A DNA stretch of 64,000 nucleotides from Anadara kagoshimensis (lineage: Eukaryota; Mollusca; Bivalvia; Arcoida; Arcidae): NCBI GenBank assembly GCA_021292105.1, contig CM037870.1:16857087-16921086 (forward strand). The letters are read 5' to 3'. Of the stretch, positions 1-64,000 are shown piece after piece (positions within the stretch are counted from its first letter, which is position 1; each line of letters starts with the position of its first letter). The notes beneath the pieces were generated by a model, which saw only the letters and a program-made list of their open reading frames with translations, searched no databases and was not told the origin of the DNA. The position numbers and the translations under genes were made by a program.

Positions 1-512
1 TCACTGGTATTATGGCAAAATTAACTACTCTGAACAAGTAACACAGCCACTTTGTGATATATTCTTCTGCATGTGAATTCCAGCCCATGTATTATTCAAC
101 ATTATGCAATGGGTAAATGTTGATTATTTCTTAAATAGATCATTTCAAATATAAACACCAATTGCCATTTAGAAATACAGTGTATATCATGAAAAGATTA
201 AATTTATAAAAACTTCAAGCTGCAAACTATTTTTCAATTTATTTATCTTTTTTAAAAAAAAATTAAATAAAACATTAAAAACTACAAATTCATAAAAACT
301 GATCAATAACTCATAATAATGACAGAAGTGTTGACATTCTTTTATAAGTAACAGGTGTCGCAGGTATGTTATCACATATGTAAGAGATACATTTTAAAAT
401 ACAGGTAGTAAACTGAAAATTATTTTTAAATTCAAATTCAGCTCTGTAAAATTTTAATTTTTATCATAAAAACTGTCACATTCTTATTATCTATTTGACA
501 AAATAAGATATA
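1..512. other. AT-rich spacer, nothing recognised
   Basis: Very AT-rich sequence with homopolymer runs. The short open frames here are low-complexity (Phe/Leu/Ile/Lys-rich) and have no recognisable motif. If the LIM gene on the minus strand extends past position 1, this is probably intron or 3' flank. Confidence 0.5.
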
Positions 513-623
513 AAAAGTACTAAAAAATACTGTAAATTCCCCGAAGTTTCGTTTTGTTCTTTTTTGTTTTACAAACATAAAAACCACAACGTCACGGAAT
601 TTACAGTATTTTTTAGTACTTTT
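513..623. repeat. Short hairpin element with perfect 28-bp inverted repeats
   Basis: Arms at 513-540 and 596-623 are perfect reverse complements over 28 bp (left arm begins AAAAGTACTAAAAAATACTG), separated by a 55-bp loop. This is the structure of a very small MITE or a foldback element. No second copy was noticed in the window. Confidence 0.7.
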
Positions 624-1479
624 AATAATAATAAAAACTGTCAATAAGCTAGTAAAAACCTTAAAAAAACTGACAAATTTAGTAAAAGCTGTGAACTTCA
701 ATCAGGGAAATGAGACTGGGTGCTCCGGAAGAGTAAGCATCTCCCGTCTAGCTGGCTAGCTGCAACCACCACATGTGAAATCAAAATTGATAATGAAAGA
801 AACATTGAGTTATGAGCCACCAAATATATCCATTCTTTCACACTTTTTATTCTGTACTGGTACCCATTTTTTAATTAAATACTAGTTTAGTTAATTATCA
901 CCCATGTCACCTTTCTATAGCAGAAATTTAACCTATCTATCAAAAGGTCTCCCTTTCATGAAAATAACAGATACATGCTGCTGCTACTATTATATTCAAT
1001 ACAGGACTGAGTCCATTCTAGGCAGAAATATCCCATCAGAGCTCACTAAAGTTTGGAAAGAGTTTTTCAGTTTGAAAACAATAGAGATCAATTATATAGA
1101 TTTTTGTCTCATATAATACAACTATATATAAAATAAATGAGGATAATGTGTCAACCATAGAAGTAATAAGACTTCCACAGTTACCTCCCTTTGAAATATA
1201 AGAAAAATCTTAATTTTACAATCAAGGACAAGATAAACAAAAGAACACTGCTAAGGGGAGCAAAATATGCCCGCTGATATGTGAGCAGGGGAGGGAAAAT
1301 ATGTAAAGAGTATGATAAAATATATTTTGGTCCTTTGGGTTTCTTTTCAACAGCTTGGAAATAAGTTTTGGTTTGATAATTTTGGTCTAAGCACTACTGA
1401 TGAAGAATTGTATTCTAAAACGTTCGTATAGTGCTTTAAAATTAAGACTGGTATAATATGTAATAGAATATTAATAATA
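624..1479. other. Spacer; one dispersed low-copy repeat at its start
   Basis: At about 709-775 is a segment (GGTGCTCCGGAAGAGTAAGC...) that recurs, diverged, at about 53392-53450, so it is part of a dispersed repeat. The remainder shows no convincing exon, tRNA-like head or inverted repeat. Confidence 0.4.
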
Positions 1480-1705
1480 AGAAGGATATACAAGTTGCGG
1501 CCATTTTGAATTTTTCAATCTAGAAAAACATACACAGCATCCTCAAGTCATTAGTAACTGACCTGCAAAGTTTCAAAACATTTGCTTAAACATTGTAAAA
1601 GTAGTTTGATGCACAAGCAAAAAGTTAACGGACAGATAGACAGACAGACAGACAGACGAACAGTATACCATAATATATCCCATCAATTGACGGGCGTATA
1701 AAAAC
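1480..1705. repeat. Interspersed-repeat fragment ending in a (GACA)n tract
   Basis: About 150 bases of unique-looking sequence run into a GACA microsatellite (about 1630-1657) and then a GACGGGCGTATAAAAA tail. A unique body with a short tandem tail is typical of a dispersed non-autonomous repeat. Only one copy is in the window, so the family is not established here. Confidence 0.4.
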
Positions 1706-1882
1706 ATGATTTTTTAAAAATCTGCCTTATATAATCAGATAAGATGTATCAGTTATACCTTTTTGATCAATTGCATCATGTTAAAAAAATTGATCAAGAT
1801 AATACCTAAAATCAGACTAGACATATCAGAGTTATCTCTCTTTGATTAATATGAAAACTTGCAATCTATATTACACTTCATT

Positions 1883-2240
1883 TGAGTTGTGTTGCAAAAA
1901 ACCCAATACATTTCATTTTTTACAACAATAAAAAAAGAGAGAGAAAAGTAACGACTGAATACATTTCATTTTTATGAAAAAAAGAGACAGAACAAAAAAA
2001 ATTAATTAAAATAAAATGAAAATAGACAGATATGATAACTTATATCTCATTACAACCAGAAACTTTTCCAATTGTAGATGGTATCTAAAAATGAGTTATG
2101 TTGCAAAAAAACCTAAATCATTTCTCATTTTTTTATAATAAACATACATTTATATTTTACAAAAAAAAGAGAGAAAAAAATAAATCAAAACAAAGATGAA
2201 CTAGACAGACATGATTACTTATTTCTTATAGCAACTGACA
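1883..2240. repeat. Two-copy tandem duplication, unit about 200 bp
   Basis: The series GAGTTGTGTTGCAAAAAA, poly-purine (GAGAGA) block, then TAGACAGATATGAT occurs twice, about 207 bases apart, with considerable divergence. It is an old tandem duplication in noncoding AT-rich DNA. Confidence 0.6.
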
Positions 2241-2270
2241 TTATCAATTACATAAAAACACACATAGTTT

Positions 2271-2497
2271 GATATACAGTACAGACCTGTCGAAAGTTTA
2301 ACACTAAGCTAACAAGAAGGAGTCAAACTTTGACTGCCATGTGATGGAGATATGAAAAACCTATGGTTAAAAAGCTGCCGAGAGATAGATAAAGTCGTTG
2401 CTAATGTATACCTAATCAGGGAGGCGAGATAAGCCGCCAATTCGGCTCTAATTTATGAGCTCAGTGTTAAACTTTCGACAGGCCAGTACTGTATATC
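2271..2497. mobile_element. MITE, family C (TIR with GTCGAAAGTTTAACACT)
   Basis: The first 38 bases (from GATATACAGTAC) are repeated inverted at about 2460-2497 with only a few mismatches. The core TIR motif is CCTGTCGAAAGTTTAACACT. The element is about 227 bp and has no coding capacity. A second copy with the same TIRs but a different interior lies at 62003-62214, which supports a mobile family. Confidence 0.8.
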
Positions 2498-2754
2498 TGA
2501 CACTAAAGTATATGTTATACAAGATACTCATCTAGATGTTACAAGCACGGATATCATATAATCAAAGATGCTGTAATATACCAGAGAAGATGCAGTTTTA
2601 TTTTAATTCATGAACTGCACTGAATTATAAACATTATTAGTTACATAGTTTTTAAGCAGGGTGTATCAGAATTTTCAACATGTCTGAGTCCATATCACCC
2701 TGAGCAGCAGGAGAAATTTATTTGATTATATAACTGTAAATCAGGCATAATATT

Positions 2755-2790
<36 letters not shown>

Positions 2791-3477
2791 CCATTCATTT
2801 ATATGTAACAAGAAGAACCATACACAGCGGTGAAACATGTTTTACAAATAATAAATTCAGTTATGTTTTAGAAAACAGTTTAACTTATTTTTAAGTTTTT
2901 AATATACATGTATATATATATATTATTTCAATCATTTATATTTATTTATCAGTCTTATTTTTTTATAAGTATTATTAATTTTATTTATATTTTATTTTTT
3001 ATGAAATTATTTAATTTTGATATGATTCACTTGAATTTGCACTCTGCCATCCATGGCTATAAATATAAATGCATGTGAATAACTTATTGTTTTTGTTGTA
3101 ATGATAATTAACGTTGCATCAGCAAACTTTCAGCCACTCACGACAAAACCAAGTCTATAAATCTCTAAAAGACAGCATAAGAATAAACCACTGTATATGC
3201 AAGATGTGCAAGTGTGTTTTGTGGTCTGTATTGTACTAGCACACTCAGGACGACTTTAAGGTGTTAGCTCCCTGAGTCAGTATGCTGCAGACATGCAAAC
3301 AATTCCACAGTCACATTTAAATTCTACCACTAGAGTGTAATCACCCACAAGCTATAGATATATAATTCACAATTTCTGTGTCTTGTCAAATTCAATCCTC
3401 ATACTAAGTATGAAGTTTGTTCTTTGAGTTCTTACATTCCAAAGGAAAAAACTTAATACCAGTAAAATATATTACCA
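2498..3477. other. AT-rich spacer with a (TA)n microsatellite
   Basis: A pure TA dinucleotide run is at about 2757-2787. The rest is AT-rich noncoding sequence with no gene or repeat family recognised. Confidence 0.5.
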
Positions 3478-3678
3478 AACGGGGTTCGCCGCTGTACCAC
3501 ATGGTCAATACCTCTTAACATTTGAGCGGAACATTTTGGAAAACAGCAACGTCACAAATTTCCGGAATAACGTTGTTTTTAAGGGAAAATGTCATATTGT
3601 GCGATTCCATGTAGATTAGAAACAAGTGTTTCACAGACACGTTAGAAGGTATCATGTGGTACAGCGGCGAACCCCATT
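3478..3678. mobile_element. MITE, family D (TIR GGGGTTCGCCGCTGTACCAC)
   Basis: Sequence starting GGGGTTCGCCGCTGTACCAC at about 3480 is repeated inverted at about 3656-3676, ending in GGCGAACCCC. The match is near-perfect for over 20 bp and imperfect further in (GGTCAATACCT against AGGTATCATG). Related but more diverged elements lie at 5951-6116 and 13019-13210. No coding capacity. Confidence 0.8.
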
Positions 3679-4064
3679 GTGCCCCTAAATTCATGAAAAC
3701 TGATTCAACACCATACCTATTACATCATATTGACATCATCATTATATTCATGACAATATTCCATGACGTGCAACAAGTTGAAACAGGAAATGGGACATCA
3801 TTCCCAACCATGTGCATGATCAAAATATAAATAGACAATGACACGTCTACTCCACCTAAAGATCCTTCCTATAAAGTTTCATAATGACCTGTTGAATAGT
3901 TTTTGAGAAAAGTTGCAGAAAAACGTTAGTGGAGGAAATGGTGTAAACACTACATGTCCAACACCACATAGGTTGGAGGTTTGATTATTGCATGGCAGCT
4001 ATAGTTTTACAAAAATCACTGCATATACACTATGTTCATCACAGCATCTAATGCAAGTAATCCA
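3679..4064. other. Spacer, nothing recognised
   Basis: Noncoding, with no inverted repeat, tRNA-like head or plausible exon seen. Confidence 0.4.
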
Positions 4065-4304
4065 AAGTGGCAGACCCAGAAATTTTGGAATAGGTTTTCC
4101 ATCTTTTCATTAGTGGAGAAGAACGAGCTAAGGGGGTCTAGAGCCATGCTTTCCTAGAAAATTTTTGAAATATAGCATATAATCCTGCAATTTCTTGCAA
4201 GTAACACACACACATATATGCATATATGCATAATATCATGGACAAAAATATAGGTGGAGGGGGTTCTAACCCCTGGACCCAACCCCCTTCTAGGTTGGCC
4301 ACTG
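4065..4304. mobile_element. hAT-like MITE, family J (ends AGTGGC / GCCACTG)
   Basis: The left end reads AAGTGGCAGACCCAGAAATT and the right end CTAGGTTGGCCACTG, an imperfect TIR of about 15 bp. CAGTGGC-type termini are common in hAT elements. A related, truncated copy at 10576-10795 shares the left end and the internal block around CATGGAC. No 8-bp target duplication was evident, so the superfamily call is tentative. Confidence 0.45.
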
Positions 4305-4798
4305 AATGTTTTGCATTTTTTCAGATAAGAAAATAATAACTTTGAAATAAAAAGCAATCAAATAACAAGCACAACATTTTTACCAAAAAACAAAAAAAAT
4401 GAAAATATCCGTACCTTTTTTTACTTCTTCGCAAACTTCCAAATTTCTTCAACATGATTAATTAACAATGAGTATTATTTAATTGATTTAAACGGACTTT
4501 CCAGACTATAAAACACTTGTAGTTAATAAACAACACCCTTCAATGTTAATTAAGTATGTCGGTAATTACCGCTACTGTGCAGTACATTTAATGAGTATAA
4601 TAAATATAACAGTAGACTGATTGTTGTGGTTTCATTAAGTTATTAAGTCGTTTCTGGCGAGAGCTCTAGCTGATATAATGATCATAAATATGTAGAAAAA
4701 GAATGTCAAATCTATAATATTATTCATAATATCATGAACATTTGTTGCAATGTTTGATTTGAATCAAGATTATTTGATCATTAACTTGATGAATGACA
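4305..4798. other. AT-rich spacer, nothing recognised
   Basis: Noncoding AT-rich sequence without recognised structure. Confidence 0.4.
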
Positions 4799-4890
4799 TG
4801 GGTGAGTTATCTCCCCTTTGACTGCAGACCAGCACTAAAGTTAATACAAATGGGTGAGTTATCTCCCCTTTGACTGCAGCCCAGCACTAC
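4799..4890. repeat. Tandem pair of a 52-bp unit (GGTGAGTTATCTCCCCTTTG)
   Basis: GGGTGAGTTATCTCCCCTTT followed by GACTGCAG and CCAGCACTA occurs at about 4799 and again at 4851, nearly identical. Diverged relatives of the same motif recur at about 5697, 5772 and 5839. Confidence 0.7.
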
Positions 4891-4996
4891 TGCAAACTGG
4901 ATACACTTCAGTTGTATAGTTTTCCCTACGTAAACTATAACAGTTGATTGATAGCTCTGGTGTTTTACAACGCATCCAAGTACTGGTATATTCAAG

Positions 4997-5126
4997 CAGT
5001 TAGTTATGCAATAGTGGAGGAAACCAGAGTGCCAGGAAAAAAAACCAACAACCTCTGCAGAGTATACTGAGAAACTTTCTCACACTAAGATTTGCCAGAA
5101 TGGAATTCAAAACCAGTTGGCAAGAG
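4997..5126 (-). mobile_element. SINE family F, 3' part of a copy split by another SINE
   Basis: Carries the family F signature on the reverse strand: GTGGAGGAAACCAGAGTGCC, then ACTTTCTCACACTAAGAT. It is interrupted at 5127 by a family E SINE, and the tRNA-related head of this copy resumes at 5474-5520 (ACTTTGACCACTCAGTCAC). Confidence 0.7.
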
Positions 5127-5463
5127 TTAAGAAATGGTGTTTAATGTCCCAGTAAAGAATATTTCACTTATATTGAGACATCATCAGCTATAGGTGAAGG
5201 TGCAGAAATTTTGCCTGTGTGTTGCACTTATGGCATTATACAGCAGGGTTTTTTTTATCGTGCCAAGCCTACCGTGACATGGGACCTCGTTTATTTCAAG
5301 TTCCCATCCAAAAGAACCGTGACTTTCATTTTGTAATGCTGATTGCTTGGCGAAAGAACAGTCACTACCCACTTTGAAGTCTTGGGTCAGAGCCGGTCAG
5401 GGTTCGAACCCATGACCTCCCACTTACGTAACGAGCACTCTACCAACTGAGCTACTGCAGTGG
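5127..5463 (-). mobile_element. SINE family E, full-length, inserted in a family F SINE
   Basis: Read on the minus strand it begins with a tRNA-related head: ACCACTGCAGTAGCTCAGTT (A-box), then GGTTCGAACCC (B-box). The central part carries TTCTTTCGCCAAGCAATCAG and GAAAGTCACGGTTCTTTTGG, and the tail ends GACATTAAACACCATTTC. The copy is flanked by TTGGCAAGAG at 5117-5126 and 5464-5473, a 10-bp target-site duplication. This is the clearest insertion of the family. Confidence 0.9.
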
Positions 5464-5473
5464 TTGGCAAGAG

Positions 5474-5520
5474 ATATTGCGATAACCATGCACTTTGACC
5501 ACTCAGTCACAAAGGACTTC
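5474..5520 (-). mobile_element. SINE family F, tRNA-like head of the split copy
   Basis: Continues the element interrupted at 5127. The reverse complement reads as a tRNA-like A-box region (GTGACTGAGTGGTCAAAGTG). Confidence 0.6.
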
Positions 5521-5694
5521 TTTAAACTGTTAAGTTGTTATAAGTGCTTGAAAACTGCTTTTCACATGAATATGTGGAAAAAAATGTATCATTTAATAGA
5601 CGCAAATATTTGTGGTTTTGTATGTTGATGAGCTGACACTACAAGTACTGGTATTTGAAAAATACCATGTAAAAACAATATTTATCAAGCAGAA

Positions 5695-5865
5695 TTGGTG
5701 AATTCTTTCCCCTCTGACTGCACAGACAAACTGGTTTTTAACTGTGTAATTCATGATGTCAATATCAAATTGATGAGTTATTTCCCCTTTGATCACACAA
5801 ACATGCAGACTTCTAACTTTTAAATATCAATTGTTTATCAGTTATTTCCCCCTTGATTACACAAA
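5695..5865. repeat. Degenerate tandem repeat, three units of about 70 bp
   Basis: GGTGAATTCTTTCCCCTCTG, GATGAGTTATTTCCCCTTTG and CAGTTATTTCCCCCTTGATT each start a unit followed by a CACA(C/A)A block. It is the same motif as the pair at 4799-4890. Confidence 0.55.
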
Positions 5866-5950
5866 GACACATTGTTTTCTATAATATATATATATATATT
5901 ACAAAAGCATAACTCCAAGGTTATGATGTATCTGTCATTTCCATTTAGAA

Positions 5951-6116
5951 TGAAATTCACCAGCATACCAGGTGATACCCCCAAACATTTGTGTAAAATA
6001 ATTATTTCCATAAGAAGTTTTCCCTGCAAAAATCACCATCAATCAGCAAATTTTGTGATGGAATTCTTTTCCGAAACATTAAGGGGTATTGGTCACATGA
6101 TACACTCTGGTAAATC
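5951..6116. mobile_element. MITE, family D, diverged copy
   Basis: The left end TTCACCAGCATACCAGGTGA and the right end GGTCACATGATACACTCTGG match the 13019-13210 copy in order and orientation and form imperfect inverted repeats. Confidence 0.6.
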
Positions 6117-6129
6117 ACATGGCATTTGT

Positions 6130-6479
6130 AAATCAACTAAATCTTAATTCTTTTATGTATCTAAGTTAGCAATTTCCACTTTAATGGTGTTTCAAATATT
6201 GGAAAATACAATCTAATGTACATTGTATATTCAAATGTCTTGAAAAACTATATCTGGTAAAACATTCTAGAAATTAAACCGTCTTATCTTAATGGCCTGA
6301 AAACAAATACACAGCTTCAAGTTACAAATTTAATGGACTTCTTTATAGAAACAATTTAAGAAAAATCAATTGTTTAAAATTAAAAGCTTAAATGAGTAAG
6401 CTGTTATGAATATGCAACATTATCAAGAGTCAGATTCCATCCTGGCTTCAAATAAATTCAAATTAGAATTTTGGATCAA
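6130..6479. other. Spacer, nothing recognised
   Basis: AT-rich noncoding sequence. Confidence 0.4.
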
Positions 6480-6790
6480 ATTGTGACTTTTGCAACTTGT
6501 AGAGTCAAAGAGACCAAACAGATTTCACATATTTCAACAAGACTTCTGGGTCAGTTTTTCTATCTTGTTTCTATTTTTTGTCAAAATCACAACATTTGCA
6601 ATTTGTAGTGTGACCCTTGTAAATAGTGTTAAGGAGAACTATTAGTATTGTAGCATCTGAGTCCACAATGGCTTCATGTGATTCAAATGAATCTTCTGGT
6701 TCACTTTTTCTATCTAAAGTTGAAATTTTTTTCAAAAAATTCTAACATTTGCAACTTGTAGTGAAAGCCTTGCAAATTGTGTGAAATTAT
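6480..6790. repeat. Two-copy tandem duplication, unit about 150 bp
   Basis: TTCTGGGTCAGTTTTTCTAT at 6544 recurs as TTCTGGTTCACTTTTTCTAT at 6691. ACATTTGCAATTTGTAGTG at 6591 recurs at 6744. The repeats are diverged. Confidence 0.65.
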
Positions 6791-7402
6791 AGCAGAAGTT
6801 TTGAGTTATCAGGTAGTAGAGCCATGAGTGATCAGGTAGAAGAAGCAGGTAAATCAATATCTGTTACCTGAGAAGATGCTTTGACAAGCCTCGTCTAAAA
6901 CTGAATATATACACGGCTACAAATGAGCTGTATTACCAGATCTGTTATATGCTCTTTTTTAATACATGCAGTAACGTATTTCATAAAAATTCAAAAGTAG
7001 CACATGAAAGATCTATAAGTACACAACATACAAATTCAGTGAAATAAGATCCCCTGCCAGAGATACTTTTTTGTGATTTGCATTAATGTTCAAAGGGCCA
7101 TTACTCCCAGGAAAATGAGTAAAACAACTAGGGTTAATGAAATTCACATCGCCTATCAATATTGATGCTTTGCAACAGGTTTCTTAAAATAGTGTTCCAA
7201 GAATTACTCTGAACAAAAAGTGTCTGAATTTAATATCCCTTCCTATTCTCTCAAAGGCATGAATAATGAATAACTGGTAGATAAAAAATATTTTCTACAT
7301 CATTTTGAGACTAATTTGGTCAGTATTGGCTTAGTAGATAGATGGTACCAATGGTTCCTATACAAGTAAACACAAATAACCTGTCTAAACTGAACTATTT
7401 AA
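6791..7402. other. Spacer; contains one copy of a 26-base motif also found at 62.7 kb
   Basis: At 6982-7007 is CATAAAAATTCAAAAGTAGC followed by ACATGA, identical to 62713-62738, where it forms one arm of a hairpin. Otherwise nothing was recognised. Confidence 0.5.
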
Positions 7403-7633
7403 TACTGTAGATCACTTTTATTTCGTTAGAAATTTATTTTCGCGTAAATTTGCGACTCGTCCCATTCATGAATTAAAATATCATGCAAATATTTTCAGCA
7501 CTCAGATATTTCTACATACATGTGTATGTTGTATTCAACAAGATTCCAAATGCCAATTCAAATATTCGCGAATAAAACCAAGATGGTCTTGACGCGAAAT
7601 TTTCTACTTGCGAAAAATAAGTGATCTACAGTA
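7403..7633. mobile_element. MITE, family K (TIR TACTGTAGATCACTT)
   Basis: The left end TACTGTAGATCACTTTTATT with TCG is repeated inverted at the right end (CGAAAAATAAGTGATCTACA then GTA), about 23 bp with few mismatches. Extended weaker pairing covers TTTTCGCGT and ACGCGAAATTTT. The element is about 231 bp, has no coding capacity and has a more CpG-containing interior than its surroundings. Confidence 0.75.
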
Positions 7634-7691
7634 CACAAAAAGTGAATATTTGATAATTAAGACTTTCTTTTGTACTAACCTTGAAGTTACT

Positions 7692-7702
7692 GTGTGTGTG
7701 TG

Positions 7703-7762
<60 letters not shown>
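7692..7762. repeat. (TG)n microsatellite
   Basis: Nearly pure TG dinucleotide run of about 70 bases in the LIM-gene intron, just downstream of exon 7865-8219. Open frames reading Cys-Val or Thr-His repeats across it are artefacts. Confidence 0.95.
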
Positions 7763-7764
<2 letters not shown>

Positions 7765-7864
7765 AAGACTATTATTACCAATTTGGTAAAACATTCAACT
7801 CGAGTCATTCTTGCAGCATAAACATATGGCGAGTCTCCAAGGTGATAAAGGTGAAAAATCTTAC

Positions 7865-8219
7865 CTTGCACAGTTGAAGCATGCTCTGTGATACACATCT
7901 CTTCGGTCTTCATCCCCTTTTAGGGACACACACTGATCATCCTTGATGGGAAATCCACAAACTAAACACTTCTCATCCAAAACCGTTTGATCAGGCTTTG
8001 ATTTTCTGTTCATAATACTCCGACGAAGCAATGAAGGGGAATAACTTTTCCTTTTAGTACCGGGAGAGGAAGAGGGTTTTTTCATATAAGCCATAAGAAT
8101 GGGGTCGTCAGGAGGACAGGTTAAAGGTCGTCGACAACGAGGCGATGCCGGAGATGTCGGTTCAGATTTTGTTGATTCGATGACGACACTCTCCTCTGCT
8201 TTAGGATCATATATATTAC
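7865..8219 (-). CDS. LIM-domain protein, internal exon with first LIM zinc finger
   Basis: Internal coding exon on the minus strand. The acceptor is TATATTTACAG at 8220 and the donor is CAAG|GTAAGAT at 7864. It carries two bases of a split codon, 117 codons and two more bases. In order it encodes an acidic start (NIYDPKAEES), a Ser/Thr/Pro stretch (SEPTSPASP), a Lys/Arg/Ser-rich basic linker (KKPSSSPGTKRK, RSIMNRKSK) that could be a nuclear-localisation or phosphorylation region, and then C-x2-C-x22-H-x2-C-x2-C. That spacing is the first zinc finger of a LIM domain, a protein-interaction module of cytoskeletal and nuclear adaptors. The second finger must be in a later exon below 7864, which I could not find. 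The phase matches the exon ending at 13230. Which LIM family this is (zyxin/ajuba-like, PDLIM-like or other) cannot be decided from half a domain. Confidence 0.85.
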
Positions 8220-8429
8220 CTGTAAATATAAACATAAAACTTTCACTAAAATAAATAAAATTATCAGTTTTAAATTTTAATCAAATTTGGGACTATGGAA
8301 AAAAAACTTGAGAAACCAGACGGTGGCAAATGTCACCAAATTATTTCTTCTTCTTCTACTTTGCTCAGTCTGTTTCGATCGCTTGTAGTTAGTTGTGTAA
8401 GCGTCCTCTGTAGCGGCCACAGGTGGCCT

Positions 8430-8720
8430 ACTCTTTTTTTGAACTCTACAGAGGTGTCTTTAGCGTGCACTGAGACACGGGACCTCAGTTTTGAGTCTCC
8501 TCATCTGAAAGACTACTGAGGAACAAACATTTTTCAGCTCTAGTATGGGCAGGAGATGAAAATCATCTCGGAAAATTTGGGAAAGGAGATGAAAATCATC
8601 TCGGAAAATTTGGGCAGGAGATGAAAATCATCTCGGAAAATTTTCAAGTTCCAAGTGATGTTCGAACCCACCACCATTGACTTAAAAAGCCAGTGACAGT
8701 TCCACTCGCCCATGTCTGCC
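8430..8720 (-). mobile_element. SINE related to family E, with internal minisatellite
   Basis: The 8450-8530 part (TCTTTAGCGTGCACTGAGAC, GACACGGGACCTCAG, CATCTGAAAGA) matches the body of family E SINEs. The right end (GATGTTCGAACCCACCACCA ... CACTCGCCCA) reads on the minus strand as a tRNA-like head with a B-box GGTTCGAAC. The two parts are separated by a three-unit tandem repeat (8549-8645). Confidence 0.55.
8549..8645. repeat. Minisatellite, three units of about 33 bp
   Basis: GGAGATGAAAATCATCTCGG with AAAATTTGGG repeats three times, nearly perfectly. Each unit contains the palindrome GAGATGAAAATCATCTC. It lies within a SINE. Confidence 0.85.
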
Positions 8721-8985
8721 CATAATAAGGGATTCCTCCTCTGTGTGGTGGCATCATTTTAAACGGGTTGTCTAATAAACTTAACACTTGAATTCTGAAA
8801 CTGACACAGATACTGGGGTCTTTTGCACTTCAATGTGGGCAAGCTAAAAATAGTGAAAGGGTTAGGAGGATATGCAAAAACCTTGCCAAACTACTATTTT
8901 GCTATATATAGGGTAGAATTTTTTGAGTGGTTTGAATGATTTTTGTATATCTTTAAAAGTTTTACTTTCATTTTCACAAGTCCCA
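8721..8985. other. Intronic spacer, nothing recognised
   Basis: Noncoding sequence between exons of the LIM gene. Confidence 0.4.
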
Positions 8986-9670
8986 CCAAAAATGCACAAA
9001 AATTTGAAATCCTCAACAAATACAAACAAAATTTGAAATCCTCAACAATGCACAAAATTTATTTGTCAAGAGAACCCACAGAATATTTTTAAAAGTTTTA
9101 CATTCAAGCACTCAAGTATGTTGTTCAACCAATTACTCTCCACCCCCACCCACAAAAAACACCAAAATTTGTCAAGAGAACCCACAGATTATCTTGAAAA
9201 ATTTTACATTCAAGCTCTCAAGTGAGTTGTTCAACCAAATACCCTCCACCCCCACCCACAAAAAAGTTTGAAATCATCAAGAGTGCACAAATTGTGTCGA
9301 GTAAACCTACATAATACTTTTTAAGTGTTTTTTTTTTTTTCTTCTTTTCACCTCCTCCTCACAACAAAAATGCACAAAAATTTGAAATCCCTAAAAGCAT
9401 GTACAAAATTTGTCAAGAGAACCTTCAGAAAATATTAAAATATTTAAAAGTTTTACATTCAAACTATCAAGTATATTATACATTTACCCCCCACACACCA
9501 ACCCTGCCTCAACACAAAATGCACAAAATTTTGAAATTTTCAAGAATGCACAAAATTTGCCAAATTGAACATAATAGTTTCATACTCAAGTATGTTATTC
9601 AATCTCTCCCCCCATAAAATGCACAAAAATTTGAAATCCCCAAGGAATGCACAAAATTTGTCATTTAAAA
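8986..9670. repeat. Degenerate tandem array, about 6 units of 100-120 bp
   Basis: Repeated series of AAAATGCACAAAAATTTGAA, TTGTCAAGAGAACCCACAGA, AAAGTTTTACATTCAAG and CTCAAGTATGTTGTTCAACC, in the same order several times with indels. It is an intronic noncoding satellite-like array. Short open frames within it are not genes. Confidence 0.75.
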
Positions 9671-9919
9671 TATCTTCCCTAAAACGCATCAAAAACAAAA
9701 TTAATATCATTTTACCTGATCTTGAGAAGCGACAGAACATTTCAACTGATGATTAGTATAATTACACAATAAGAAGGGAAATTCAAATTTCTTCCAAAAC
9801 TTTTCTACATCCAATCTGAGCGCTAAAATTTATTAAAACCGAGTACAAATCCTCCTCCTCATCTCTCTAACAAGACAATAATAAACAAAAGGTGTGAGGA
9901 CCCTTCAAAGGATTTCTGT

Positions 9920-10240
9920 TTAATCGTTCATTTAAGATAAAATATATATGTGTGTATACTCATTTTTCATGATAGAAAATAAATTTTTCAGTTTTACTGT
10001 TCTTTTTAAAGTTTGATTAATTTTTCAAAATTTATATAAAAAAATGATTAAGATTATACATAAATAAAACACAATAAAAAAATAAAATTGTTTATTCAAG
10101 ATAAAAAATATATGTGTGAATATTAATTTTTCATGATAGAAAATAAATTTTTCAGTTTTTCTGTTCTTTTTTAAAGTTTGATAAGAAAAATTCTGAAATT
10201 TCAAAATAAAAATTGTTAAATATAATACATGAATAAAAAC
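9920..10240. repeat. Two-copy tandem duplication, unit about 165 bp
   Basis: TTTTTCATGATAGAAAATAA followed by ATTTTTCAGTTTT(A/T)CTG occurs at about 9964 and 10128, preceded in both by AAGATAAAA(A)TATATATGTGTG. High similarity suggests a fairly recent duplication. Confidence 0.75.
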
Positions 10241-10575
10241 AAGATTTTGGGGATGATTTTTAACCTTAATCTGTTTATCCTTACTGAGCCTACTTTCCCC
10301 ATCAACTCGGCTATATTAATTCTTTCATAACTAAAGTGGGTTTTCCTTACTCCGTGTCAATAAATATCCTGATCTGATCCAGTGTTTCCTGTAACGCCCG
10401 GAGACCAAGTAAAAGTTTGCCTTCCTAACTTGTATGTTGCAGTAGAAAGATAGGAAAGAATTAGGATAACGTTATCTAAATCCTGTACACATGTACTGTT
10501 GCTTCTTATTTGAAACAAAAATAGAAATTAGTTTAATACTAAAATATTGTTATTATTTAAAATTTTTATAAAATG
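10241..10575. other. Intronic spacer, nothing recognised
   Basis: Noncoding AT-rich sequence with no recognised repeat. Confidence 0.4.
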
Positions 10576-10795
10576 CAGTGGCAGACCCAGGAATTTTAGA
10601 ATGGGGGATTCCAGAAGAATTAAAGCACCAACCATCTGTCAAACTATAGGGTCTTGGTACTTGTGCTTCCTCCCCACACCCACCTACTCCAACCCCCCCA
10701 AAAAAAAAATTAAAAGCTTGGGTTTCTGAAATCTGTACAAGTGACATACACACATAATATCATGGACTGAAAAAGAGGTGGTGGCTCCAACTTAA
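10576..10795. mobile_element. hAT-like MITE, family J, right end lost
   Basis: Begins CAGTGGCAGACCCAGGAATT, like the element at 4065, and shares the internal block around AATATCATGGACTG...GGTGG. The expected GCCACTG right terminus is absent. Confidence 0.45.
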
Positions 10796-11233
10796 AATAT
10801 TTTCACTATTTTGTTTTTCTTAAATAGGAACATTTTATGCATAAAATAAACTTGAATTTTTAGAAATTCCCTGTAAGTATTTTTGCAGAAAAATGTCATT
10901 TCTGGATATTATCATAAATTTTATTTAAATTGGTTTAGGAGTGGATATATAGAGTGTTCTTCATCCTGATATGTTTCAATATATTATAATTATGAAATTA
11001 ATTTGTGTTATAATATTTTTTTACCACATACATGTACACTAGTGAGCCCAAGCAACTACTAAAGGGAGATAACTCTTTCAACACCAAAAAAATTCTAACA
11101 ATGGACAATGGTGCATATGCAGTTCACAGAGTACACTACTCAATAAACTGAATAAATTTAGACCAGGAAAAGGGAATTGGTGCTGACAAGAATGTACTTA
11201 GCAAGAGCTAATACAATCAAGAACACAAAACAA
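10796..11233. other. Intronic spacer, nothing recognised
   Basis: AT-rich noncoding sequence. Confidence 0.4.
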
Positions 11234-11327
11234 TACCGTCAAACCTGTCTATAAAGGCCATCCAAAGGAACCAGTAAAAAAAGGTAGCTCTTATATAGAG
11301 GTGGTCTTTAAGGCAGGTTTGACTGTA
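11234..11327. mobile_element. MITE, family A, short copy (TIR ACAGTCAAACCTG)
   Basis: TACCGTCAAACCTGTCTATA at the left and AGGCAGGTTTGACTGTA at the right form near-perfect TIRs around 60 bases with TATAAAGGCCATCC and TTATATAGAGGTGG. Longer members lie at 18870, 33436/42078, 47198 and 58198. The family has no coding capacity. Confidence 0.85.
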
Positions 11328-11599
11328 CAAGTAAAAGACAAAACAGTCAAACAAGACAAGACAAGAAAAGACACACTCACATATTGTGACCAATGGTTAA
11401 AAGTCCAGAGGTGTGGTTACAGCACTATTCTATTAAATTTTGAACTCTGACTGCAAATTTTTATGTATTTACATTTAATACCTGTTTTTCCCAGTACCTA
11501 TGTAATACATTCTAATTGCTTTTACCAGACCACAGGTGATGTCGTGTAGCATGTGACAGATAAATATGATTTAAACAATATATCATACAGTATGAAGCA
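11328..11599. other. Intronic spacer
   Basis: Noncoding, nothing recognised apart from a short AAGACAAGACAAG run. Confidence 0.35.
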
Positions 11600-11818
11600 A
11601 AAGTGTTTAACATCCCAGTTAAGATTATTTTGCTTACATTAAGGCAGTCAGTTCTGGAACAGTGGAGGAAACTGGAGTGTCCACAGAAAAACACAACATT
11701 TGCAAAGCAAACTTTCACTAGGATCTGTCCATATGCAGAAACCCAACGTAGATGGTGAAAGGAGCTTTGATATGTAAGCATGATCTTTAGAACATTTGGG
11801 CACCGAGGCTCTACATAC
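11600..11818 (-). mobile_element. SINE family F, near full-length
   Basis: The plus strand reads GTGTTTAACATCCCAGTTAA, AAGGCAGTCAGTTCTGGAAC, GTGGAGGAAACTGGAGTG, ACTAGGATCTGTCC, and ends with the reverse complement of a tRNA-like head (CTTTAGAACATTTGGGCACC). The element is therefore in minus orientation. Confidence 0.75.
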
Positions 11819-11845
11819 TAATGCTTGCCATGTGATAACATAGTC

Positions 11846-12109
11846 CAGGCCCTGGTTTCACAATCATTTCTTAACTTAAGATTTTCCTTAACTTAAATCT
11901 GGCAAATTAAGAACATTTATAATTTTGTTAACTGTTCATATATAAGGAAATGTAAGGTGTCGTTTTAAAGATTTTATCAAGCTTATGACATCTGCATTTA
12001 GTTTTTACAAAAATATTTATTTCGTAGTTCCAAACAGAGCTTGCCAAAATTTGCTAGATTTAAGTTAAGGAAAATCTTAGCTAAGAAATGATTGTGAAAC
12101 TGGGGCCAG
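11846..12109. mobile_element. MITE, family L, with about 60-bp TIRs
   Basis: Left CCTGGTTTCACAATCATTTC then TTAACTTAAGATTTTCCTTA; right CTAAGAAATGATTGTGAAAC then TGGGGCCAG. They are inverted repeats over roughly 60 bases with about 10 mismatches. The element is about 264 bp and noncoding. A single copy is in the window. Confidence 0.8.
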
Positions 12110-12208
12110 ATACAACAAGCTATTATATTCAGTCGCATCACATTTTTTATTGTTATATAAAGCAGGAATTTCATTTAAGATCAATACAATTGTAAATATA
12201 AATGTGAC

Positions 12209-12341
12209 CAATGAGCTGTTAAGGGTATTGTAATTATGGTGGTATAACTGCTGGAGCTATTCATGCAGACAAACTAATTAGTGCATTATTCAGTTTGCCA
12301 CAGTTATACGATCATAACTACAATTCCTCAATAGTTCATTG
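12209..12341. mobile_element. MITE, family M, 133 bp with 40-bp TIRs
   Basis: CAATGAGCTGTTAAGGGTAT ... GGTATAACTG is mirrored by CAGTTATACGATCATAACTA ... AATAGTTCATTG, about 80% matching over 40 bases. The element is almost entirely hairpin. Confidence 0.7.
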
Positions 12342-12783
12342 CTTAATGAATGGAACATATTTGACTGTATAAACAGTGAAAATAAAGGTACAGTAAAACT
12401 TGGATAATTCTGACATTATTTTCTCAAATATTTACCCTTCCAGAGCAACCGGTCTCACTTAACTTTACTGATGGAAGTTCACAAGTTTGAATCAATTTGC
12501 AGGTTTTTAAGTTGTTGTTTTTTTGGTATTGTTATATGAACATGAACGGGTATGTTTGTGTGTGATTTCACTGATAACTCCAGAGTCAACAAGTCATCAT
12601 TTGGTCTCAAAAGATTTTCTCTGGCATCTAACTCATTCCTCCAAGTCCAACACACTTCAAATGATCTAAACTTGAATGTACATCATATACATGCCATAAA
12701 TGACCATAAATCATTTATTTTAAGTCCAATTTATGTTCATTTCTTCTGGGTTTTTTTCACAGGTCTCCAAAAATTCATAAAAT

Positions 12784-13003
12784 ATACAGTAAAACCTCAT
12801 TATAATAGCCCTCCATAACTTTGCCAGCTCAATAATGGCCACACTATTTCTAAGCCTCCATCGATTTATCACCAATGGGCGTTATGATGCCAGAATGTGA
12901 CTAAACAAATGATGGCGATGAATCCAGGTGTTTCCTGTACAAAAACCTTTTTTCGGGACCAAATTTTGATCAAATGATGGTTGTAGAAGGAGGTTTGACT
13001 GTA
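12784..13003. mobile_element. MITE, family B (TIR ACAGTAAAACCTC)
   Basis: Left TACAGTAAAACCTCATTATA, right GGAGGTTTGACTGTA. The interior contains AACAAATGATGGCGATGAAT, which recurs in the copy near 61.5 kb. Its outer motif is close to that of family A, so the two families may share a mobilising transposase. Confidence 0.8.
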
Positions 13004-13018
13004 AGTATTATATATTCT

Positions 13019-13210
13019 ATGGGCTTTTGCCAGCATACCATGTGATCAGTATCCCAAAATGTTTATGTGGAGCAATGATGGAAACCATTTACAGCACACA
13101 TTCCCAATTTACAGGGAAAAAAGCATCAACTATGTGATTCCATAACCAATGGGAATGAAAGTTCAGCACAAACATTAAGGGGTTTCACATTGTAAGCTGG
13201 TGAACCCCAT
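13019..13210. mobile_element. MITE, family D, third copy
   Basis: Left GGGCTTTTGCCAGCATACCA, right AAGCTGGTGAACCCCAT. These are imperfect inverted repeats matching 3478-3678 and 5951-6116. It ends only about 20 bases from the donor of exon 13230-13503. Confidence 0.65.
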
Positions 13211-13229
13211 TTTTACTTAGAGCACTTAC

Positions 13230-13503
13230 ATGAATCTCTTGGGTAAATCTCCTCATCTTCCGGACATGTTGGGAGAGCAGGACATGGTGGGAGGGTATAA
13301 CACTGGTACCAACATGGTGACACATCTGGATACATGTATGGCTTGTGACTAGCTTTGGTTTTCATCGGACTGTTGTGATGTGGGATGACGTACGATTCAG
13401 GATCTATGGGAAAGGCGTAAGACGGGCATGGTCTAGTCACCGGACTTGACGTCTCTATGTAGTATTCCGGCATGGTCTGTATGTAACTCATTACTTATAT
13501 AGT
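13230..13503 (-). CDS. LIM-domain protein, upstream coding exon with start codon
   Basis: Minus-strand exon. The acceptor is TATATTTTCAG at 13504, a 12-base 5' UTR follows, ATG is at 13491, and the donor is TTCAT|GTAAGT at 13229, a consensus match. It encodes 87 residues plus one base. That base joins the first two bases of exon 7865-8219 to make a Cys codon, so the reading frame continues (…YPRDS-C-NIYDPK…). The peptide is rich in Pro, Tyr, Ser and Cys (for example SPCWYQCYTLPPCPALPTC), with no signal peptide or transmembrane segment, and is probably a disordered N-terminal region. The acceptor shows that at least one noncoding 5' exon lies at higher coordinates. Gene identity is not recognised. 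Confidence 0.75.
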
Positions 13504-14335
13504 CTGAAAATATAAAAAAAGTCATTTTAGTTGTTTCAAAAAATAAATTATTAATGTGGATTATTTGGCATCCTTATTTTGCAAAACACTTCTGCCGAAT
13601 CTATATTGGAAAACCTGGTAAATCATTTTTTCCTGACATACTGTAAATGGTGGGTGGTATTTTTCATGATTTGATTAATGATATTGCAAAAATACCACCA
13701 ACCCCACACCAGAAGATAAAAATATGTTACATCCAAAAAGTACACATGGCAAAATCACAATAATACCACCCCCACCCCACCCCCACCCCCACCACCACCA
13801 CAACACACACACACACAAAATGATCAGAACAAAATCATCTCAAAACTAACCCTTTACAGTACACAATGTAAATGACACAAACGATATCATTTGCATGAAA
13901 AGTTACTTATCACCATAGCAACCAACACAAAAAAGTGCCAAATTTCTATCCATTACCATGAAATTCAACATGCATTTACATTATTTGCACATGACAACAG
14001 AATATCCACATGCTTACACATGTACGACGACACGAAATTTGTAAAAAAAAAATTATTGATTATTTCTCATCTATAATCAATACCAATAGATTACTTCAGT
14101 TTCTATATAAAAATGATAAAAGTGTCACATTTGTGTCAAAGGTGTCTAGTATAAATACTAAAACGCAACAAAAAACGTAACTCTTTAGTTATCATCACAG
14201 CAGATGTGACCTCGCACAATGCAACTTTCAAAATCCTTAGACCTATTTAATTACTCATAGAGCATGTGCAGTCATCGTAAGACGTGCAAAACGAGTCATC
14301 ATCAAGACAAGTTTATTCTTAAAACTGATTGATTG
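13504..14335. other. Spacer with a CACCCC/CACACA simple repeat
   Basis: A (CCACCCC)n then (CA)n run lies at about 13767-13818. The remainder has no recognised gene or element. Confidence 0.5.
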
Positions 14336-14410
14336 AATAGAGTTTTTGTCAAGAATATTTCACTTACATCAAGATTTCACCAGCTATAGGTGAAGTGGCA
14401 GGACATGTAG
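14336..14410 (-). mobile_element. SINE family E, tail fragment
   Basis: TCAAGAATATTTCACTTACA followed by TCACCAGCTATAGGTGAAG is the family E tail region. The head is missing. Confidence 0.6.
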
Positions 14411-14655
14411 CAAGCACTCAACCATACAAGTTACGGTAGTCCACTTTGTAAAATATTTGCCTTACTGTTACATGTTCTATAAAAGGATTTTAAATTTTAT
14501 TCACAATTATTTTAAGCTTTTAAGTGTTAAAAAACTTGATCTTTTAAAGGCTTCAAACGGAAGTCAAGTGATTCTGTTCATCATCTCTGTGTATGAAGTG
14601 TAAATATTAACTGCAAATCCTAACACAACACATGTAATGGGAGGATCCCCTACTA

Positions 14656-15390
14656 TGAATATTTCTAATAAAAGGTCAAGCAGACAGGTCAATGGTGTTT
14701 GCCTATACAATACCCAATACATTTCAGGAACTTTACTGAGACGCTGCATGGCCATCTAGCAGAGGCTCCTCCACTGAGTCAGCCTGACTATTCTCGGGGA
14801 ATTTAACCGAGACGCAGCATGGCCAGCCAATGGAGGCTCCTCTGCTTATCCTGCCTCGCCTTTCTCCTGGACTTTTATCATTAACTGTGCCAATATAAGC
14901 AAACAACATTGACCTGTCAGCTTGACCTTTCATTATATGGATAGTGTTAAGATTCACAGTTAATACTTAATCAGTACATGTGTCCCATGATGCAGATGAA
15001 ATAAACACCTGTTTTCCCTATACATAAATGTACTGGTCTAAAGGTCAAGTTGACAGGTCAATGTTGTTTGCCTATACAATATTATACCAATTACATATTA
15101 TACTAGTTTCAATCCCACAGCACCAGACATTCCCCTCGGAATTCAAAACCAGCAGCACCCATGAATTATGGTCTATAATAAATTAAAGGTCAAGTGGACA
15201 GGCCAATGTTGTTTGCCTATACAATACTATAGGGATTACATATTATACCAGTTTTAATCCCATAGCACCAGACATCCCCCTCGGAAATTCGAATTCACCA
15301 ACCAGCAGTGCCCATAAATTATGGTCCATCATAAATTAAGGGTCAAGTGGACAGGTCAATGTTGTTTGCCTATACAATAGTAAACCTAAT
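14656..15390. mobile_element. MITE family H cluster: one complete element and three extra termini
   Basis: A complete copy spans 14894-15076, with inverted ends AAACAACATTGACCTGTCAG and AGGTCAAGTTGACAGGTCAA, about 35 bp of TIR. Additional right-hand termini (AAAGGTCAAG(C/T)(A/G)GACAGG...TTTGCCTATACAATA) lie at about 14672-14720, 15185-15230 and 15337-15380. The last three are separated by a repeated block containing ATCCCACAGCACCAGACATT, so the right end of the element and its flank were duplicated in tandem. Complete copies also lie at 32956-33192 and, inverted, at 55191-55426. Confidence 0.75.
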
Positions 15391-15427
15391 ACAATACACA
15401 TTACTCTGAGAATACAATAGACATTTT

Positions 15428-15463
15428 TATTTTTTATTTTTTTTTTTTTTTTTTTTTTTTTTT
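15428..15463. repeat. Poly-T tract
   Basis: About 35 bases of T with few interruptions, marking the start of the repeated module at 15465-15740. Confidence 0.9.
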
Positions 15464-15464
15464 G

Positions 15465-15740
15465 TCAGGTTTATTACAAGTCATTATTGTAAATAACAAG
15501 TAAACCATATTGAAATAACAATATCTCTATCCAGTTTTCTCGTCTTGTCTGGGATGACAAAAACCAATTCCGTGATTTCTTACAATGCCTGGAGAACATC
15601 AATGTCTGTATAATGGCTCTTTAATTGATACTTTGGATTCAAGAGTGGTATATTTTATGACGTTGTTATCATAATGCTTTATATTCTGCATCATCAACAG
15701 CACCACAATTGAATATCAAGCTTTTTGTGTGAATGAATGC
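15465..15740. repeat. Segmentally duplicated module, copy 1
   Basis: GATGACAAAAACCAATTCCG with TGATTTCTTACAATGCCTGG matches 18006-18300 closely, and its right half (TTTTATGAC ... ATAATGCTTTATATT) matches 16050-16200. No coding potential seen. Confidence 0.7.
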
Positions 15741-15929
15741 AGGTTTTGTTTAACCAGGGCTTCAAACCTGAAAAACCAAACTATAGACAAGTACTTTACC
15801 AATTTAGGTACAATATGCCAACTTCATTTCTCAATTATATTTTTTTGCAATTTTTTTATTTATTTTTTTTTTTTGCACATGCAGTCATCATAAGAAGTGG
15901 TTTATTGTTAGGATTGATTAATTCATTCA

Positions 15930-16045
15930 TGGGATTTTATGTGGCAGTCAAGAATATTTCACTTATATCGAGATATCACCAGCTATAGATGACGGTATTT
16001 TGACCTTTGCAGTGCGCTCAGGGAATGTTCTTCAGCATGCATATC
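15930..16045 (-). mobile_element. SINE family E fragment
   Basis: GTCAAGAATATTTCACTTAT and ATCACCAGCTATAGATGACG are present. The tRNA-like head is lacking. Confidence 0.6.
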
Positions 16046-16049
16046 TACT

Positions 16050-16200
16050 GTAAAACCCTGTTAAATCAATCAATCATGTGTTTTATGACTTTGTTTTTAT
16101 TGTTATGCTTTATATTGTGCAGCTTCAACAACACAAGGTTTGAATATCAACCTTTTGATTTGAATAAATGCACATTTTGTCCAGGAAATCATAGGTGAGT
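16050..16200. repeat. Segmentally duplicated module, partial copy 2
   Basis: TTTTATGACTTTGTTTTTAT and ATGCTTTATATTGTGCAGC correspond to 15650-15735 and to 18195-18245. Confidence 0.6.
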
Positions 16201-16207
16201 GCCAACT

Positions 16208-16475
16208 TAGCAGGTCCGTGATGGCCAAGTGGTCTACAGTACGCACTTAAGGTGATACTACCTTTCACTGCCTAAGTTCAAATCCCCTTCAGGGCAGATG
16301 GACAGGTGCAAGAAATTTTCTAAGTTCATTGCCAAGTGTCATTGGTAAAATTAAAATTGGTATACTATCATATGTAACTTTCTACACACGCTCCAGTTAC
16401 ATTACTATACCTGAAGCATATAAGTGAGAGAATCTTGACTGGAGTGTAAAACTCCATTACTCCACACTACTCTAT
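16208..16475 (+). mobile_element. SINE family F, plus orientation, near full-length
   Basis: The tRNA-like head is GTCCGTGATGGCCAAGTGGT (A-box) with AGTTCAAATCCC (B-box) 50-60 bases later. The body ends in AGAATCTTGACTGGAGTGTA and AAACTCCATTACTCCAC. Confidence 0.75.
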
Positions 16476-16639
16476 TAAATTTCTCCATTATTTTTTTCTA
16501 AAGAGTTTTTTAATTTTCTGATATGGTGAAAATCTCAAAAAAATTACCTCAGATCGACACTGCCAGAACAAGCAATCAATCTATTTCAAATAAAAGGCCT
16601 GCTAAGTACGGTACCCTAAACTGTAAAGGAAGGGAGTGG
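16476..16639. other. Short spacer
   Basis: Nothing recognised. Confidence 0.3.
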
Positions 16640-16850
16640 AGTACACCCCAATAAAAAGTGTTTACCTTATACCGAGGTGATCAGTTTAGGATGGTGGAGG
16701 AAACCAGAGTGCCAACCTCCGGCAAGCAAAACTGATAAACTTTCTTATGTTACAATCTGTCCAAAGTGGGAATTGAAACTTATGTGGATGGAGGCACTGT
16801 TAGCACACCCTATAGATCACTCATCAACCGAGGATTCTGTAAAAGAATTA
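16640..16850 (-). mobile_element. SINE family F copy
   Basis: AGGATGGTGGAGGAAACCAG, GTGCCAACCTCCGGCAAGC, ACAATCTGTCCAAAGTGGGA and the degraded tRNA-like head near 16800-16840 follow family F order on the minus strand. Confidence 0.65.
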
Positions 16851-16854
16851 TTAT

Positions 16855-18000
16855 TATTTGCAAATGAAGGGGTCGAACAAGTACAAAATAATAAACTTAC
16901 CGACAAACATAACAACAAGGAAACAAAACATCAAAGAGCCAGAGAACACAATACACAATACACTAAAAGAACAATATATATTACTCATATCAACAGAGGA
17001 AGCCAGAGTGCCGGAAGATAGACAACAACCGATCTACGCCAAATGAACTGACAAACTTTCTCACACTAGGATCTGTCATGAGTGAGATTCGAACATAGAT
17101 GGTGAGAAGTATTGTGATTCATAAACAGTTGGCAGTTAAGGCCCCTGATCCGCAAAAGGAAGGAGACAAATGAAGGGGTCAAATAAGTACAAAATAACAA
17201 ACTTACAGACAAGCATAAGAACCAGGAAACAAAACATCAATAAGCCTGAGAATACACTATACAAAACTCCCAAAGAGCAATACATATTACTCCCAGATCG
17301 CCAGAAAAACCACCCAACTTCAGCAAGCAACAAACTTTCTCACACTAGGGGTCGGAGTGGGGTTTGAACCTTGGCGGTGAGAGGCACTGTGCTCCATAAA
17401 CACTTGGAAAGCAGGAAACAAAACATCAAAAAATTCAAGAACACAATACACAACTCTCAGAGAACAATACATATTACTCTCAGATTGTCAGAGAAAACTA
17501 GAGTGGCCTAAGAAAGCCACCAATCTTTGGTAAGTGAACAGATAAACTTTCTCACATTAGGAAATAAAGGGTTCAACAAGTACAAATATCAAACTTACCA
17601 ATAGACGTAGCAATCCGGAAATAAAACATCAATAACTCTGAGAACACAATACTCTCAAAGAACAATACATATTACTCATAATGACAGAGGAACCAGAGTG
17701 CCTGGAGAAAGCCACTGATGCCCTTTGGCAAGAGAACTGACAAACTGTCTCACATTAGAAAATAAAGGGTTTAATAAGTGCAAAAAACAAACTTACCTAC
17801 AAACATAGCAACCTGGAAATAAAACGTCAATAAGTCCAAGAACACAAGACACAATACTCTCAGGAGAACACAACACTCTCGGAACACAATACACAACACT
17901 CTCGAAACACAATATACAATCTTCTCAAAGAACAATACATATTACTTTCACAGCACACTACAAATAACTCTCAAAGCACAATACAAATAACTCTCAGATC
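16855..18000. repeat. Degenerate tandem array, about 5 units of 200-300 bp, containing SINE F pieces
   Basis: Each unit starts near AAGGGGTCGAACAAGTACAA or a variant (16867, 17173, 17567, 17765), then AACATAACAACAAGGAAACA, AAACATCAA, AGAACACAATACACAA, then ATATTACTC. In several units it ends with SINE F fragments (GAGGAAACCAGAGTGCC; ACTTTCTCACACTAGG). The original unit was therefore a unique segment plus a SINE, later amplified. Open frames across it are not conserved between units. Confidence 0.75.
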
Positions 18001-18005
18001 ACTTT

Positions 18006-18300
18006 ATAGTCAGGGTTTATTAAACAGATGTTTATAAGCAACAAGTAAAATATAATTAAATAATATTGTCTATTCTGGTAGTCTCGTCTCGTCTTGTCTC
18101 GGATGACAAAAAACCAATTCTGTGATTTCTTACAATGCCTGGAGATCATCAATGTCAGGATTCAGGCTCGTTAATTGATACTTTGAATTTCGAGTCGTGT
18201 TTTACGACCGCGTTTTTATTGTATTGTTTTACACTATGCAGCGAGAGATCAGCGTCGTAACCATTGATTATCGGGCTTTTAAAGTGCAGATATTGTGATC
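18006..18300. repeat. Segmentally duplicated module, copy 3
   Basis: CTCGGATGACAAAAAACCAA and TGATTTCTTACAATGCCTGG match 15540-15590, and the order of later blocks is the same. This copy has more CpG (TTTACGACCGCG; CAGCGTCGTAACC) than copy 1. Confidence 0.7.
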
Positions 18301-18379
18301 ATTACACGAGACTTGTATAACAATAGGTCAATGTACCAACACCTATAAACCTTAACTTGAAAGTCGTTTGTGAGTAGGT

Positions 18380-18475
18380 TCAGGCCGTCACTTGTAATTG
18401 TGAAAATTAGCAGTCAAAATGTCCAAGTATATGAAAATGGAAAATACTATTATTCTTATAAAACTTCTAAAAGGT
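18380..18475. repeat. Dispersed repeat (TTGTGAAAATTAGC... type)
   Basis: GTAATTGTGAAAATTAGCAG then TCAAAATGTCCAA is found in diverged form at about 27982-28070 and 33330-33425. Confidence 0.5.
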
Positions 18476-18869
18476 ACAGATCAAAACATGTTTAAAGAAA
18501 TTAATTACTTATATATATTAAGTTTTATTTGTTTTCCAGATTGAGTTTTGACATGATATAATTTTTATTTCTATTCATTTCACCAGCTATTCAAAGAACA
18601 ACTTATTTGCATTTCAACACGATTTAACTAGTGAGTTAATTCCAGTCCAAATCATTAAACTTATCAAACACCATCAGTTACGGATGAAGTTGCTGAAACA
18701 TTATTTATTCAGAATTTGTCCCAGGTATACATGATGGTATGACCATCCTGGGTTTCATATTTCCTGAGGGAATCAATCCTACACTTGCTGCGCTGTTACT
18801 GCAGCCATCCAGCTATGGAAACATAGTGCAAAAGAGTGGAAAGGACACAGGAGTACCAAAAAAACATAT
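18476..18869. other. Spacer, nothing recognised
   Basis: Noncoding sequence. A weak similarity to 42320-42400 (TTTATTTG(T)TTTCCAGATT) was noticed. Confidence 0.35.
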
Positions 18870-19033
18870 ATAGTCAAACCTGCCTATAAAGGTCACCCAA
18901 AATGAACCACTTAAAGTGGCCTTTATATACAGGTTAAAATAATATAAATAAAGAGCAATTGGGAAACAATTTTACTGGCCTTTATAAGCAGGCATTTGAA
19001 ATTTGAAGAACATTTAACACAGGTTTGACTGTA
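18870..19033. mobile_element. MITE, family A
   Basis: Left TAGTCAAACCTGCCTATAAA with GGTCACCC, right ACACAGGTTTGACTGTA. The internal blocks CCTTTATATACAGG and CCTTTATAAGCAGG are diagnostic of the family. Confidence 0.8.
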
Positions 19034-19589
19034 CACACTTTATCCCACATCTAGTGATAATGCCGCTTTCAGAACCCCAAGTTTTCCCAAAGTAAAACAT
19101 TATACATGATCAGCATGTTGCATGTTACATGATTGTTCAACATCACATCTACTTGTGATGTAATCCTGTCTACTGGTATGACACATTTCCCCAAACATAA
19201 TTAGGACCAGGTTTGTGTTTTTGTCCATGTTTTGTTGTGTAACAAAGACATGTAGATCATGTGTGTCTAATTATCGTGTGTGTGTGTAGTAGTAGTAGTA
19301 GTACATACTGCAGTACTTTTTTATGTTAGGATTTTTCTTCAAAACTCTTTGGATGATGCAATCATGATAAAATTTGTAATACCATGTATATTGGATAAAA
19401 ATATCTAAAGAAACACTATATACATGTATTTAGAAAAAAATAATACTACTCAATATTAGCTTCCATTTTTGAAAGAAAAAAGACAGTGCATATAGGTGGA
19501 AATCTCATATAACATAATAACTGGGTAATGGAATGGAATGAAATAGTCAAGAGGAGTGGAATACAATGAAATTGAGTGAAATCAAGTGG
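19034..19589. other. Spacer with a (TG)n-(TAG)n microsatellite
   Basis: TGTGTGTGTG then (TAG)5 at about 19276-19302. Otherwise nothing recognised. Confidence 0.5.
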
Positions 19590-19790
19590 AACGGTGTTGA
19601 GTAATGGTGTTTTATCTTCCAGTCAAGGTTTATTCGCAGCATTTAGTTCTGAAGTAGAAAAAACTTGTGTATCCAGAGAAAACCCTTGATCTTTGGCAAG
19701 ATTTCTCACACTGGTTATGAACCATGGTAGTGAGGGGTACTTACTGTGCACTCTTTAGAACACTCGGCCACAATTTAGGCTGCACATTTT
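19590..19790 (-). mobile_element. SINE family F copy
   Basis: GTAATGGTGTTTTATCTTCC, TTTGGCAAG, TTTCTCACACT, ACCATGGTAGTGAGGGGTAC and ACACTCGGCCACAA are in family F order on the minus strand, including the tRNA-like head. Confidence 0.7.
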
Positions 19791-20061
19791 GCAAATGGAA
19801 GACTATTTTTACTATTTCTAGAAAATTCAATCTATATACCTTTTGTATATAGTGACATTTTGTTTCAAGTGACAATAATTTGATAATAGTTGTTAAGATG
19901 AATTTTCTATTTAATGACCCCATCATAATTGACCTTTCTGCACTGGTCCCTCAGAAAGTCACATAAGACAGTATTTACTATAATATTCTTAAAGTGGTCT
20001 TTTAACACATATTGTAAATATGTTTCAATTGTATATTGTATTTTTTTAAAAACTGAAAATA
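19791..20061. other. Spacer before the minisatellite
   Basis: AT-rich sequence without recognised features. It shows no similarity to the 21-bp unit until about 20062. Confidence 0.4.
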
Positions 20062-22142
20062 TGAAGCATGTGTCTCAGTTAAGGAAGCATGTAGCTCAGT
20101 TGTGGAAGCATGTAGCTCAGTTGTGGAAGCATGTAGCTCAGTTGTGGAAGCATGTAGCTCAGTTGTGGAAGCATGTGTCTCAGTTGTGGAAGCATGTAGC
20201 TCAGTTGTGAAAGCATGTAGCTCAGTTGTGGAAGCATGTAGCTCAGTTGTGAAAGCATGTGTCTCAGTTGTGGAAGCATGTAGCTCAGTTGTGGAAGCAT
20301 GTAGCTCAGTTGTGAAAGCATGTAGCTCAGTTGTGAAAGCATGTGTCTCAGTTGTGGAAGCATGTAGCTCAGTTGTGGAAGCATGTAGCTCAGTTGTGAA
20401 AGCATGTGTCTCAGTTGTGGAAGCATGTAGCTCAGTTGTGAAAGCATGTAGCTCAGTTGTGAAAGCATGTGTCTCAGTTGTGGAAGCATGTAGCTCAGTT
20501 GTGGAAGCATGTAGCTCAGTTGTGAAAGCATGTAGCTCAGTTGTGGAAGCATGTGTTTCAGTTGTGGAAGCATGTAGCTCAGTTGTGGAAGCATGTAGCT
20601 CAGTTGTGGAAGCATGTGTTTCAGTTGTGAAAGCATGTAGCTCAGTTGTGAAAGCATGTGTTTCAGTTGTGAAAGCATGTAGCTCAGTTGTGGAAGCATG
20701 TAGCTCAGTTGTGGAAGCATGTGTTTCAGTTGTGAAAGCATGTAGCTCAGTTGTGGAAGCATGTGTTTCAGTTGTGAAAGCATGTAGCTCAGTTGTGAAA
20801 GCATGTGTTTCAGTTGTGAAAGCATGTAGCTCAGTTGTGAAAGCATGTGTTTCAGTTGTGAAAGCATGTAGCTCAGTTGTGAAAGCATGTAGCTCAGTTG
20901 TGAAAGCATGTAGCTCAGTTGTGGAAGCATGTGTTTCAGTTGTGAAAGCATGTAGCTCAGTTGTGGAAGCATGTAGCTCAGTTGTGGAAGCATGTAGCTC
21001 AGTTGTGGAAGCATGTAGCTCAGTTGTGGAAGCATGTGTTTCAGTTGTGGAAGCATGTAGCTCAGTTGTGGAAGCATTTAGCTCAGTTGTGGAAGCATGT
21101 GTTTCAGTTGTGGAAGCATGTAGCTCAGTTGTGAAAGCATGTAGCTCAGTTGTGGAAGCATGTAGCTCAGTTGTGGAAGCATGTAGCTCAGTTGTGAAAG
21201 CATGTGTCTCAGTTGTGGAAGCATGTAGCTCAGTTGTGAAAGCATGTAGCTCAGTTGTGAAAGCATGTGTCTCAGTTGTGGAAGCATGTAGCTCAGTTGT
21301 GGAAGCATGTAGCTCAGTTGTGAAAGCATGTAGCTCAGTTGTGGAAGCATGTGTTTCAGTTGTGGAAGCATGTAGCTCAGTTGTGGAAGCATGTAGCTCA
21401 GTTGTGGAAGCATGTGTTTCAGTTGTGGAAGCATGTAGCTCAGTTGTGGAAGCATGTGTTTCAGTTGTGAAAGCATGTAGCTCAGTTGTGAAAGCATGTA
21501 GCTCAGTTGTGGAAGCATGTGTTTCAGTTGTGAAAGCATGTAGCTCAGTTGTGAAAGCATGTGTTTCAGTTGTGAAAGCATGTAGCTCAGTTGTGGAAGC
21601 ATGTAGCTCAGTTGTGGAAGCATGTAGCTCAGTTGTGGAAGCATGTGTTTCAGTTGTGAAAGCATGTAGCTCAGTTGTGAAAGCATGTGTTTCAGTTGTG
21701 AAAGCATGTAGCTCAGTTGTGAAAGCATGTGTTTCAGTTGTGAAAGCATGTAGCTCAGTTGTGAAAGCATGTAGCTCAGTTGTGAAAGCATGTAGCTCAG
21801 TTGTGGAAGCATGTGTTTCAGTGGTGAAAGCATGTAGCTCAGTTGTGGAAGCATGTAGCTCAGTTGTGGAAGCATGTAGCTCAGTTGTGGAAGCATGTAG
21901 CTCAGTTGTGGAAGCATGTGTTTTAGTTGTGGAAGCATGTAGCTCAGTTGTGGAAGCATGTAGCTCAGTTGTGGAAGCATGTGTTTCAGTTGTGGAAGCA
22001 TGTAGCTCAGTTGTTAAAGCATGTAGCTCAGTTGTGGAAGCATGTAGCTCAGTTGTGGAAGCATGTAGCTCAGTTGTGAAAGCATGTAGCTCAGTTGTGA
22101 AAGCATGTAGCTCAGTTGTGAAAGCATGTAACTCAGTTGTGG
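20062..22142 (+). repeat. 21-bp minisatellite, about 99 units, each a tRNA D-arm/A-box
   Basis: Consensus unit GCATGTAGCTCAGTTGTGGAA. Units vary at two sites: GTAGCTC, GTGTCTC or GTGTTTC, and GTGGAA or GTGAAA. TAGCTCAGTTG...AGCATG is the D-arm and A-box of many tRNAs. The last unit (TAACTCAGTTGTGG, 22129-22142) is followed about 30 bases later by a B-box-like GGTTCATATCC (22174-22184) and a family G SINE body, so the array is an expansion within the SINE head. Because 21 is a multiple of three, long open frames exist on both strands. The plus-strand one has no ATG start, and none shows protein-like constraint. Unit variants are arranged in a higher-order pattern repeated about 0.80-0.88 kb apart. 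Confidence 0.9.
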
Positions 22143-22430
22143 AACAATGTACTCTAGATCCAAGACTATCATGGGTTCATATCCTGATGACCCTCAGTTA
22201 GTTACTTCATTTCACATTGCTGCTGGCCTGCCCAGTGTCAGCATAATGGACAAGAGGGGTGGCAAATCCTACACCTGCTGTATTGATGAGCTAGTAGTGC
22301 CTAGAAATTGCACAGAGTGTGCACTAGTACAAAGAAGACATATGCATAATACACAAATGTCACATTGTTACATCTGGGTAGCTTAGTGGGATCTTGTTGA
22401 CGCTCTAAGCACCAGAGTGCAAACATACAA
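22143..22430 (+). mobile_element. SINE family G body downstream of the minisatellite
   Basis: The B-box-like GGTTCATATCC at 22174-22184 precedes a body with GTCAGCATAATGGAC, GGGGTGG, GATGAGCTAG and GAGTGTGCACTAGTACAAAG, then GAAGACATATGCA. This order matches the SINE at 57071-57450 (ATCAGTATAATGGACTGGGG ... GAGTGCGCGCTAGTACAAGG). The expected tRNA-like head is replaced or extended by the 21-bp array. Confidence 0.7.
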
Positions 22431-22985
22431 GTCTAAAAGATACTAAATGAGTCCAATACAGTGAATTAATGAAAAAATCAAGAAGCACTTAGAAAACATC
22501 AATTAGCATGTAATCTCTGGAATTATGATATAGTTAGTTTAAAAATATAATTTAATCAAACATAGATGATAACGAGGCAGGTGCTTGTAGCTAAAATATG
22601 TACCATTATCTAATTGATTCAACATGCACAGCTCGTACTGCTGTAAACATACCATAGACAAAATTACGGTCCACAAACATGCACAACTATACATACTGTA
22701 CATACTGTAGACAAAATAGACTCCGGGGGGGGGGGGGGGGGGGGAGGGTGGGGGGGGCAAAAACTGCTGTGTATACATACCATTGACAAAATACATTGTT
22801 ACGTAGTTAGGGAAATGTACCAAAGAGGAGAGAGAGAAACAGTTCTCAAACTGCTATGTATAAATAACAAAGACAATATACATCGTAGCTCGGGGAAAAA
22901 TAATGAACTGCAAAAGCAGAAACATAAGTGGTAGGAAACTTTCCTGTTTTTGGATCTTCTAAACTATTTTGGGTTAGAAATTTTC
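22431..22985. other. Spacer with poly-G tract
   Basis: A run of about 20 G, then GGAGGGTGGGGGGG, lies at 22724-22757, flanked by repeated TACATACTGTA and CATACCATAGACAAAAT-like motifs at about 22650, 22705 and 22775. These suggest an old degenerate tandem repeat. No gene. Confidence 0.5.
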
Positions 22986-23330
22986 ATGGTGCAGACTGAA
23001 GGGAAAGCGTACCTATGGAAATAAGAAATAGAGTCACCATGAAAATCCCAAATATCCCCCCATGAACTTATGGAAATTATGAAAAAAAAAATTCAGTTCT
23101 GACTGTAGGTAAAGCGTACCACCATTGGAAATAAGAATTTTTTGCTAAGAAGATATATTTGCGGTACACAAGTCACCATGAAAATCGCAAATATTTCTCC
23201 CCCACGGATGATCTTCTTGTACTGTATAGGGAACATATGGTCCATAAATTTGTGAAGATAAAATACATCATAACTTGAGAAAAATAAAAAAAATAATGTA
23301 CAAGGGAAATTATGGTCCACTAATTAGTAA
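22986..23330. repeat. Degenerate two-copy tandem duplication, unit about 110 bp
   Basis: AGCGTACC...GGAAATAAGAA followed by AGTCACCATGAAAATCCCAA appears at about 23006-23070 and again at 23111-23200 (AGTCACCATGAAAATCGCAA). Related motifs trail to about 23400. Confidence 0.6.
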
Positions 23331-23635
23331 GTTAACAAAACATACACAACCATACTGTTGTATACATACCTAAGACATAATACTCATAACTCTTGAAAAA
23401 TAAAAATAACATAAATGGTCCATAAATTGGTAACTTAAGCGAGATGCTTGGCTTTGTTGGTAATAATTAAGTAGTTAATTATTTACTCATCAAAGTAGGT
23501 AAACCAAATCCATGACGCTAAACGGAGTAATAGTGTTTTAAGTCTCAGTCAAGATTCTAATTCATAATGTCATTTACTGTAAGTTCAAACTGGATGAAAT
23601 GTCTATAGCTTTCAAATAAAAAAGTCTTAACTGAA
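23331..23635. other. Spacer with degraded SINE-like fragments
   Basis: AATAGTGTTTTAAGTCTCAG then TCAAGATTCTAATTC near 23528-23565 resembles a SINE F tail. Otherwise nothing. Confidence 0.35.
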
Positions 23636-24110
23636 AAGTGGAATGGCATAATGGAATTGTATACTCAAGACAAGATTTTTAACTTATATCGAGGCAGTCA
23701 GTTTTGGAATTTTGGAATGTTGGGGAAACTGGAGTACCTGAAGAAAAGTCAATTTTCAAATTTTGTCTAGCTTGAAAAAGGAGTGGAATGGCACAATGGT
23801 GTTTTACACTCAAGAAAAGATTTTTCACTTATATCCAGGTAGTCAGTTTTGGAAATGTAGGGGAAACTGGAGTGCCCAGAGAAAAGTCAATTTTCAAATT
23901 ATGACTTGACTAAAAGGAGTGGAATGGCACAATGGTGTTTTACACTCAAGAAAAGATTTTTCACTTATATACATGTAGTTTTGGAAATGTAGGGGAAACT
24001 GGAGTACACAGAGATAACATCAATTTTCAGCAAACTGACACATTTTCTCATAATATTCCTAAGTAGGAATCAAACTTAGGTGTTGGAAAGACCAAAGCAT
24101 TTTCTTTAAA
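23636..24110 (-). repeat. Tandem triplication of a headless SINE F (unit about 140 bp)
   Basis: Units start at about 23636, 23778 and 23914, each with GTGGAATGGCA(C/T)AATGG, CTCAAGA(A/C)AAGATTTTT, CACTTATAT, AGTTTTGGAA, GGGGAAACTGGAGT and GTCAATTTTCAAATT. Only the last unit continues into the SINE middle and head (24030-24110: CAAACTGACACATTTTCTCA). Confidence 0.8.
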
Positions 24111-24489
24111 GTCTCTGTCAATTCATCACCAAATCCTTTTATAACACCAATATCTGAGCGAACAAATGCTGGCATTGGACCATGGTTTTACTTTATTGGC
24201 AATTCATAGATATTTTGTTCATTCACAGAATCAAACTGCTTTTTTGCAAATTAGGACACTAGCAGAACAATTTCATGTCAAACAACTAAATTGTATCATG
24301 GCATGCAGCGATTCACTGCAGATTCTAATGGAAAAAAATGACTGAAATGTGCTGATATTCCTGGTCAACCAGACCATATAATAAAAGTCCAGTTAAACAT
24401 TATGTATGGTTTGTCTTTGAATGACACATTTAATTCCATATCATTCCAATCCACCCAGCTTGTATTTTATGCTTCAGTCAAGATTCAAA
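24111..24489. other. Spacer, nothing recognised
   Basis: Noncoding sequence. Confidence 0.35.
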
Positions 24490-24741
24490 CACAGTAAAAC
24501 CTCATCATAATGCCACTCAATAAGTTTGCCACCTCAGTTTTTGCTGTAATATAAAATTTTGAATGTCAAAAAATTTTGTACCTTTTTGCTGTAAAATAAA
24601 TTTTGAATGTCAAAAAATTTTTGTACCTTTTTGCTGTAATATTAAATTTTGAATGTCAAAAAATTTTGCACCTTTTCAGTTGTTTATAGCCCTCCCTCAA
24701 TTTATTGCCAACCCCTTTAAACTGTCCAAAATTTGACTGTA
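24490..24741. mobile_element. MITE, family B, with internal 44-bp tandem triplication
   Basis: Left ACAGTAAAACCTCATCATAA, right CAAAATTTGACTGTA. Inside (24538-24677) the unit TTTTGCTGTAATATAAAATT with TTGAATGTCAAAAAATTTTG occurs three times. Confidence 0.75.
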
Positions 24742-24894
24742 CAAAATTTCAATAATATAATTCTTACCTTTTTAGTTTCACTTCAATTAATGCTTCAAAA
24801 AATACTGAAGCAGCTAATCATTAATAGCGTCAACATAATTAGTGAAATCACAACATTATTGATCATGTAAAACTCTATCTTGATGCAATCAACT

Positions 24895-25190
24895 GGTGCA
24901 AAATTCATTTCAAACATTTTCAATATAAAATAAAATAAAATATTCATTTTGATTTAGACATGTACCATATTCCTTGTTTTTCACAAGATTTATTTCAAAA
25001 TTTCAATATAAATAAAATAAAATATCCATTTTGGATGAGACCTGTACTTTATTCCCATTTTTATCACAATTAATTTAAAAAATTTCAATATAAAATAAAA
25101 TAATCATTTTGGATGAGACCTTGTACTGTTTTCCTATCTTTTATTGCAATTTATTTCGAAATTCCAATAAATAAAATATTAATTTTGCAT
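24895..25190. repeat. Tandem array, four units of about 80 bp
   Basis: TTTCAATATAAAATAAAATA at about 24917, 24999, 25084 and (diverged) 25157, each followed by CATTTTGGATGAGACCTGTA or a close variant. Confidence 0.7.
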
Positions 25191-25424
25191 TCTACTTTGC
25201 CTGTTTGTAGTTTTTTATCATGATTTATAACCAATTTCAATTGAAACATTTAAAATAATTATCATTCCAATGAGATACCATGTGGATTTTCAATTATATA
25301 TAATATTTGTGTAAGACATGACTGACTCATTAAGAACCAAATCAATAAAAAAAAATGTCAATAAAATTTTATTAAAAACATGCAGCGGAAACTTAGATTT
25401 TTAGTATTTCAATGAAAATAAAAC
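25191..25424. other. Spacer, nothing recognised
   Basis: AT-rich noncoding sequence. Confidence 0.35.
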
Positions 25425-26195
25425 ATTTCTGGCAATGAACTTTTTACTATAAATCATTCAGAATACCAATACCTAAAAATTATGCAAATATTGACGGAAT
25501 ACCGGAATTAATCTAAAAAGGACAAAACAATAAATACAAAAAACTGTCATCATAAATCACATCTCTGGCAATGGATTGATTGATTAGTTGAATGGGGTTT
25601 TACATCCCAGTCCAAAATTTTCCCTTATATCAAGATGTCACCAACTATAAGTGAAGTGGCAAAAATTTGGATGTTTGCATTGTGCTCAGGGAAATATGTG
25701 CAGGGTGGGTTCCTAAACGTGCCACTGCAGGCTTGACACAGGACATCCTTTTTTTAAGGTCTCTTCCAAAGGACCCAGTGACTTTCATATCTAAAAGTCG
25801 AGTACTTGGCTAAAGAACAGTGGTTCCCTTTTTTCTTGGTCAGACCCAATGCAGGATTTGAACCCATTGCCTCCAACATACTTTCTGGCAATGGAAGCAA
25901 AATCATTCAAAGTACCAATTCCTAAAAATTATGTAAATATTTACAGATTTATGAATACTGCAATTTTTCTAAAAACAAAGAAAAAAGAAAACAGACAAAT
26001 GCCAACATAAACCATATCTCTGGCAATGGATGTAAAATCATATGTAAAATCACTCCAAGTACTATATTTTACAGAAATCTAAGATGATAAACAATATAAA
26101 ACATATAATTGCATTCATAGTTTAGTCATATTTCTGGCAAATGGAGGCAAAATCATTCAAACTGTTATACCTGAAAATTATGCAAATCTAAAACG

Positions 26196-26226
<31 letters not shown>

Positions 26227-26260
26227 CAATCGTAAATCACATTTTTGGCAATGCCCCCTA
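25425..26260. repeat. Tandem array (CATTTCTGGCAATGGA...CCTAAAAATTATG), split by a SINE
   Basis: Units of about 105-130 bp begin at about 25428, 25551, 26015, 26131 and 26237, with TCTGGCAATGGA, AAATCATTCA(A/G), ACCAATACCTAAAAATTATG and AAATATT. The SINE at 25576-25883 interrupts one unit. A poly-A run of about 27 bases lies at 26199-26226. Confidence 0.7.
25576..25883 (-). mobile_element. SINE family E (diverged subfamily), inserted in the tandem array
   Basis: GGGGTTTTACATCCCAGTCC, ACCAACTATAAGTGAAGTGG, GCAGGCTTGACACAGGACAT and GATTTGAACCCATTGCCTCC give the family E order in minus orientation. TCTGGCAATGGA at 25564-25575 and 25884-25895 flanks it. This fits a 12-bp target duplication, although the flanking array itself contains this motif. 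Confidence 0.75.
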
Positions 26261-26329
26261 CAATAAACTATATAAGTTCTAATACTTACAAAAAATGTGA
26301 ATATTTACAAAGTGATAAAGGAAAAACAC

Positions 26330-26580
26330 GCTGGTTCCAAATATTATAAAAACGATTCCAAGTTTAAATCACTTTTTTCCTCTTTCCAAATATTGTAAAG
26401 GCATAACAACAAAAACTGATTCCAAATTAAAATCACTTTTTTTTCCTCTTAAAAACTAGTTCTAAATATTGTAAAATGGAAAAAAAACCACTAATTCCAA
26501 GCTCAAATCACCTTTTTCCTCTTTGGAACTGGTTCCAAATATTTTAAACGATAATCAACAAATATCACTTTTTTCCTCTC
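26330..26580. repeat. Tandem array, four units of about 65 bp
   Basis: TTCCAAATATTGTAAA, then GATTCCAAGTTTAAATCACT and TTTTTCCTCTT, repeated four times with indels. Confidence 0.75.
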
Positions 26581-26724
26581 CCGACATACAAAAAAAATTA
26601 CAAAGTAGCAACTGACGATTGAAGGATAGCAACAGGAAGTTGGTTTGTACTGTATATACTGCGGCTATCATGTAATCCTGGGAATATTTTACAACATACA
26701 CAACAACTGTTTTAGTGATTAACT
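26581..26724. other. Short spacer
   Basis: Nothing recognised. Confidence 0.3.
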
Positions 26725-27905
26725 TCAAACGCTGACATTACCAGGCTTCTTCTCAATGAAATATCTTAAAATTACTACAACTGCACAAAGCTATTTACTA
26801 CAGCCAGTTCCAGAGTATACCCAGCGATGATATAATCATGACCAAACGCCACACAAACTTGTGTATATGAAATTGGATTCTGAGAGAATTTTTCCACTAC
26901 ATTACTTATATTTAGCCATTACCAGCTTTCTTCTCAATGAAATATAAAATACTACATCTGCACAAAGCTATTTATGACAGACTACCATGACACTCTTAAA
27001 ATGAGTTTTATCACATGATTTTTATACTAATTCACTTATATTTAGACACTACCAGGCTTCTTCTGAATAAAATATCTTAAAATTACTACAACTGCACAAA
27101 GCTATTTACTGTAGACGGGTCAAGACTATCAAGCAATGATACAACCGTTATCAAACGCAATATCATACTCAAATGGGTTTTATCATAGGGTTTTTATACT
27201 AATTCACTTATATCTAGATATTACCTAGCTTCTTCTGAATGAAATATATTAAAATTACTACAACTGCACAAAGCTATTTACGACAGCGGGTTGAGATCAA
27301 AAACCACACCAACTTGTATGTATGAAATTGGATTCTATGAGAGGATTTTTCCACTACTATATTTAGCCATTACCAGCTTTATTCTTAATGAAATATCTTA
27401 AAATTACTACAACTGCACAAAGTTATTTACTAACGACAGGTCGAGATAACCAAGCAACGATATAACTGTGATCAAATGCCACACAAACTTGTATATATGT
27501 AATTGGATTATATGAGGATTTTTCAACTTATTAACTTATATTTAGCCATTACCAGCTTTATTCTGAATGAAATATAAAATACTACAACTGCACAAAGCTA
27601 TTTCCGACAGACTACCATGGGATGATATAACTGTGATCAAACAACACATGAACTTATGTTTGAAAACAGGTTTTTATATTTAAACATTATCAGGCTTCTT
27701 CTGAATGAAATATCTTTAAAATACTACAACTGCACAAAGCTATTTACGACAGAAGGAACCATATTACCCAGCGATGATATAACCGTGACTGGCTTTACAT
27801 TAAAGATTGGATTATTCGAGGTTACCAATATATGATCCAATGGTTTAATGAAAACAGGTTACATGACAAGAATTATTCTACTAATTCACTTATATTTTGA
27901 CATAA
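26725..27905. repeat. Satellite-like tandem array, about 7 units of 125-185 bp
   Basis: The block ATTACCAGCTTTCTTCTCAA, TGAAATATCTTAAAATTACT, ACAACTGCACAAAGCTATTT, AC(G/T)ACAG recurs at about 26737, 26927, 27047, 27222, 27371, 27547 and 27688. Unit length alternates between long (about 175) and short (about 125-150), as if variable inserts carrying GATATAACTGTGATCAAA were kept or lost. Confidence 0.8.
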
Positions 27906-28239
27906 CCAGCTAAAGGCCATATTGCAATGGGGTGGAAGGAGCAAGAGCGAGGTATAGGTGTTGTATGTTTAAGTCAAGATTATGAATGGGGTCATGTCCC
28001 TTGGAATTGTGAAAATAAGCATCAAAATAGCCAAAACTGTGAAATAGAGATAATGACAGGGAAATGCAAATTACTGTTTTCAAAGCTGAAATGTTAAAAA
28101 ATGTGAATATTAACTTGAAAGGGTGATTCTGAAAAACCATTATATTTTGAATTTTGAATGTGGTAGAATATCTGCCCCAAACAGTCTCAGCGAGAGCCCA
28201 ATTCCAAATGTGAAGTGAAAGCAAAAGTTATTATTTAAA
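27906..28239. other. Spacer with a dispersed repeat
   Basis: 27982-28070 (GTCCCTTGGAATTGTGAAAA, TAAGCATCAAAATAGCC) is a diverged copy of the repeat at 18380 and 33330. The minus-strand open frame here has no recognisable motif. Confidence 0.4.
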
Positions 28240-28397
28240 TGAAATTTGATTTTAAAATACCCAATCAATAACTTTACCATCTGACCTTATCGCCACACTA
28301 TTTCAAGTCCACAAAATTCATTCCTTTATACTTTTCTTTATAAATCTCCCTTGAGTTATAACAACACCCCTTTATAACACCAAAATTTGACTGAACA
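28240..28397. mobile_element. MITE, family B, degraded copy
   Basis: The right end CCAAAATTTGACTGAACAAA and the internal CCTTTATAACACC match family B (compare 61500). The left terminus is not clear. Confidence 0.4.
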
Positions 28398-28837
28398 AAT
28401 TATGATGATGCATTTAAAAGGTTTTACAGGTAATTATATGACTTCTGATTTTAAAATATCAAAAATATTAAATTACAGGTATTTAATATTTACTTACATC
28501 TTGCATCTTAGCAGTTGTTATCAAACATCATCATATATGCCTCAGCTGTCGTGTGATCCTAATTTCCGTGCGATTATAATTTTTAAGCCATCTGAGAGAA
28601 TCTGGGATTTATTATCAATATGATATAATAAAGCTTCTTATAAATAGTGATCGATTCCAGATTTATGATTCTCTAATGTAAATGAACAGCAACAAGCAAT
28701 AATTATATGACAAATCACTTTTTTAAAACTTTATTATCAATATCATTATTTTTCATGTAGTAGTATTATTTGAATAGAAATCTTGCCTAGGACATAAAAT
28801 GCCATAACTCCAGTCTTATTCCCTTCATTTAGTAGCT
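28398..28837. other. Spacer, nothing recognised
   Basis: AT-rich noncoding sequence. Confidence 0.35.
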
Positions 28838-28892
28838 AAAGGGCCTCAGTGGCCAAATGGTCTAAACTTAGCCCCTGCTTAAAGATCACAGT
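28838..28892 (+). mobile_element. SINE family F, head only
   Basis: GGGCCTCAGTGGCCAAATGG then TCTAAACTTAG is the A-box half of the family F tRNA-like head. The rest is replaced by simple repeats. Confidence 0.5.
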
Positions 28893-28915
28893 GCATTTAA
28901 GAAAGAAAGCAAAAG

Positions 28916-29127
28916 GATGGATGGATGGATGGATAGATCTATCGATCCATAGATAGAGAAAGAGAGAGAGAGAGAGAGAGAGATAGATATTGATTGATTG
29001 ATTGATTGATAGATAGATAGATAGATAGATAGATATTGATTGATTAATATAGAGATGGATGGATGGATGGATGGATGGATGGATGGATGGATGGATTGAT
29101 GGATGGATGGATGGATGGATTGATTGA
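28916..29127. repeat. Compound tetranucleotide/dinucleotide microsatellite
   Basis: (GGAT)n, (GA)n at about 28962-28983, (GATT)n, (GATA)n, then (GGAT)n again. Minus-strand frames reading Ile-His-Pro-Ser repeats are artefacts. Confidence 0.95.
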
Positions 29128-29430
29128 TTGATGTCCAAGTCAAGACTCACTTATATCAAGACCTCACCAGCTATAGGTAAAGTAGCAGAAATTTTTACCT
29201 TTGTGCTTAGGGCAATGGGCAGGAATGGCCCTTCAATGTACCATACCTGCTGTGACACAGGACATCATTTTTTAAGGTCTCTTCCTAAGGGTTTTGTGAC
29301 TTTCATTTCTAAATGCCAAGTGCTTGGAGAAAGGTATTTTCAAGTCTTGGTCAGACCCCAGCCAGGGTTCAAACCAATGACCTCCCACATACAAAGCCAA
29401 CACTCTACAAACTGACCTACCATAGTGGTC
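29128..29430 (-). mobile_element. SINE family E
   Basis: TGTCCAAGTCAAGACTCACT, ACCTCACCAGCTATAGGTAA, GCTGTGACACAGGACATCAT, GTGACTTTCATTTCTAAATG, GGGTTCAAACCAATGACCTC and ACAAACTGACCTACCATAGT run from tail to tRNA-like head in minus orientation. Confidence 0.8.
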
Positions 29431-29779
29431 TACTCTACTTGACTGTGCTCCATTCCACTTGCCACATGAAATTTTCCAGAAGTACACAAGTTGTGAATAT
29501 CTTGTAAAATCATATAAACATATAAAATTTGAGATAACTTTGTGTATACTAACAGTGATTTGATCTATGATCAATATATATACAAATCTGTATACAATGG
29601 CAAAATGGAAAACCTGAAATTGACTTTGGACTTGGGACTTTGATTCTGGACAGTATATATATAATATACCATGGTCATTTATCAGTGATGGTTGCAATTG
29701 AATTCTATCCAGAGGCAATATGGATCTCCAGTATTCACTACCAAACATTATAAAATGTTAAAGTAAAACATAATAGGAA
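29431..29779. other. Spacer, nothing recognised
   Basis: Noncoding sequence. Confidence 0.35.
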
Positions 29780-30320
29780 GTCCAAGTGCAAGACAAAGCC
29801 CAAGTCCAGAGTTCCAGCCTGCAATCAGTCCAGTCCAGGATTTCCATTAAACCATATAGTCCCATGGATACAGAGAACATGTGAATGTAAGAATGCCAAG
29901 GTGTCCAAAGTCCAATTCCATAGTCAAGTCCAGAGCCCAATCCAGATCCTAGACCGGGTTTTCCATTAAACCATATAGTCCCTAGGATACAGAGTACATG
30001 TGAATGTTAGAATGCCAAGGTGTCCAGAGTCTAAGTTCAGAGCCCAGTCCAGAGTCCAGTCTGGGTTTTCCATTCTACCATAAAGTCCCGAGGATAGAGA
30101 GTACATGTGAATGTATAATACCAAGATGTCCAGAGTTTAAGTCCAGTCTAAGTCAAGAGTCCATAGTCCTGAGTCCAAGCCCAAGTTCAAAGCCCAGTCC
30201 AAAACACAGTCGAGGTTTTCCAATTCCACAGTCAAGTCCTGAGTCTAGTCCAGGTTTTCCATTATACCATATAGTCCCAAAGATATAGAGTACATGTGAA
30301 TGTTAGAATGCCAATGTGTT
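29780..30320. repeat. Degenerate tandem array, four units of about 110-190 bp, rich in AGTCC
   Basis: TTTTCCATTAAACCATATAG then TCCC at about 29838, 29959, 30068 and 30256, each followed by GTACATGTGAATGT(T)AG and AATGCCAAGGTGTCC. Between them is a short-period CCAGAGTCC/AGTCCAGTCC repeat. It is nested: short-period repeats inside a longer unit. Confidence 0.75.
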
Positions 30321-30964
30321 TATTTTGATCATGTTAACACTCCTAATTGTTTCTATATCAATACCATTAACAGTTTAGGCAAGGTGGTCCATAGATCTTC
30401 ACTTTATTAGAATTGATGCCATTTTGGCAAAGAAGAACATCATATCATTTTTATATGAGGGCTAGAGTCCTACAAAAGTACTTGAGTCATAATGCTACAC
30501 TTTTGCTTTTTATCCCCTGCCTTTGGAAGAAAGAAGGGGATATTAAATTCGAGTTTTCGTTCATCCATCCCTCTGTACATTCTACCGAAATTCTTGTGTG
30601 AAAATTCTCCAAAACTATGAAGCACTATTTCATGACACTTGGTGCAAAGCATCAATATAGATAGGATAATCCGAGTTGGTTTGCTCATTTTCCTAGGAGT
30701 TATTGAACAGAAGTGCAAATCACAAAAAAAGAACCTACTGACGGGTTATACTCGGGATTTGATATTTAGACTGTAAAAGTCTGATGGACCCGTCATTTTT
30801 TTACCAGGATTATACTATTTTTTCTATAGGCATTGCACATGGACCTTTCACTGATGATATTGGACTTTCATAACTTTATGTAGGACCTACAAAAACTAAA
30901 GGCAAAAGGTCATGGACCTTCCATTACAAAACAATTTTGAACCCCTAATTTAGTACATGTAATA
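30321..30964. other. Spacer, nothing recognised
   Basis: Noncoding sequence. A weak TTTATCCCCTGCCTTTGG...AAGGGGATATT segment near 30508-30545 may be a remnant of an interspersed repeat. Confidence 0.35.
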
Positions 30965-31286
30965 GCTTTTAATGTCCCAGTCAAGAATATTTAACATATA
31001 TCAAGACATCACCAGCTAAAGCAAAAGGTGCAGAAATTTTGCCTGTGGATTGCGCTTTTGGCATTATACAGCAGGGTTCTTTATCATGCCATGCCTACTG
31101 TGACACAGGACCTCATTTTAAGTTCACATTCAAAAGAACTATGACTTTCATTTTGTAATGCCGAGTGCTTGGCGAAAGAACACTCACAACCCACTTTCAA
31201 GTCTTGTGTCAGACCCAGTCAGGGTTCAAACCCACAACCTCCCACTTACAGAGCGAGCACTCTTCCAACTGAACTACTGCAGTGAT
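30965..31286 (-). mobile_element. SINE family E, near full-length
   Basis: AATGTCCCAGTCAAGAATAT, ACATCACCAGCTAAAGC, GGCATTATACAGCAGGGTTC, CTGTGACACAGGACCTCATT, GAGTGCTTGGCGAAAGAACA, AGGGTTCAAACCCACAACCT and CAACTGAACTACTGCAGTGA follow the family order. Confidence 0.85.
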
Positions 31287-31399
31287 AATTATATGACATG
31301 CCTGCAATAGCCCATGTCCTTATTGCAAAAGTGTTACCCCAATATCTGAAATTGTGGGTCATGTCAATATTAGGCATGTGAAAACATTTGGTTTGTATC

Positions 31400-31605
31400 A
31401 CTATCATTTTGGAATGGAGTGGAGTAATAATGTTTTATGTCCCAGTCAAGATTCTTTCATTTATATTGAGGCAGTCATTTCTGAAATGGTAGAGTAAACT
31501 GGATTGCCAAAAACCACTGACCTTTGGCAAGCAAACTGACAATTTTTCTCCCTGAACCCAGGCATTGAGAAGCACTATGACCTTAAGCGTGTCACTCCAT
31601 TGTTT
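31400..31605 (-). mobile_element. SINE family F
   Basis: GGAGTGGAGTAATAATGTTT, GAGGCAGTCATTTCTGAAAT, CCACTGACCTTTGGCAAGCA, and the degraded head AGCACTATGACCTTAAGCGT, in minus orientation. Confidence 0.75.
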
Positions 31606-32955
31606 TGGGAATAATAGTGGTCAAATTGGAAAAATTTAATCATTTAATCCAGGGAAAAACTGTCTATATTGGGAAGTTATTTTTGGCAAACAAAATCAAG
31701 AGTATCACTACTAAAACAGAAAATACAGTGGTCAAATTTGGAATTATTTTGTAATTTTAACCTAAGAAAAGAGTCTACATGTACATTTAATAGTTATTTT
31801 TGGCAAACAAAATTGTTTACAACCAAAACAACAAAAATAAATAAAAGAACTTAACTGATAAATCAAATCACTTAGCCGAGCCTAATCTCATTTACCTGAA
31901 CCCAACTTAATCTTAAATATCTTCTAAATCCCATTTGTTATCTAAATTGATTGTTAAGTTTAAACAGAGAGAATAGATTCGGCTTATTAAGACTATTAGC
32001 ATCATTAAAGAAAAAACATTTCAGCCTGAAGAAAACTTAATTACACGGTCCAGTGCACCTCAAATGACCGTGCCGAGATTATCTGACAGGAGTTCAATTA
32101 TAAAATCTATGTAAAATTAATGCTAGTATTCCAAAGGCATTGGTAGTAGTATTAAAACGCATCCCTGTGCATGCAAGCACATACACCAAACATAATTCTT
32201 CCACCGATTTTACAAATCTGCAGTTTGTAATTTTTAAAAGCAAATCAACTCTATGCAGCTGCTGAAACACTTAAGAGTGAAATGAATTAGTTCAGAATAT
32301 CAATAGCACATGAAAAAGTGGTTTACAGAAAGGTGTGATCTCGGGCCTGCCTCCCACCCTCAAGACCCCCTACCATCCTTCATGTACCCCATCTGTCTAC
32401 CCTCCAAGGTCCCTTATTAGCTCCCTTGGCATGTACACTACATCAATCAATTTTTGAAAAGAAGGGAAAGTGCCTTTCTGGAAATTGAAAATAAAGACAA
32501 CTTGATGCCTCCAAAAATGTGTATAACATAACATTTATGTATGCACAACAATACATACCTCAGGCCTGCTCTTCCACCTCAAGCACACATGTTTTCAACC
32601 TACTGCCCCTGCCCCTGCACCTGTCCAACCACTTAAAAAAATCATGGGTCCTTCAGATGAGAACATAAAAACTAAGGTGACCCATGTCTACTAAACTATA
32701 TAGTTACTGCTCATTCATCGCTGTAACCATGGTGACGTTACCATAAATGTCTGCAACTTAACATACACCTGGTGACATCTCAATATAAGTAAAAATTATC
32801 TCACCTAGGAAGTAAAAGCCTATTTAATCCATAATTCTGAGTAACGGTATTTAGTCATTTTCATTCACATATAACTCATCTCCCATATGGATCAATTGAG
32901 CTAACTGACGCTGTTTTATGGTTTTTTAGATATGCAACATGGTCTTACATAGATC
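31606..32955. other. Long spacer, little recognised
   Basis: A short direct repeat (AGTTATTTTTGGCAAACAAA at 31673 and 31791) suggests a small duplication. A SINE E tail fragment (GTGACATCTCAATATAAGTA) lies at about 32770-32815. No exon candidate was found. Confidence 0.4.
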
Positions 32956-33192
32956 TATTGGCAAACAACATTGACCTGTCAGTTTGACCTTTCATCAAGA
33001 ATATTCATAAACGATAGTCCATTGAAAACATGTAGTGTTAGGATTCGAAGTTAACACATAAACAAAGCATGTTTCCTTCTAATCTAGACAAAATAAGTAC
33101 CTGTGTTCCCTATGCGTAACTGGCGTAAATGTACTTGTCCATAATAGATATTTCAATTAAAGGTCAACCAGACAGGTCAATGTTGCCTATAC
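32956..33192. mobile_element. MITE, family H, complete copy
   Basis: Left GGCAAACAACATTGACCTGT, right AAAGGTCAACCAGACAGGTC then AATGTTGCCTATA. The interior GTGTTAGGATTCGAAGTTAA and GTGTTCCCTATGCGTAACTG match 14894-15076 and, inverted, 55191-55426. Confidence 0.8.
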
Positions 33193-33435
33193 CACACACA
33201 AAAAGATTTTAAATTGAATTCTGCATGCATGTAACAAATATTCATTATTAATATAATCAATATGTTTGGATTTCACAGATCTATGATCGTATCACATCAA
33301 AATAACAGAACTGTCTCTCAATATTTTGTGAAAGGGGATCAGGACCCTTGTTATTGTGAAAATTAGTGGTCAAATAGCCAAAATTGTGAAAATAAAAAGT
33401 ACCATTATTGCTGAAAACATATTAAATGAAATTTC
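33193..33435. other. Spacer with a dispersed repeat
   Basis: 33330-33425 is a copy of the TTGTGAAAATTAG...CAAATAGCC repeat also found at 18380 and 27982, here directly abutting a family A MITE. Confidence 0.45.
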
Positions 33436-33563
33436 TACAGTCCAACCTGCCTTAAAGGCCCACCTCTATGTAAGGGCCACCTGCTTATAAAGGCCAGTAG
33501 AATTGTATCCCAATTGTTCTTTGTTCATGTTATTTGAACCTGTATATATAAAGGCCACCTCTA
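33436..33563. mobile_element. MITE family A, left part, split by the Ty3/Gypsy element
   Basis: Starts TACAGTCCAACCTGCCTTAA and contains the family's 34-bp internal direct repeats (CCACCTCTATGTAAGGGCCA). It breaks at TCTA (33560-33563), which is duplicated at 42078-42081. The right part resumes at 42078. Confidence 0.85.
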
Positions 33564-34118
33564 TGTTGCAGTGTAATAGTTTTTATATTTTTTTCTATAA
33601 TCTTTAATAGGTATAGTTGCCAGTTTAATTTTATGTTACAGAAGTACAGTCACACCAGTATAGGCCGTGGGTGTTAGCTTTGTGTAGTGTATTTTTATTT
33701 CATTTAGTTTTAATTAAGCCCCTGAGGCTGAGTGTCACAGAAGTTAAAGTATCATTTTATATCAATTGGTCAAGGCATTTTATTTATTTAAACTTCAAAC
33801 TAATCTCTATCCTTTAAGTGTATCAGAGGTGAGTTATGTCTGAAACTTTGTGATTTAATTTCTTTAGCTAATTTAAATTAGTTTATTTACACTTCTCAAG
33901 TCTAATGTTATCACCCTGTCATTAAGAGAACATAAATCTTATCTGTGATCAAACTTTTATTTTCTTTATCCATCCTGTGCTCATACTGGTTATCATGACT
34001 AGTAATTAAACCCTTTATCTTATAGACACGGTATTAGTTTTTAATTATAAAATAATAATGGATTACCGACCACGTGCTATACTCGCAGTATCAAATCCTG
34101 GGTAGGAGAGGCTTCTTT

Positions 34119-34434
34119 GCCAGTTTCCGACACGCGGTCAGACCGACAGCGTTGGGGTGTTCATAATTGAATGCTTGTTTTAATATTTTACAGGTATGTT
34201 ATACTGCGTTTAATGCAACTTGATTAGTTACATTTTTACTAAACAATTGTTCATTTTTCAATAAGTGGAAATATTGTTTTGATTCCACAGTATTAATTTT
34301 AACTTTTATTAATTTTAACTTATTTCATTAATATCTTTAATGAATTAATTACTTTTAGAGCATTAATGTTAAATGCTATTCAGTTTGAAATAAGCTTTAT
34401 GCTTTATGTATTTTAATTGTAATGTTTCATTATT

Positions 34435-34465
<31 letters not shown>

Positions 34466-34550
34466 CTATTCTTGGCCAGTTTCCGACACGCGGTCAGACC
34501 GACAGCGTTGGGGTGTTCATATATTGAATGCTTGTTTTAATATTTTACAG
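34119..34550 (+). repeat. Duplicated 76-bp LTR segment flanking an intron-like interval
   Basis: Both copies run from GCCAGTTTCCGACACGCGGT to TTTAATATTTTACAG. Copy 1 ends CAG and is followed by GTATGT, a good 5' splice site. Copy 2 ends in pyrimidine-rich TTTTACAG, a good 3' splice site. The interval 34194-34550 (357 bp) therefore has GT-AG ends, and its removal would leave exactly one copy. The same arrangement is in the 3' LTR (41531-41606 and 41888-41963). Splicing is inference. Confidence 0.6.
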
Positions 34551-34578
34551 TTACCAGAAATATCTTTGTTTTAACACC

Positions 34579-34600
34579 AATAAAGAACAATATATAAATA
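34579..34600 (+). promoter_or_regulatory. LTR polyadenylation signal and TATA-like box
   Basis: AATAAA at 34579-34584, then TATATAAATA at 34591-34600, with GTCGGCGGCTC downstream. If this TATA box sets the start site, transcription would begin around 34620-34630 and the R/U5 region would be very short. The equivalent sites in the 3' LTR are at 41992-41997 and 42004-42013. Confidence 0.5.
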
Positions 34601-34669
34601 TAGTCGGCGGCTCTTGTGTTTTGTTTTTACGAACCCTAGCCTGGACAACTGAGGTCCCGCTACAAATTT

Positions 34670-34687
34670 TGGCGCCCAACGTGGGGC
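34670..34687 (+). other. Primer-binding site, tRNA-Lys
   Basis: TGGCGCCCAACGTGGGGC begins 5 bases after the LTR end. From general knowledge of animal tRNA-Lys(CUU), this is complementary to its last 18 nucleotides including CCA. It would prime minus-strand reverse transcription. Confidence 0.85.
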
Positions 34688-35735
34688 CCCGACTATAAAC
34701 ACCACAAGGAAACTGGACATTTGACGAGGAAGCTCCGGAGCAGAACAAAGGATATCCATACCAAGTTGCCGAACGTAACTAAGCAATTGGAATCCAGAAG
34801 TGGACACTTAGAGTGAATATTTTTACACAGAAAAAGTATATTTCACTTGGGATTAAGTGTTTGAAAAAATAGTTCCTGTACAGCTGTCAGGACTGTACAT
34901 TCAAAAAGAATGTTCAACGGTTGTGTTTAAGAATATCCAGAACTTTCATGGAAAACAGAACTGATCTGGAAAAGAGAACTTTATTAGCTGTGTTGTTGGA
35001 CTTCATCTAAAATACTTAAATATTCGGACATTTCCATGGAACACAAAGCCAGCTGTTTATCGACGGGAATATTTTCAAGAACTTAAAACTTTAATACTAT
35101 TAGAAAACATTAAATTTAAAAAAAAGAGCAACAATCAAATACAGATCAAGGACTTGTTTTAGGACATTTTTTGGGACATTATTATTGTTTATTTATTTGT
35201 TTCTAAATACTGGAACAGACATCCAGAGTAAGTAGAAAAACTTATTCTCTATAACATGCTATTATCTAATTGATTGTATTGTAAATGTTTATATTAGAAA
35301 TCTAGTTGTACAGCTATATAGTTAGTCAAAGGTCATACAGGTCAAATTTTCAATTTAATTATTTACTTAAATGAAAGTGAGATTCCGCTCATTAGCGACA
35401 AAGCTTTATCGCTCAATTTTTATTTTTATTTGATTTTTTTATCATATTTGTTTTTTTTTTTTTTTCTTAATTTCTGTAAATTGTTAGTGAATTCATAATA
35501 ACTTTATTTAATTTGTTTTATTAATTTTCGTTTGATCATAAATTTGTAAAGCTAACCAAGTTGCACATTTTTTTCCGTTTCGGTTGTCAATTTAAATTCA
35601 CGCGTCGTGTCGCTATATATTTAGCCATTTTCTTTATAACTTATAACTGGCTTATAGGCTTGACCACTTCGTTCTGTGTAGTATAGCACTTATTTGTATT
35701 TCTTTTTAGTTTTATCTTGTATATATAGTAGTATC
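34688..35735 (+). other. Long untranslated leader of the retrotransposon
   Basis: About 1.05 kb between the primer site and the gag start, without a substantial open frame. It presumably contains packaging or translation-control elements, but no motif can be named. Confidence 0.6.
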
Positions 35736-37004
35736 ATGTCTTTAAGAGAAAGGAGTATTGTGGTCTCGGGGCTCCCAAAGGGGTGGGACCAAGGGCAGGT
35801 TAATGATTTTATAAATGCAAATATTGATGAGTCTTTAGTTGAAAAAATCATACCAGGGAAAGATAAGATTTATGTAGTTCTAAAATCCGGGGACAAATTA
35901 GAAGATCACTGCCTGAAACTTTTGGACAAAAAAGTTCAAAATAAGAAGGTAAGTGCGAAAGCCCTTCCAATAGAATTGGAGATGGATCTTGCGGGACTTA
36001 TGTCCGTAGGTGTTGGGGCAACCGGATCAAATACAGCTGGAGATTCGGACCCAACTAGTAAAATCATAGAAACATTAAAGTCACTCCCTTCGGAGGAGAT
36101 AGCCAAGGTTCTTCAGGCTTTAGTCCCAGCTAAATCAATTGTAAGTGATGATGTCCAAACTGTAAATGAACCTCTGGACACACCAACCACAGAATCACCC
36201 GCAACCACACCTATGACCAGTTATCCAGCTGCCCTACCAAGAATATCCACCTTTTCTGGAGATTCTGTTGCAAAAGGGGAGGTAAGCTATAAGCATTGGG
36301 CTTACGAAATAAAGGCTTTGATTCGGGATGGTATTCATTCAGAAAAAATTATTTTACAATCAATTCGACGGAGCGTACGGGGCACAGCAGCGGATATTTT
36401 ATTGCATCTTGGCGAAAATATTGATGTTAATTCGTTAATTCAAAAATTTGAAAAGGTTTTTGGCGACATACTACCAACAGAATCATTGCTTGAACAATTT
36501 TATACTGCTCGGCAACATCCTCAGGAAAGCGTAGCTATGTGGGCTATGCGAATAGAAGAAATTGCAGGTAAGGTGAGTAAGAGCGATCCCTCATCAATGC
36601 AAAATTCGTCATACTCTACTATGATGAGGACAAAATTTTATTCTGGTATTTGTTCTACACATATAAAAAATGCTTTGAGGCATCGGTTTGAGGATGGCCA
36701 GTCATATGATGAACTGCTGGTTGCTGCCCGAAAAGCTGAATTGGAGCCGGGGAGTGATGCAAAACGTCACAGAGTCCATCAGGCTGTTGCAGACACTAGC
36801 AACAGGGAAGACGATAAACTAGAAAAGCTCCTTCAAAAGATGACCAAAATGGAGGAGAGATTAAAACAATTAGAGGTGACACCAAAAGAGAAAGTACCAA
36901 CACATTCGGAATTTCGAGGTTTATGTTATGGGTGTGGTGGACAGGGTCACAAAAGGTCAGAATGTTTAAACTACCAAAACCTAACACGAGGGGGCCGGCG
37001 TTAG
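35736..37004 (+). CDS. gag: Gag (capsid/nucleocapsid) of Ty3/Gypsy retrotransposon
   Basis: 422 residues from the ATG at 35736. An in-frame upstream ATG at 35694 would add 14 hydrophobic residues (YFFLVLSCIYSS) and is less likely to be used, because the frame MSLRERSIVVSGLPKG looks like a natural N-terminus. The N-terminal 80 residues (IVVSGLPKGW ... KIYVVLKSGDKL) recall the RRM-like fold at the start of PNMA-type and some Ty3 Gag proteins. A Thr/Pro/Ser linker (about residues 135-180) precedes the capsid region (SYKHWAYEIKALIRDGIH ... LLEQFYTARQHPQESVAMWA), typical of Ty3/Gypsy Gag. One zinc knuckle, C-x2-C-x4-H-x4-C, is at residues 397-410 and would bind RNA. It assembles virus-like particles. 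A slippery site follows the knuckle directly. Confidence 0.93.
   Translation: MSLRERSIVVSGLPKGWDQGQVNDFINANIDESLVEKIIPGKDKIYVVLKSGDKLEDHCLKLLDKKVQNKKVSAKALPIELEMDLAGLMSVGVGATGSNTAGDSDPTSKIIETLKSLPSEEIAKVLQALVPAKSIVSDDVQTVNEPLDTPTTESPATTPMTSYPAALPRISTFSGDSVAKGEVSYKHWAYEIKALIRDGIHSEKIILQSIRRSVRGTAADILLHLGENIDVNSLIQKFEKVFGDILPTESLLEQFYTARQHPQESVAMWAMRIEEIAGKVSKSDPSSMQNSSYSTMMRTKFYSGICSTHIKNALRHRFEDGQSYDELLVAARKAELEPGSDAKRHRVHQAVADTSNREDDKLEKLLQKMTKMEERLKQLEVTPKEKVPTHSEFRGLCYGCGGQGHKRSECLNYQNLTRGGRR
36965..36971 (+). promoter_or_regulatory. Predicted -1 ribosomal frameshift site TTTAAAC
   Basis: The heptamer reads T TTA AAC in the gag frame, the X XXY YYZ form for simultaneous -1 slippage, and pol lies in exactly the -1 frame. 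It comes immediately after the last zinc-knuckle Cys codon. Downstream, GGGGC (36991-36995) can pair with GCCCC (37021-37025), a possible stimulatory stem. The pol frame is open from 36818, so the overlap with gag is 187 bases. Confidence 0.75.
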
Positions 37005-40000
37005 GTATTAATTCTCTGCAGCCCCAAAATACAATAGATAAATTAGTAGGGAAGGCAAATGAAACTGCAGTAATAATTGAAGGTAAGTACTGTACTGCTC
37101 TATTAGACACGGGGAGTATGGTAAGTACATTAAGTGAAACTCTGGTAAAACAACTTAAATTACAAATTTACCCGCTTGACGGACTTATTAAAATTGAGGG
37201 AGCAGGTGGCCATTCTTTACCATATTTGGGTTATGCAGAAGCTAAATTTGGACTTCCTGGAGTTCAAACTCTGAAGCTAAATGCATTATTTTTAGTAGTT
37301 CCGGATACAAATTATCATAGGAAAGTCTCCGTATTAATTGGAACCAATATTTTACAAGAATTAAGTTTAGACAAAAGTTTAAATCTACCCACTGCTTGGA
37401 GAACTGTGTCAGATAGCATATTAAAACAACAAAAGGTAATTGCTGAAGGTGATAAATGGGGTACAATTAAGTCAACGAAAGCTATGATGGTTCCACCGGG
37501 GAAGTCTATTATTCATGGAATGACTAGAGCTACGTCATTTATATCAATGAAGATAAATGCTATGGTTGAGGAGGTAAGTGGACAGCCATTACCTGGTGGT
37601 ATTTTGATAACACCTGGTTTACTAAATTTAAATCCTGGTCAAACTACAAAACGTGTACCTATTGAGGTAAGAAATCACTCAACTAAGTCGGTAATAATAC
37701 CAGCTAACAGTACTATTGGAATGTTATATCAAGTGACCACTATACCAACAAACAATAATGGTAATGTAGCCCCAAGGGATTTTAAAGAAATAAACGACAT
37801 GATTTCAGAACACTTAACTCCGCCTCAGATTCATGAAGTTAAAGATCTACTTCTTAAATGGAAATGTGTATTCTCCCAACATGACTTGGATTTGGGATGC
37901 ACTAATATGGTGAAACATCGCATTAGATTAAAAGATGACATACCTTTCAAAGAGAGACACCGGCGCATACCACCGGCAATGGTAGACGAAGTTAGAAGTC
38001 ACTTGCAAGAAATGTTAGACCTAGGAGTTATAAGACGGTCTGAAAGCCCATACGCTTCCAGTATTGTCCTGGTTCGTAAAAAAGACAATAGTTTGAGGTT
38101 CTGTATTGACCTAAGGAAATTGAATATGAAAACTGTGAAAGACTCATTTGCTTTACCCCGTATTGATGAGACGCTGGATGCACTATGTGGAGCTAAATGG
38201 TTCAGCACTTTGGACTTGAAGGCATCTTACTGGCAAGTTGAGATAGCAGAAGAAGATAAGCATAAAACAGCATTTACTGTTGGGCCTTTAGGATTTTTTG
38301 AAAGTAACAGAATGTGTTTTGGATTAACCAATGCACCTTCAACAATGCAGCGATTAATGCAGTCATGCATGGGTGATCTCCATTTGACAGAATGCTTATT
38401 GTACTTGGACGATATTATTGTCTATAGCAAAACGTATGAAGAGCACATTCACAGACTTGAAGCTATATTTCAGCGGTTAAAGGAAGCCAACCTCAAGCTT
38501 AAACCATCAAAATGCAGTTTATTCCAAAAGAAGATAAAATTTTTGGGCCATGTTGTGTCGGAAGAAGGAGTATCAACGGACCCAGATAAAATAGAAGCAG
38601 TTAAAAACTGGCCAGTTCCAAAGTCAGTTTCAGAAGTACAGAGTTTTCTTGGTTTTGTTGGTTTTTATCGCAGATTTATTAAGGATTTTTCCAAAATTGC
38701 CAAACCTTTGTGTGAACTAACTAGAGGACCAGCCGGTAGGCGAAAAAAAGGTCGGAAGGCACATACTAATACCACATTTTGTTGGGGTGATCAGCAACAG
38801 CGTGCCTTTGAACATCTGAAAGAATGCTGCATTAATCCACCAGTTCTTGCCTTTGCTGATTTATCAAAACCATTTATTATACATACAGATGCAAGTTTAG
38901 ATGCACTTGGAGTAATTTTGTACCAGGAGTTTGATGGTCAAGAAAAAGTAATAGCTTATGCGAGCAGGAGCCTAACTCCTGCAGAGCGTAACTATCCTAC
39001 TCACAAATTAGAATTTTTAGCCTTGAAGTGGGCCGTTACAGATAAATTCCATGATTATTTGTATGGTAATTCATTTGTTGTTAAAACTGATAATAACCCT
39101 TTAACATATGTCCTAACGACTGCAAAGCTAGATGCTACGGGTCAGAGATGGGTTGCTCAATTGGCCAATTATAATTTTACAATCCAATATAAATCGGGGA
39201 GTTCAAACAAAGATGCTGATGGTTTGTCTAGAATTAAATGGCCACAAAATCATATGAAAACAATAGATGACAGATCTATTAAAGCAGTATTGTCTGCCGG
39301 ACAGGTAGAATGTTATGTGGAAACAGTGGCAATGTCCCAGAAAGTTGTTTCACAGATTGAAGACACCTTACCAGGCGCAAGTTTAGAATACGACTGGGCC
39401 AATTTACAGCACCAGGATAGGAATCTACATCATGTATTTCGGTTGTTGAATGGAGAAGTTAAAGATATTTCCAAACAAAGTTGGGAATGTAATATGTTCC
39501 AAAGACAGAAGAAGAATATCTACATCCAGGAGGGAATAATTGTTAGAAAACGCCGACAGGGCGATATAGAAAGTACTCAACTTGTGCTGCCTCAGGAATT
39601 TAGACAGAAAGTTATAATGGGATGTCATGACCAAATTGGTCATATGGGCCGGGAAAGAAGTGTAAATTTGTTACAAGAAAGATTTTATTGGCCTGGCATG
39701 ATAAAGCAAATGACAGAACATGTGACCAATTGTCTCAGATGTATACAACGGAAAACCCTACCTAACCAAAGAGCACCATTAGTTAATATTTCCACTGTTC
39801 ATCCATTGGAAATGATATGTATAGACTTTTTAACTTTGGAGCCATCAAAGGGTAACATTGAAAACATATTAGTTATTACGGACCATTTCTCTAGATATGC
39901 CCAGGCAATACCAACCAAAAACCAAACAGCAAAAACAGTAGCCAGAGTACTTTATGACCAATTTATTGTACATTATGGGTTTCCAGCCACAATTCACAGC

Positions 40001-40930
40001 GATCAGGGGAGGAATTTTGAGAGTGCCACCATCAAAGAATTATGTGAGATAGCTGGTATTAAGAAATCCCGCACTACACCATACCATCCAATGGGAAATG
40101 GACAATGTGAACGGTTTAATAGAACCTTATTAGACATGCTAGGCACTTTGGAACCAGCTCAAAAGACTGATTGGAAGACCTATGTCCCGTGTTTAGTACA
40201 TGCTTATAACTGTACTAAGCATGAAACTACTGGATATAGCCCGTTCTATCTAATGTTTGGACGCCATCCTAGGCTTGCCATTGATGTTCTGATGGGAATT
40301 AATCTCAGAGAGGACGAGAAAACAGAGTCATACACGTCATATATCAGTAAACTAAGAGAACGTTTAGATTATGCTTACAATCTCGCGTCAGCAAACATGA
40401 AAAAGGCCCAAAGAAAACAAAAATCGCATTATGATTTAAAATCTAGGGGTGCTAGTATTAACATCGGTGACAGGGTATTAGTAAGGAATGTTGGACTTTT
40501 GGGGAAACATAAAATTGCAGACCGGTGGCAAAGTGAGGTATATGTTGTTACCGCGCAACCAAATACAGATATACCAGTTTTTCACATTAAGAAAGAAGAT
40601 GGTGCTGGCAAAGTTCGCACACTCCACAGGAACATGTTACTTCCCATTAGTTCATTACCCATTGAAAATTCAAACAGGCGAGCAGGGATAGGAAGTCTTG
40701 AGAACAAAAATGAGATTGCGCCGGATGCTGAAAATGAATTGAGAGAGGTGGAGGATGAATCTAGATCAGATTCAGATAGTAAGGAAAGTCAGGGACCCTT
40801 ATCTCATTCTCATGATCAGCAGCGTTCTAAACCAATCCCAGCTCCACGTCGGCAAATAAATACGAATGTCACAGCTGAACCCACAGCGAGGACAAGACGT
40901 CCACCTGAGAGACTTGGAAACAATATTTAG
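36971..40930 (+). CDS. pol: Pol polyprotein: protease, reverse transcriptase, RNase H, integrase
   Basis: Expressed as a Gag-Pol fusion by -1 frameshift. The first ATG in this frame (36923) lies inside gag and is not needed. Numbering residues from 36923, the aspartic protease motif LLDTGS is at 60-65. Reverse transcriptase has its first catalytic Asp in TLDLKASYW (Asp431) and YLDD at 494-497. RNase H starts near IHTDAS (Asp656) and includes the typical LEFLALKWAV and TDNNPLTY. Integrase has a zinc-binding HHCC domain (His902, His907, Cys937, Cys940) and a DDE triad Asp968, Asp1027, Glu1063 with the 35-residue D-E spacing. A GPY/F-type region (ADRWQSEVYVV) follows, and an acidic then Pro/Arg-rich C-terminal tail ends in RRPPERLGNNI. 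No stop or frameshift is visible in about 1320 codons, and all catalytic residues are present. Confidence 0.96.
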   Translation, partial: LPKPNTRGPALGINSLQPQNTIDKLVGKANETAVIIEGKYCTALLDTGSMVSTLSETLVKQLKLQIYPLDGLIKIEGAGGHSLPYLGYAEAKFGLPGVQTLKLNALFLVVPDTNYHRKVSVLIGTNILQELSLDKSLNLPTAWRTVSDSILKQQKVIAEGDKWGTIKSTKAMMVPPGKSIIHGMTRATSFISMKINAMVEEVSGQPLPGGILITPGLLNLNPGQTTKRVPIEVRNHSTKSVIIPANSTIGMLYQVTTIPTNNNGNVAPRDFKEINDMISEHLTPPQIHEVKDLLLKWKCVFSQHDLDLGCTNMVKHRIRLKDDIPFKERHRRIPPAMVDEVRSHLQEMLDLGVIRRSESPYASSIVLVRKKDNSLRFCIDLRKLNMKTVKDSFALPRIDETLDALCGAKWFSTLDLKASYWQVEIAEEDKHKTAFTVGPLGFFESNRMCFGLTNAPSTMQRLMQSCMGDLHLTECLLYLDDIIVYSKTYEEHIHRLEAIFQRLKEANLKLKPSKCSLFQKKIKFLGHVVSEEGVSTDPDKIEAVKNWPVPKSVSEVQSFLGFVGFYRRFIKDFSKIAKPLCELTRGPAGRRKKGRKAHTNTTFCWGDQQQRAFEHLKECCINPPVLAFADLSKPFIIHTDASLDALGVILYQEFDGQEKVIAYASRSLTPAERNYPTHKLEFLALKWAVTDKFHDYLYGNSFVVKTDNNPLTYVLTTAKLDATGQRWVAQLANYNFTIQYKSGSSNKDADGLSRIKWPQNHMKTIDDRSIKAVLSAGQVECYVETVAMSQKVVSQIEDTLPGASLEYDWANLQHQDRNLHHVFRLLNGEVKDISKQSWECNMFQRQKKNIYIQEGIIVRKRRQGDIESTQLVLPQEFRQKVIMGCHDQIGHMGRERSVNLLQERFYWPGMIKQMTEHVTNCLRCIQRKTLPNQRAPLVNISTVHPLEMICIDFLTLEPSKGNIENILVITDHFSRYAQAIPTKNQTAKTVARVLYDQFIVHYGFPATIHSDQGRNFESATIKELCEIAGIKKSRTTPYHPMGNGQCERFNRTLLDMLGTLEPAQKTDWKTYVPCLVHAYNCTKHETTGYSPFYLMFGRHPRLAIDVLMGINLREDEKTESYTSYISKLRERLDYAYNLASANMKKAQRKQKSHYDLKSRGASINIGDRVLVRNVGLLGKHKIADRWQSEVYVVTAQPNTDIPVFHIKKEDGAGKVRTLHRNMLLPISSLPIENSNRRAGIGSLENKNEIAPDAENELREVEDESRSDSDSKESQGPLSHSHDQQRSKPIPAPRRQINTNVTAEPTARTRRPPERLGNNI

Positions 40931-40966
40931 TGTAAGTATATAATGGTGAGGGCACCATTTCATGTT

Positions 40967-40977
40967 GAGGGGGAGAA
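40967..40977 (+). other. Polypurine tract
   Basis: GAGGGGGAGAA lies immediately before the 3' LTR's TG. It is the standard primer for plus-strand DNA synthesis in LTR retroelements. Confidence 0.85.
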
Positions 40978-42077
40978 TGTTGCAGTGTAATAGTTTTTAT
41001 ATTTTTTTCTATAATCTTTAATAGGTATAGTTGCCAGTTTAATTTTATGTTACAGAAGTACAGTCACACCAGTATAGGCCGTGGGTGTTAGCTTTGTGTA
41101 GTGTATTTTATTTCATTTAGTTTTAATTAAGCCCTGAGGCTGAGTGTCACAGAAGTTAAAGTATCATTTTATATCAATTGGTCAAGGCATTTTATTTATT
41201 TAAACTTCAAACTAATCTCTATCCTTTAAGTGTATCAGAGGTGAGTTATGTCTGAAACTTTGTGATTTAATTTCTTTAGCTAATTTAAATTAGTTTATTT
41301 ACACTTCTCAAGTCTAATGTTATCACCCTGTCATTAAGAGAACATAAATCTTATCTGTGATCAAACTTTTATTTTCTTTATCCATCCTGTGCTCATACTG
41401 GTTATCATGACTAGTAATTAAACCCTTTATCTTATAGACACGGTATTAGTTTTTAATTATAAAATAATAATGGATTACCGACCACGTGCTATACTCGCAG
41501 TATCAAATCCTGGGTAGGAGAGGCTTCTTTGCCAGTTTCCGACACGCGGTCAGACCGACAGCGTTGGGGTGTTCATATATTGAATGCTTGTTTTAATATT
41601 TTACAGGTATGTTATACTGCGTTTAATGCAACTTGATTAGTTACATTTTTACTTAAACAATTGTTTCATTTTTCAATAAGTGGAAATATTGTTTTGATTC
41701 CACAGTATTAATTTTAACTTTATTAATTTTAACTTATTTCATTAATATCTTTAATGAATTAATTACTTTTAGAGCATTAATGTTAAATGCTATTCAGTTT
41801 GAAATAAGCTTTATGCTTTATGTATTTTAATTGTAATGTTTCATTATTATTATTATTATTATTATTATTTTATTATTACTATTCTTGGCCAGTTTCCGAC
41901 ACGCGGTCAGACCGACAGCGTTGGGGTGTTCATATATTGAATGCTTGTTTTAATATTTTACAGTTACCAGAAATATCTTTGTTTTAACACCAATAAAGAA
42001 CAATATATAAATATAGTCGGCGGCTCTTGTGTTTTGTTTTTACGAACCCTAGCCTGGACAACTGAGGTCCCGCTACA
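40978..42077 (+). repeat. 3' LTR of the Ty3/Gypsy element
   Basis: 1100 bp, same ends and internal 76-bp duplication (41531-41606, 41888-41963) as the 5' LTR. The 5' LTR has T5 and C4 where this copy has T4 and C3, plus several other one-base indels. AATAAA at 41992-41997. Confidence 0.95.
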
Positions 42078-42320
42078 TCTATATAAGGGCCACCTGCTTA
42101 TAAAGACCAGTATAATTGTATCCCAATTGTTCTTTGTTCATATTATTTGAACATGTATATATAAAGACCACCTCTATATAAGGGCCACCTGCTTATAAAG
42201 GCCTTTGGGTTTTTTCCAAGTTGTTCTTTGTTCATATTATTTGAACCTGTATGTAAAAGCCACTTTCCCGTAAAGGTCACTTTTACCCCTTGGGTGGCCT
42301 TTTATTGAAAAGTTTGACTT
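42078..42320. mobile_element. MITE family A, right part, split by the Ty3/Gypsy element
   Basis: Resumes with TCTATATAAGGGCCACCTGC. The 34-bp unit (CCACCTCTATATAAGGGCCA CCTGCTTATAAAGG) recurs, separated by TTGTTCTTTGTTCATATTAT blocks. It ends near AAAAGTTTGACT, a degraded TIR. Confidence 0.8.
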
Positions 42321-42397
42321 TATTATATATTTATTTTATTTGTTTCCAGATTAATTTCTGATGTGAATTTATTTTTTTATTTCAATTTATTTTATCA

Positions 42398-42731
42398 TTT
42401 TTATAGTCAAATTTTATCCCAGTCAATAATATTTCACTTATTGAGATGTCCCCAGCAATAGAAGGTGCAAAAATTTTGCCTGTGTGTTGCACTGATGGCA
42501 TTATACAGCAGGGTTCTTTAACATGCCAAGCCCACCGTGACATGGGACGTGGTTTATTTTAAGTTCCCATCCAAAAGAACTGTGACTATCATTTCATAAT
42601 GCTGAGTGCTTGGCAAAAAAAAAAACAGTCGCTACCCACTTTCAAGTCTTGGGTCAGACCTGGTCAAGGCTCGTTCCCATGACCTACCACTTATGGAGCC
42701 AGCACTTTACCATCTGAGCTACCGCAGTGGT
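42398..42731 (-). mobile_element. SINE family E, near full-length
   Basis: Tail ATCCCAGTCAATAATATTTC, body GGCATTATACAGCAGGGTTC, CACCGTGACATGGGAC, GTGCTTGGCAAAAA, and tRNA-like head (CCATCTGAGCTACCGCAGTG) in minus orientation. The B-box is damaged (GCTCGTTCCC where family members have GTTCGAACCC). Confidence 0.85.
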
Positions 42732-43137
42732 TTTTTTTTAATATGAAAATCTGCTAGTGTTTGAGATTTTAAATTGTGAATGTGGCCCAATAGATAAGCA
42801 ACTTGATCTTACATAAAACAGAACATTTCATGTTCCATACAAAAAAGATTTTTTAATTGAATTCCGCATGCTGTTTTATGATGCAACAGATTTTCATTAT
42901 TAATATAATCAATATGTTTGAATTTCATAGATAATCTCATCACATTACAATAAGCTGATTTATGGATTAAATACAACATCAAAACCAAGTCTCTGGAATA
43001 ATTACCCCATTAGCACAACACACTCATTCTCATGTTTGAAAACTGCCTCTTTGAAAATGGTCTTTATGGGCATACCACTTAATAGGTACCCAGGTAACGT
43101 TTGTATTGAAGGATATGAAAACACATAATTGAACAAA
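42732..43137. other. Spacer, nothing recognised
   Basis: Noncoding. TTAATTGAATTCCGCATGCT and ATTAATATAATCAATATGTT recur at 33210-33270, so part of the sequence flanking the retroelement region is an old duplicate. Confidence 0.4.
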
Positions 43138-43235
43138 CAGAGTGGGGTAGTGAATGAAGTTTTTCAGCCTAGTCAAGATTCTTACACTTATATCGAGGTG
43201 TCAGTCAGTTCAGGGATGGTGGATTGATAGATTGA
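43138..43235 (-). mobile_element. SINE family F, tail fragment
   Basis: AGTCAAGATTCTTACACTTA then TATCGAGGTGTCAGTCAGTT and GGATGGTGGA. Truncated where a SINE E fragment begins. Confidence 0.6.
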
Positions 43236-43400
43236 TTGATTGATTAATTATTATATATTGAGACATCACCAGTTATGTCAAAAATTCTTACCTTTGCTGT
43301 GCATTTAGGGCAATAAGCAGGGAGGATTCTTTGAAGTACAAACCCTACCATGACAAGGGGCATGGGTATTTATGGTCTCTTCCCAAGAATCCTTAAAATT
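43236..43400 (-). mobile_element. SINE family E, partial
   Basis: (GATT)n tail, GAGACATCACCAGTTATG, AGGGCAATAAGCAGGGAGGA and TACCATGACAAGGGGCATGG. The head half is missing. Confidence 0.6.
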
Positions 43401-43659
43401 TTTAAAATTTCCAGCAATTTTTCAGTACTCCAATATATATTGTAGGGGTTAAATATCTGATACTGCTAATATAGCATCCAGTTACCCGAACAAGGTTTTC
43501 AAAAGGAATTAAAAAACATGTAGGTACATGCATAATATTTATAGATGATGCATAAGCACTGATATTTAATCATCAATAATAGCACTAGCAGACTTATTAT
43601 AAATCAATGACAGAGATCTCAGAGAGACGCACGACACAAAACAGGGTACACTCTTTACA

Positions 43660-44175
43660 AGAAATATGGACCATCTATTAATATACACATTAAAAACCTT
43701 TAAATTTTCACACTAAATAGCATCATGTTACATGAAATATCATACGGACCATCTTATTAATATGCATAAAAACCTTTAAATTTTATAAATTTTACATTTT
43801 TACAATAAATAGCACCCTGCTACATGCAATATCATATAGACCATCTTATATTAATGCATCAAAAAGAATAAAAATTTTACAATAAGCAGTACTGCATTAC
43901 ATCCAAATATCCATATGGGCCATCTTATATTAATATGCAAAAAACATTGAATTTTTATAATAAATAGCACAGTGTTACATGCCATATCATATAGACCATC
44001 TTATATTGATGCATCAAAAAGAATAAAAATTTTACAATAAGCAGCACCCTGCTACATTTAATATCATAAAAATGATCTTATTTTAATATGGACCATCATG
44101 TTAATATGCACAAACAACCATTAAACTTTTACCATAAATAGCACCATGTTACATGCGATATCATATTTTATCAAT
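43660..44175. repeat. Tandem array, about 6 units of 85-110 bp
   Basis: CATAGACCATCTTATATTAA(T)ATGCA...AAAA, then TTTTACAATAAATAGCACC and TGTTACATGCAATATCATA, recurs from about 43665 to 44165 with moderate divergence. Confidence 0.75.
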
Positions 44176-44319
44176 TTTTTCCTCAAAGAAAATGGAATAA
44201 AAATCCTGTCACATCAATTTTATCTTGATAAATGGGAGAACCCTTTAGTAAATGGAAAAATGGATCTCTGAAATTCAGTTAATTTAGATGAAAATTTGCT
44301 TACATGAATTTTTTAAGAG

Positions 44320-44385
44320 TGGAATGGAGTAATGGAATTCTGCAGAACCCAGTCAAGATGTTTTTGCTTTTATCGAGGCAGAAAA
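44320..44385 (-). mobile_element. SINE family F, tail fragment
   Basis: GAGTGGAATGGAGTAATGGA, CCCAGTCAAGATG and ATCGAGGCAG. Confidence 0.5.
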
Positions 44386-44679
44386 ATTGATTTACAATTT
44401 TTTAGATAGGTTATAGTACATGAATCACTAAAAGTGAATATTTATGTTATAAATGTCACACAAAAAACATTTCTATAGCAACTATGGCATACATACAATG
44501 CACTAACAAATTTTGCAAACAGTGTAAAACTTTTTAGAAAAGTTATGAATTTGTGAAAATTTGGGAACATTGTTAGTATTGTAAAAACTGATTTACGGTA
44601 ATTCACCAACAGGCAGAAGTAATCCATGCCCAAAAATGTTCCAAATTTTACACCTCACCCCTCCATTAATTAGTGGAGT

Positions 44680-44868
44680 GACATGGAATGGAGAAATAGT
44701 ATTTTATGTCAAAGTCAACATTTTTGCACCTATATCCAGTCAGCCAGTTTTGATATGTTAAACTGACCTTGGGTAAGCTGAACTGACAAACTTTATTTAA
44801 TTAGAATCTGCCTTAATGGGATTCAAGCTTCGGCAGCAAGAGGTGCTATGATCTATCTATAGCCCCTT
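44680..44868 (-). mobile_element. SINE family F, near full-length, diverged
   Basis: GGAATGGAGAAATAGTATTT, AAACTGACCTTGGGTAAGCT, GAACTGACAAACTTTATTTA, ATGGGATTCAAGCTTCGGCA and AGGTGCTATGATC, in minus orientation. Confidence 0.65.
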
Positions 44869-45928
44869 GCTTGCTTTAGACCTCCTCATTCTTTTAATGT
44901 CACAATACAGAAACTACTGCAAGAAAAACATTTTCTTCCACATAAGATAATATCTTGAAAATAGCTACACATATTATGATGTCAAAATGTAAATTTCACA
45001 CTGTCCTGAGTGACAGAAATGTCACTTTCTCTAAAGCCAACAAATCAATTTCATTTGCTATCAATAAATGCTTCACTGTAAAAAATCTCACTCTCCAGCA
45101 TGAAACATCTCAACAAACTGTCAATCTGGAAATTAAAAATTGAAATCCTCAGACTAAAATTTCTGCACCATTATTTCAACATGTTGCAGGGATTTTCTGA
45201 CCTTTTTGGGAAAAGGACCTTGGGATGAAATTGGGAAAATGCTCAACAAAAATGTAATTTTGGGAAAAATCACAACAACATATTAATAATTCTAGACCAC
45301 TAAAATACTCTTTTGTCTCTATATAAATCATCCAGCAAAATGTGGGTTAATATATCAGAACGAGATATCCTCCGAATATGATGTTGATGATCTTGTGAAT
45401 TTTTTTCTCTCAAAAAATTGATAAACATAGCTAATTGGGAATTTTTTACTACAGAATTCGGAAAAATGTATGTTTTTTTTTTGCATTGGGAATGGGTCCC
45501 TTTACCTGACCCTGTGGATACCCAGAAAAATCCCTGCCGTTGTAAACCAGAGGACATCCAATGGTGAGGTAAAACACTTTAGGCATGAAGACCAAATCTC
45601 AACCACTTACCACATAAACCTTTGGACCCAAGTAATTGTTAGTCTTGTAACCATGGATACAATATTTTGAGATTTTGAAACTTGACAAAAAAAATTCTAC
45701 AATATCAAACATTAGTGTAACTGTGCAACAAATGAACTGCTATTATTTGGTCATCAACAAAAATTAAAACATTTAAAAAAAAAAAAAAAATTTAAAAAAA
45801 AAATGCTTTTTACATTTCAAAACACTGCACTGAATTAAAATTCTTTTCTTGATTTTTAGTTATAACAACCTTTTTTAGACAAAAAAAATTTTAGTTACAA
45901 ATTTTTTAATTGAAAATATCACACTCAC
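44869..45928. other. Spacer, no gene recognised
   Basis: AT-rich, with (A)n runs at about 45775-45801. The short open frames on both strands have no recognisable motif. Confidence 0.4.
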
Positions 45929-46500
45929 CTGTATGTGTCCTGTAGTCTCGGAAAACAAAATTAATCCCTATATATATATTAAACCTCCTTATCTGATGTG
46001 CAGAAATCAGCCTCCTTATCTCGACAATATCTGTTAACATATATACACTGACAACACATAAATATCAGAATGTGGCACAAAGAGAGAGAAAAAATACCAT
46101 GCACATTCCTGAAAACTTTCGGCAATTATCATCTAATCTTGCCGCTTACATGTATACACAAAACCAAAACATAGGAATCTTGATGATAACGAGCTAAGAC
46201 GAGGGGGGAGGACTGCCGAGACTGGAAGACCAAAAACTTTCACTAACAAAAATTAATATGAAACTTCACCCCCTCCCGAGAGAGTTTCACAGCCATCCGT
46301 TAATAATTAAACACTAAACGTTAAAGTTTCTCACCCACTCTTTACATACATACAGGTTCTGATAATCTCCCAGATAAGGAGAATAAAGCCACACTGCCCA
46401 CTGCTGTTAATCACCCTCCCCTCTGTGTTCAGTGAAATGTGTTGCTGTTACTATACAATATCATCTCTCTATCCGGAATACATCATAAAGAAATCATGTT
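45929..46500 (-). promoter_or_regulatory. Candidate noncoding leader exon and promoter region
   Basis: On the minus strand GACACATACAG|GTGAGTGTG at 45929/45928 is a near-perfect 5' splice site. The upstream 500 bases are not part of any repeat family seen in the window and contain a few CpGs. This could be a 5' UTR exon of the LIM gene, whose coding exon at 13503 needs an upstream exon. Splice-site strength alone is weak evidence. Confidence 0.25.
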
Positions 46501-46835
46501 ATGATCAATGCTGATAATTAAGAGTATTAAAATAGCCTAATGTTTAGAGAAAACCGCGGAGATCAAAGCTACCTTGGAAACTTAACAGGATTAAATATTT
46601 GTAATAAATGTCTATAACTGTCAATTTCATGCAGTCTGAGTTGCTCTCTATGCATCAATTTCGTTCACCAAGACCAATTTTGTTCATCAGATCAAAATCA
46701 GAGGTTTACAGACAGGAACATTGATGTGGGGTTTTTTTTCATATTCAATGATAAAAAGGTTACTCCACTTTTGATAGTAATCTTGATTTCTTTACCAGGC
46801 ACTGTGAGTTAAAAGAATGAAATTTACATTGCAAG
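46501..46835. other. Spacer, nothing recognised
   Basis: Noncoding. Confidence 0.35.
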
Positions 46836-47131
46836 AGATTGATTGACTGATTGAATGAATGGGGTTTTATGTCCCAGTGAAGAATATTTCACTTATATTG
46901 AGAAGTCACCAGACCCAAACTTTTCAGTGCACTCAGGCAGGGAGGGGTCTTTAACATGCCATGCCTGCTGTGACACAGGATATCAATATTTTAAGACTTT
47001 CATTTCTAAATGATGAGTGCTTGGCGAAAGAACAGTCACTGTGTATTTTCAAGTTTTGTTTTGACCCAGCCAGGGTTCAAACCCACAACTTATAAAGTTA
47101 GCACCCTACCAACTGAGCTACCATAGTGGTA
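46836..47131 (-). mobile_element. SINE family E
   Basis: (GATT/GAAT)n tail, GTTTTATGTCCCAGTGAAGA, GAAGTCACCAGACCCAAAC, GCTGTGACACAGGATATCAA, GAGTGCTTGGCGAAAGAACA, GGGTTCAAACCCACAACTTA and AACTGAGCTACCATAGTGGT. Confidence 0.85.
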
Positions 47132-47197
47132 TGTTGCCAGAGATCCCAATATTCAAATTTCAACATTATATATACATGTATATAATATTGTATGTAA

Positions 47198-47392
47198 TAC
47201 AGTGGAACTTGTTTTAAAGGCCACCTCTATATAAGGACCACCTGCTTTTAAAGACCATTATTTAAAGACCAGTAAAATATTATCCCAATCACTTTACATT
47301 CATGTTATTTTAATCTGTATATAAAGACCACCTGTCCATAAAGGCCACTTTTACTGGTTCCTTTTGGTGCCTGTATAGACAGGTTTGACTGT
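47198..47392. mobile_element. MITE, family A
   Basis: Left TACAGTGGAACTTGTTTTAA with AGGCCACCTCTATATAAGGA, right AGACAGGTTTGACTGT. The interior has CCACCTGTCCATAAAGGCCA. Confidence 0.8.
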
Positions 47393-48734
47393 TTTGTTTA
47401 TATTTTTATACTTATTTAATGTTTGTTTGTATTTGCCCCTAAACAATATTATATGTTGAGTTTAGACAATAAAGTTTATCATTATCTACTAAAAACGCCC
47501 ATGCTCTTGGTGATACAAGGTTTAAGAAACAAAAGGTTGGGTAAATAAACTTGGAATATTTTGTATCAATAATAGATTGTCAACAAAAATATTCTTAAAA
47601 GTAATTTTATTTCATTTATATATTTATTAATTCATTTTTTATTTATTTATTTTTTACTTATTATTTATTTATTATTTATTTATTTATTTGTTTTTTTATT
47701 TATTTGTTTATTTATTCATTTATTTTTACATTCGCTAATTTATTTATTTTTTATTTTAAAATAATGTGAACTCTTTTATATTTTTATTTAAATATTTTTA
47801 GACATACTGACATACCATAAATATATATTTTTCATAGACAAAGACAAAATTTGCTCACACAGGTATTCCGCCAGAAACTCTTTTTTTTTTTTTGTTACTG
47901 GTAACTTTTAAAAGTATTATATGGATCAGAGTTGTCTCCCTTACACCATAGGTTTTTCCCCATTTTTTTATGATTGAAAATTACATTTTAATCAAATATT
48001 TATATGCCTGAATTTTTATTATAAATTTGACAAATTTTCAGGTAATAGCACATGTTAAATTAAGTATCAATATATATTACCCAATTTAAAAAAAAAATTC
48101 TTGAGGGGTTACTGACAGACATCTCAGGTTCAACAAAACATACAAGATTAAAAAAAATGTATATCCAGGCATTTATAAAATAAGACGCAAACGTAATGTT
48201 GAATAAATCTGATGGTCGTTATATAAAATATCTCTATAAAAATAGCATCTCTCAAGAGAGTTTAATTAAATCCATCTGTATGTTACGAAAAAAAATTATC
48301 AGAAAAAAAAACTTTCCCCCGTCTTCAAGCTTTATCAGGTAGGGGGTATCATATATGCTTTCTCATAAAATATGTGCTGCAGACTAAAGAATTTGCATGA
48401 CTGTAGAGTAAAAAAAATGTCTATAGAAAAAAATTATCAAATCATAAAACATATGTTCCTCTTAGAGGCCATTAATGGGTAAAATATTTTAGATTAGCGA
48501 GAATTGAAGGGCTTTATATAGTAGCTCACCTGAATTAAGTAAAAGTTTATAAAAATGATAAATTTCATAAAATTATTCCCTGAGGGAATTATTTAGATAT
48601 GATTAGATAATTATTGTATTAAGAAAGATACCTTTTATACAGCTCCTCTAAGGATGAATTATTTAGTTCTCGGTATGGACTCATTTTGGAAGGACAATTT
48701 TTTATAAAAAATTATCAAATCATGTTCTTTCTGG
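47393..48734. other. AT-rich spacer with (TTTA)n low-complexity tract
   Basis: 47630-47760 is almost entirely TTTA/ATTT repeats. The remainder is AT-rich noncoding sequence without recognised elements. Confidence 0.5.
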
Positions 48735-48855
48735 CCACCACAGTATCTTAGATGGTAAAGCGCTCACTCTGTCTGTGGGAAGTCATGGATTCAAATGCTG
48801 GCCGAGTCTGACCAAGACTTGAGAATAGCTAGGTAGTGACTTTTTTTGCTAAGTA
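48735..48855 (+). mobile_element. SINE family E, head fragment
   Basis: CCACCACAGTATCTTAGATG, GTAAAGCGCTCACTCTGTCT, GATTCAAATGCTGGCCGAGT, CTGACCAAGACTTGAGAATA and AGTGACTTTTTTTGCTAAGT form the tRNA-like head and first part of the body. The copy stops and a second one begins 36 bases later. Confidence 0.75.
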
Positions 48856-48890
48856 AAACATATGTTCTTCTTGGAGAAAGACCACTACAG

Positions 48891-49185
48891 TAGCTCAGTT
48901 GGTAAAGCGCTCACTATGTATGAGGGAGGTCATGGGTTTGAATGCTGGCAGAGTCTGATCAAGACTTGAGAATATGTAGCTAGGTAGTGACTGTTCTTTC
49001 GCCAAGTACTCATCATTTAGAAATGAAAGTCATGGCAGGCTTGAAATGTTACAAAACCCTCTCTGCACATTATCCTTACAAACTGCAGTGGTAAAGATTT
49101 TTGCCACTTCAACAATTGTTGGTGAAGTCTCGATATAAGTAAAATATTCTTATCTGGGAAATAAAAACCCATTCAAATTAATCAA
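48891..49185 (+). mobile_element. SINE family E, plus orientation, near full-length
   Basis: ACCACTACAGTAGCTCAGTT (A-box), GGTCATGGGTTTGAATGC (B-box region), GACTGTTCTTTCGCCAAGTA, GAAATGAAAGTCATGG, AGTCTCGATATAAGTAAAAT and a tail TAAAAACCCATTCAAATTAA. Confidence 0.85.
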
Positions 49186-50190
49186 TAAATCTTTTCTGAG
49201 GACAAAAATGGGTAAAATATTTGAGATTAGCAAGAGCTGAAGGGCTCTAAAGCTCACTTGACCACAACATCTGATGGTATAGTCAAAAATCTATTTCAGT
49301 TGGAAAGCAGGAAAAAATACTGTAAACTGTGATATTTAGCAGCAGTTTGATTTTAAGCATGTTTGGTGGTCAGATATTTCAGCTAAAATAAAACTGTGCT
49401 AACATTAAGTATACGTGACTCATAAAGCACACGAAAAATTGGAACCCTAAAATAAAACAGCGACAACTCCTTCTGTCAAGTAAAATCGCTAAAATAAGTT
49501 TGCGCTAATATAAAGTGGTTTAAATTATACAGAACACGAAATGTCAGAAGTTTATCAGACCCAAATTATGACAATAACCAATACTAGGAAATTGTGCATC
49601 TAAATATTTAACATTACAGTGTTCATTCTAAGCTGCGTACCATTTACACAATATTTTCAGGCATTTTATTCTCAAATGTCTTCAATTGATTTTATGTGTT
49701 AGTTTTAGTTCTAGTTCTATGCAGTGCAGAATCTTTTTCTTATACATGTATGTATAAAAAATGAAGTATCACCAACCATCCCTATTTTTTTTCAACACTG
49801 ACCACCATCACGGTACCAAAGCAGTGCCATGGCAACTATTGACATACTAGTGTCAGTGACATCATTAAACAGCACAATTCAGGCAGTTTTTGCGTGGAAT
49901 TCAAGCATGCCGGGCCTTTGTCGGAACTTTGTTGGTGTGGCTGGTGATTCATCAATTGAACAGCACAGTCATTTTTTTCTGTTCAAATTATTAATTATAA
50001 GAGTTATTGATTTGAAAATCTTAAGATGGCCAAGTATTAAAAGGTGATAAAAATTTATCAATTTACATGTAATTAATTAAATGGTGAATTTTAGAAGTAA
50101 AATTAATTTTGGAGTCAAAGTCAGTGTTGAAATTATATGACAGGTAGTAGTAAAGTTATGTCTAAACCAAAGGAACCTAACAAATATGGA
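49186..50190. other. Spacer; possible diverged MITE at 49318-49530
   Basis: TACTGTAAACTGTGATATTT near 49319 and AGTGGTTTAAATTATACAG near 49515 could be highly diverged TIRs of an element with GCTAAAATAA...GCGCTAATATAAAG interiors, but pairing is poor. The rest shows nothing. Confidence 0.3.
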
Positions 50191-50194
50191 CTTT

Positions 50195-50525
50195 ATAAAG
50201 ATTGGTGGTTTACTCTTGGCACTCCAGTTTTCTCTACCATCCTTTAACTGACTGCCTAGATATACTGTTTAAGTGAAAGAATCCTGACTTGGGCATAAAA
50301 CTCTATAGGTAAAGCCACTCCTTTTGTGGTTTACTCTGGGCACTCTGGTTTCCTCTACCATCCCTGAACTGACTGCTTCTATATATAAGTGAAAGAATTC
50401 TGACTGGGGCATAATTAAGCAATAGGTAAAGCCACTCCTTTGATGGTTTTCCTCCACCTTCCCTGATCTGACGGCCTCAATATAAACTCAAGATTCTTGA
50501 CTGGGTGTAAAATTACATTACTCAA
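50195..50525 (+). repeat. Tandem triplication of a headless SINE F
   Basis: GTGGTTTACTCTTGGCACTC, then CTACCATCC, AACTGACTGCC, AAGTGAAAGAATCCTGACTT and GGGCATAAAACTCTATAGGT AAAGCCACTCCTTT repeats three times (50205, 50329, 50436). Only the last unit has the true SINE end (GTGTAAAATTACATTACTCA). Confidence 0.75.
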
Positions 50526-51236
50526 CTCCAAAGCAGTTTCAGACAAGCATCACATCAATCCAATATTTTACACTATTCAGACAACAAAATGAAGCACCTT
50601 AAATTACAAGTAATAATAACCAAGAATCTAAAACCCACACCTTTATTGATCCTCGGAATCAAAGTAACTGGAATTCTGATACGGTTTGCTAACACATATA
50701 CCCATTACTAAAGAGAACATACAACTTCCTCCAACATATATATCAAGAGCTCCTTAATGAGTGCCTTTGGTACCAATGAATCACTAGGAAATACAACCAA
50801 ACACAAATTACCATCCATCACCTTACAGTACCGTATCAAACTTAAAAAGTGCACTCACATAAAGGTCAATGTATCTATGTATGTCAGTTATTACTAGAAT
50901 TGTCGGTGAAGCTGACTTGCACCCCTGCACTGTTTTTTCCAGTGGATAATGAGAATTGCATATCAGCAGACAACTTCATGTTAGGATAATTCAAATAAAG
51001 TAAATCTGATCAAACTAATAATCGCAACTGCACATGTTCTTATCACAAGTAACATCAGTGCATAATTCCACAAAAATTGGATCATGCATGAATGGATAAA
51101 CCTGTATACAGATGGACTCCAACTGTCAAGGCGATTCCAGCATCACACCCCCCCCCCCCCCACTTCTTTGTTGCTAAGGAAAATAAAACCTTTCATACTT
51201 CTAGTTCACTAAGAGCCATAAAACACACTTATAGAC
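50526..51236. other. Spacer with poly-C tract
   Basis: A C13 run lies at about 51147-51160. Nothing else was recognised. Confidence 0.4.
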
Positions 51237-51466
51237 CCTCAGTGGTCAAGTGGTCTAAAGCACAAGCTTACAGAGCACATATCCTCTAACCAGGTTTTGA
51301 ATCCAATCTAGGCGTTTCCTAGTGTGAGGTGAGACAATTCACTTGGTTGTTTTCTCCAGGCACTCCAGTTCTGTCTACCATTCCTGAAATGACCATCCCC
51401 ATGTAAGTGAAACGTGCTTGACTGGGTTGGATGTAAAACACCATTACTCTACTCCATTTTGTAAAA
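51237..51466 (+). mobile_element. SINE family F, full-length, plus orientation
   Basis: CCTCAGTGGTCAAGTGGTCT (A-box), GGTTTTGAATCCAATC (B-box), CTAGTGTGAGGTGAGACAAT, CAGGCACTCCAGTTCTGTCT, ACCATTCCTGAAATGACC, and end GGATGTAAAACACCATTACT. It is the best plus-strand copy for defining the family. Confidence 0.85.
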
Positions 51467-51559
51467 CATGATAAATACATTGTGTTTTTGTTTTTTGGGT
51501 CCTTTTTTTAAATATACCCTAAAGACACATATATGTGTCTACCTGTGGACCCATTGAGT

Positions 51560-51899
51560 TGAGTTGAGTAATGGTGTTTAACATCCCAGTCAAAAATATT
51601 TCACTTATATCGAGACGTCACCAGCTATAGGCGAAGGTATTGAAATTTTGCCTGTGCGTTGCACTGATGGCATTATACAGCAGGGTTCTTTAGCGTGCCA
51701 AGCCCACCGTGACATGGGACCTCGTTTATTTCACGTTCCCATTCGAAAGAACCGTGACTTTCATTTCGTAATGCCGAGTGCTTGGCGAAAGAACAGTCAC
51801 TACCCACTTTCAAGTCTTGGGTCAGACCCGGCCGGGGATCGAACCCATGACCTCCCACTTACAGAGCGAGCACGCTACCAACTGAGCTATCGCAGTGGT
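51560..51899 (-). mobile_element. SINE family E, full-length, little diverged
   Basis: GTAATGGTGTTTAACATCCC tail, GACGTCACCAGCTATAGGCG, GCGTTGCACTGATGGCATTA, TAGCGTGCCAAGCCCACCGT, CCGTGACTTTCATTTCGTAA, GTGCTTGGCGAAAGAACAGT, CGGCCGGGGATCGAACCCAT, and head ACCAACTGAGCTATCGCAGT. The retained CpGs suggest a young copy. Confidence 0.9.
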
Positions 51900-51903
51900 A
51901 TAT

Positions 51904-52405
51904 GGGGACCCACTGAACAGTTATATGTATTTGTGACAGTAAAATCCTTGTTTAGGGTCAAAACTCTTCAAATGCAAAACAATTATCTTTGTAATACTGT
52001 CATTGATTTTAAAAATATGGCATCAAAGGTACCAAAATATGCAAAAAAGAATTACAATCTCATGATGTAAGAAATAGTTTCTACCAACAGTGTTCAATGA
52101 TGGTGCCATTTAAATTTTTCAGATGAAGCCATGTTTAAAAAAAAAACATTCCTTGGGGACCCATTGAACAGATACATGTATTTGTGACAGTAAAATCCTT
52201 GTTTAAGGCCAAAACTCTTCAAATGCAAAATGGTTATTTCTGTAATACTGTCATTGATTTTAAAAATATAGCATCAAAGGTACCAAAATATGCAAATTAG
52301 AATTACAATCTCATGATGTAAGAAATAGTTTCTACCAAACAGTGTTCAATGATGGTGCCATTTAAATTTTTCAGATGAAGCCATGTTTAAAAAAAAAAAA
52401 AACAT
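51904..52405. repeat. Two-copy tandem duplication, unit about 250 bp
   Basis: GGGGACCCACTGAACAGTTA at 51904 and GGGGACCCATTGAACAGATA at 52154 start two units that stay about 95% alike through GACAGTAAAATCCTTGTTTA, ATTACAATCTCATGATGTAA and GATGAAGCCATGTTTAAAAA. A recent duplication. Confidence 0.9.
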
Positions 52406-53017
52406 TCCTCTAAAACACCATAAGATCAATCTTTTTGCATTCATGAAATGTTACGTATGACCTACTAAGGCCTAAACAATGGGGCCATTTGGCAAAATAA
52501 GGGATAAATAATACCATGGCCCCCTTTGATAATGCACACTACACATGTTGGCTTGGTAAGACTTCCTTTTGTACCCTCCATCCAATAAACAAATGTAAAA
52601 ATTTTGAAAAATTAATTTACGCAGATACATGTATGTTTAAAATGGCTTATTCCATAATTTTTAGGCTTTTTCAGTCAAAATTAAAATTTTAGTTGAGGGT
52701 ACAGATGGACGTCCTTCTAACTAAGGTTACCTGAATTGGGCTTGTGTTGTTCACTCCTGTCACATGATTTGTCTTTCCATCATACAATCACGATTTCACA
52801 ATCAATCAAGGTGTGTATTATATTCACAATACAGGTACAATTAAACCATTACACCTGTGTAATCAGTCAATAATTTGACAAATTGGAGGTAAATTAATTA
52901 CAAATTGATTATTTCCATTCAAACAATTAGAAACTACGGATATTTAAGGTTGCTTTTATTTAATTTGATAAAAACTATGGAAAATTCTGTTAGCAAACCA
53001 GTGATTCCATCAAGAGT
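52406..53017. other. Spacer, nothing recognised
   Basis: Noncoding. Confidence 0.35.
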
Positions 53018-53272
53018 TGGGTTGAGATATGGTGTTTAACGTCCCAGTCAAGAATATTTCACTTATAATATCGAGACGTCGCCAGCTATAGGCGAAGGTG
53101 CGTTGCGCTGACGGCATGATACAGCAGGGTTCTTTAGCATGCCAAGCCCACCATGACACGGGACCTCGTTTATTTTAAGTTCCCATCCGAAAGAACTGTG
53201 ACTTTCATTTCGTAATGCAGAGTGCTTGGCGAAAGAACAGTCACTACCCACTTTCAAGTCTTGGGTCAGACA
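53018..53272 (-). mobile_element. SINE family E lacking its tRNA-like head
   Basis: Identical in order to the other copies from GGTGTTTAACGTCCCAGTCA to TTTCAAGTCTTGGGTCAGAC, then breaks exactly before the tRNA-related part. This is 5' truncation relative to the element's own strand. Confidence 0.85.
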
Positions 53273-53467
53273 AGAGCTTGACTGGTATAATATTCATGCA
53301 AACATGAGATCCTGTATCCAAACCATAATCCCAAAAGCAAATTAAAGATTTTAAAAGCTGGCAAATTAAGAAAAACACACCAGCCAAGTGAGGCCAGGTG
53401 TTCCAGAAGAGTAAGCACCTGACTAGCTAGCTACACCTGTTATCTAATCAGATTTAGACAGGTGATA

Positions 53468-54753
53468 TACCGTAATCCTTCTATGTATTCGGACGAATTT
53501 TAATAATTTCATTTTCAAGTGTCCGGGAACTTAGAGGAAATATGAAAATTATACACTTAAAAAAATGGGGGTGTCCGAATATTTAGAGTTGTCCGATATT
53601 TTGGACCGGATGTCTGATCGTAAGCAAGTCTCGCTGCCCTCCCGGTAATGCAAGACACTATCAACGACGATACGCACATAAATATCATATATAATGTAAA
53701 TTTTCAAATAAAGAATAGGTTAAAATTACCTGTTGTGTTGTTTATTTTACAAAAAAGTTAAATTTGAAGTGTTTGTTGACCAATAATCATGATGTGCAAT
53801 ACACATCGAGGGACGCCATTTTTTTGTAAGTAAATTGCGTGATCTTTGTCAGTAATTCCCAACGTTTAAGGTTCACCGTGATCACACTTCGTCTTCTGTC
53901 ACTATCTACGGTCAAAATTTTAATAGTAAATAATAGTCAAGAATATTTCTCAGTCAAGAAAATTCAATATTTTTGTACGCTAAGAACAAGGACATGTATG
54001 AATGAGGTTCGGTGTGATCAATACAGCTTTTCTTAAAAAATCAAATTTATCACTCGCAGAACAAAATAGTTTACAAATATATTGTTTTAAATCACATTTC
54101 AAACAATTTTCATCTTCAAAAAAAATAAATAAATACATCGTAATGTCTATCTTCCCGTTCTTAGGCAGATGAAAGTATCGGAGGATCGGGAATTCCCATA
54201 GTTGACATGCACTGAATCAGAGGGAATTCCACGAGTATTCTCATCCAATGAAATTCATTGATAACGTCACTTCCTGAAAAAATGTCTTTGATGTTGGATT
54301 TGTGTACCGACAGAACTTCTGGTCTCGTACGATGTTTTGTAGCCAAGAGTTTTAATTTCAATCAACTTTCACTTTCAAAGAAAATTAAAGCACTTAATAC
54401 AGGTATGGCCTCATCGAGCTTACATTAAAAATGTAAATACATCATAAAATACATGTCCTCCAAGTTACAATCATGACTCCCTCACGCAAATACACAACGC
54501 AACAGACGCATAAAAATAACACATTTCAATGTAAATTAACAACAAAACAACATCGTTTCTTCTTGTTTTAATTCAATATTGATTATAAGCAATATGTACC
54601 CCGTGTTCCGGGTGAGTTCCAGCAAAAATCGTGTCCGGATTTAGATGCAAAAAATTGCCGTCCGAAATAAGAGGAAATTTGAAAATTATTGAAATTTCAA
54701 AATTGGGGTGTCCGAAAACATAGAGGGTCCGAATACATAGAAGGATTACGGTA
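53468..54753. mobile_element. Non-autonomous DNA transposon, 1.29 kb, perfect 27-bp TIRs
   Basis: TACCGTAATCCTTCTATGTA then TTCGGAC at 53468-53494 is perfectly inverted at 54727-54753. Subterminal direct repeats of GTCCGAA/GTGTCCG-type motifs and AGAGGAAATTTGAAAATTAT occur at both ends. The interior holds two short frames (plus 53839-54036, minus 54161-54361) without a recognised transposase motif. It is probably an internally deleted or filler-carrying derivative mobilised in trans. A TA next to each end fits a TA target site, but the superfamily is not established. Confidence 0.85.
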
Positions 54754-55190
54754 GGTTTTAAAATTGTAAAAGTTAACTCACCAATACTGTAAATAGAAAA
54801 GCCAAAAAACATTGCTATAAATCTTTTTAGACAGGTAAATTAGTTTTATAATTTTACAGTAAACTCACCAATACAGTTAATAGAATTCTCAAAAACCTCG
54901 CCAGGGACAATTTTCAAATTTTAACTCAAATCTCAATTCTCATCTATGAGCTTCATCCCGATGATGACCATCATCATTAATAAAATAACACAGATGTCTG
55001 GACATCAGATAGCCACTGTCCAAGATCATGAAACTATATCATTGGCTATATGGGGAGTCTCTGGACACACAATATATAATTTATAAATTAAGCCATTGTA
55101 TCGGTCAGTCTGTTGTCCACTTCCTAACAGGTATTAATTATCAATTCACAACATAAACACAGGAATCAATAATAAAACACTTAATATGAG
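54754..55190. other. Spacer, nothing recognised
   Basis: Noncoding. Confidence 0.35.
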
Positions 55191-55426
55191 TGTTACAGGC
55201 CAAACAAAATTGACTTGTCCGCTCGACCTGTAATTTAAATATTTATTTTGGACTAGTTCATTTATGTATAGGGAACACGGGTGTTTATTTTGTCTACCTC
55301 ATGGGAAATATGTATTGTTTATGTCTGTGAATTCTAACACCACCCAGGGGTATTGGGTGGATCATCCTATATGAATATCTGTAATAAAAGGTCAAGCGGA
55401 CAGGTCAAGTTTTTTTGCCTATACAG
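55191..55426. mobile_element. MITE, family H, inverted complete copy
   Basis: AATTGACTTGTCCGCTCGAC at the left and AGGTCAAGCGGACAGGTCAA at the right form the TIR. The interior (ATGTATAGGGAACACGGGTG; GTCTGTGAATTCTAACAC) is the reverse complement of the 14894 and 32956 copies. Confidence 0.8.
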
Positions 55427-55604
55427 TTATCTGGAAATAAATATCAGTATGGAAACCAATACTGGTCAACTGTCCAGTCTGGCGGGCAGTTTATCAATGG
55501 ATAATATCAAGTTTTAGCTTGACCATTATTCAAGATTAAATTCTCAATTATTTAGAACCTGAACACGAAATTAATTAACACTAATGGTATCAAATTTCTG
55601 AGTC
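55427..55604. other. Short spacer
   Basis: Nothing recognised. Confidence 0.3.
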
Positions 55605-55984
55605 AGGTAAATGGAGAGATGTCCAGCATCTATGTTTCCATTCCTGGTAACCAAAATTGTCATTGGCTACTAATTTCTGAGGAATTTAATTAAAAAGTAA
55701 CCCATTTTAATAAATTTGTGAAAAAATACTTTAAAAAGGATAAAAGGTAAATGAAGGCATATGTAGCATCTATGTTTCCATTTCTGGTAGCCAAAATAGC
55801 CGTTGGCTACTAACTTCTGAAGAATTATTTTTAAAAGTAACATATTTCAACAAATTTTTGAAAAAATATTTTAAAAAGGACAGACAAAAGGTAAATGAAG
55901 GCATATGTAGCATCTACATTTTCATTCCCAGTAGCCAAAATTACCAAGCATGCTAATAATTAAATTCTGAGAAATACAAATACA
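55605..55984. repeat. Tandem array, three units of about 140 bp
   Basis: CAGCATCTATGTTTCCATTC then CTGGTAACCAAAATTG, TTGGCTACTAA(T/C)TTCTGA, AAAAGTAAC and GTAAATGAAGGCATATGTAG repeats three times. Confidence 0.8.
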
Positions 55985-56717
55985 TGTACATGAACATGTA
56001 ATTATTAATTCTTCCAAAAAGTATTAAAAAATACATAAACAAGGCACAATAATGGAAATAAGGTTGCTAATGATTTTAAATTCATGGAAACCCGGAGACT
56101 TAATGTTTTCATTCTTCACAAATTCTGCATATTTTTTTTCAAAAAAAACTATGGCAAAATTTTGAAAGCACTGTTTAAATTGCAATTCTTGCACAATTGG
56201 TGACCCATCATTTTTTGGCATATATAAAACTGTAATAGTTGAAACAAAACAAAAAAAAGTTAATAAATCGTTAAAAGATTATCATATGAGTTAATTAAAA
56301 GCTCAGTACATGTATAAATGCTATTGATTGACAGATGTCAGCCATAGTACCATTTCATTTTTATTACTATTTCTAAAATTTTACATATTTTCTTAAAAAT
56401 GTGTACTAAAGTTTAAAAATAGGAAAATATTTCTATTATTAATGGATCTTAAAAAAATATTTTAGGTAAATTTAAATAATCTGTCCAGATGTGATGTGTA
56501 TAATGTGTTACCTGTGCAAATATGAGCATCAATACATGTCATTATTTCAATCAATATTTGCTTTTGATCTGTGATTGCATTTAGTCTTACCTTGAAAACG
56601 CCATTGATAATTAAATTGACCTTGACTCAAGTGCAAGGTAATTTATTCTCCATCTTCCATATTGAAGGGACCTTTCAAAACTATTGCATATCACTTCAGA
56701 CACCTATTATTGGTTGC
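55985..56717. other. Spacer, nothing recognised
   Basis: AT-rich noncoding sequence. Confidence 0.35.
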
Positions 56718-56767
56718 ATCTCAATATAAGTGAAATATTCTTGACTGGTATATAAACCACATTCAAT
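56718..56767 (+). mobile_element. SINE family E, tail fragment
   Basis: CTCAATATAAGTGAAATATT then CTTGACTGGTATATAAACCA CATTCAATCA. Confidence 0.55.
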
Positions 56768-57070
56768 CATGTATGATTTTTGGATAAATGTTTAGGTCAA
56801 GTTTCACTCTCATATCACTTTAAAATTTTAAAAAAAAAATCTTTTTTATCCCCACCATATTAAATTCATAAAATTATATGTAAAAAAAATCTATTTTAAG
56901 CTTTTCAGTCAAAATTAAAATTAAAATGGAGTTTGCAAAGGAAAAAGTTTCTAGTGTTCACTTCTGTCACATGGTTTGTGAAAGAATAGAAATTCCCCAA
57001 TTGTTTGGTGATCAATCCTGCTACTTAATTCCATTGCTCTATTACCCTATCCAAGCGATTCTCAAACCAG
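56768..57070. other. Spacer, nothing recognised
   Basis: Noncoding. Confidence 0.35.
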
Positions 57071-57450
57071 AACAAGGCCGTGGTGGCCTAATGGATAAGA
57101 CGTCAGTCTTCAAATCCAGGGTCTCTCACCACTGTGAGTTCGAGTCCCGCTCGGACCACATGTGGGAAAGTGAATTTTCCTTGCCCTTGGCCTTTACTGA
57201 TTCACCTGGTATCAGTATAATGGACTGGGGGAGTGGTACGCTTGTCTGCGGCGTACTGACTCTGTGAGCTAGCATGTTAAAGTCGCCCTGAGTGCGCGCT
57301 AGTACAAGGCAGACCATACAACACACTCGCACTTCACATGCATACACCAAATTGTTCATAGATTAATCCATAGAGATTAATAAAAAAAAGTTCTTGTCTC
57401 GAATAGCTGAAAAATTGCTGATGCGACGTTAAGCAACAGTCAACCAACCA
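57071..57450 (+). mobile_element. SINE family G, full-length
   Basis: tRNA-like head GGCCGTGGTGGCCTAATGGA (A-box) and GAGTTCGAGTCCCGC (B-box). The body holds GTATCAGTATAATGGACTGG, GGCGTACTGACTCTGTGAGC and GAGTGCGCGCTAGTACAAGG. The 3' end is GATGCGACGTTAAGCAACAG then TCAACCAACC, a recognisable SINE terminus. A related body follows the 21-bp minisatellite at 22143. Confidence 0.85.
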
Positions 57451-57819
57451 TCAAACCAGAACAATATTTTGTAAACTTTATTATTTATGTTTATATGACT
57501 ACCAGTGTGTATAATTCATATACATGTACTATTGCTTATATTCAACATTTTATATCTAACAATTGTACCTGGCTTTATAATAATATTTTCTTTGATTTGG
57601 CCATTTAGTTTTGAATTTTACAGTTGCTAAGGAAACAGGTTAATATAAGCCATTCTGGCTTGTTCCTGGATCCTTTTCTATACATGTATTTCTATATGTT
57701 TGTATATTGAATTACGTTGTATATATTGTTTTTTGAGAGTAAAATATTGTTTAAACAAATGCTCTATAAAATGATCCCTCACACTTATGACTACATAAAC
57801 ATAATACAAGTTATTTTAT
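57451..57819. other. Spacer, nothing recognised
   Basis: Noncoding. Confidence 0.35.
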
Positions 57820-58150
57820 TTAAGATACAAATGTTACAAGCTTCATTTTTTTAATTTTCCATATCCACCCACATATGACCTACAAGACACAAATTCTCAA
57901 TCACCATGAATAGTTATGACTCCAGAAAAACTAAATACTTATATACAAATGTTACAAGCTTTATTTTTTTTCCATATTCAGCCACATGTGACCGATGAGG
58001 CACTAAATAAAAACACATTTTAAGATACATTTCATCAATAAAATTATACCAATATATTACTTATGTATATACAAATGTTAAGAGCTTCATTTTTTAAATT
58101 TCCAAATCAAACCATATTTCATCAATAAAATAATATCAATAAATTACTTA
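57820..58150. repeat. Tandem array, three units of about 120 bp
   Basis: ATACAAATGTTACAAGCTTC then ATTTTTTTAATTTTCCATAT at about 57829, 57945 and 58070, each followed by CCACA(T)ATG(T)GACC or a diverged form. Confidence 0.7.
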
Positions 58151-58197
58151 AAACATATGAAGATTTTGAAACTTTGAATATGTTTTAAATTGCAATT

Positions 58198-58479
58198 ACA
58201 GTCCAACCTGCCTTAAAGGCCATCTCTATATAAGGTTCACTTGCTTATAAAGGCCACCTCTATATAAGGGTCACCTGCTTATAAAGGTAACCTCTATATA
58301 AGGGTCACCTGCTTAAAGACCACCTCTATATAAGGGCAACCTGCTTATAAAGGCCAGTAGAATTCTATCCTAACTGTTCTTTATTCATATTATTTGAACC
58401 TGTATATAAAGGCCACCTGCTCATAAGGGTTATTTAAACTGGTTCCCTTGGGTGGTTTTTATAGACAGGTTTGACTATA
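58198..58479. mobile_element. MITE, family A, long copy with expanded internal unit
   Basis: Left ACAGTCCAACCTGCCTTAAA, right ATAGACAGGTTTGACTAT. The left arm has three to four direct repeats of CCACCTCTATATAAGGGTCA and CCTGCTTATAAAGG, so the arm has grown by unit duplication. Confidence 0.85.
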
Positions 58480-58813
58480 CAACATTCTCAGTGCATGATT
58501 AATAAGAGGGTGTAACACCTGCTAATTTCCTGCTTCTGTTTCCAGGTAACTTTTACTTGGTTTTTAGTAGTTTAATTACAGATTTTTGTCGTTTTTGTAT
58601 CGTTAAGTGTAATAACGAGCAATTAACAAGTAATTAGTGTTTTAAATACTATACTGGTAATGTATGTCTACAGTATGTCTTGTACAGTTTTTAAAAATAT
58701 AAAACACATACAGAAAATATGTTAAAGTCCTCTCTCTCTCTCTCTCTCTCCATATATATAACTATCACATGTAAATTAACACACTATTTTAAGCTTTATA
58801 TTTCAACTAAAAA
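58480..58813. other. Spacer with a (TC)n microsatellite
   Basis: CTCTCTCTCTCTCTCTCTC at about 58729-58750. Otherwise nothing. Confidence 0.45.
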
Positions 58814-58894
58814 GAACCTCTATATAATGACCACCTGTCTACAATATCCATGTCTTAGGCCCTGTGGGTGGTCTTTATATACAGGTTTTACTGC
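58814..58894. mobile_element. MITE family A, short internal-deletion copy
   Basis: GAACCTCTATATAATGACCA, CCTGTCTACAATATCCATG, then GTGGTCTTTATATACAGGTT TTACTG. The left terminus is degraded. Confidence 0.6.
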
Positions 58895-59325
58895 ATATTT
58901 ATTGAAATTCAGGGGAAGTGTTCAAGGAAATCCAACAGAAGCTAATTATTTCAGATTGACATAAATAAGAAAGCACTCAACATAAAGATTTATATGGATG
59001 CTATATTTTATTTACTTTTTAAAATTATTTTAATTACTTTTTTAATTTAAGACAAAAGCTGCAAGAACCTCCACAGCAATTAATTTGTGAAATTCAGACT
59101 ATGCTGCTGCAAAGTATCTAAACATTGAAAACAAGCAATACAGAGTTATTTCCCTTATATCAGCATAGGCAGATAAATCTAGGAAACATTTATTTACCAA
59201 TGCTTTAACGTTAAATTTGTTTGTTTAAAATAACTACTACTAGATAAAAGTAGTTTTCCCTAGGAAAAAATGACTGAAATTTCCCAATGTGTCCACTAAA
59301 ATTCCCTAAAACAACAGTGATGCAC
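58895..59325. other. Spacer, nothing recognised
   Basis: Noncoding. Confidence 0.35.
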
Positions 59326-59674
59326 TGAGTGAGTGAGTGAGTAATGGTGTTTAATGTCCCAGTCAAGAATATTTCACTTATATCGAGACGTCGCCAGCTA
59401 TAGGCGAAGGTGCAGAAATTTTGCCTATGCGTTGCGCTGATGGCATTATACAGCAGGGTTCTTTAGCGTGCCAAGCCCACCGTGACACGGGACCTCGTTT
59501 ATTTTAAGTTCCCATCCGAAAGAACCGTGACTTTCATTTCGTAATGCCGAGTGCTTGACGAAAGAACAGTCACTACTCACTTTCAAGTCTTGGGTCAGAC
59601 GCGGCCGGGGATCGAACCCACAACCTTCCACTTACGGAGCAGGCACTCTACCAACTGAGCTACCACAGTGGTGT
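59326..59674 (-). mobile_element. SINE family E, full-length, little diverged
   Basis: (GTGA)n tail, GTAATGGTGTTTAATGTCCC, GACGTCGCCAGCTATAGGCG, CGTTGCGCTGATGGCATTAT, GGCCGGGGATCGAACCCACA and ACCAACTGAGCTACCACAGT. With 51560 it is the best consensus copy. Confidence 0.9.
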
Positions 59675-59962
59675 GATGCACTGAAAAAAGACAGAAGGTA
59701 GTTTTCAAAAATGTAACAAAATCTGAAAGAATTGGCCAGTTTGCACACTATATAATTCATATAGATTTTCATAATCTAATTACAGTACAAATCAAAATGA
59801 TTGTAAATGAAACATAAATATTCTAACTAGCAATAAATATAACATTTGCAAGATATCTGTTAGTATTTCTATACTCCATAAATAATTAATTTGATAAATT
59901 TGATAAATCCATTAGAACTGTATATCAAACACAAAAAATGACTTCAAACCTCAATGACACAA
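59675..59962. other. Spacer
   Basis: Noncoding AT-rich sequence. Confidence 0.3.
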
Positions 59963-60236
59963 ATGGTTGTGAGTTTGAACCCCAGCTGGGTCTGACCAAG
60001 ACTTGAAAAAAGTAGTGACTGTTTTTTTGCTAAGCCCTCTGCATTTATAATAAAGTCACAAGATACTTTGGAAGATTCCTTAAAAATCTGTGTCACGGCT
60101 GGCATGGCACATTAAAGAACCCTCCCTTCACATTGCTCACACATTGCAAAGGTAAAAACTTCTACCACTTCTCTTATAGCTAGTGTTGTGTAGATATAAG
60201 TGAAATATTCTGGAATGGGACATAAAACTACATTCA
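59963..60236 (+). mobile_element. SINE family E, plus orientation, A-box lost
   Basis: Begins in the B-box half (GAGTTTGAACCCCAGCTGGG), then TCTGACCAAGACTTGAAAAA, GTCACGGCTGGCATGGCACA, TAAAGAACCCTCC, and tail GGGACATAAAACTACATTCA. Confidence 0.75.
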
Positions 60237-60934
60237 ATCAATACACTCACTGCTGTAAAATATGGAGGAAATATTCAGAGGAATATTTACAGACTGACCA
60301 ATCAAGTTTATTAATTTGTCCAGATTGGTAAATCTTAGTGTGCAAGGTTGCCATTTAGGTACTTTTTTATTGTTAAGTGTTTGATTTTGGTACAATTTCC
60401 ATACAAAAAAATCTGAATTTTTAGATATTTACGATGCAAGATAATTCATATGAAATTTTTACTTGACCAAAATGCATTTCCTTTCAAGCTTTTAGAAAAA
60501 ATAGGATTGGTGGGTAAGCATTTTTTTTTAATTTTTACATTCAATTTAATCATATGAGACAAGGATGCCAATTTTAACGACTGTCAAAATATTGTCGTTA
60601 AAACTTTAGGGTAGGCATAATTATTTCTGTGGCTTTATGAGTCAATTCACACAAAATTTATAAACATGCTGTCAGGCCTCTCGTGATGATGTCGACAATA
60701 TCTAAAAAAAAAGTCCTTTCTTGTAGCCCCTCTCAAAATTATAACTTTGCATGATCCCGTTCATGCACAAAATCATCTATGATAAGAAAAGAATTCATAA
60801 CATATGTATTTCACGATGATGACTTCACCTGTTCAATCATCAAAATGCTATCAGAAATCGACCGACATCTTGTCTCTAGATCCTCATTTGTATGCAAAAA
60901 TGTTGGTTAAGTGCACTCTTGATCTTTTACTCAC
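60237..60934. other. Spacer, low-copy
   Basis: No repeat family recognised. If a minus-strand leader exon ends at 60935, this is the start of its intron. Confidence 0.35.
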
Positions 60935-61110
60935 CTGGCTTTACGATGTTTTCACCCCGTGGTTTCCATCGAACAACTCATCGATGTTTACAAACATGAC
61001 CTCCTGTCACCACCAAAGAGCCATGCTCACTCAACGTGAAACGGAAGTACAGGTCAACAGCCAATAGAAACTCCCGTTACAAACCATTGCAAATATTCAC
61101 GGGCGGTAAC
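60935..61110 (-). promoter_or_regulatory. Candidate minus-strand promoter and leader exon
   Basis: AAAGCCAG|GTGAGT on the minus strand at 60935/60934 is a consensus donor. Upstream, an inverted CCAAT box (AGCCAATAG on the plus strand, about 61059-61067) and an ETS-type CGGAAGT (about 61042) sit about 100-130 bases from it, in a CpG-containing, repeat-free stretch. The short minus-strand frame from ATGTTTGTAAACATCGATG stops just before the donor, so any exon here is probably noncoding. Confidence 0.35.
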
Positions 61111-61379
61111 ACAACTCGCTTTTAGTAAAACCATGCTCCACAGATGTTCTTATTTTGAAACGACAAAATAATGAGATCTCAACTTCCAAAATGCTGAATA
61201 ATATTTGAAACCTAGACAATATTAAAAAGATGCGCGTTATTTTACCAAACAATGACCCTAAAACCTGGCGTGTACAGCAAAACCTACTTATAGAAAAATA
61301 TCTCAATAACGTCCCTCGATGACCTATCATGTTTAATGAAACTTCCTTGTTTAATGACGATAAACTGGGCCCTGGGATA

Positions 61380-61545
61380 TACAGTAAAACCTCTTTATGA
61401 TGCCCTCGATAAAGCTGCGACCTCCCTTATCACCATATCGAAATCTTTCTTTTTTTTCCTATAAGTTTTCCCACTTTAATGCCAAAACCTTTTATAATGC
61501 CAAAAATTTAACTGAACAAATGATGGCGATGAATCAAGGTTTTAG
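61380..61545. mobile_element. MITE, family B, right end lost
   Basis: ACAGTAAAACCTCTTTATGA at the left; GCCAAAAATTTAACTGAACA and AATGATGGCGATGAATCAAG inside match 12784-13003. Confidence 0.6.
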
Positions 61546-61632
61546 TAAATATGCTATTCATAATAGATGAGTTCGAATCAACTCGGCCATATAGCCAAAG
61601 TTATCGGGGTTTTTTTCAGTTCGGAAATTGTG

Positions 61633-61735
61633 GTTTTTTTGGCACTCTGGTATTCTTTACCATTCTAGAACCAACAGTCTCGATATAAATGAAAGAATCT
61701 TGACTGGGGATTAAACGTCATTACTCTACCCCACT
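61633..61735 (+). mobile_element. SINE family F, 3' part
   Basis: TTTTGGCACTCTGGTATTCT, TTACCATTCTAGAACCAACA, GTCTCGATATAAATGAAAGA, ATCTTGACTGGGGATTAAAC and GTCATTACTCTACCCC. Confidence 0.7.
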
Positions 61736-62002
61736 CACGATGTACATATTTTTAAATATGTTCGATCGATACATATGCAAGGGAAGGAGGAGTGTTAGTA
61801 AATCCGGAACCACCCACCTCCATACAGCATTTAAATAACAATCAAACAAATCGGTTTACGATTGTTATGCAACCATCGGGCAGACCTTGACTTATTTCCA
61901 TCAGAGCAGAATTTGTTTTGTGCATTTGTGCAGTAAAATAAATACCAATTATTTACCATTTTATGCATAGTTTGTTGAAGAAATCTATAATATTTGGCAG
62001 CA
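61736..62002. other. Spacer
   Basis: Nothing recognised. Confidence 0.3.
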
Positions 62003-62214
62003 TACTGTACCGTCCTGCCGAAAGTTTAACACTAAGCTAACGAATTATTGCAGCTCATTCAGGCTCCTCGCTAACAATATCTCGACAGCTGACAGCCATC
62101 TATATATCTGTAGCTTTTCGGATACAAATTAACTGTCCATATCACGGCCAAGCAGCCGGACTTCGGCTTTTTCCCGTTACCTAAGTGTTAAACTTTCGAC
62201 AGGTCTGTGCCGTA
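62003..62214. mobile_element. MITE, family C, second copy
   Basis: Left CCTGCCGAAAGTTTAACACT then AAGCTAAC, right TAAGTGTTAAACTTTCGACA then GGTCTGTGCCGTA. TIRs match 2271-2497. The interior is different and richer in GC. Confidence 0.8.
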
Positions 62215-62504
62215 GGTTCGTTTAGAAAGCGATCTATACACCTGCATAAACGGAATGTTTACCGCGTTGTAGTCGCATTATTGATTGATTGACAGAATGC
62301 GTCATTCTTTCAAGCCGTTCATTTGAATTCCTTCAAAATGACACGTTCATAGGCTTAGTATAATTACAGAAACGATCTTCCGAAGGATGTGGATTCAATT
62401 TTTCTTCATTTTCAAAATACCTGTCCATTTAATATAAGGAACGGGTTTTTCTGAGACATATTCCATTGACTCAATTTTAGCAAAATATGCTAATGAGACC
62501 ATTT
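62215..62504. other. Spacer
   Basis: Nothing recognised. Confidence 0.3.
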
Positions 62505-62640
62505 GTTTTTAAATGCCGCGTGCTTGGCGATAGAAAAATCACTACCTTTTTTCAAGTATCGGTCATTACTGACCGAGGTTCGAATCCTTATCACCCAAAT
62601 ACAAAGGCAGAACTCTGACAACTGAGCTATTATAGTTGTG
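62505..62640 (-). mobile_element. SINE family E, head fragment, diverged
   Basis: GCGTGCTTGGCGATAGAAAA, ACCGAGGTTCGAATCCTTAT (B-box on the opposite strand) and ACAACTGAGCTATTATAGTT (A-box on the opposite strand). Confidence 0.7.
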
Positions 62641-62738
62641 TCATGTGCTACTTTTGACTTTTATGGTTTAATACAATTGTCATGTGCTACTTTTCTTTTG
62701 AATGTATTGTTTCATAAAAATTCAAAAGTAGCACATGA
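62641..62738. repeat. Hairpin element (arms TCATGTGCTACTTTTGA)
   Basis: TCATGTGCTACTTTTGACTT at 62641 pairs with CAAAAGTAGCACATGA ending at 62738. A second direct copy of the left arm is at 62680. The right arm recurs identically at 6982-7007. Confidence 0.7.
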
Positions 62739-62780
62739 TCGTTGTATCAACTTGTGTGTTTATGATATGGAAATACTTAC

Positions 62781-62835
62781 CAAAATGCTTCCTCTTTCCG
62801 GCTGGAGAAGTTCGATTAATAGACAATTCAGACAT
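62781..62835 (-). CDS. Candidate alternative first coding exon of the LIM-domain gene
   Basis: Minus-strand frame with ATG at 62835 in context CCAATGT, 18 codons (MSELSINRTSPAGKRKHF) plus one base, then donor TTTTG|GTAAGTATT at 62780, a strong consensus. The phase (one leftover base, G) fits the acceptor of exon 7865-8219, giving a Gly codon and an open join ...KRKHF-G-NIYDPK. It does not fit the 13230-13503 exon in that exon's own frame, so the two would be mutually exclusive N-termini. The frame is open further upstream to an ATG at 62919, so the start is uncertain. The peptide is short, hydrophilic and basic. It could equally be the first exon of a different gene. Confidence 0.4.
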
Positions 62836-63010
62836 TGGGTCCGATTGTGTCTTCAAACCAGTCCAAGATCTACGAGATTGATGGAAGTTGTGAAAATTCA
62901 AAAGTGCAAAAGCATTCATTGCAGTGTGGTGACATGGGCTGAACTATCTCCCTTATATAAATTAATTTCTGATATTGCTATTATTTTAACCTACTTACAA
63001 TGTACCTAGT

Positions 63011-63121
63011 GTCATATACCTTTTTTTTTAATTTAATCATAAAATACATTCAAAAATAGTATATGACAAAATACCATTTTTTGAATGTATTTTATGACTA
63101 AATTCAAAAAATGGTATATGA
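63011..63121. repeat. Long hairpin, about 45-bp arms
   Basis: CATATACCTTTTTTTTAATT, then TAATCATAAAATACATTCAA AAA, is mirrored by TTTTTTGAATGTATTTTATG then ACTAAATTCAAAAAATGGTA TATGAC with few mismatches. TATATGAC occurs also at the centre. Confidence 0.8.
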
Positions 63122-63404
63122 CAGTAGCAATATCAAAAAGTAACTCAGATAATTCGGACTAAGTTGTACACTGTTGTGAATGCATTTACTTTATCAGAAT
63201 ATTACAAATGACTGGCTTTCGCAAGCGTAAAGGCACTTTAGAACAATCGAATCGTGATGCAGAATAGAGATTTCGAATCAGTTACTAAACATGTCTATGT
63301 TTTTTTTTTTTTTATATTTTTTTCCACAACTACTGGGGTGATTCAACTTTTATTATTATTTTTGTATAATCCAACGTTGGTGCCTAAAAGTAAAAATTCT
63401 CAAA
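63122..63404. other. Spacer
   Basis: Poly-T run at about 63300-63322. Nothing else. Confidence 0.35.
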
Positions 63405-63660
63405 TTTGGTGAATGCATGCATTAAACGATGACTGTGTATAACACTCTATAATTATGACTGTGACCTTGGGTTTCAAGGTCAAGGTCAAATAACTGTTGA
63501 ATTCAAATTTCGGGGCATAATTTATTTAATTTATCTTTAAAGACTTCTTGATGAAATCAAGTTCTAAAGTTTGGAACATGCATGCATTAGCTAAAGGCGG
63601 CGTGTCGCACACTATGAGGTCACTATGACTTTGGGTTTCAAGGTCAAGGTCAAATAACAC
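63405..63660. repeat. Two-copy duplication with TTTCAAGGTCAAGGTCAAA
   Basis: GCATGCATTA...ACACT(C)TAT, then ATGACTGTGACCTTGGGTTT and CAAGGTCAAGGTCAAATAAC occurs at 63413-63494 and 63580-63660. Each unit holds two abutting AGGTCA nuclear-receptor half-sites. Confidence 0.75.
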
Positions 63661-63784
63661 GAAGACCTTTTTTGCATATGAATGGTCTAAATCATTGTTA
63701 CTACTAGATATATTATGTATTAGAACTAACATGTTCAAATGCAATTCAAATTCGTTTATCGTGATTCAATTCTCCATTTATATT

Positions 63785-64000
63785 AGTTGAGTTGAGTAAT
63801 GGTGTTTAACGTCTCAGACAAGAATATTTCACTTACATCGACACGCCGCCACCCATAGGCGTAGCTGTAGAAATTTTGCATGTGCGTTGCGTTAATAACA
63901 TGTTCTTTATTTTGTCGAGCCTATTGCGACACAAGACCTTGTTTATTATAAGTTCCCATCTGACAAAAACTGTAACTTTCATTTTGTAATGCAGAGTGCT
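63785..64000 (-). mobile_element. SINE family E, cut by the window end
   Basis: GTAATGGTGTTTAACGTCTC, GAATATTTCACTTACATCGA, GTAGAAATTTTGCATGTGCG and GTAACTTTCATTTTGTAATG are the tail and body. The tRNA-like head lies beyond 64000. Confidence 0.85.

What the first reader, a model, noticed from the sequence alone, without database searches (positions are those of the whole stretch)
20062..22184. A tRNA D-arm/A-box amplified about 99-fold in front of a single B-box
The 21-bp unit (TAGCTCAGTTG...AAGCATG) is what the D-arm and A-box of a tRNA-type promoter look like. The final unit is spaced correctly (about 30 bases) from a B-box-like GGTTCATATCC, and a family G SINE body follows. The simplest reading is that the A-box half of a SINE's Pol III promoter expanded into a 2.1-kb minisatellite with the same polarity. 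Such an array could be a cluster of TFIIIC-like half-sites, a replication or chromatin-boundary element, or simply slippage debris. I know of no described system of tandem A-boxes of this size.
Basis: partly seen in the sequence, partly recalled or inferred. Interest (0 to 1): 0.75.

Follow-up and report, generated by a model that had tools for sequence, protein, structure and literature searches.

The report
SINE-head minisatellite of 99 A-boxes
A 2.1-kb stretch repeats the first 21 bases of a tRNA-headed mobile element (a SINE) 99 times in front of one old copy of that element; similar smaller and larger arrays occur elsewhere in the same genome, and nothing found here suggests that they have a function.

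Summary
Window 20063-22141 holds 99 head-to-tail copies of a 21-bp unit, running in the same direction into a degenerate B-box and a SINE body. The genome itself was available (1.1 Gb) and settles the origin. The unit GTGGAAGCATGTAGCTCAGTT equals nt 1-21 of a tRNA-headed SINE whose 29-nt head has 230 places within 3 mismatches. The window copy aligns with a full-length SINE at 76% identity. The array is far more uniform than its old SINE (7 private changes in 2079 bp), so it was expanded or homogenised later at the DNA level, partly in a block repeated about 0.8 kb apart. It is not unique. The genome has a 15-unit array of the same 21-mer (C19), 102 x 42 bp (C7) and 22 x 20 bp (C11) arrays with heads like those of a second SINE family, and cases of 2-17 copies. 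Of 9 other arrays scanned, 8 lack a recognisable B-box, which speaks against a TFIIIC role. SINE-derived minisatellites and tRNA-region satellites are known; repeated amplification of the D-arm/A-box piece is a new variant. Whether the D-arm is a true hotspot is untested: the control searches did not complete.

The parts
20063..22141 (+). Tandem array, 99 units of 21 bp (GAAGCATGTAGCTCAGTTGTG in this phase; GTGGAAGCATGTAGCTCAGTT in SINE phase)
20063..20083 (+). First unit, diverged at the edge (TGTCTCAG, TTAAG); no recognisable GTG start in front of it
20347..20629 (+). 283-bp block repeated exactly at 21145-21427 (lag 798 bp): large-segment duplication inside the array
   Evidence: longest exact match 283 bp against at most 249 in 200 shuffles of unit order
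20736..20940 (+). 205-bp block repeated exactly at 21618-21822 (lag 882 bp)
   Evidence: shorter than the shuffle maximum of 249, so not significant alone
22118..22484 (+). Full-length old SINE copy: nt 1-373 of the family, its first 21 nt lying in the last array unit
   Evidence: 267 identities, 83 mismatches against L036 (76.3%); 20 of 40 other rows align from within the last unit
22129..22139 (+). Last A-box-like element (TAACTCAGTTG)
22142..22162 (+). Junction: GAACAATGTACTCTAGATCCA, either the SINE anticodon region or a decayed 100th unit
   Evidence: its similarity to the unit is reached by 3.8% of 8836 window 21-mers; ambiguous
22174..22184 (+). B-box-like GGTTCATATCC (1 mismatch)
20054..20066 (+). 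Candidate target-site duplication, 11 of 13 with 22470-22482 (weak)
   Evidence: reached by 20 of 1000 random places
57076..57445 (+). Related SINE body with a different (Arg-like, by eye) single head and no array
3063..3339 (-). Third related SINE body, head missing, no array

Best explanation
This is a minisatellite born from the 5' end of a tRNA-headed SINE. An ordinary SINE (GTGGAAGCATG-TAGCTCAGTT-GGTAGAGC... + body + GATAA tail) inserted here long ago. Its first 21 nt were duplicated once. The duplicate then grew by replication slippage and unequal exchange, unit by unit and at least once as a block, to 99 units kept nearly identical by turnover. Shown: the unit equals SINE nt 1-21; the array is continuous with a full-length old SINE; it is much more uniform than that SINE; it contains a block duplication; intermediates with 2 and 15 units, and arrays with heads like those of a second SINE family, exist in the same genome. 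Inferred: the slippage/exchange steps, their order, and the absence of function.
For: 16 of 17 single-hit loci fetched (L032-L048, all but L046) read by eye as SINE heads beginning with this unit, and 11 of 16 have GTGG as the first four bases, after flanks that mostly differ. The 29-nt head has 230 places within 3 mismatches, reversed control 0 (at least two of the 230 lie in or at the end of the C14 and C19 arrays). Full-length alignment of 22118-22484 to L036. A DNA search of 22121-22430 scored 40 of 514 candidates and gave 40 rows other than itself, at 70-77% identity, 20 of them starting in the last unit. Intermediates: C19 with 14.7 units running straight into GGTAGAGC, plus 2-unit heads; C18 with a 27-bp doubled head. 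Second family: C7 102 x 42 bp, C10 a partial 22-bp duplicate, C18 two copies of a unit that contains what looks like host flank, i.e. a DNA-level event. Array uniformity and block.
Against: The Rfam tRNA model does not score the head, but it also misses the head at 57076 and gives only 16.8 bits, E 1, to a good SINE head, so this test is weak. The junction 22142-22162 is ambiguous. The target-site duplication is weak, and 7 ordinary copies of this family checked showed no clear long one either. The first units of C14 and C19 start at about nt 4 and nt 8, not nt 1 (by eye), which a plain DNA duplication of nt 1-21 does not predict without later decay or loss. The array was read from one assembly only.
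Confidence: 0.87

Rival explanations
1. The seed duplication was made during retrotransposition: the reverse transcriptase reached the RNA 5' end, jumped back to about nt 21 and copied the 5' end again, so that each extra unit starts exactly at SINE nt 1 and the first is truncated. Later growth was still at the DNA level.
For: At C14, C19 and C18:43494640 the repeated piece starts again at GTGG, the probable RNA 5' end; first units start at about nt 4, nt 8 and nt 1 (by eye); at C10 the second-family duplicate also starts at CCACTGCGG after a truncated first unit. [quoted passage not shown]
Against: At C7 and C18:38431487 the unit contains what looks like host flank, and at C6 and C3:896578 the duplicate does not start at the SINE 5' end: those look like DNA-level events. 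The edge units may simply have decayed.
Confidence: 0.3
2. A functional cluster of A-box half-sites: the array binds TFIIIC-like factors and acts as a chromatin boundary, Pol III promoter block or replication element.
For: Same polarity; 69 of 99 units keep the A-box core; periods of 21 and 42 bp equal two and four helical turns; arrays of about 100 copies arose twice. The doubled head at C18:43494640 sits on a SINE whose B-box reads intact by eye (GGTTCGAATCC).
Against: In human TFIIIC the B-box gives high affinity and the A-box is low-affinity; ETC sites carry B-boxes (passages). The one B-box here has a mismatch, and 30 of 99 A-box cores are changed. Of 8 further D-arm arrays scanned, 1 has a B-box within 1 mismatch in 120 bases (two of the eight show no SINE at all), and the C7 array has none within 2 mismatches in the 350 bases scanned; only 59 exact TAGCTCAG cores remain among its about 102 units. 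The C10, C18 and C19 loci were not scanned. Purifying selection could not be tested.
Confidence: 0.05
3. Coincidence: an unrelated minisatellite that happens to lie next to a SINE.
For: In the window alone the other two related SINE bodies have another head or none.
Against: Genome-wide the unit is the SINE's own 5' end, in register.
Confidence: 0.02
4. A protein-coding repeat: the 21-bp period keeps long frames open (714, 724, 332 and 311 codons).
For: Open frames.
Against: Any 21-bp repeat without a stop in a frame is open; no protein at E <= 0.001 among 7994 scored candidates (one of the four frames searched); neighbours are SINE and AT-rich sequence.
Confidence: 0.02
5. Assembly artefact: the copy number is inflated or the array is misassembled.
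For: Only one assembly seen; some places in this genome come in look-alike pairs.
Against: Unit variants form a structured order with a 283-bp exact block, and arrays exist at other loci.
Confidence: 0.05

Closest known systems
Minisatellites expanded inside SINEs (mouse B1 (GGCAGA)n; human Alu-derived minisatellites)
   Same: Short piece of a SINE duplicated and expanded into a VNTR (tables and passages of PMC9659126 and PMC6947457; the original papers were not read).
   Different: Here the piece is the 5'-terminal 21 nt with the A-box of a tRNA-type SINE, expanded 99-fold, and D-arm pieces have been amplified at several loci with heads of two SINE families.
tRNA-region satellites: Hy/Pol III of Hydromantes, Satellite 1 of Xenopus
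   Same: Tandem repeats derived from the tRNA-related region of SINE-like elements (table in PMC9659126).
   Different: Those are listed as satellite families; here it is a 2.1-kb single-locus array of an A-box-only fragment. Monomer details of those satellites were not checked.
PcH-sat of the limpet Patella caerulea, from a Nin-SINE
   Same: Mollusc tandem repeat derived from a SINE (abstract and passages of PMC11121367).
   Different: 179-bp mainly pericentromeric satellite, about 10% of the genome, from the 3' part of Nin-SINE, lacking box A and box B.
Haber-Louis type minisatellite birth (short flanking repeats, slippage, then exchange)
   Same: Model described in PMC6947457 (passage) fits seed plus expansion.
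   Different: That model uses flanking repeats of 5-10 bp; here only about 1 nt if the seed was exactly nt 1-21.
Extra-TFIIIC (ETC) sites
   Same: TFIIIC-motif sequence outside tRNA genes.
   Different: ETC sites carry B-boxes (PMC12409998 passage); here only A-boxes are multiplied.

Membership tests
tRNA-headed SINE (element behind the array) | Dispersed copies sharing head and body | tested here: met
   230 places of the head, control 0; 40 other rows for the body, 40 of 514 candidates scored
tRNA-headed SINE (element behind the array) | A-box and B-box at tRNA-like spacing | tested here: met
   T of last A-box to B-box start 45 nt; B-box with 1 mismatch; 30-67 bp given for tRNA genes in PMC11811891
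tRNA-headed SINE (element behind the array) | tRNA covariance-model score | tested here: inconclusive
   No hit; control heads also nil or 16.8 bits
tRNA-headed SINE (element behind the array) | Target-site duplications | tested here: inconclusive
   11 of 13, reached by 20 of 1000 random places; 7 ordinary copies unclear too
SINE-derived minisatellite | Short unit, tandem, tens of copies at one locus | tested here: met
   99 x 21 bp
SINE-derived minisatellite | Unit sequence equals part of a SINE | tested here: met
   SINE nt 1-21
SINE-derived minisatellite | Length variation between individuals | not testable with these tools
   One assembly only
TFIIIC/ETC site cluster | B-box that matches the consensus | tested here: inconclusive
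   One B-box with 1 mismatch for 99 A-boxes
TFIIIC/ETC site cluster | TFIIIC occupancy | not testable with these tools
   No ChIP data
Satellite DNA family | Same repeat in long arrays at many loci | tested here: not met
   The two-unit junction of this 21-mer occurs only at C14 and in the C19 cluster at <=3 mismatches (51 of 51 places)

The most novel reading that the evidence does not exclude
The D-arm/A-box end of tRNA-headed SINEs is a genuine hotspot of minisatellite birth in this genome (for instance because Pol III factors parked on the head stall replication and provoke slippage). SINE heads then repeatedly turn into arrays of up to about 100 A-boxes, often with a unit of 20-22 bp (or 42 bp) that keeps the A-boxes near one face of the helix. 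Such arrays may titrate or organise the Pol III machinery.
Probability: 0.15. Interest if true: 0.75.

Novelty: new variant of a known kind. Interest (0 to 1): 0.5.

Why it matters
It turns a curiosity into a countable series (1, 2, 3, 4, 15, 17, 22, 99, 102 copies of D-arm pieces) within a single genome, which allows study of how minisatellites are born from mobile-element promoters and whether internal Pol III promoter elements are prone to it. If the hotspot is real, it would link transcription-factor occupancy of SINE heads to repeat instability. If not, it is still a clean case of a SINE becoming a minisatellite.

Tried and rejected
Tried without result: ARAGORN (0 tRNAs); Rfam at gathering threshold (0); exact unit in viral contigs (0) and an extended unit in genome contigs (0); SINE body in plasmids (0); protein search of one open frame (none). 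Paper text: TGGAAGCATGTAGCTCAGTTGG and two body strings are in 0 papers; searches for A-box/minisatellite/SINE, tandem A-box and doubled-SINE papers listed nothing of this kind (listings only). My first genome pattern was mis-spaced, so its 0 hits say nothing.

Rejected: coding VNTR; coincidence; a window-only view that related copies have unrelated heads, overturned by the genome. Results against my reading: of 8 further D-arm arrays fetched from the listed places, two (L089, 9 x 29 bp; L092, 5 x 23 bp) show no SINE sequence next to them, and L088 (17 x 46 bp) has no SINE body after it, though its unit resembles the second family's D and anticodon arms (all by eye). So not every D-arm-like array is visibly SINE-derived. 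One search listed only its first 100 of 247 places (ending within C14). Its pattern demanded the D-arm, so it cannot show a preference for it. The two intended controls (tandem body motif, tandem B-box) were asked and never answered. The count of second-family single heads did not complete either.

Full report
What is there. Positions 20063-22141 hold 99 units of GAAGCATGTAGCTCAGTTGTG with no indels. Seventeen of the 21 positions are nearly invariant. Four carry shared variants (positions 1, 10, 11, 12), and only seven private changes exist in 2079 bp. 69 units have the core TAGCTCAG and 30 do not. Inside the array a 283-bp block is repeated exactly 798 bp further on (longest in 200 shuffles of unit order: 249), and a 205-bp block 882 bp further on, which alone is within the shuffles. 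Growth by a large block has therefore been added to unit-by-unit growth.

What follows it. The stretch after the array is a SINE. A related copy at 57076-57445 finds it at E 8e-9, and a third body lies at 3063-3339 on the other strand. In the window alone those copies have another head or none, so the decisive evidence had to come from the genome, which is held (G000, 1,115,223,567 bases, 36 contigs; window = C14:16857087-16921086).

Origin of the unit. The 20-mer AAGCATGTAGCTCAGTTGTG with up to 2 mismatches has 143 + 44 places, control 0 + 1 (the list was cut within C3 of the 2-mismatch places). Seventeen places outside the two arrays, and the C19 array, were fetched. 16 of the 17 (all but L046) read by eye as tRNA-headed SINEs that start (GTGG)AAGCATGTAGCTCAGTTG and continue into a tRNA-like stretch and, in most, the same body; 11 of 16 have exactly GTGG in front. 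I aligned eight of them with L036: three at 92-99% identity, five at 75-84%. The 29-nt head has 230 places within 3 mismatches, control 0. The unit, read as GTGGAAGCATGTAGCTCAGTT, is thus nt 1-21 of the SINE. The window copy 22118-22484 aligns with nt 1-373 of L036 at 76.3%. A DNA search with 22121-22430 scored 40 of 514 candidates: all 40 rows other than itself lie at 70-77% identity, 20 of them starting within the last array unit. The SINE is old, and the array is much more uniform than its SINE, so the array was expanded or homogenised long after insertion (inference from these numbers).

Relatives of the array. The two-unit junction within 3 mismatches occurs 51 times, only at C14 (the window) and in a C19 cluster. 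In C19 a 14.7-unit array runs straight into GGTAGAGC, and two further heads have two units. A gapped pattern adds C18:43494640, a 27-bp doubled head on a copy that looks young. A second SINE family of the window (head CCACTGYGGTAGCTCAGTTGG, other body) also shows doubled heads: 6 exact hits, control 0. Three of these hits lie in one array of 102 x 42 bp (L086 1985-6225) whose unit is the SINE head plus what looks like host flank, with 59 exact TAGCTCAG cores in the locus; another hit (C18:38431487) is a two-copy unit that also includes such flank. A general pattern for two D-arms 6-36 bases apart has 219 + 28 places, control 0, of which 100 were listed. From those I fetched eight more loci: 22 x 20 bp (C11), 17 x 46 (C7), 9 x 29 and 5 x 23 (no SINE visible), 4 x 30, 3 x 21, 2.5 x 20 and 2 x 21. 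One of these eight has a B-box within 1 mismatch in 120 bases after the last D-arm, and the C7 102-unit array has none within 2 mismatches in the 350 bases scanned. I did not scan the C10, C18 and C19 loci; by eye the C18:43494640 copy has an intact B-box.

How it most likely arose. Seed: one extra copy of the 5' end. Two routes are open. DNA slippage is the simpler reading where the unit contains flank (C7, C18:38431487) or starts inside the head (C6, C3:896578). Re-copying of the RNA 5' end during retrotransposition is suggested where the inner unit starts exactly at SINE nt 1 after a shortened first unit (C19, C10, perhaps C14). Growth: slippage, then unequal exchange, as in the model described in PMC6947457 (passage). 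The growth steps are inferred.

Function. None is shown. [quoted passage not shown] Ninety-nine A-boxes with one imperfect B-box are therefore a poor TFIIIC target, and 8 of 9 other arrays scanned have no B-box. The match of 21 and 42 bp with two and four helical turns may be chance; other loci have 20, 22, 23, 27, 29, 30 and 46 bp.

Known or new. Minisatellites from SINEs and satellites from SINE tRNA regions are established (tables in PMC9659126 and PMC6947457; PcH-sat). I found no description of repeated amplification of the D-arm/A-box piece; the searches were on an open-licence library only, seen as listings. I call it a new variant of a known kind. Whether the D-arm is preferred over other SINE pieces is not known, because the control searches did not complete.

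Noticed in passing
L086:1985-6225 (C7:5333484-5337724): 102 x 42-bp array of the head of a second SINE family plus apparent host flank, larger than the one reported; no B-box in the 350 bases scanned at its end.
   Followed up: partly
L086:6351-7469: A second 29-bp minisatellite (about 40 copies, also reported with period 193) directly beside the C7 A-box array.
   Followed up: no
window 5454(-), 42721(-), 47120(-), 48891(+), 51889(-), 59662(-): Six copies of the second tRNA-headed SINE family (ACCACTGCGGTAGCTCAGTTGG...); no two A-box cores lie side by side outside the array in the list.
   Followed up: partly
window 35682-40930 (+): Two long overlapping open frames that look by eye like gag and pol of a Ty3/gypsy-type element (not searched).
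   Followed up: no
C2:34390151/35327669; C7:24351215/25260290; C3:1733250/2388500; C10:20897184/21539934: Look-alike pairs of places 0.6-0.9 Mb apart on one contig; the 60-90 bases beside the hits that I read look nearly identical for C3, C7 and C10, but an ungapped comparison over longer stretches gave only 253 of 490 (C7) and 233 of 451 (C10), so their nature (segmental duplication, haplotypes) is open.
   Followed up: partly
L089 (C2:34389800-34390800) and L092 (C3:2629350-2630000): D-arm-like arrays (9 x 29 bp and 5 x 23 bp) without visible SINE sequence beside them; origin unexplained.
   Followed up: partly
window 22725-22757: A run of 33 nearly pure G just downstream of the SINE.
   Followed up: no
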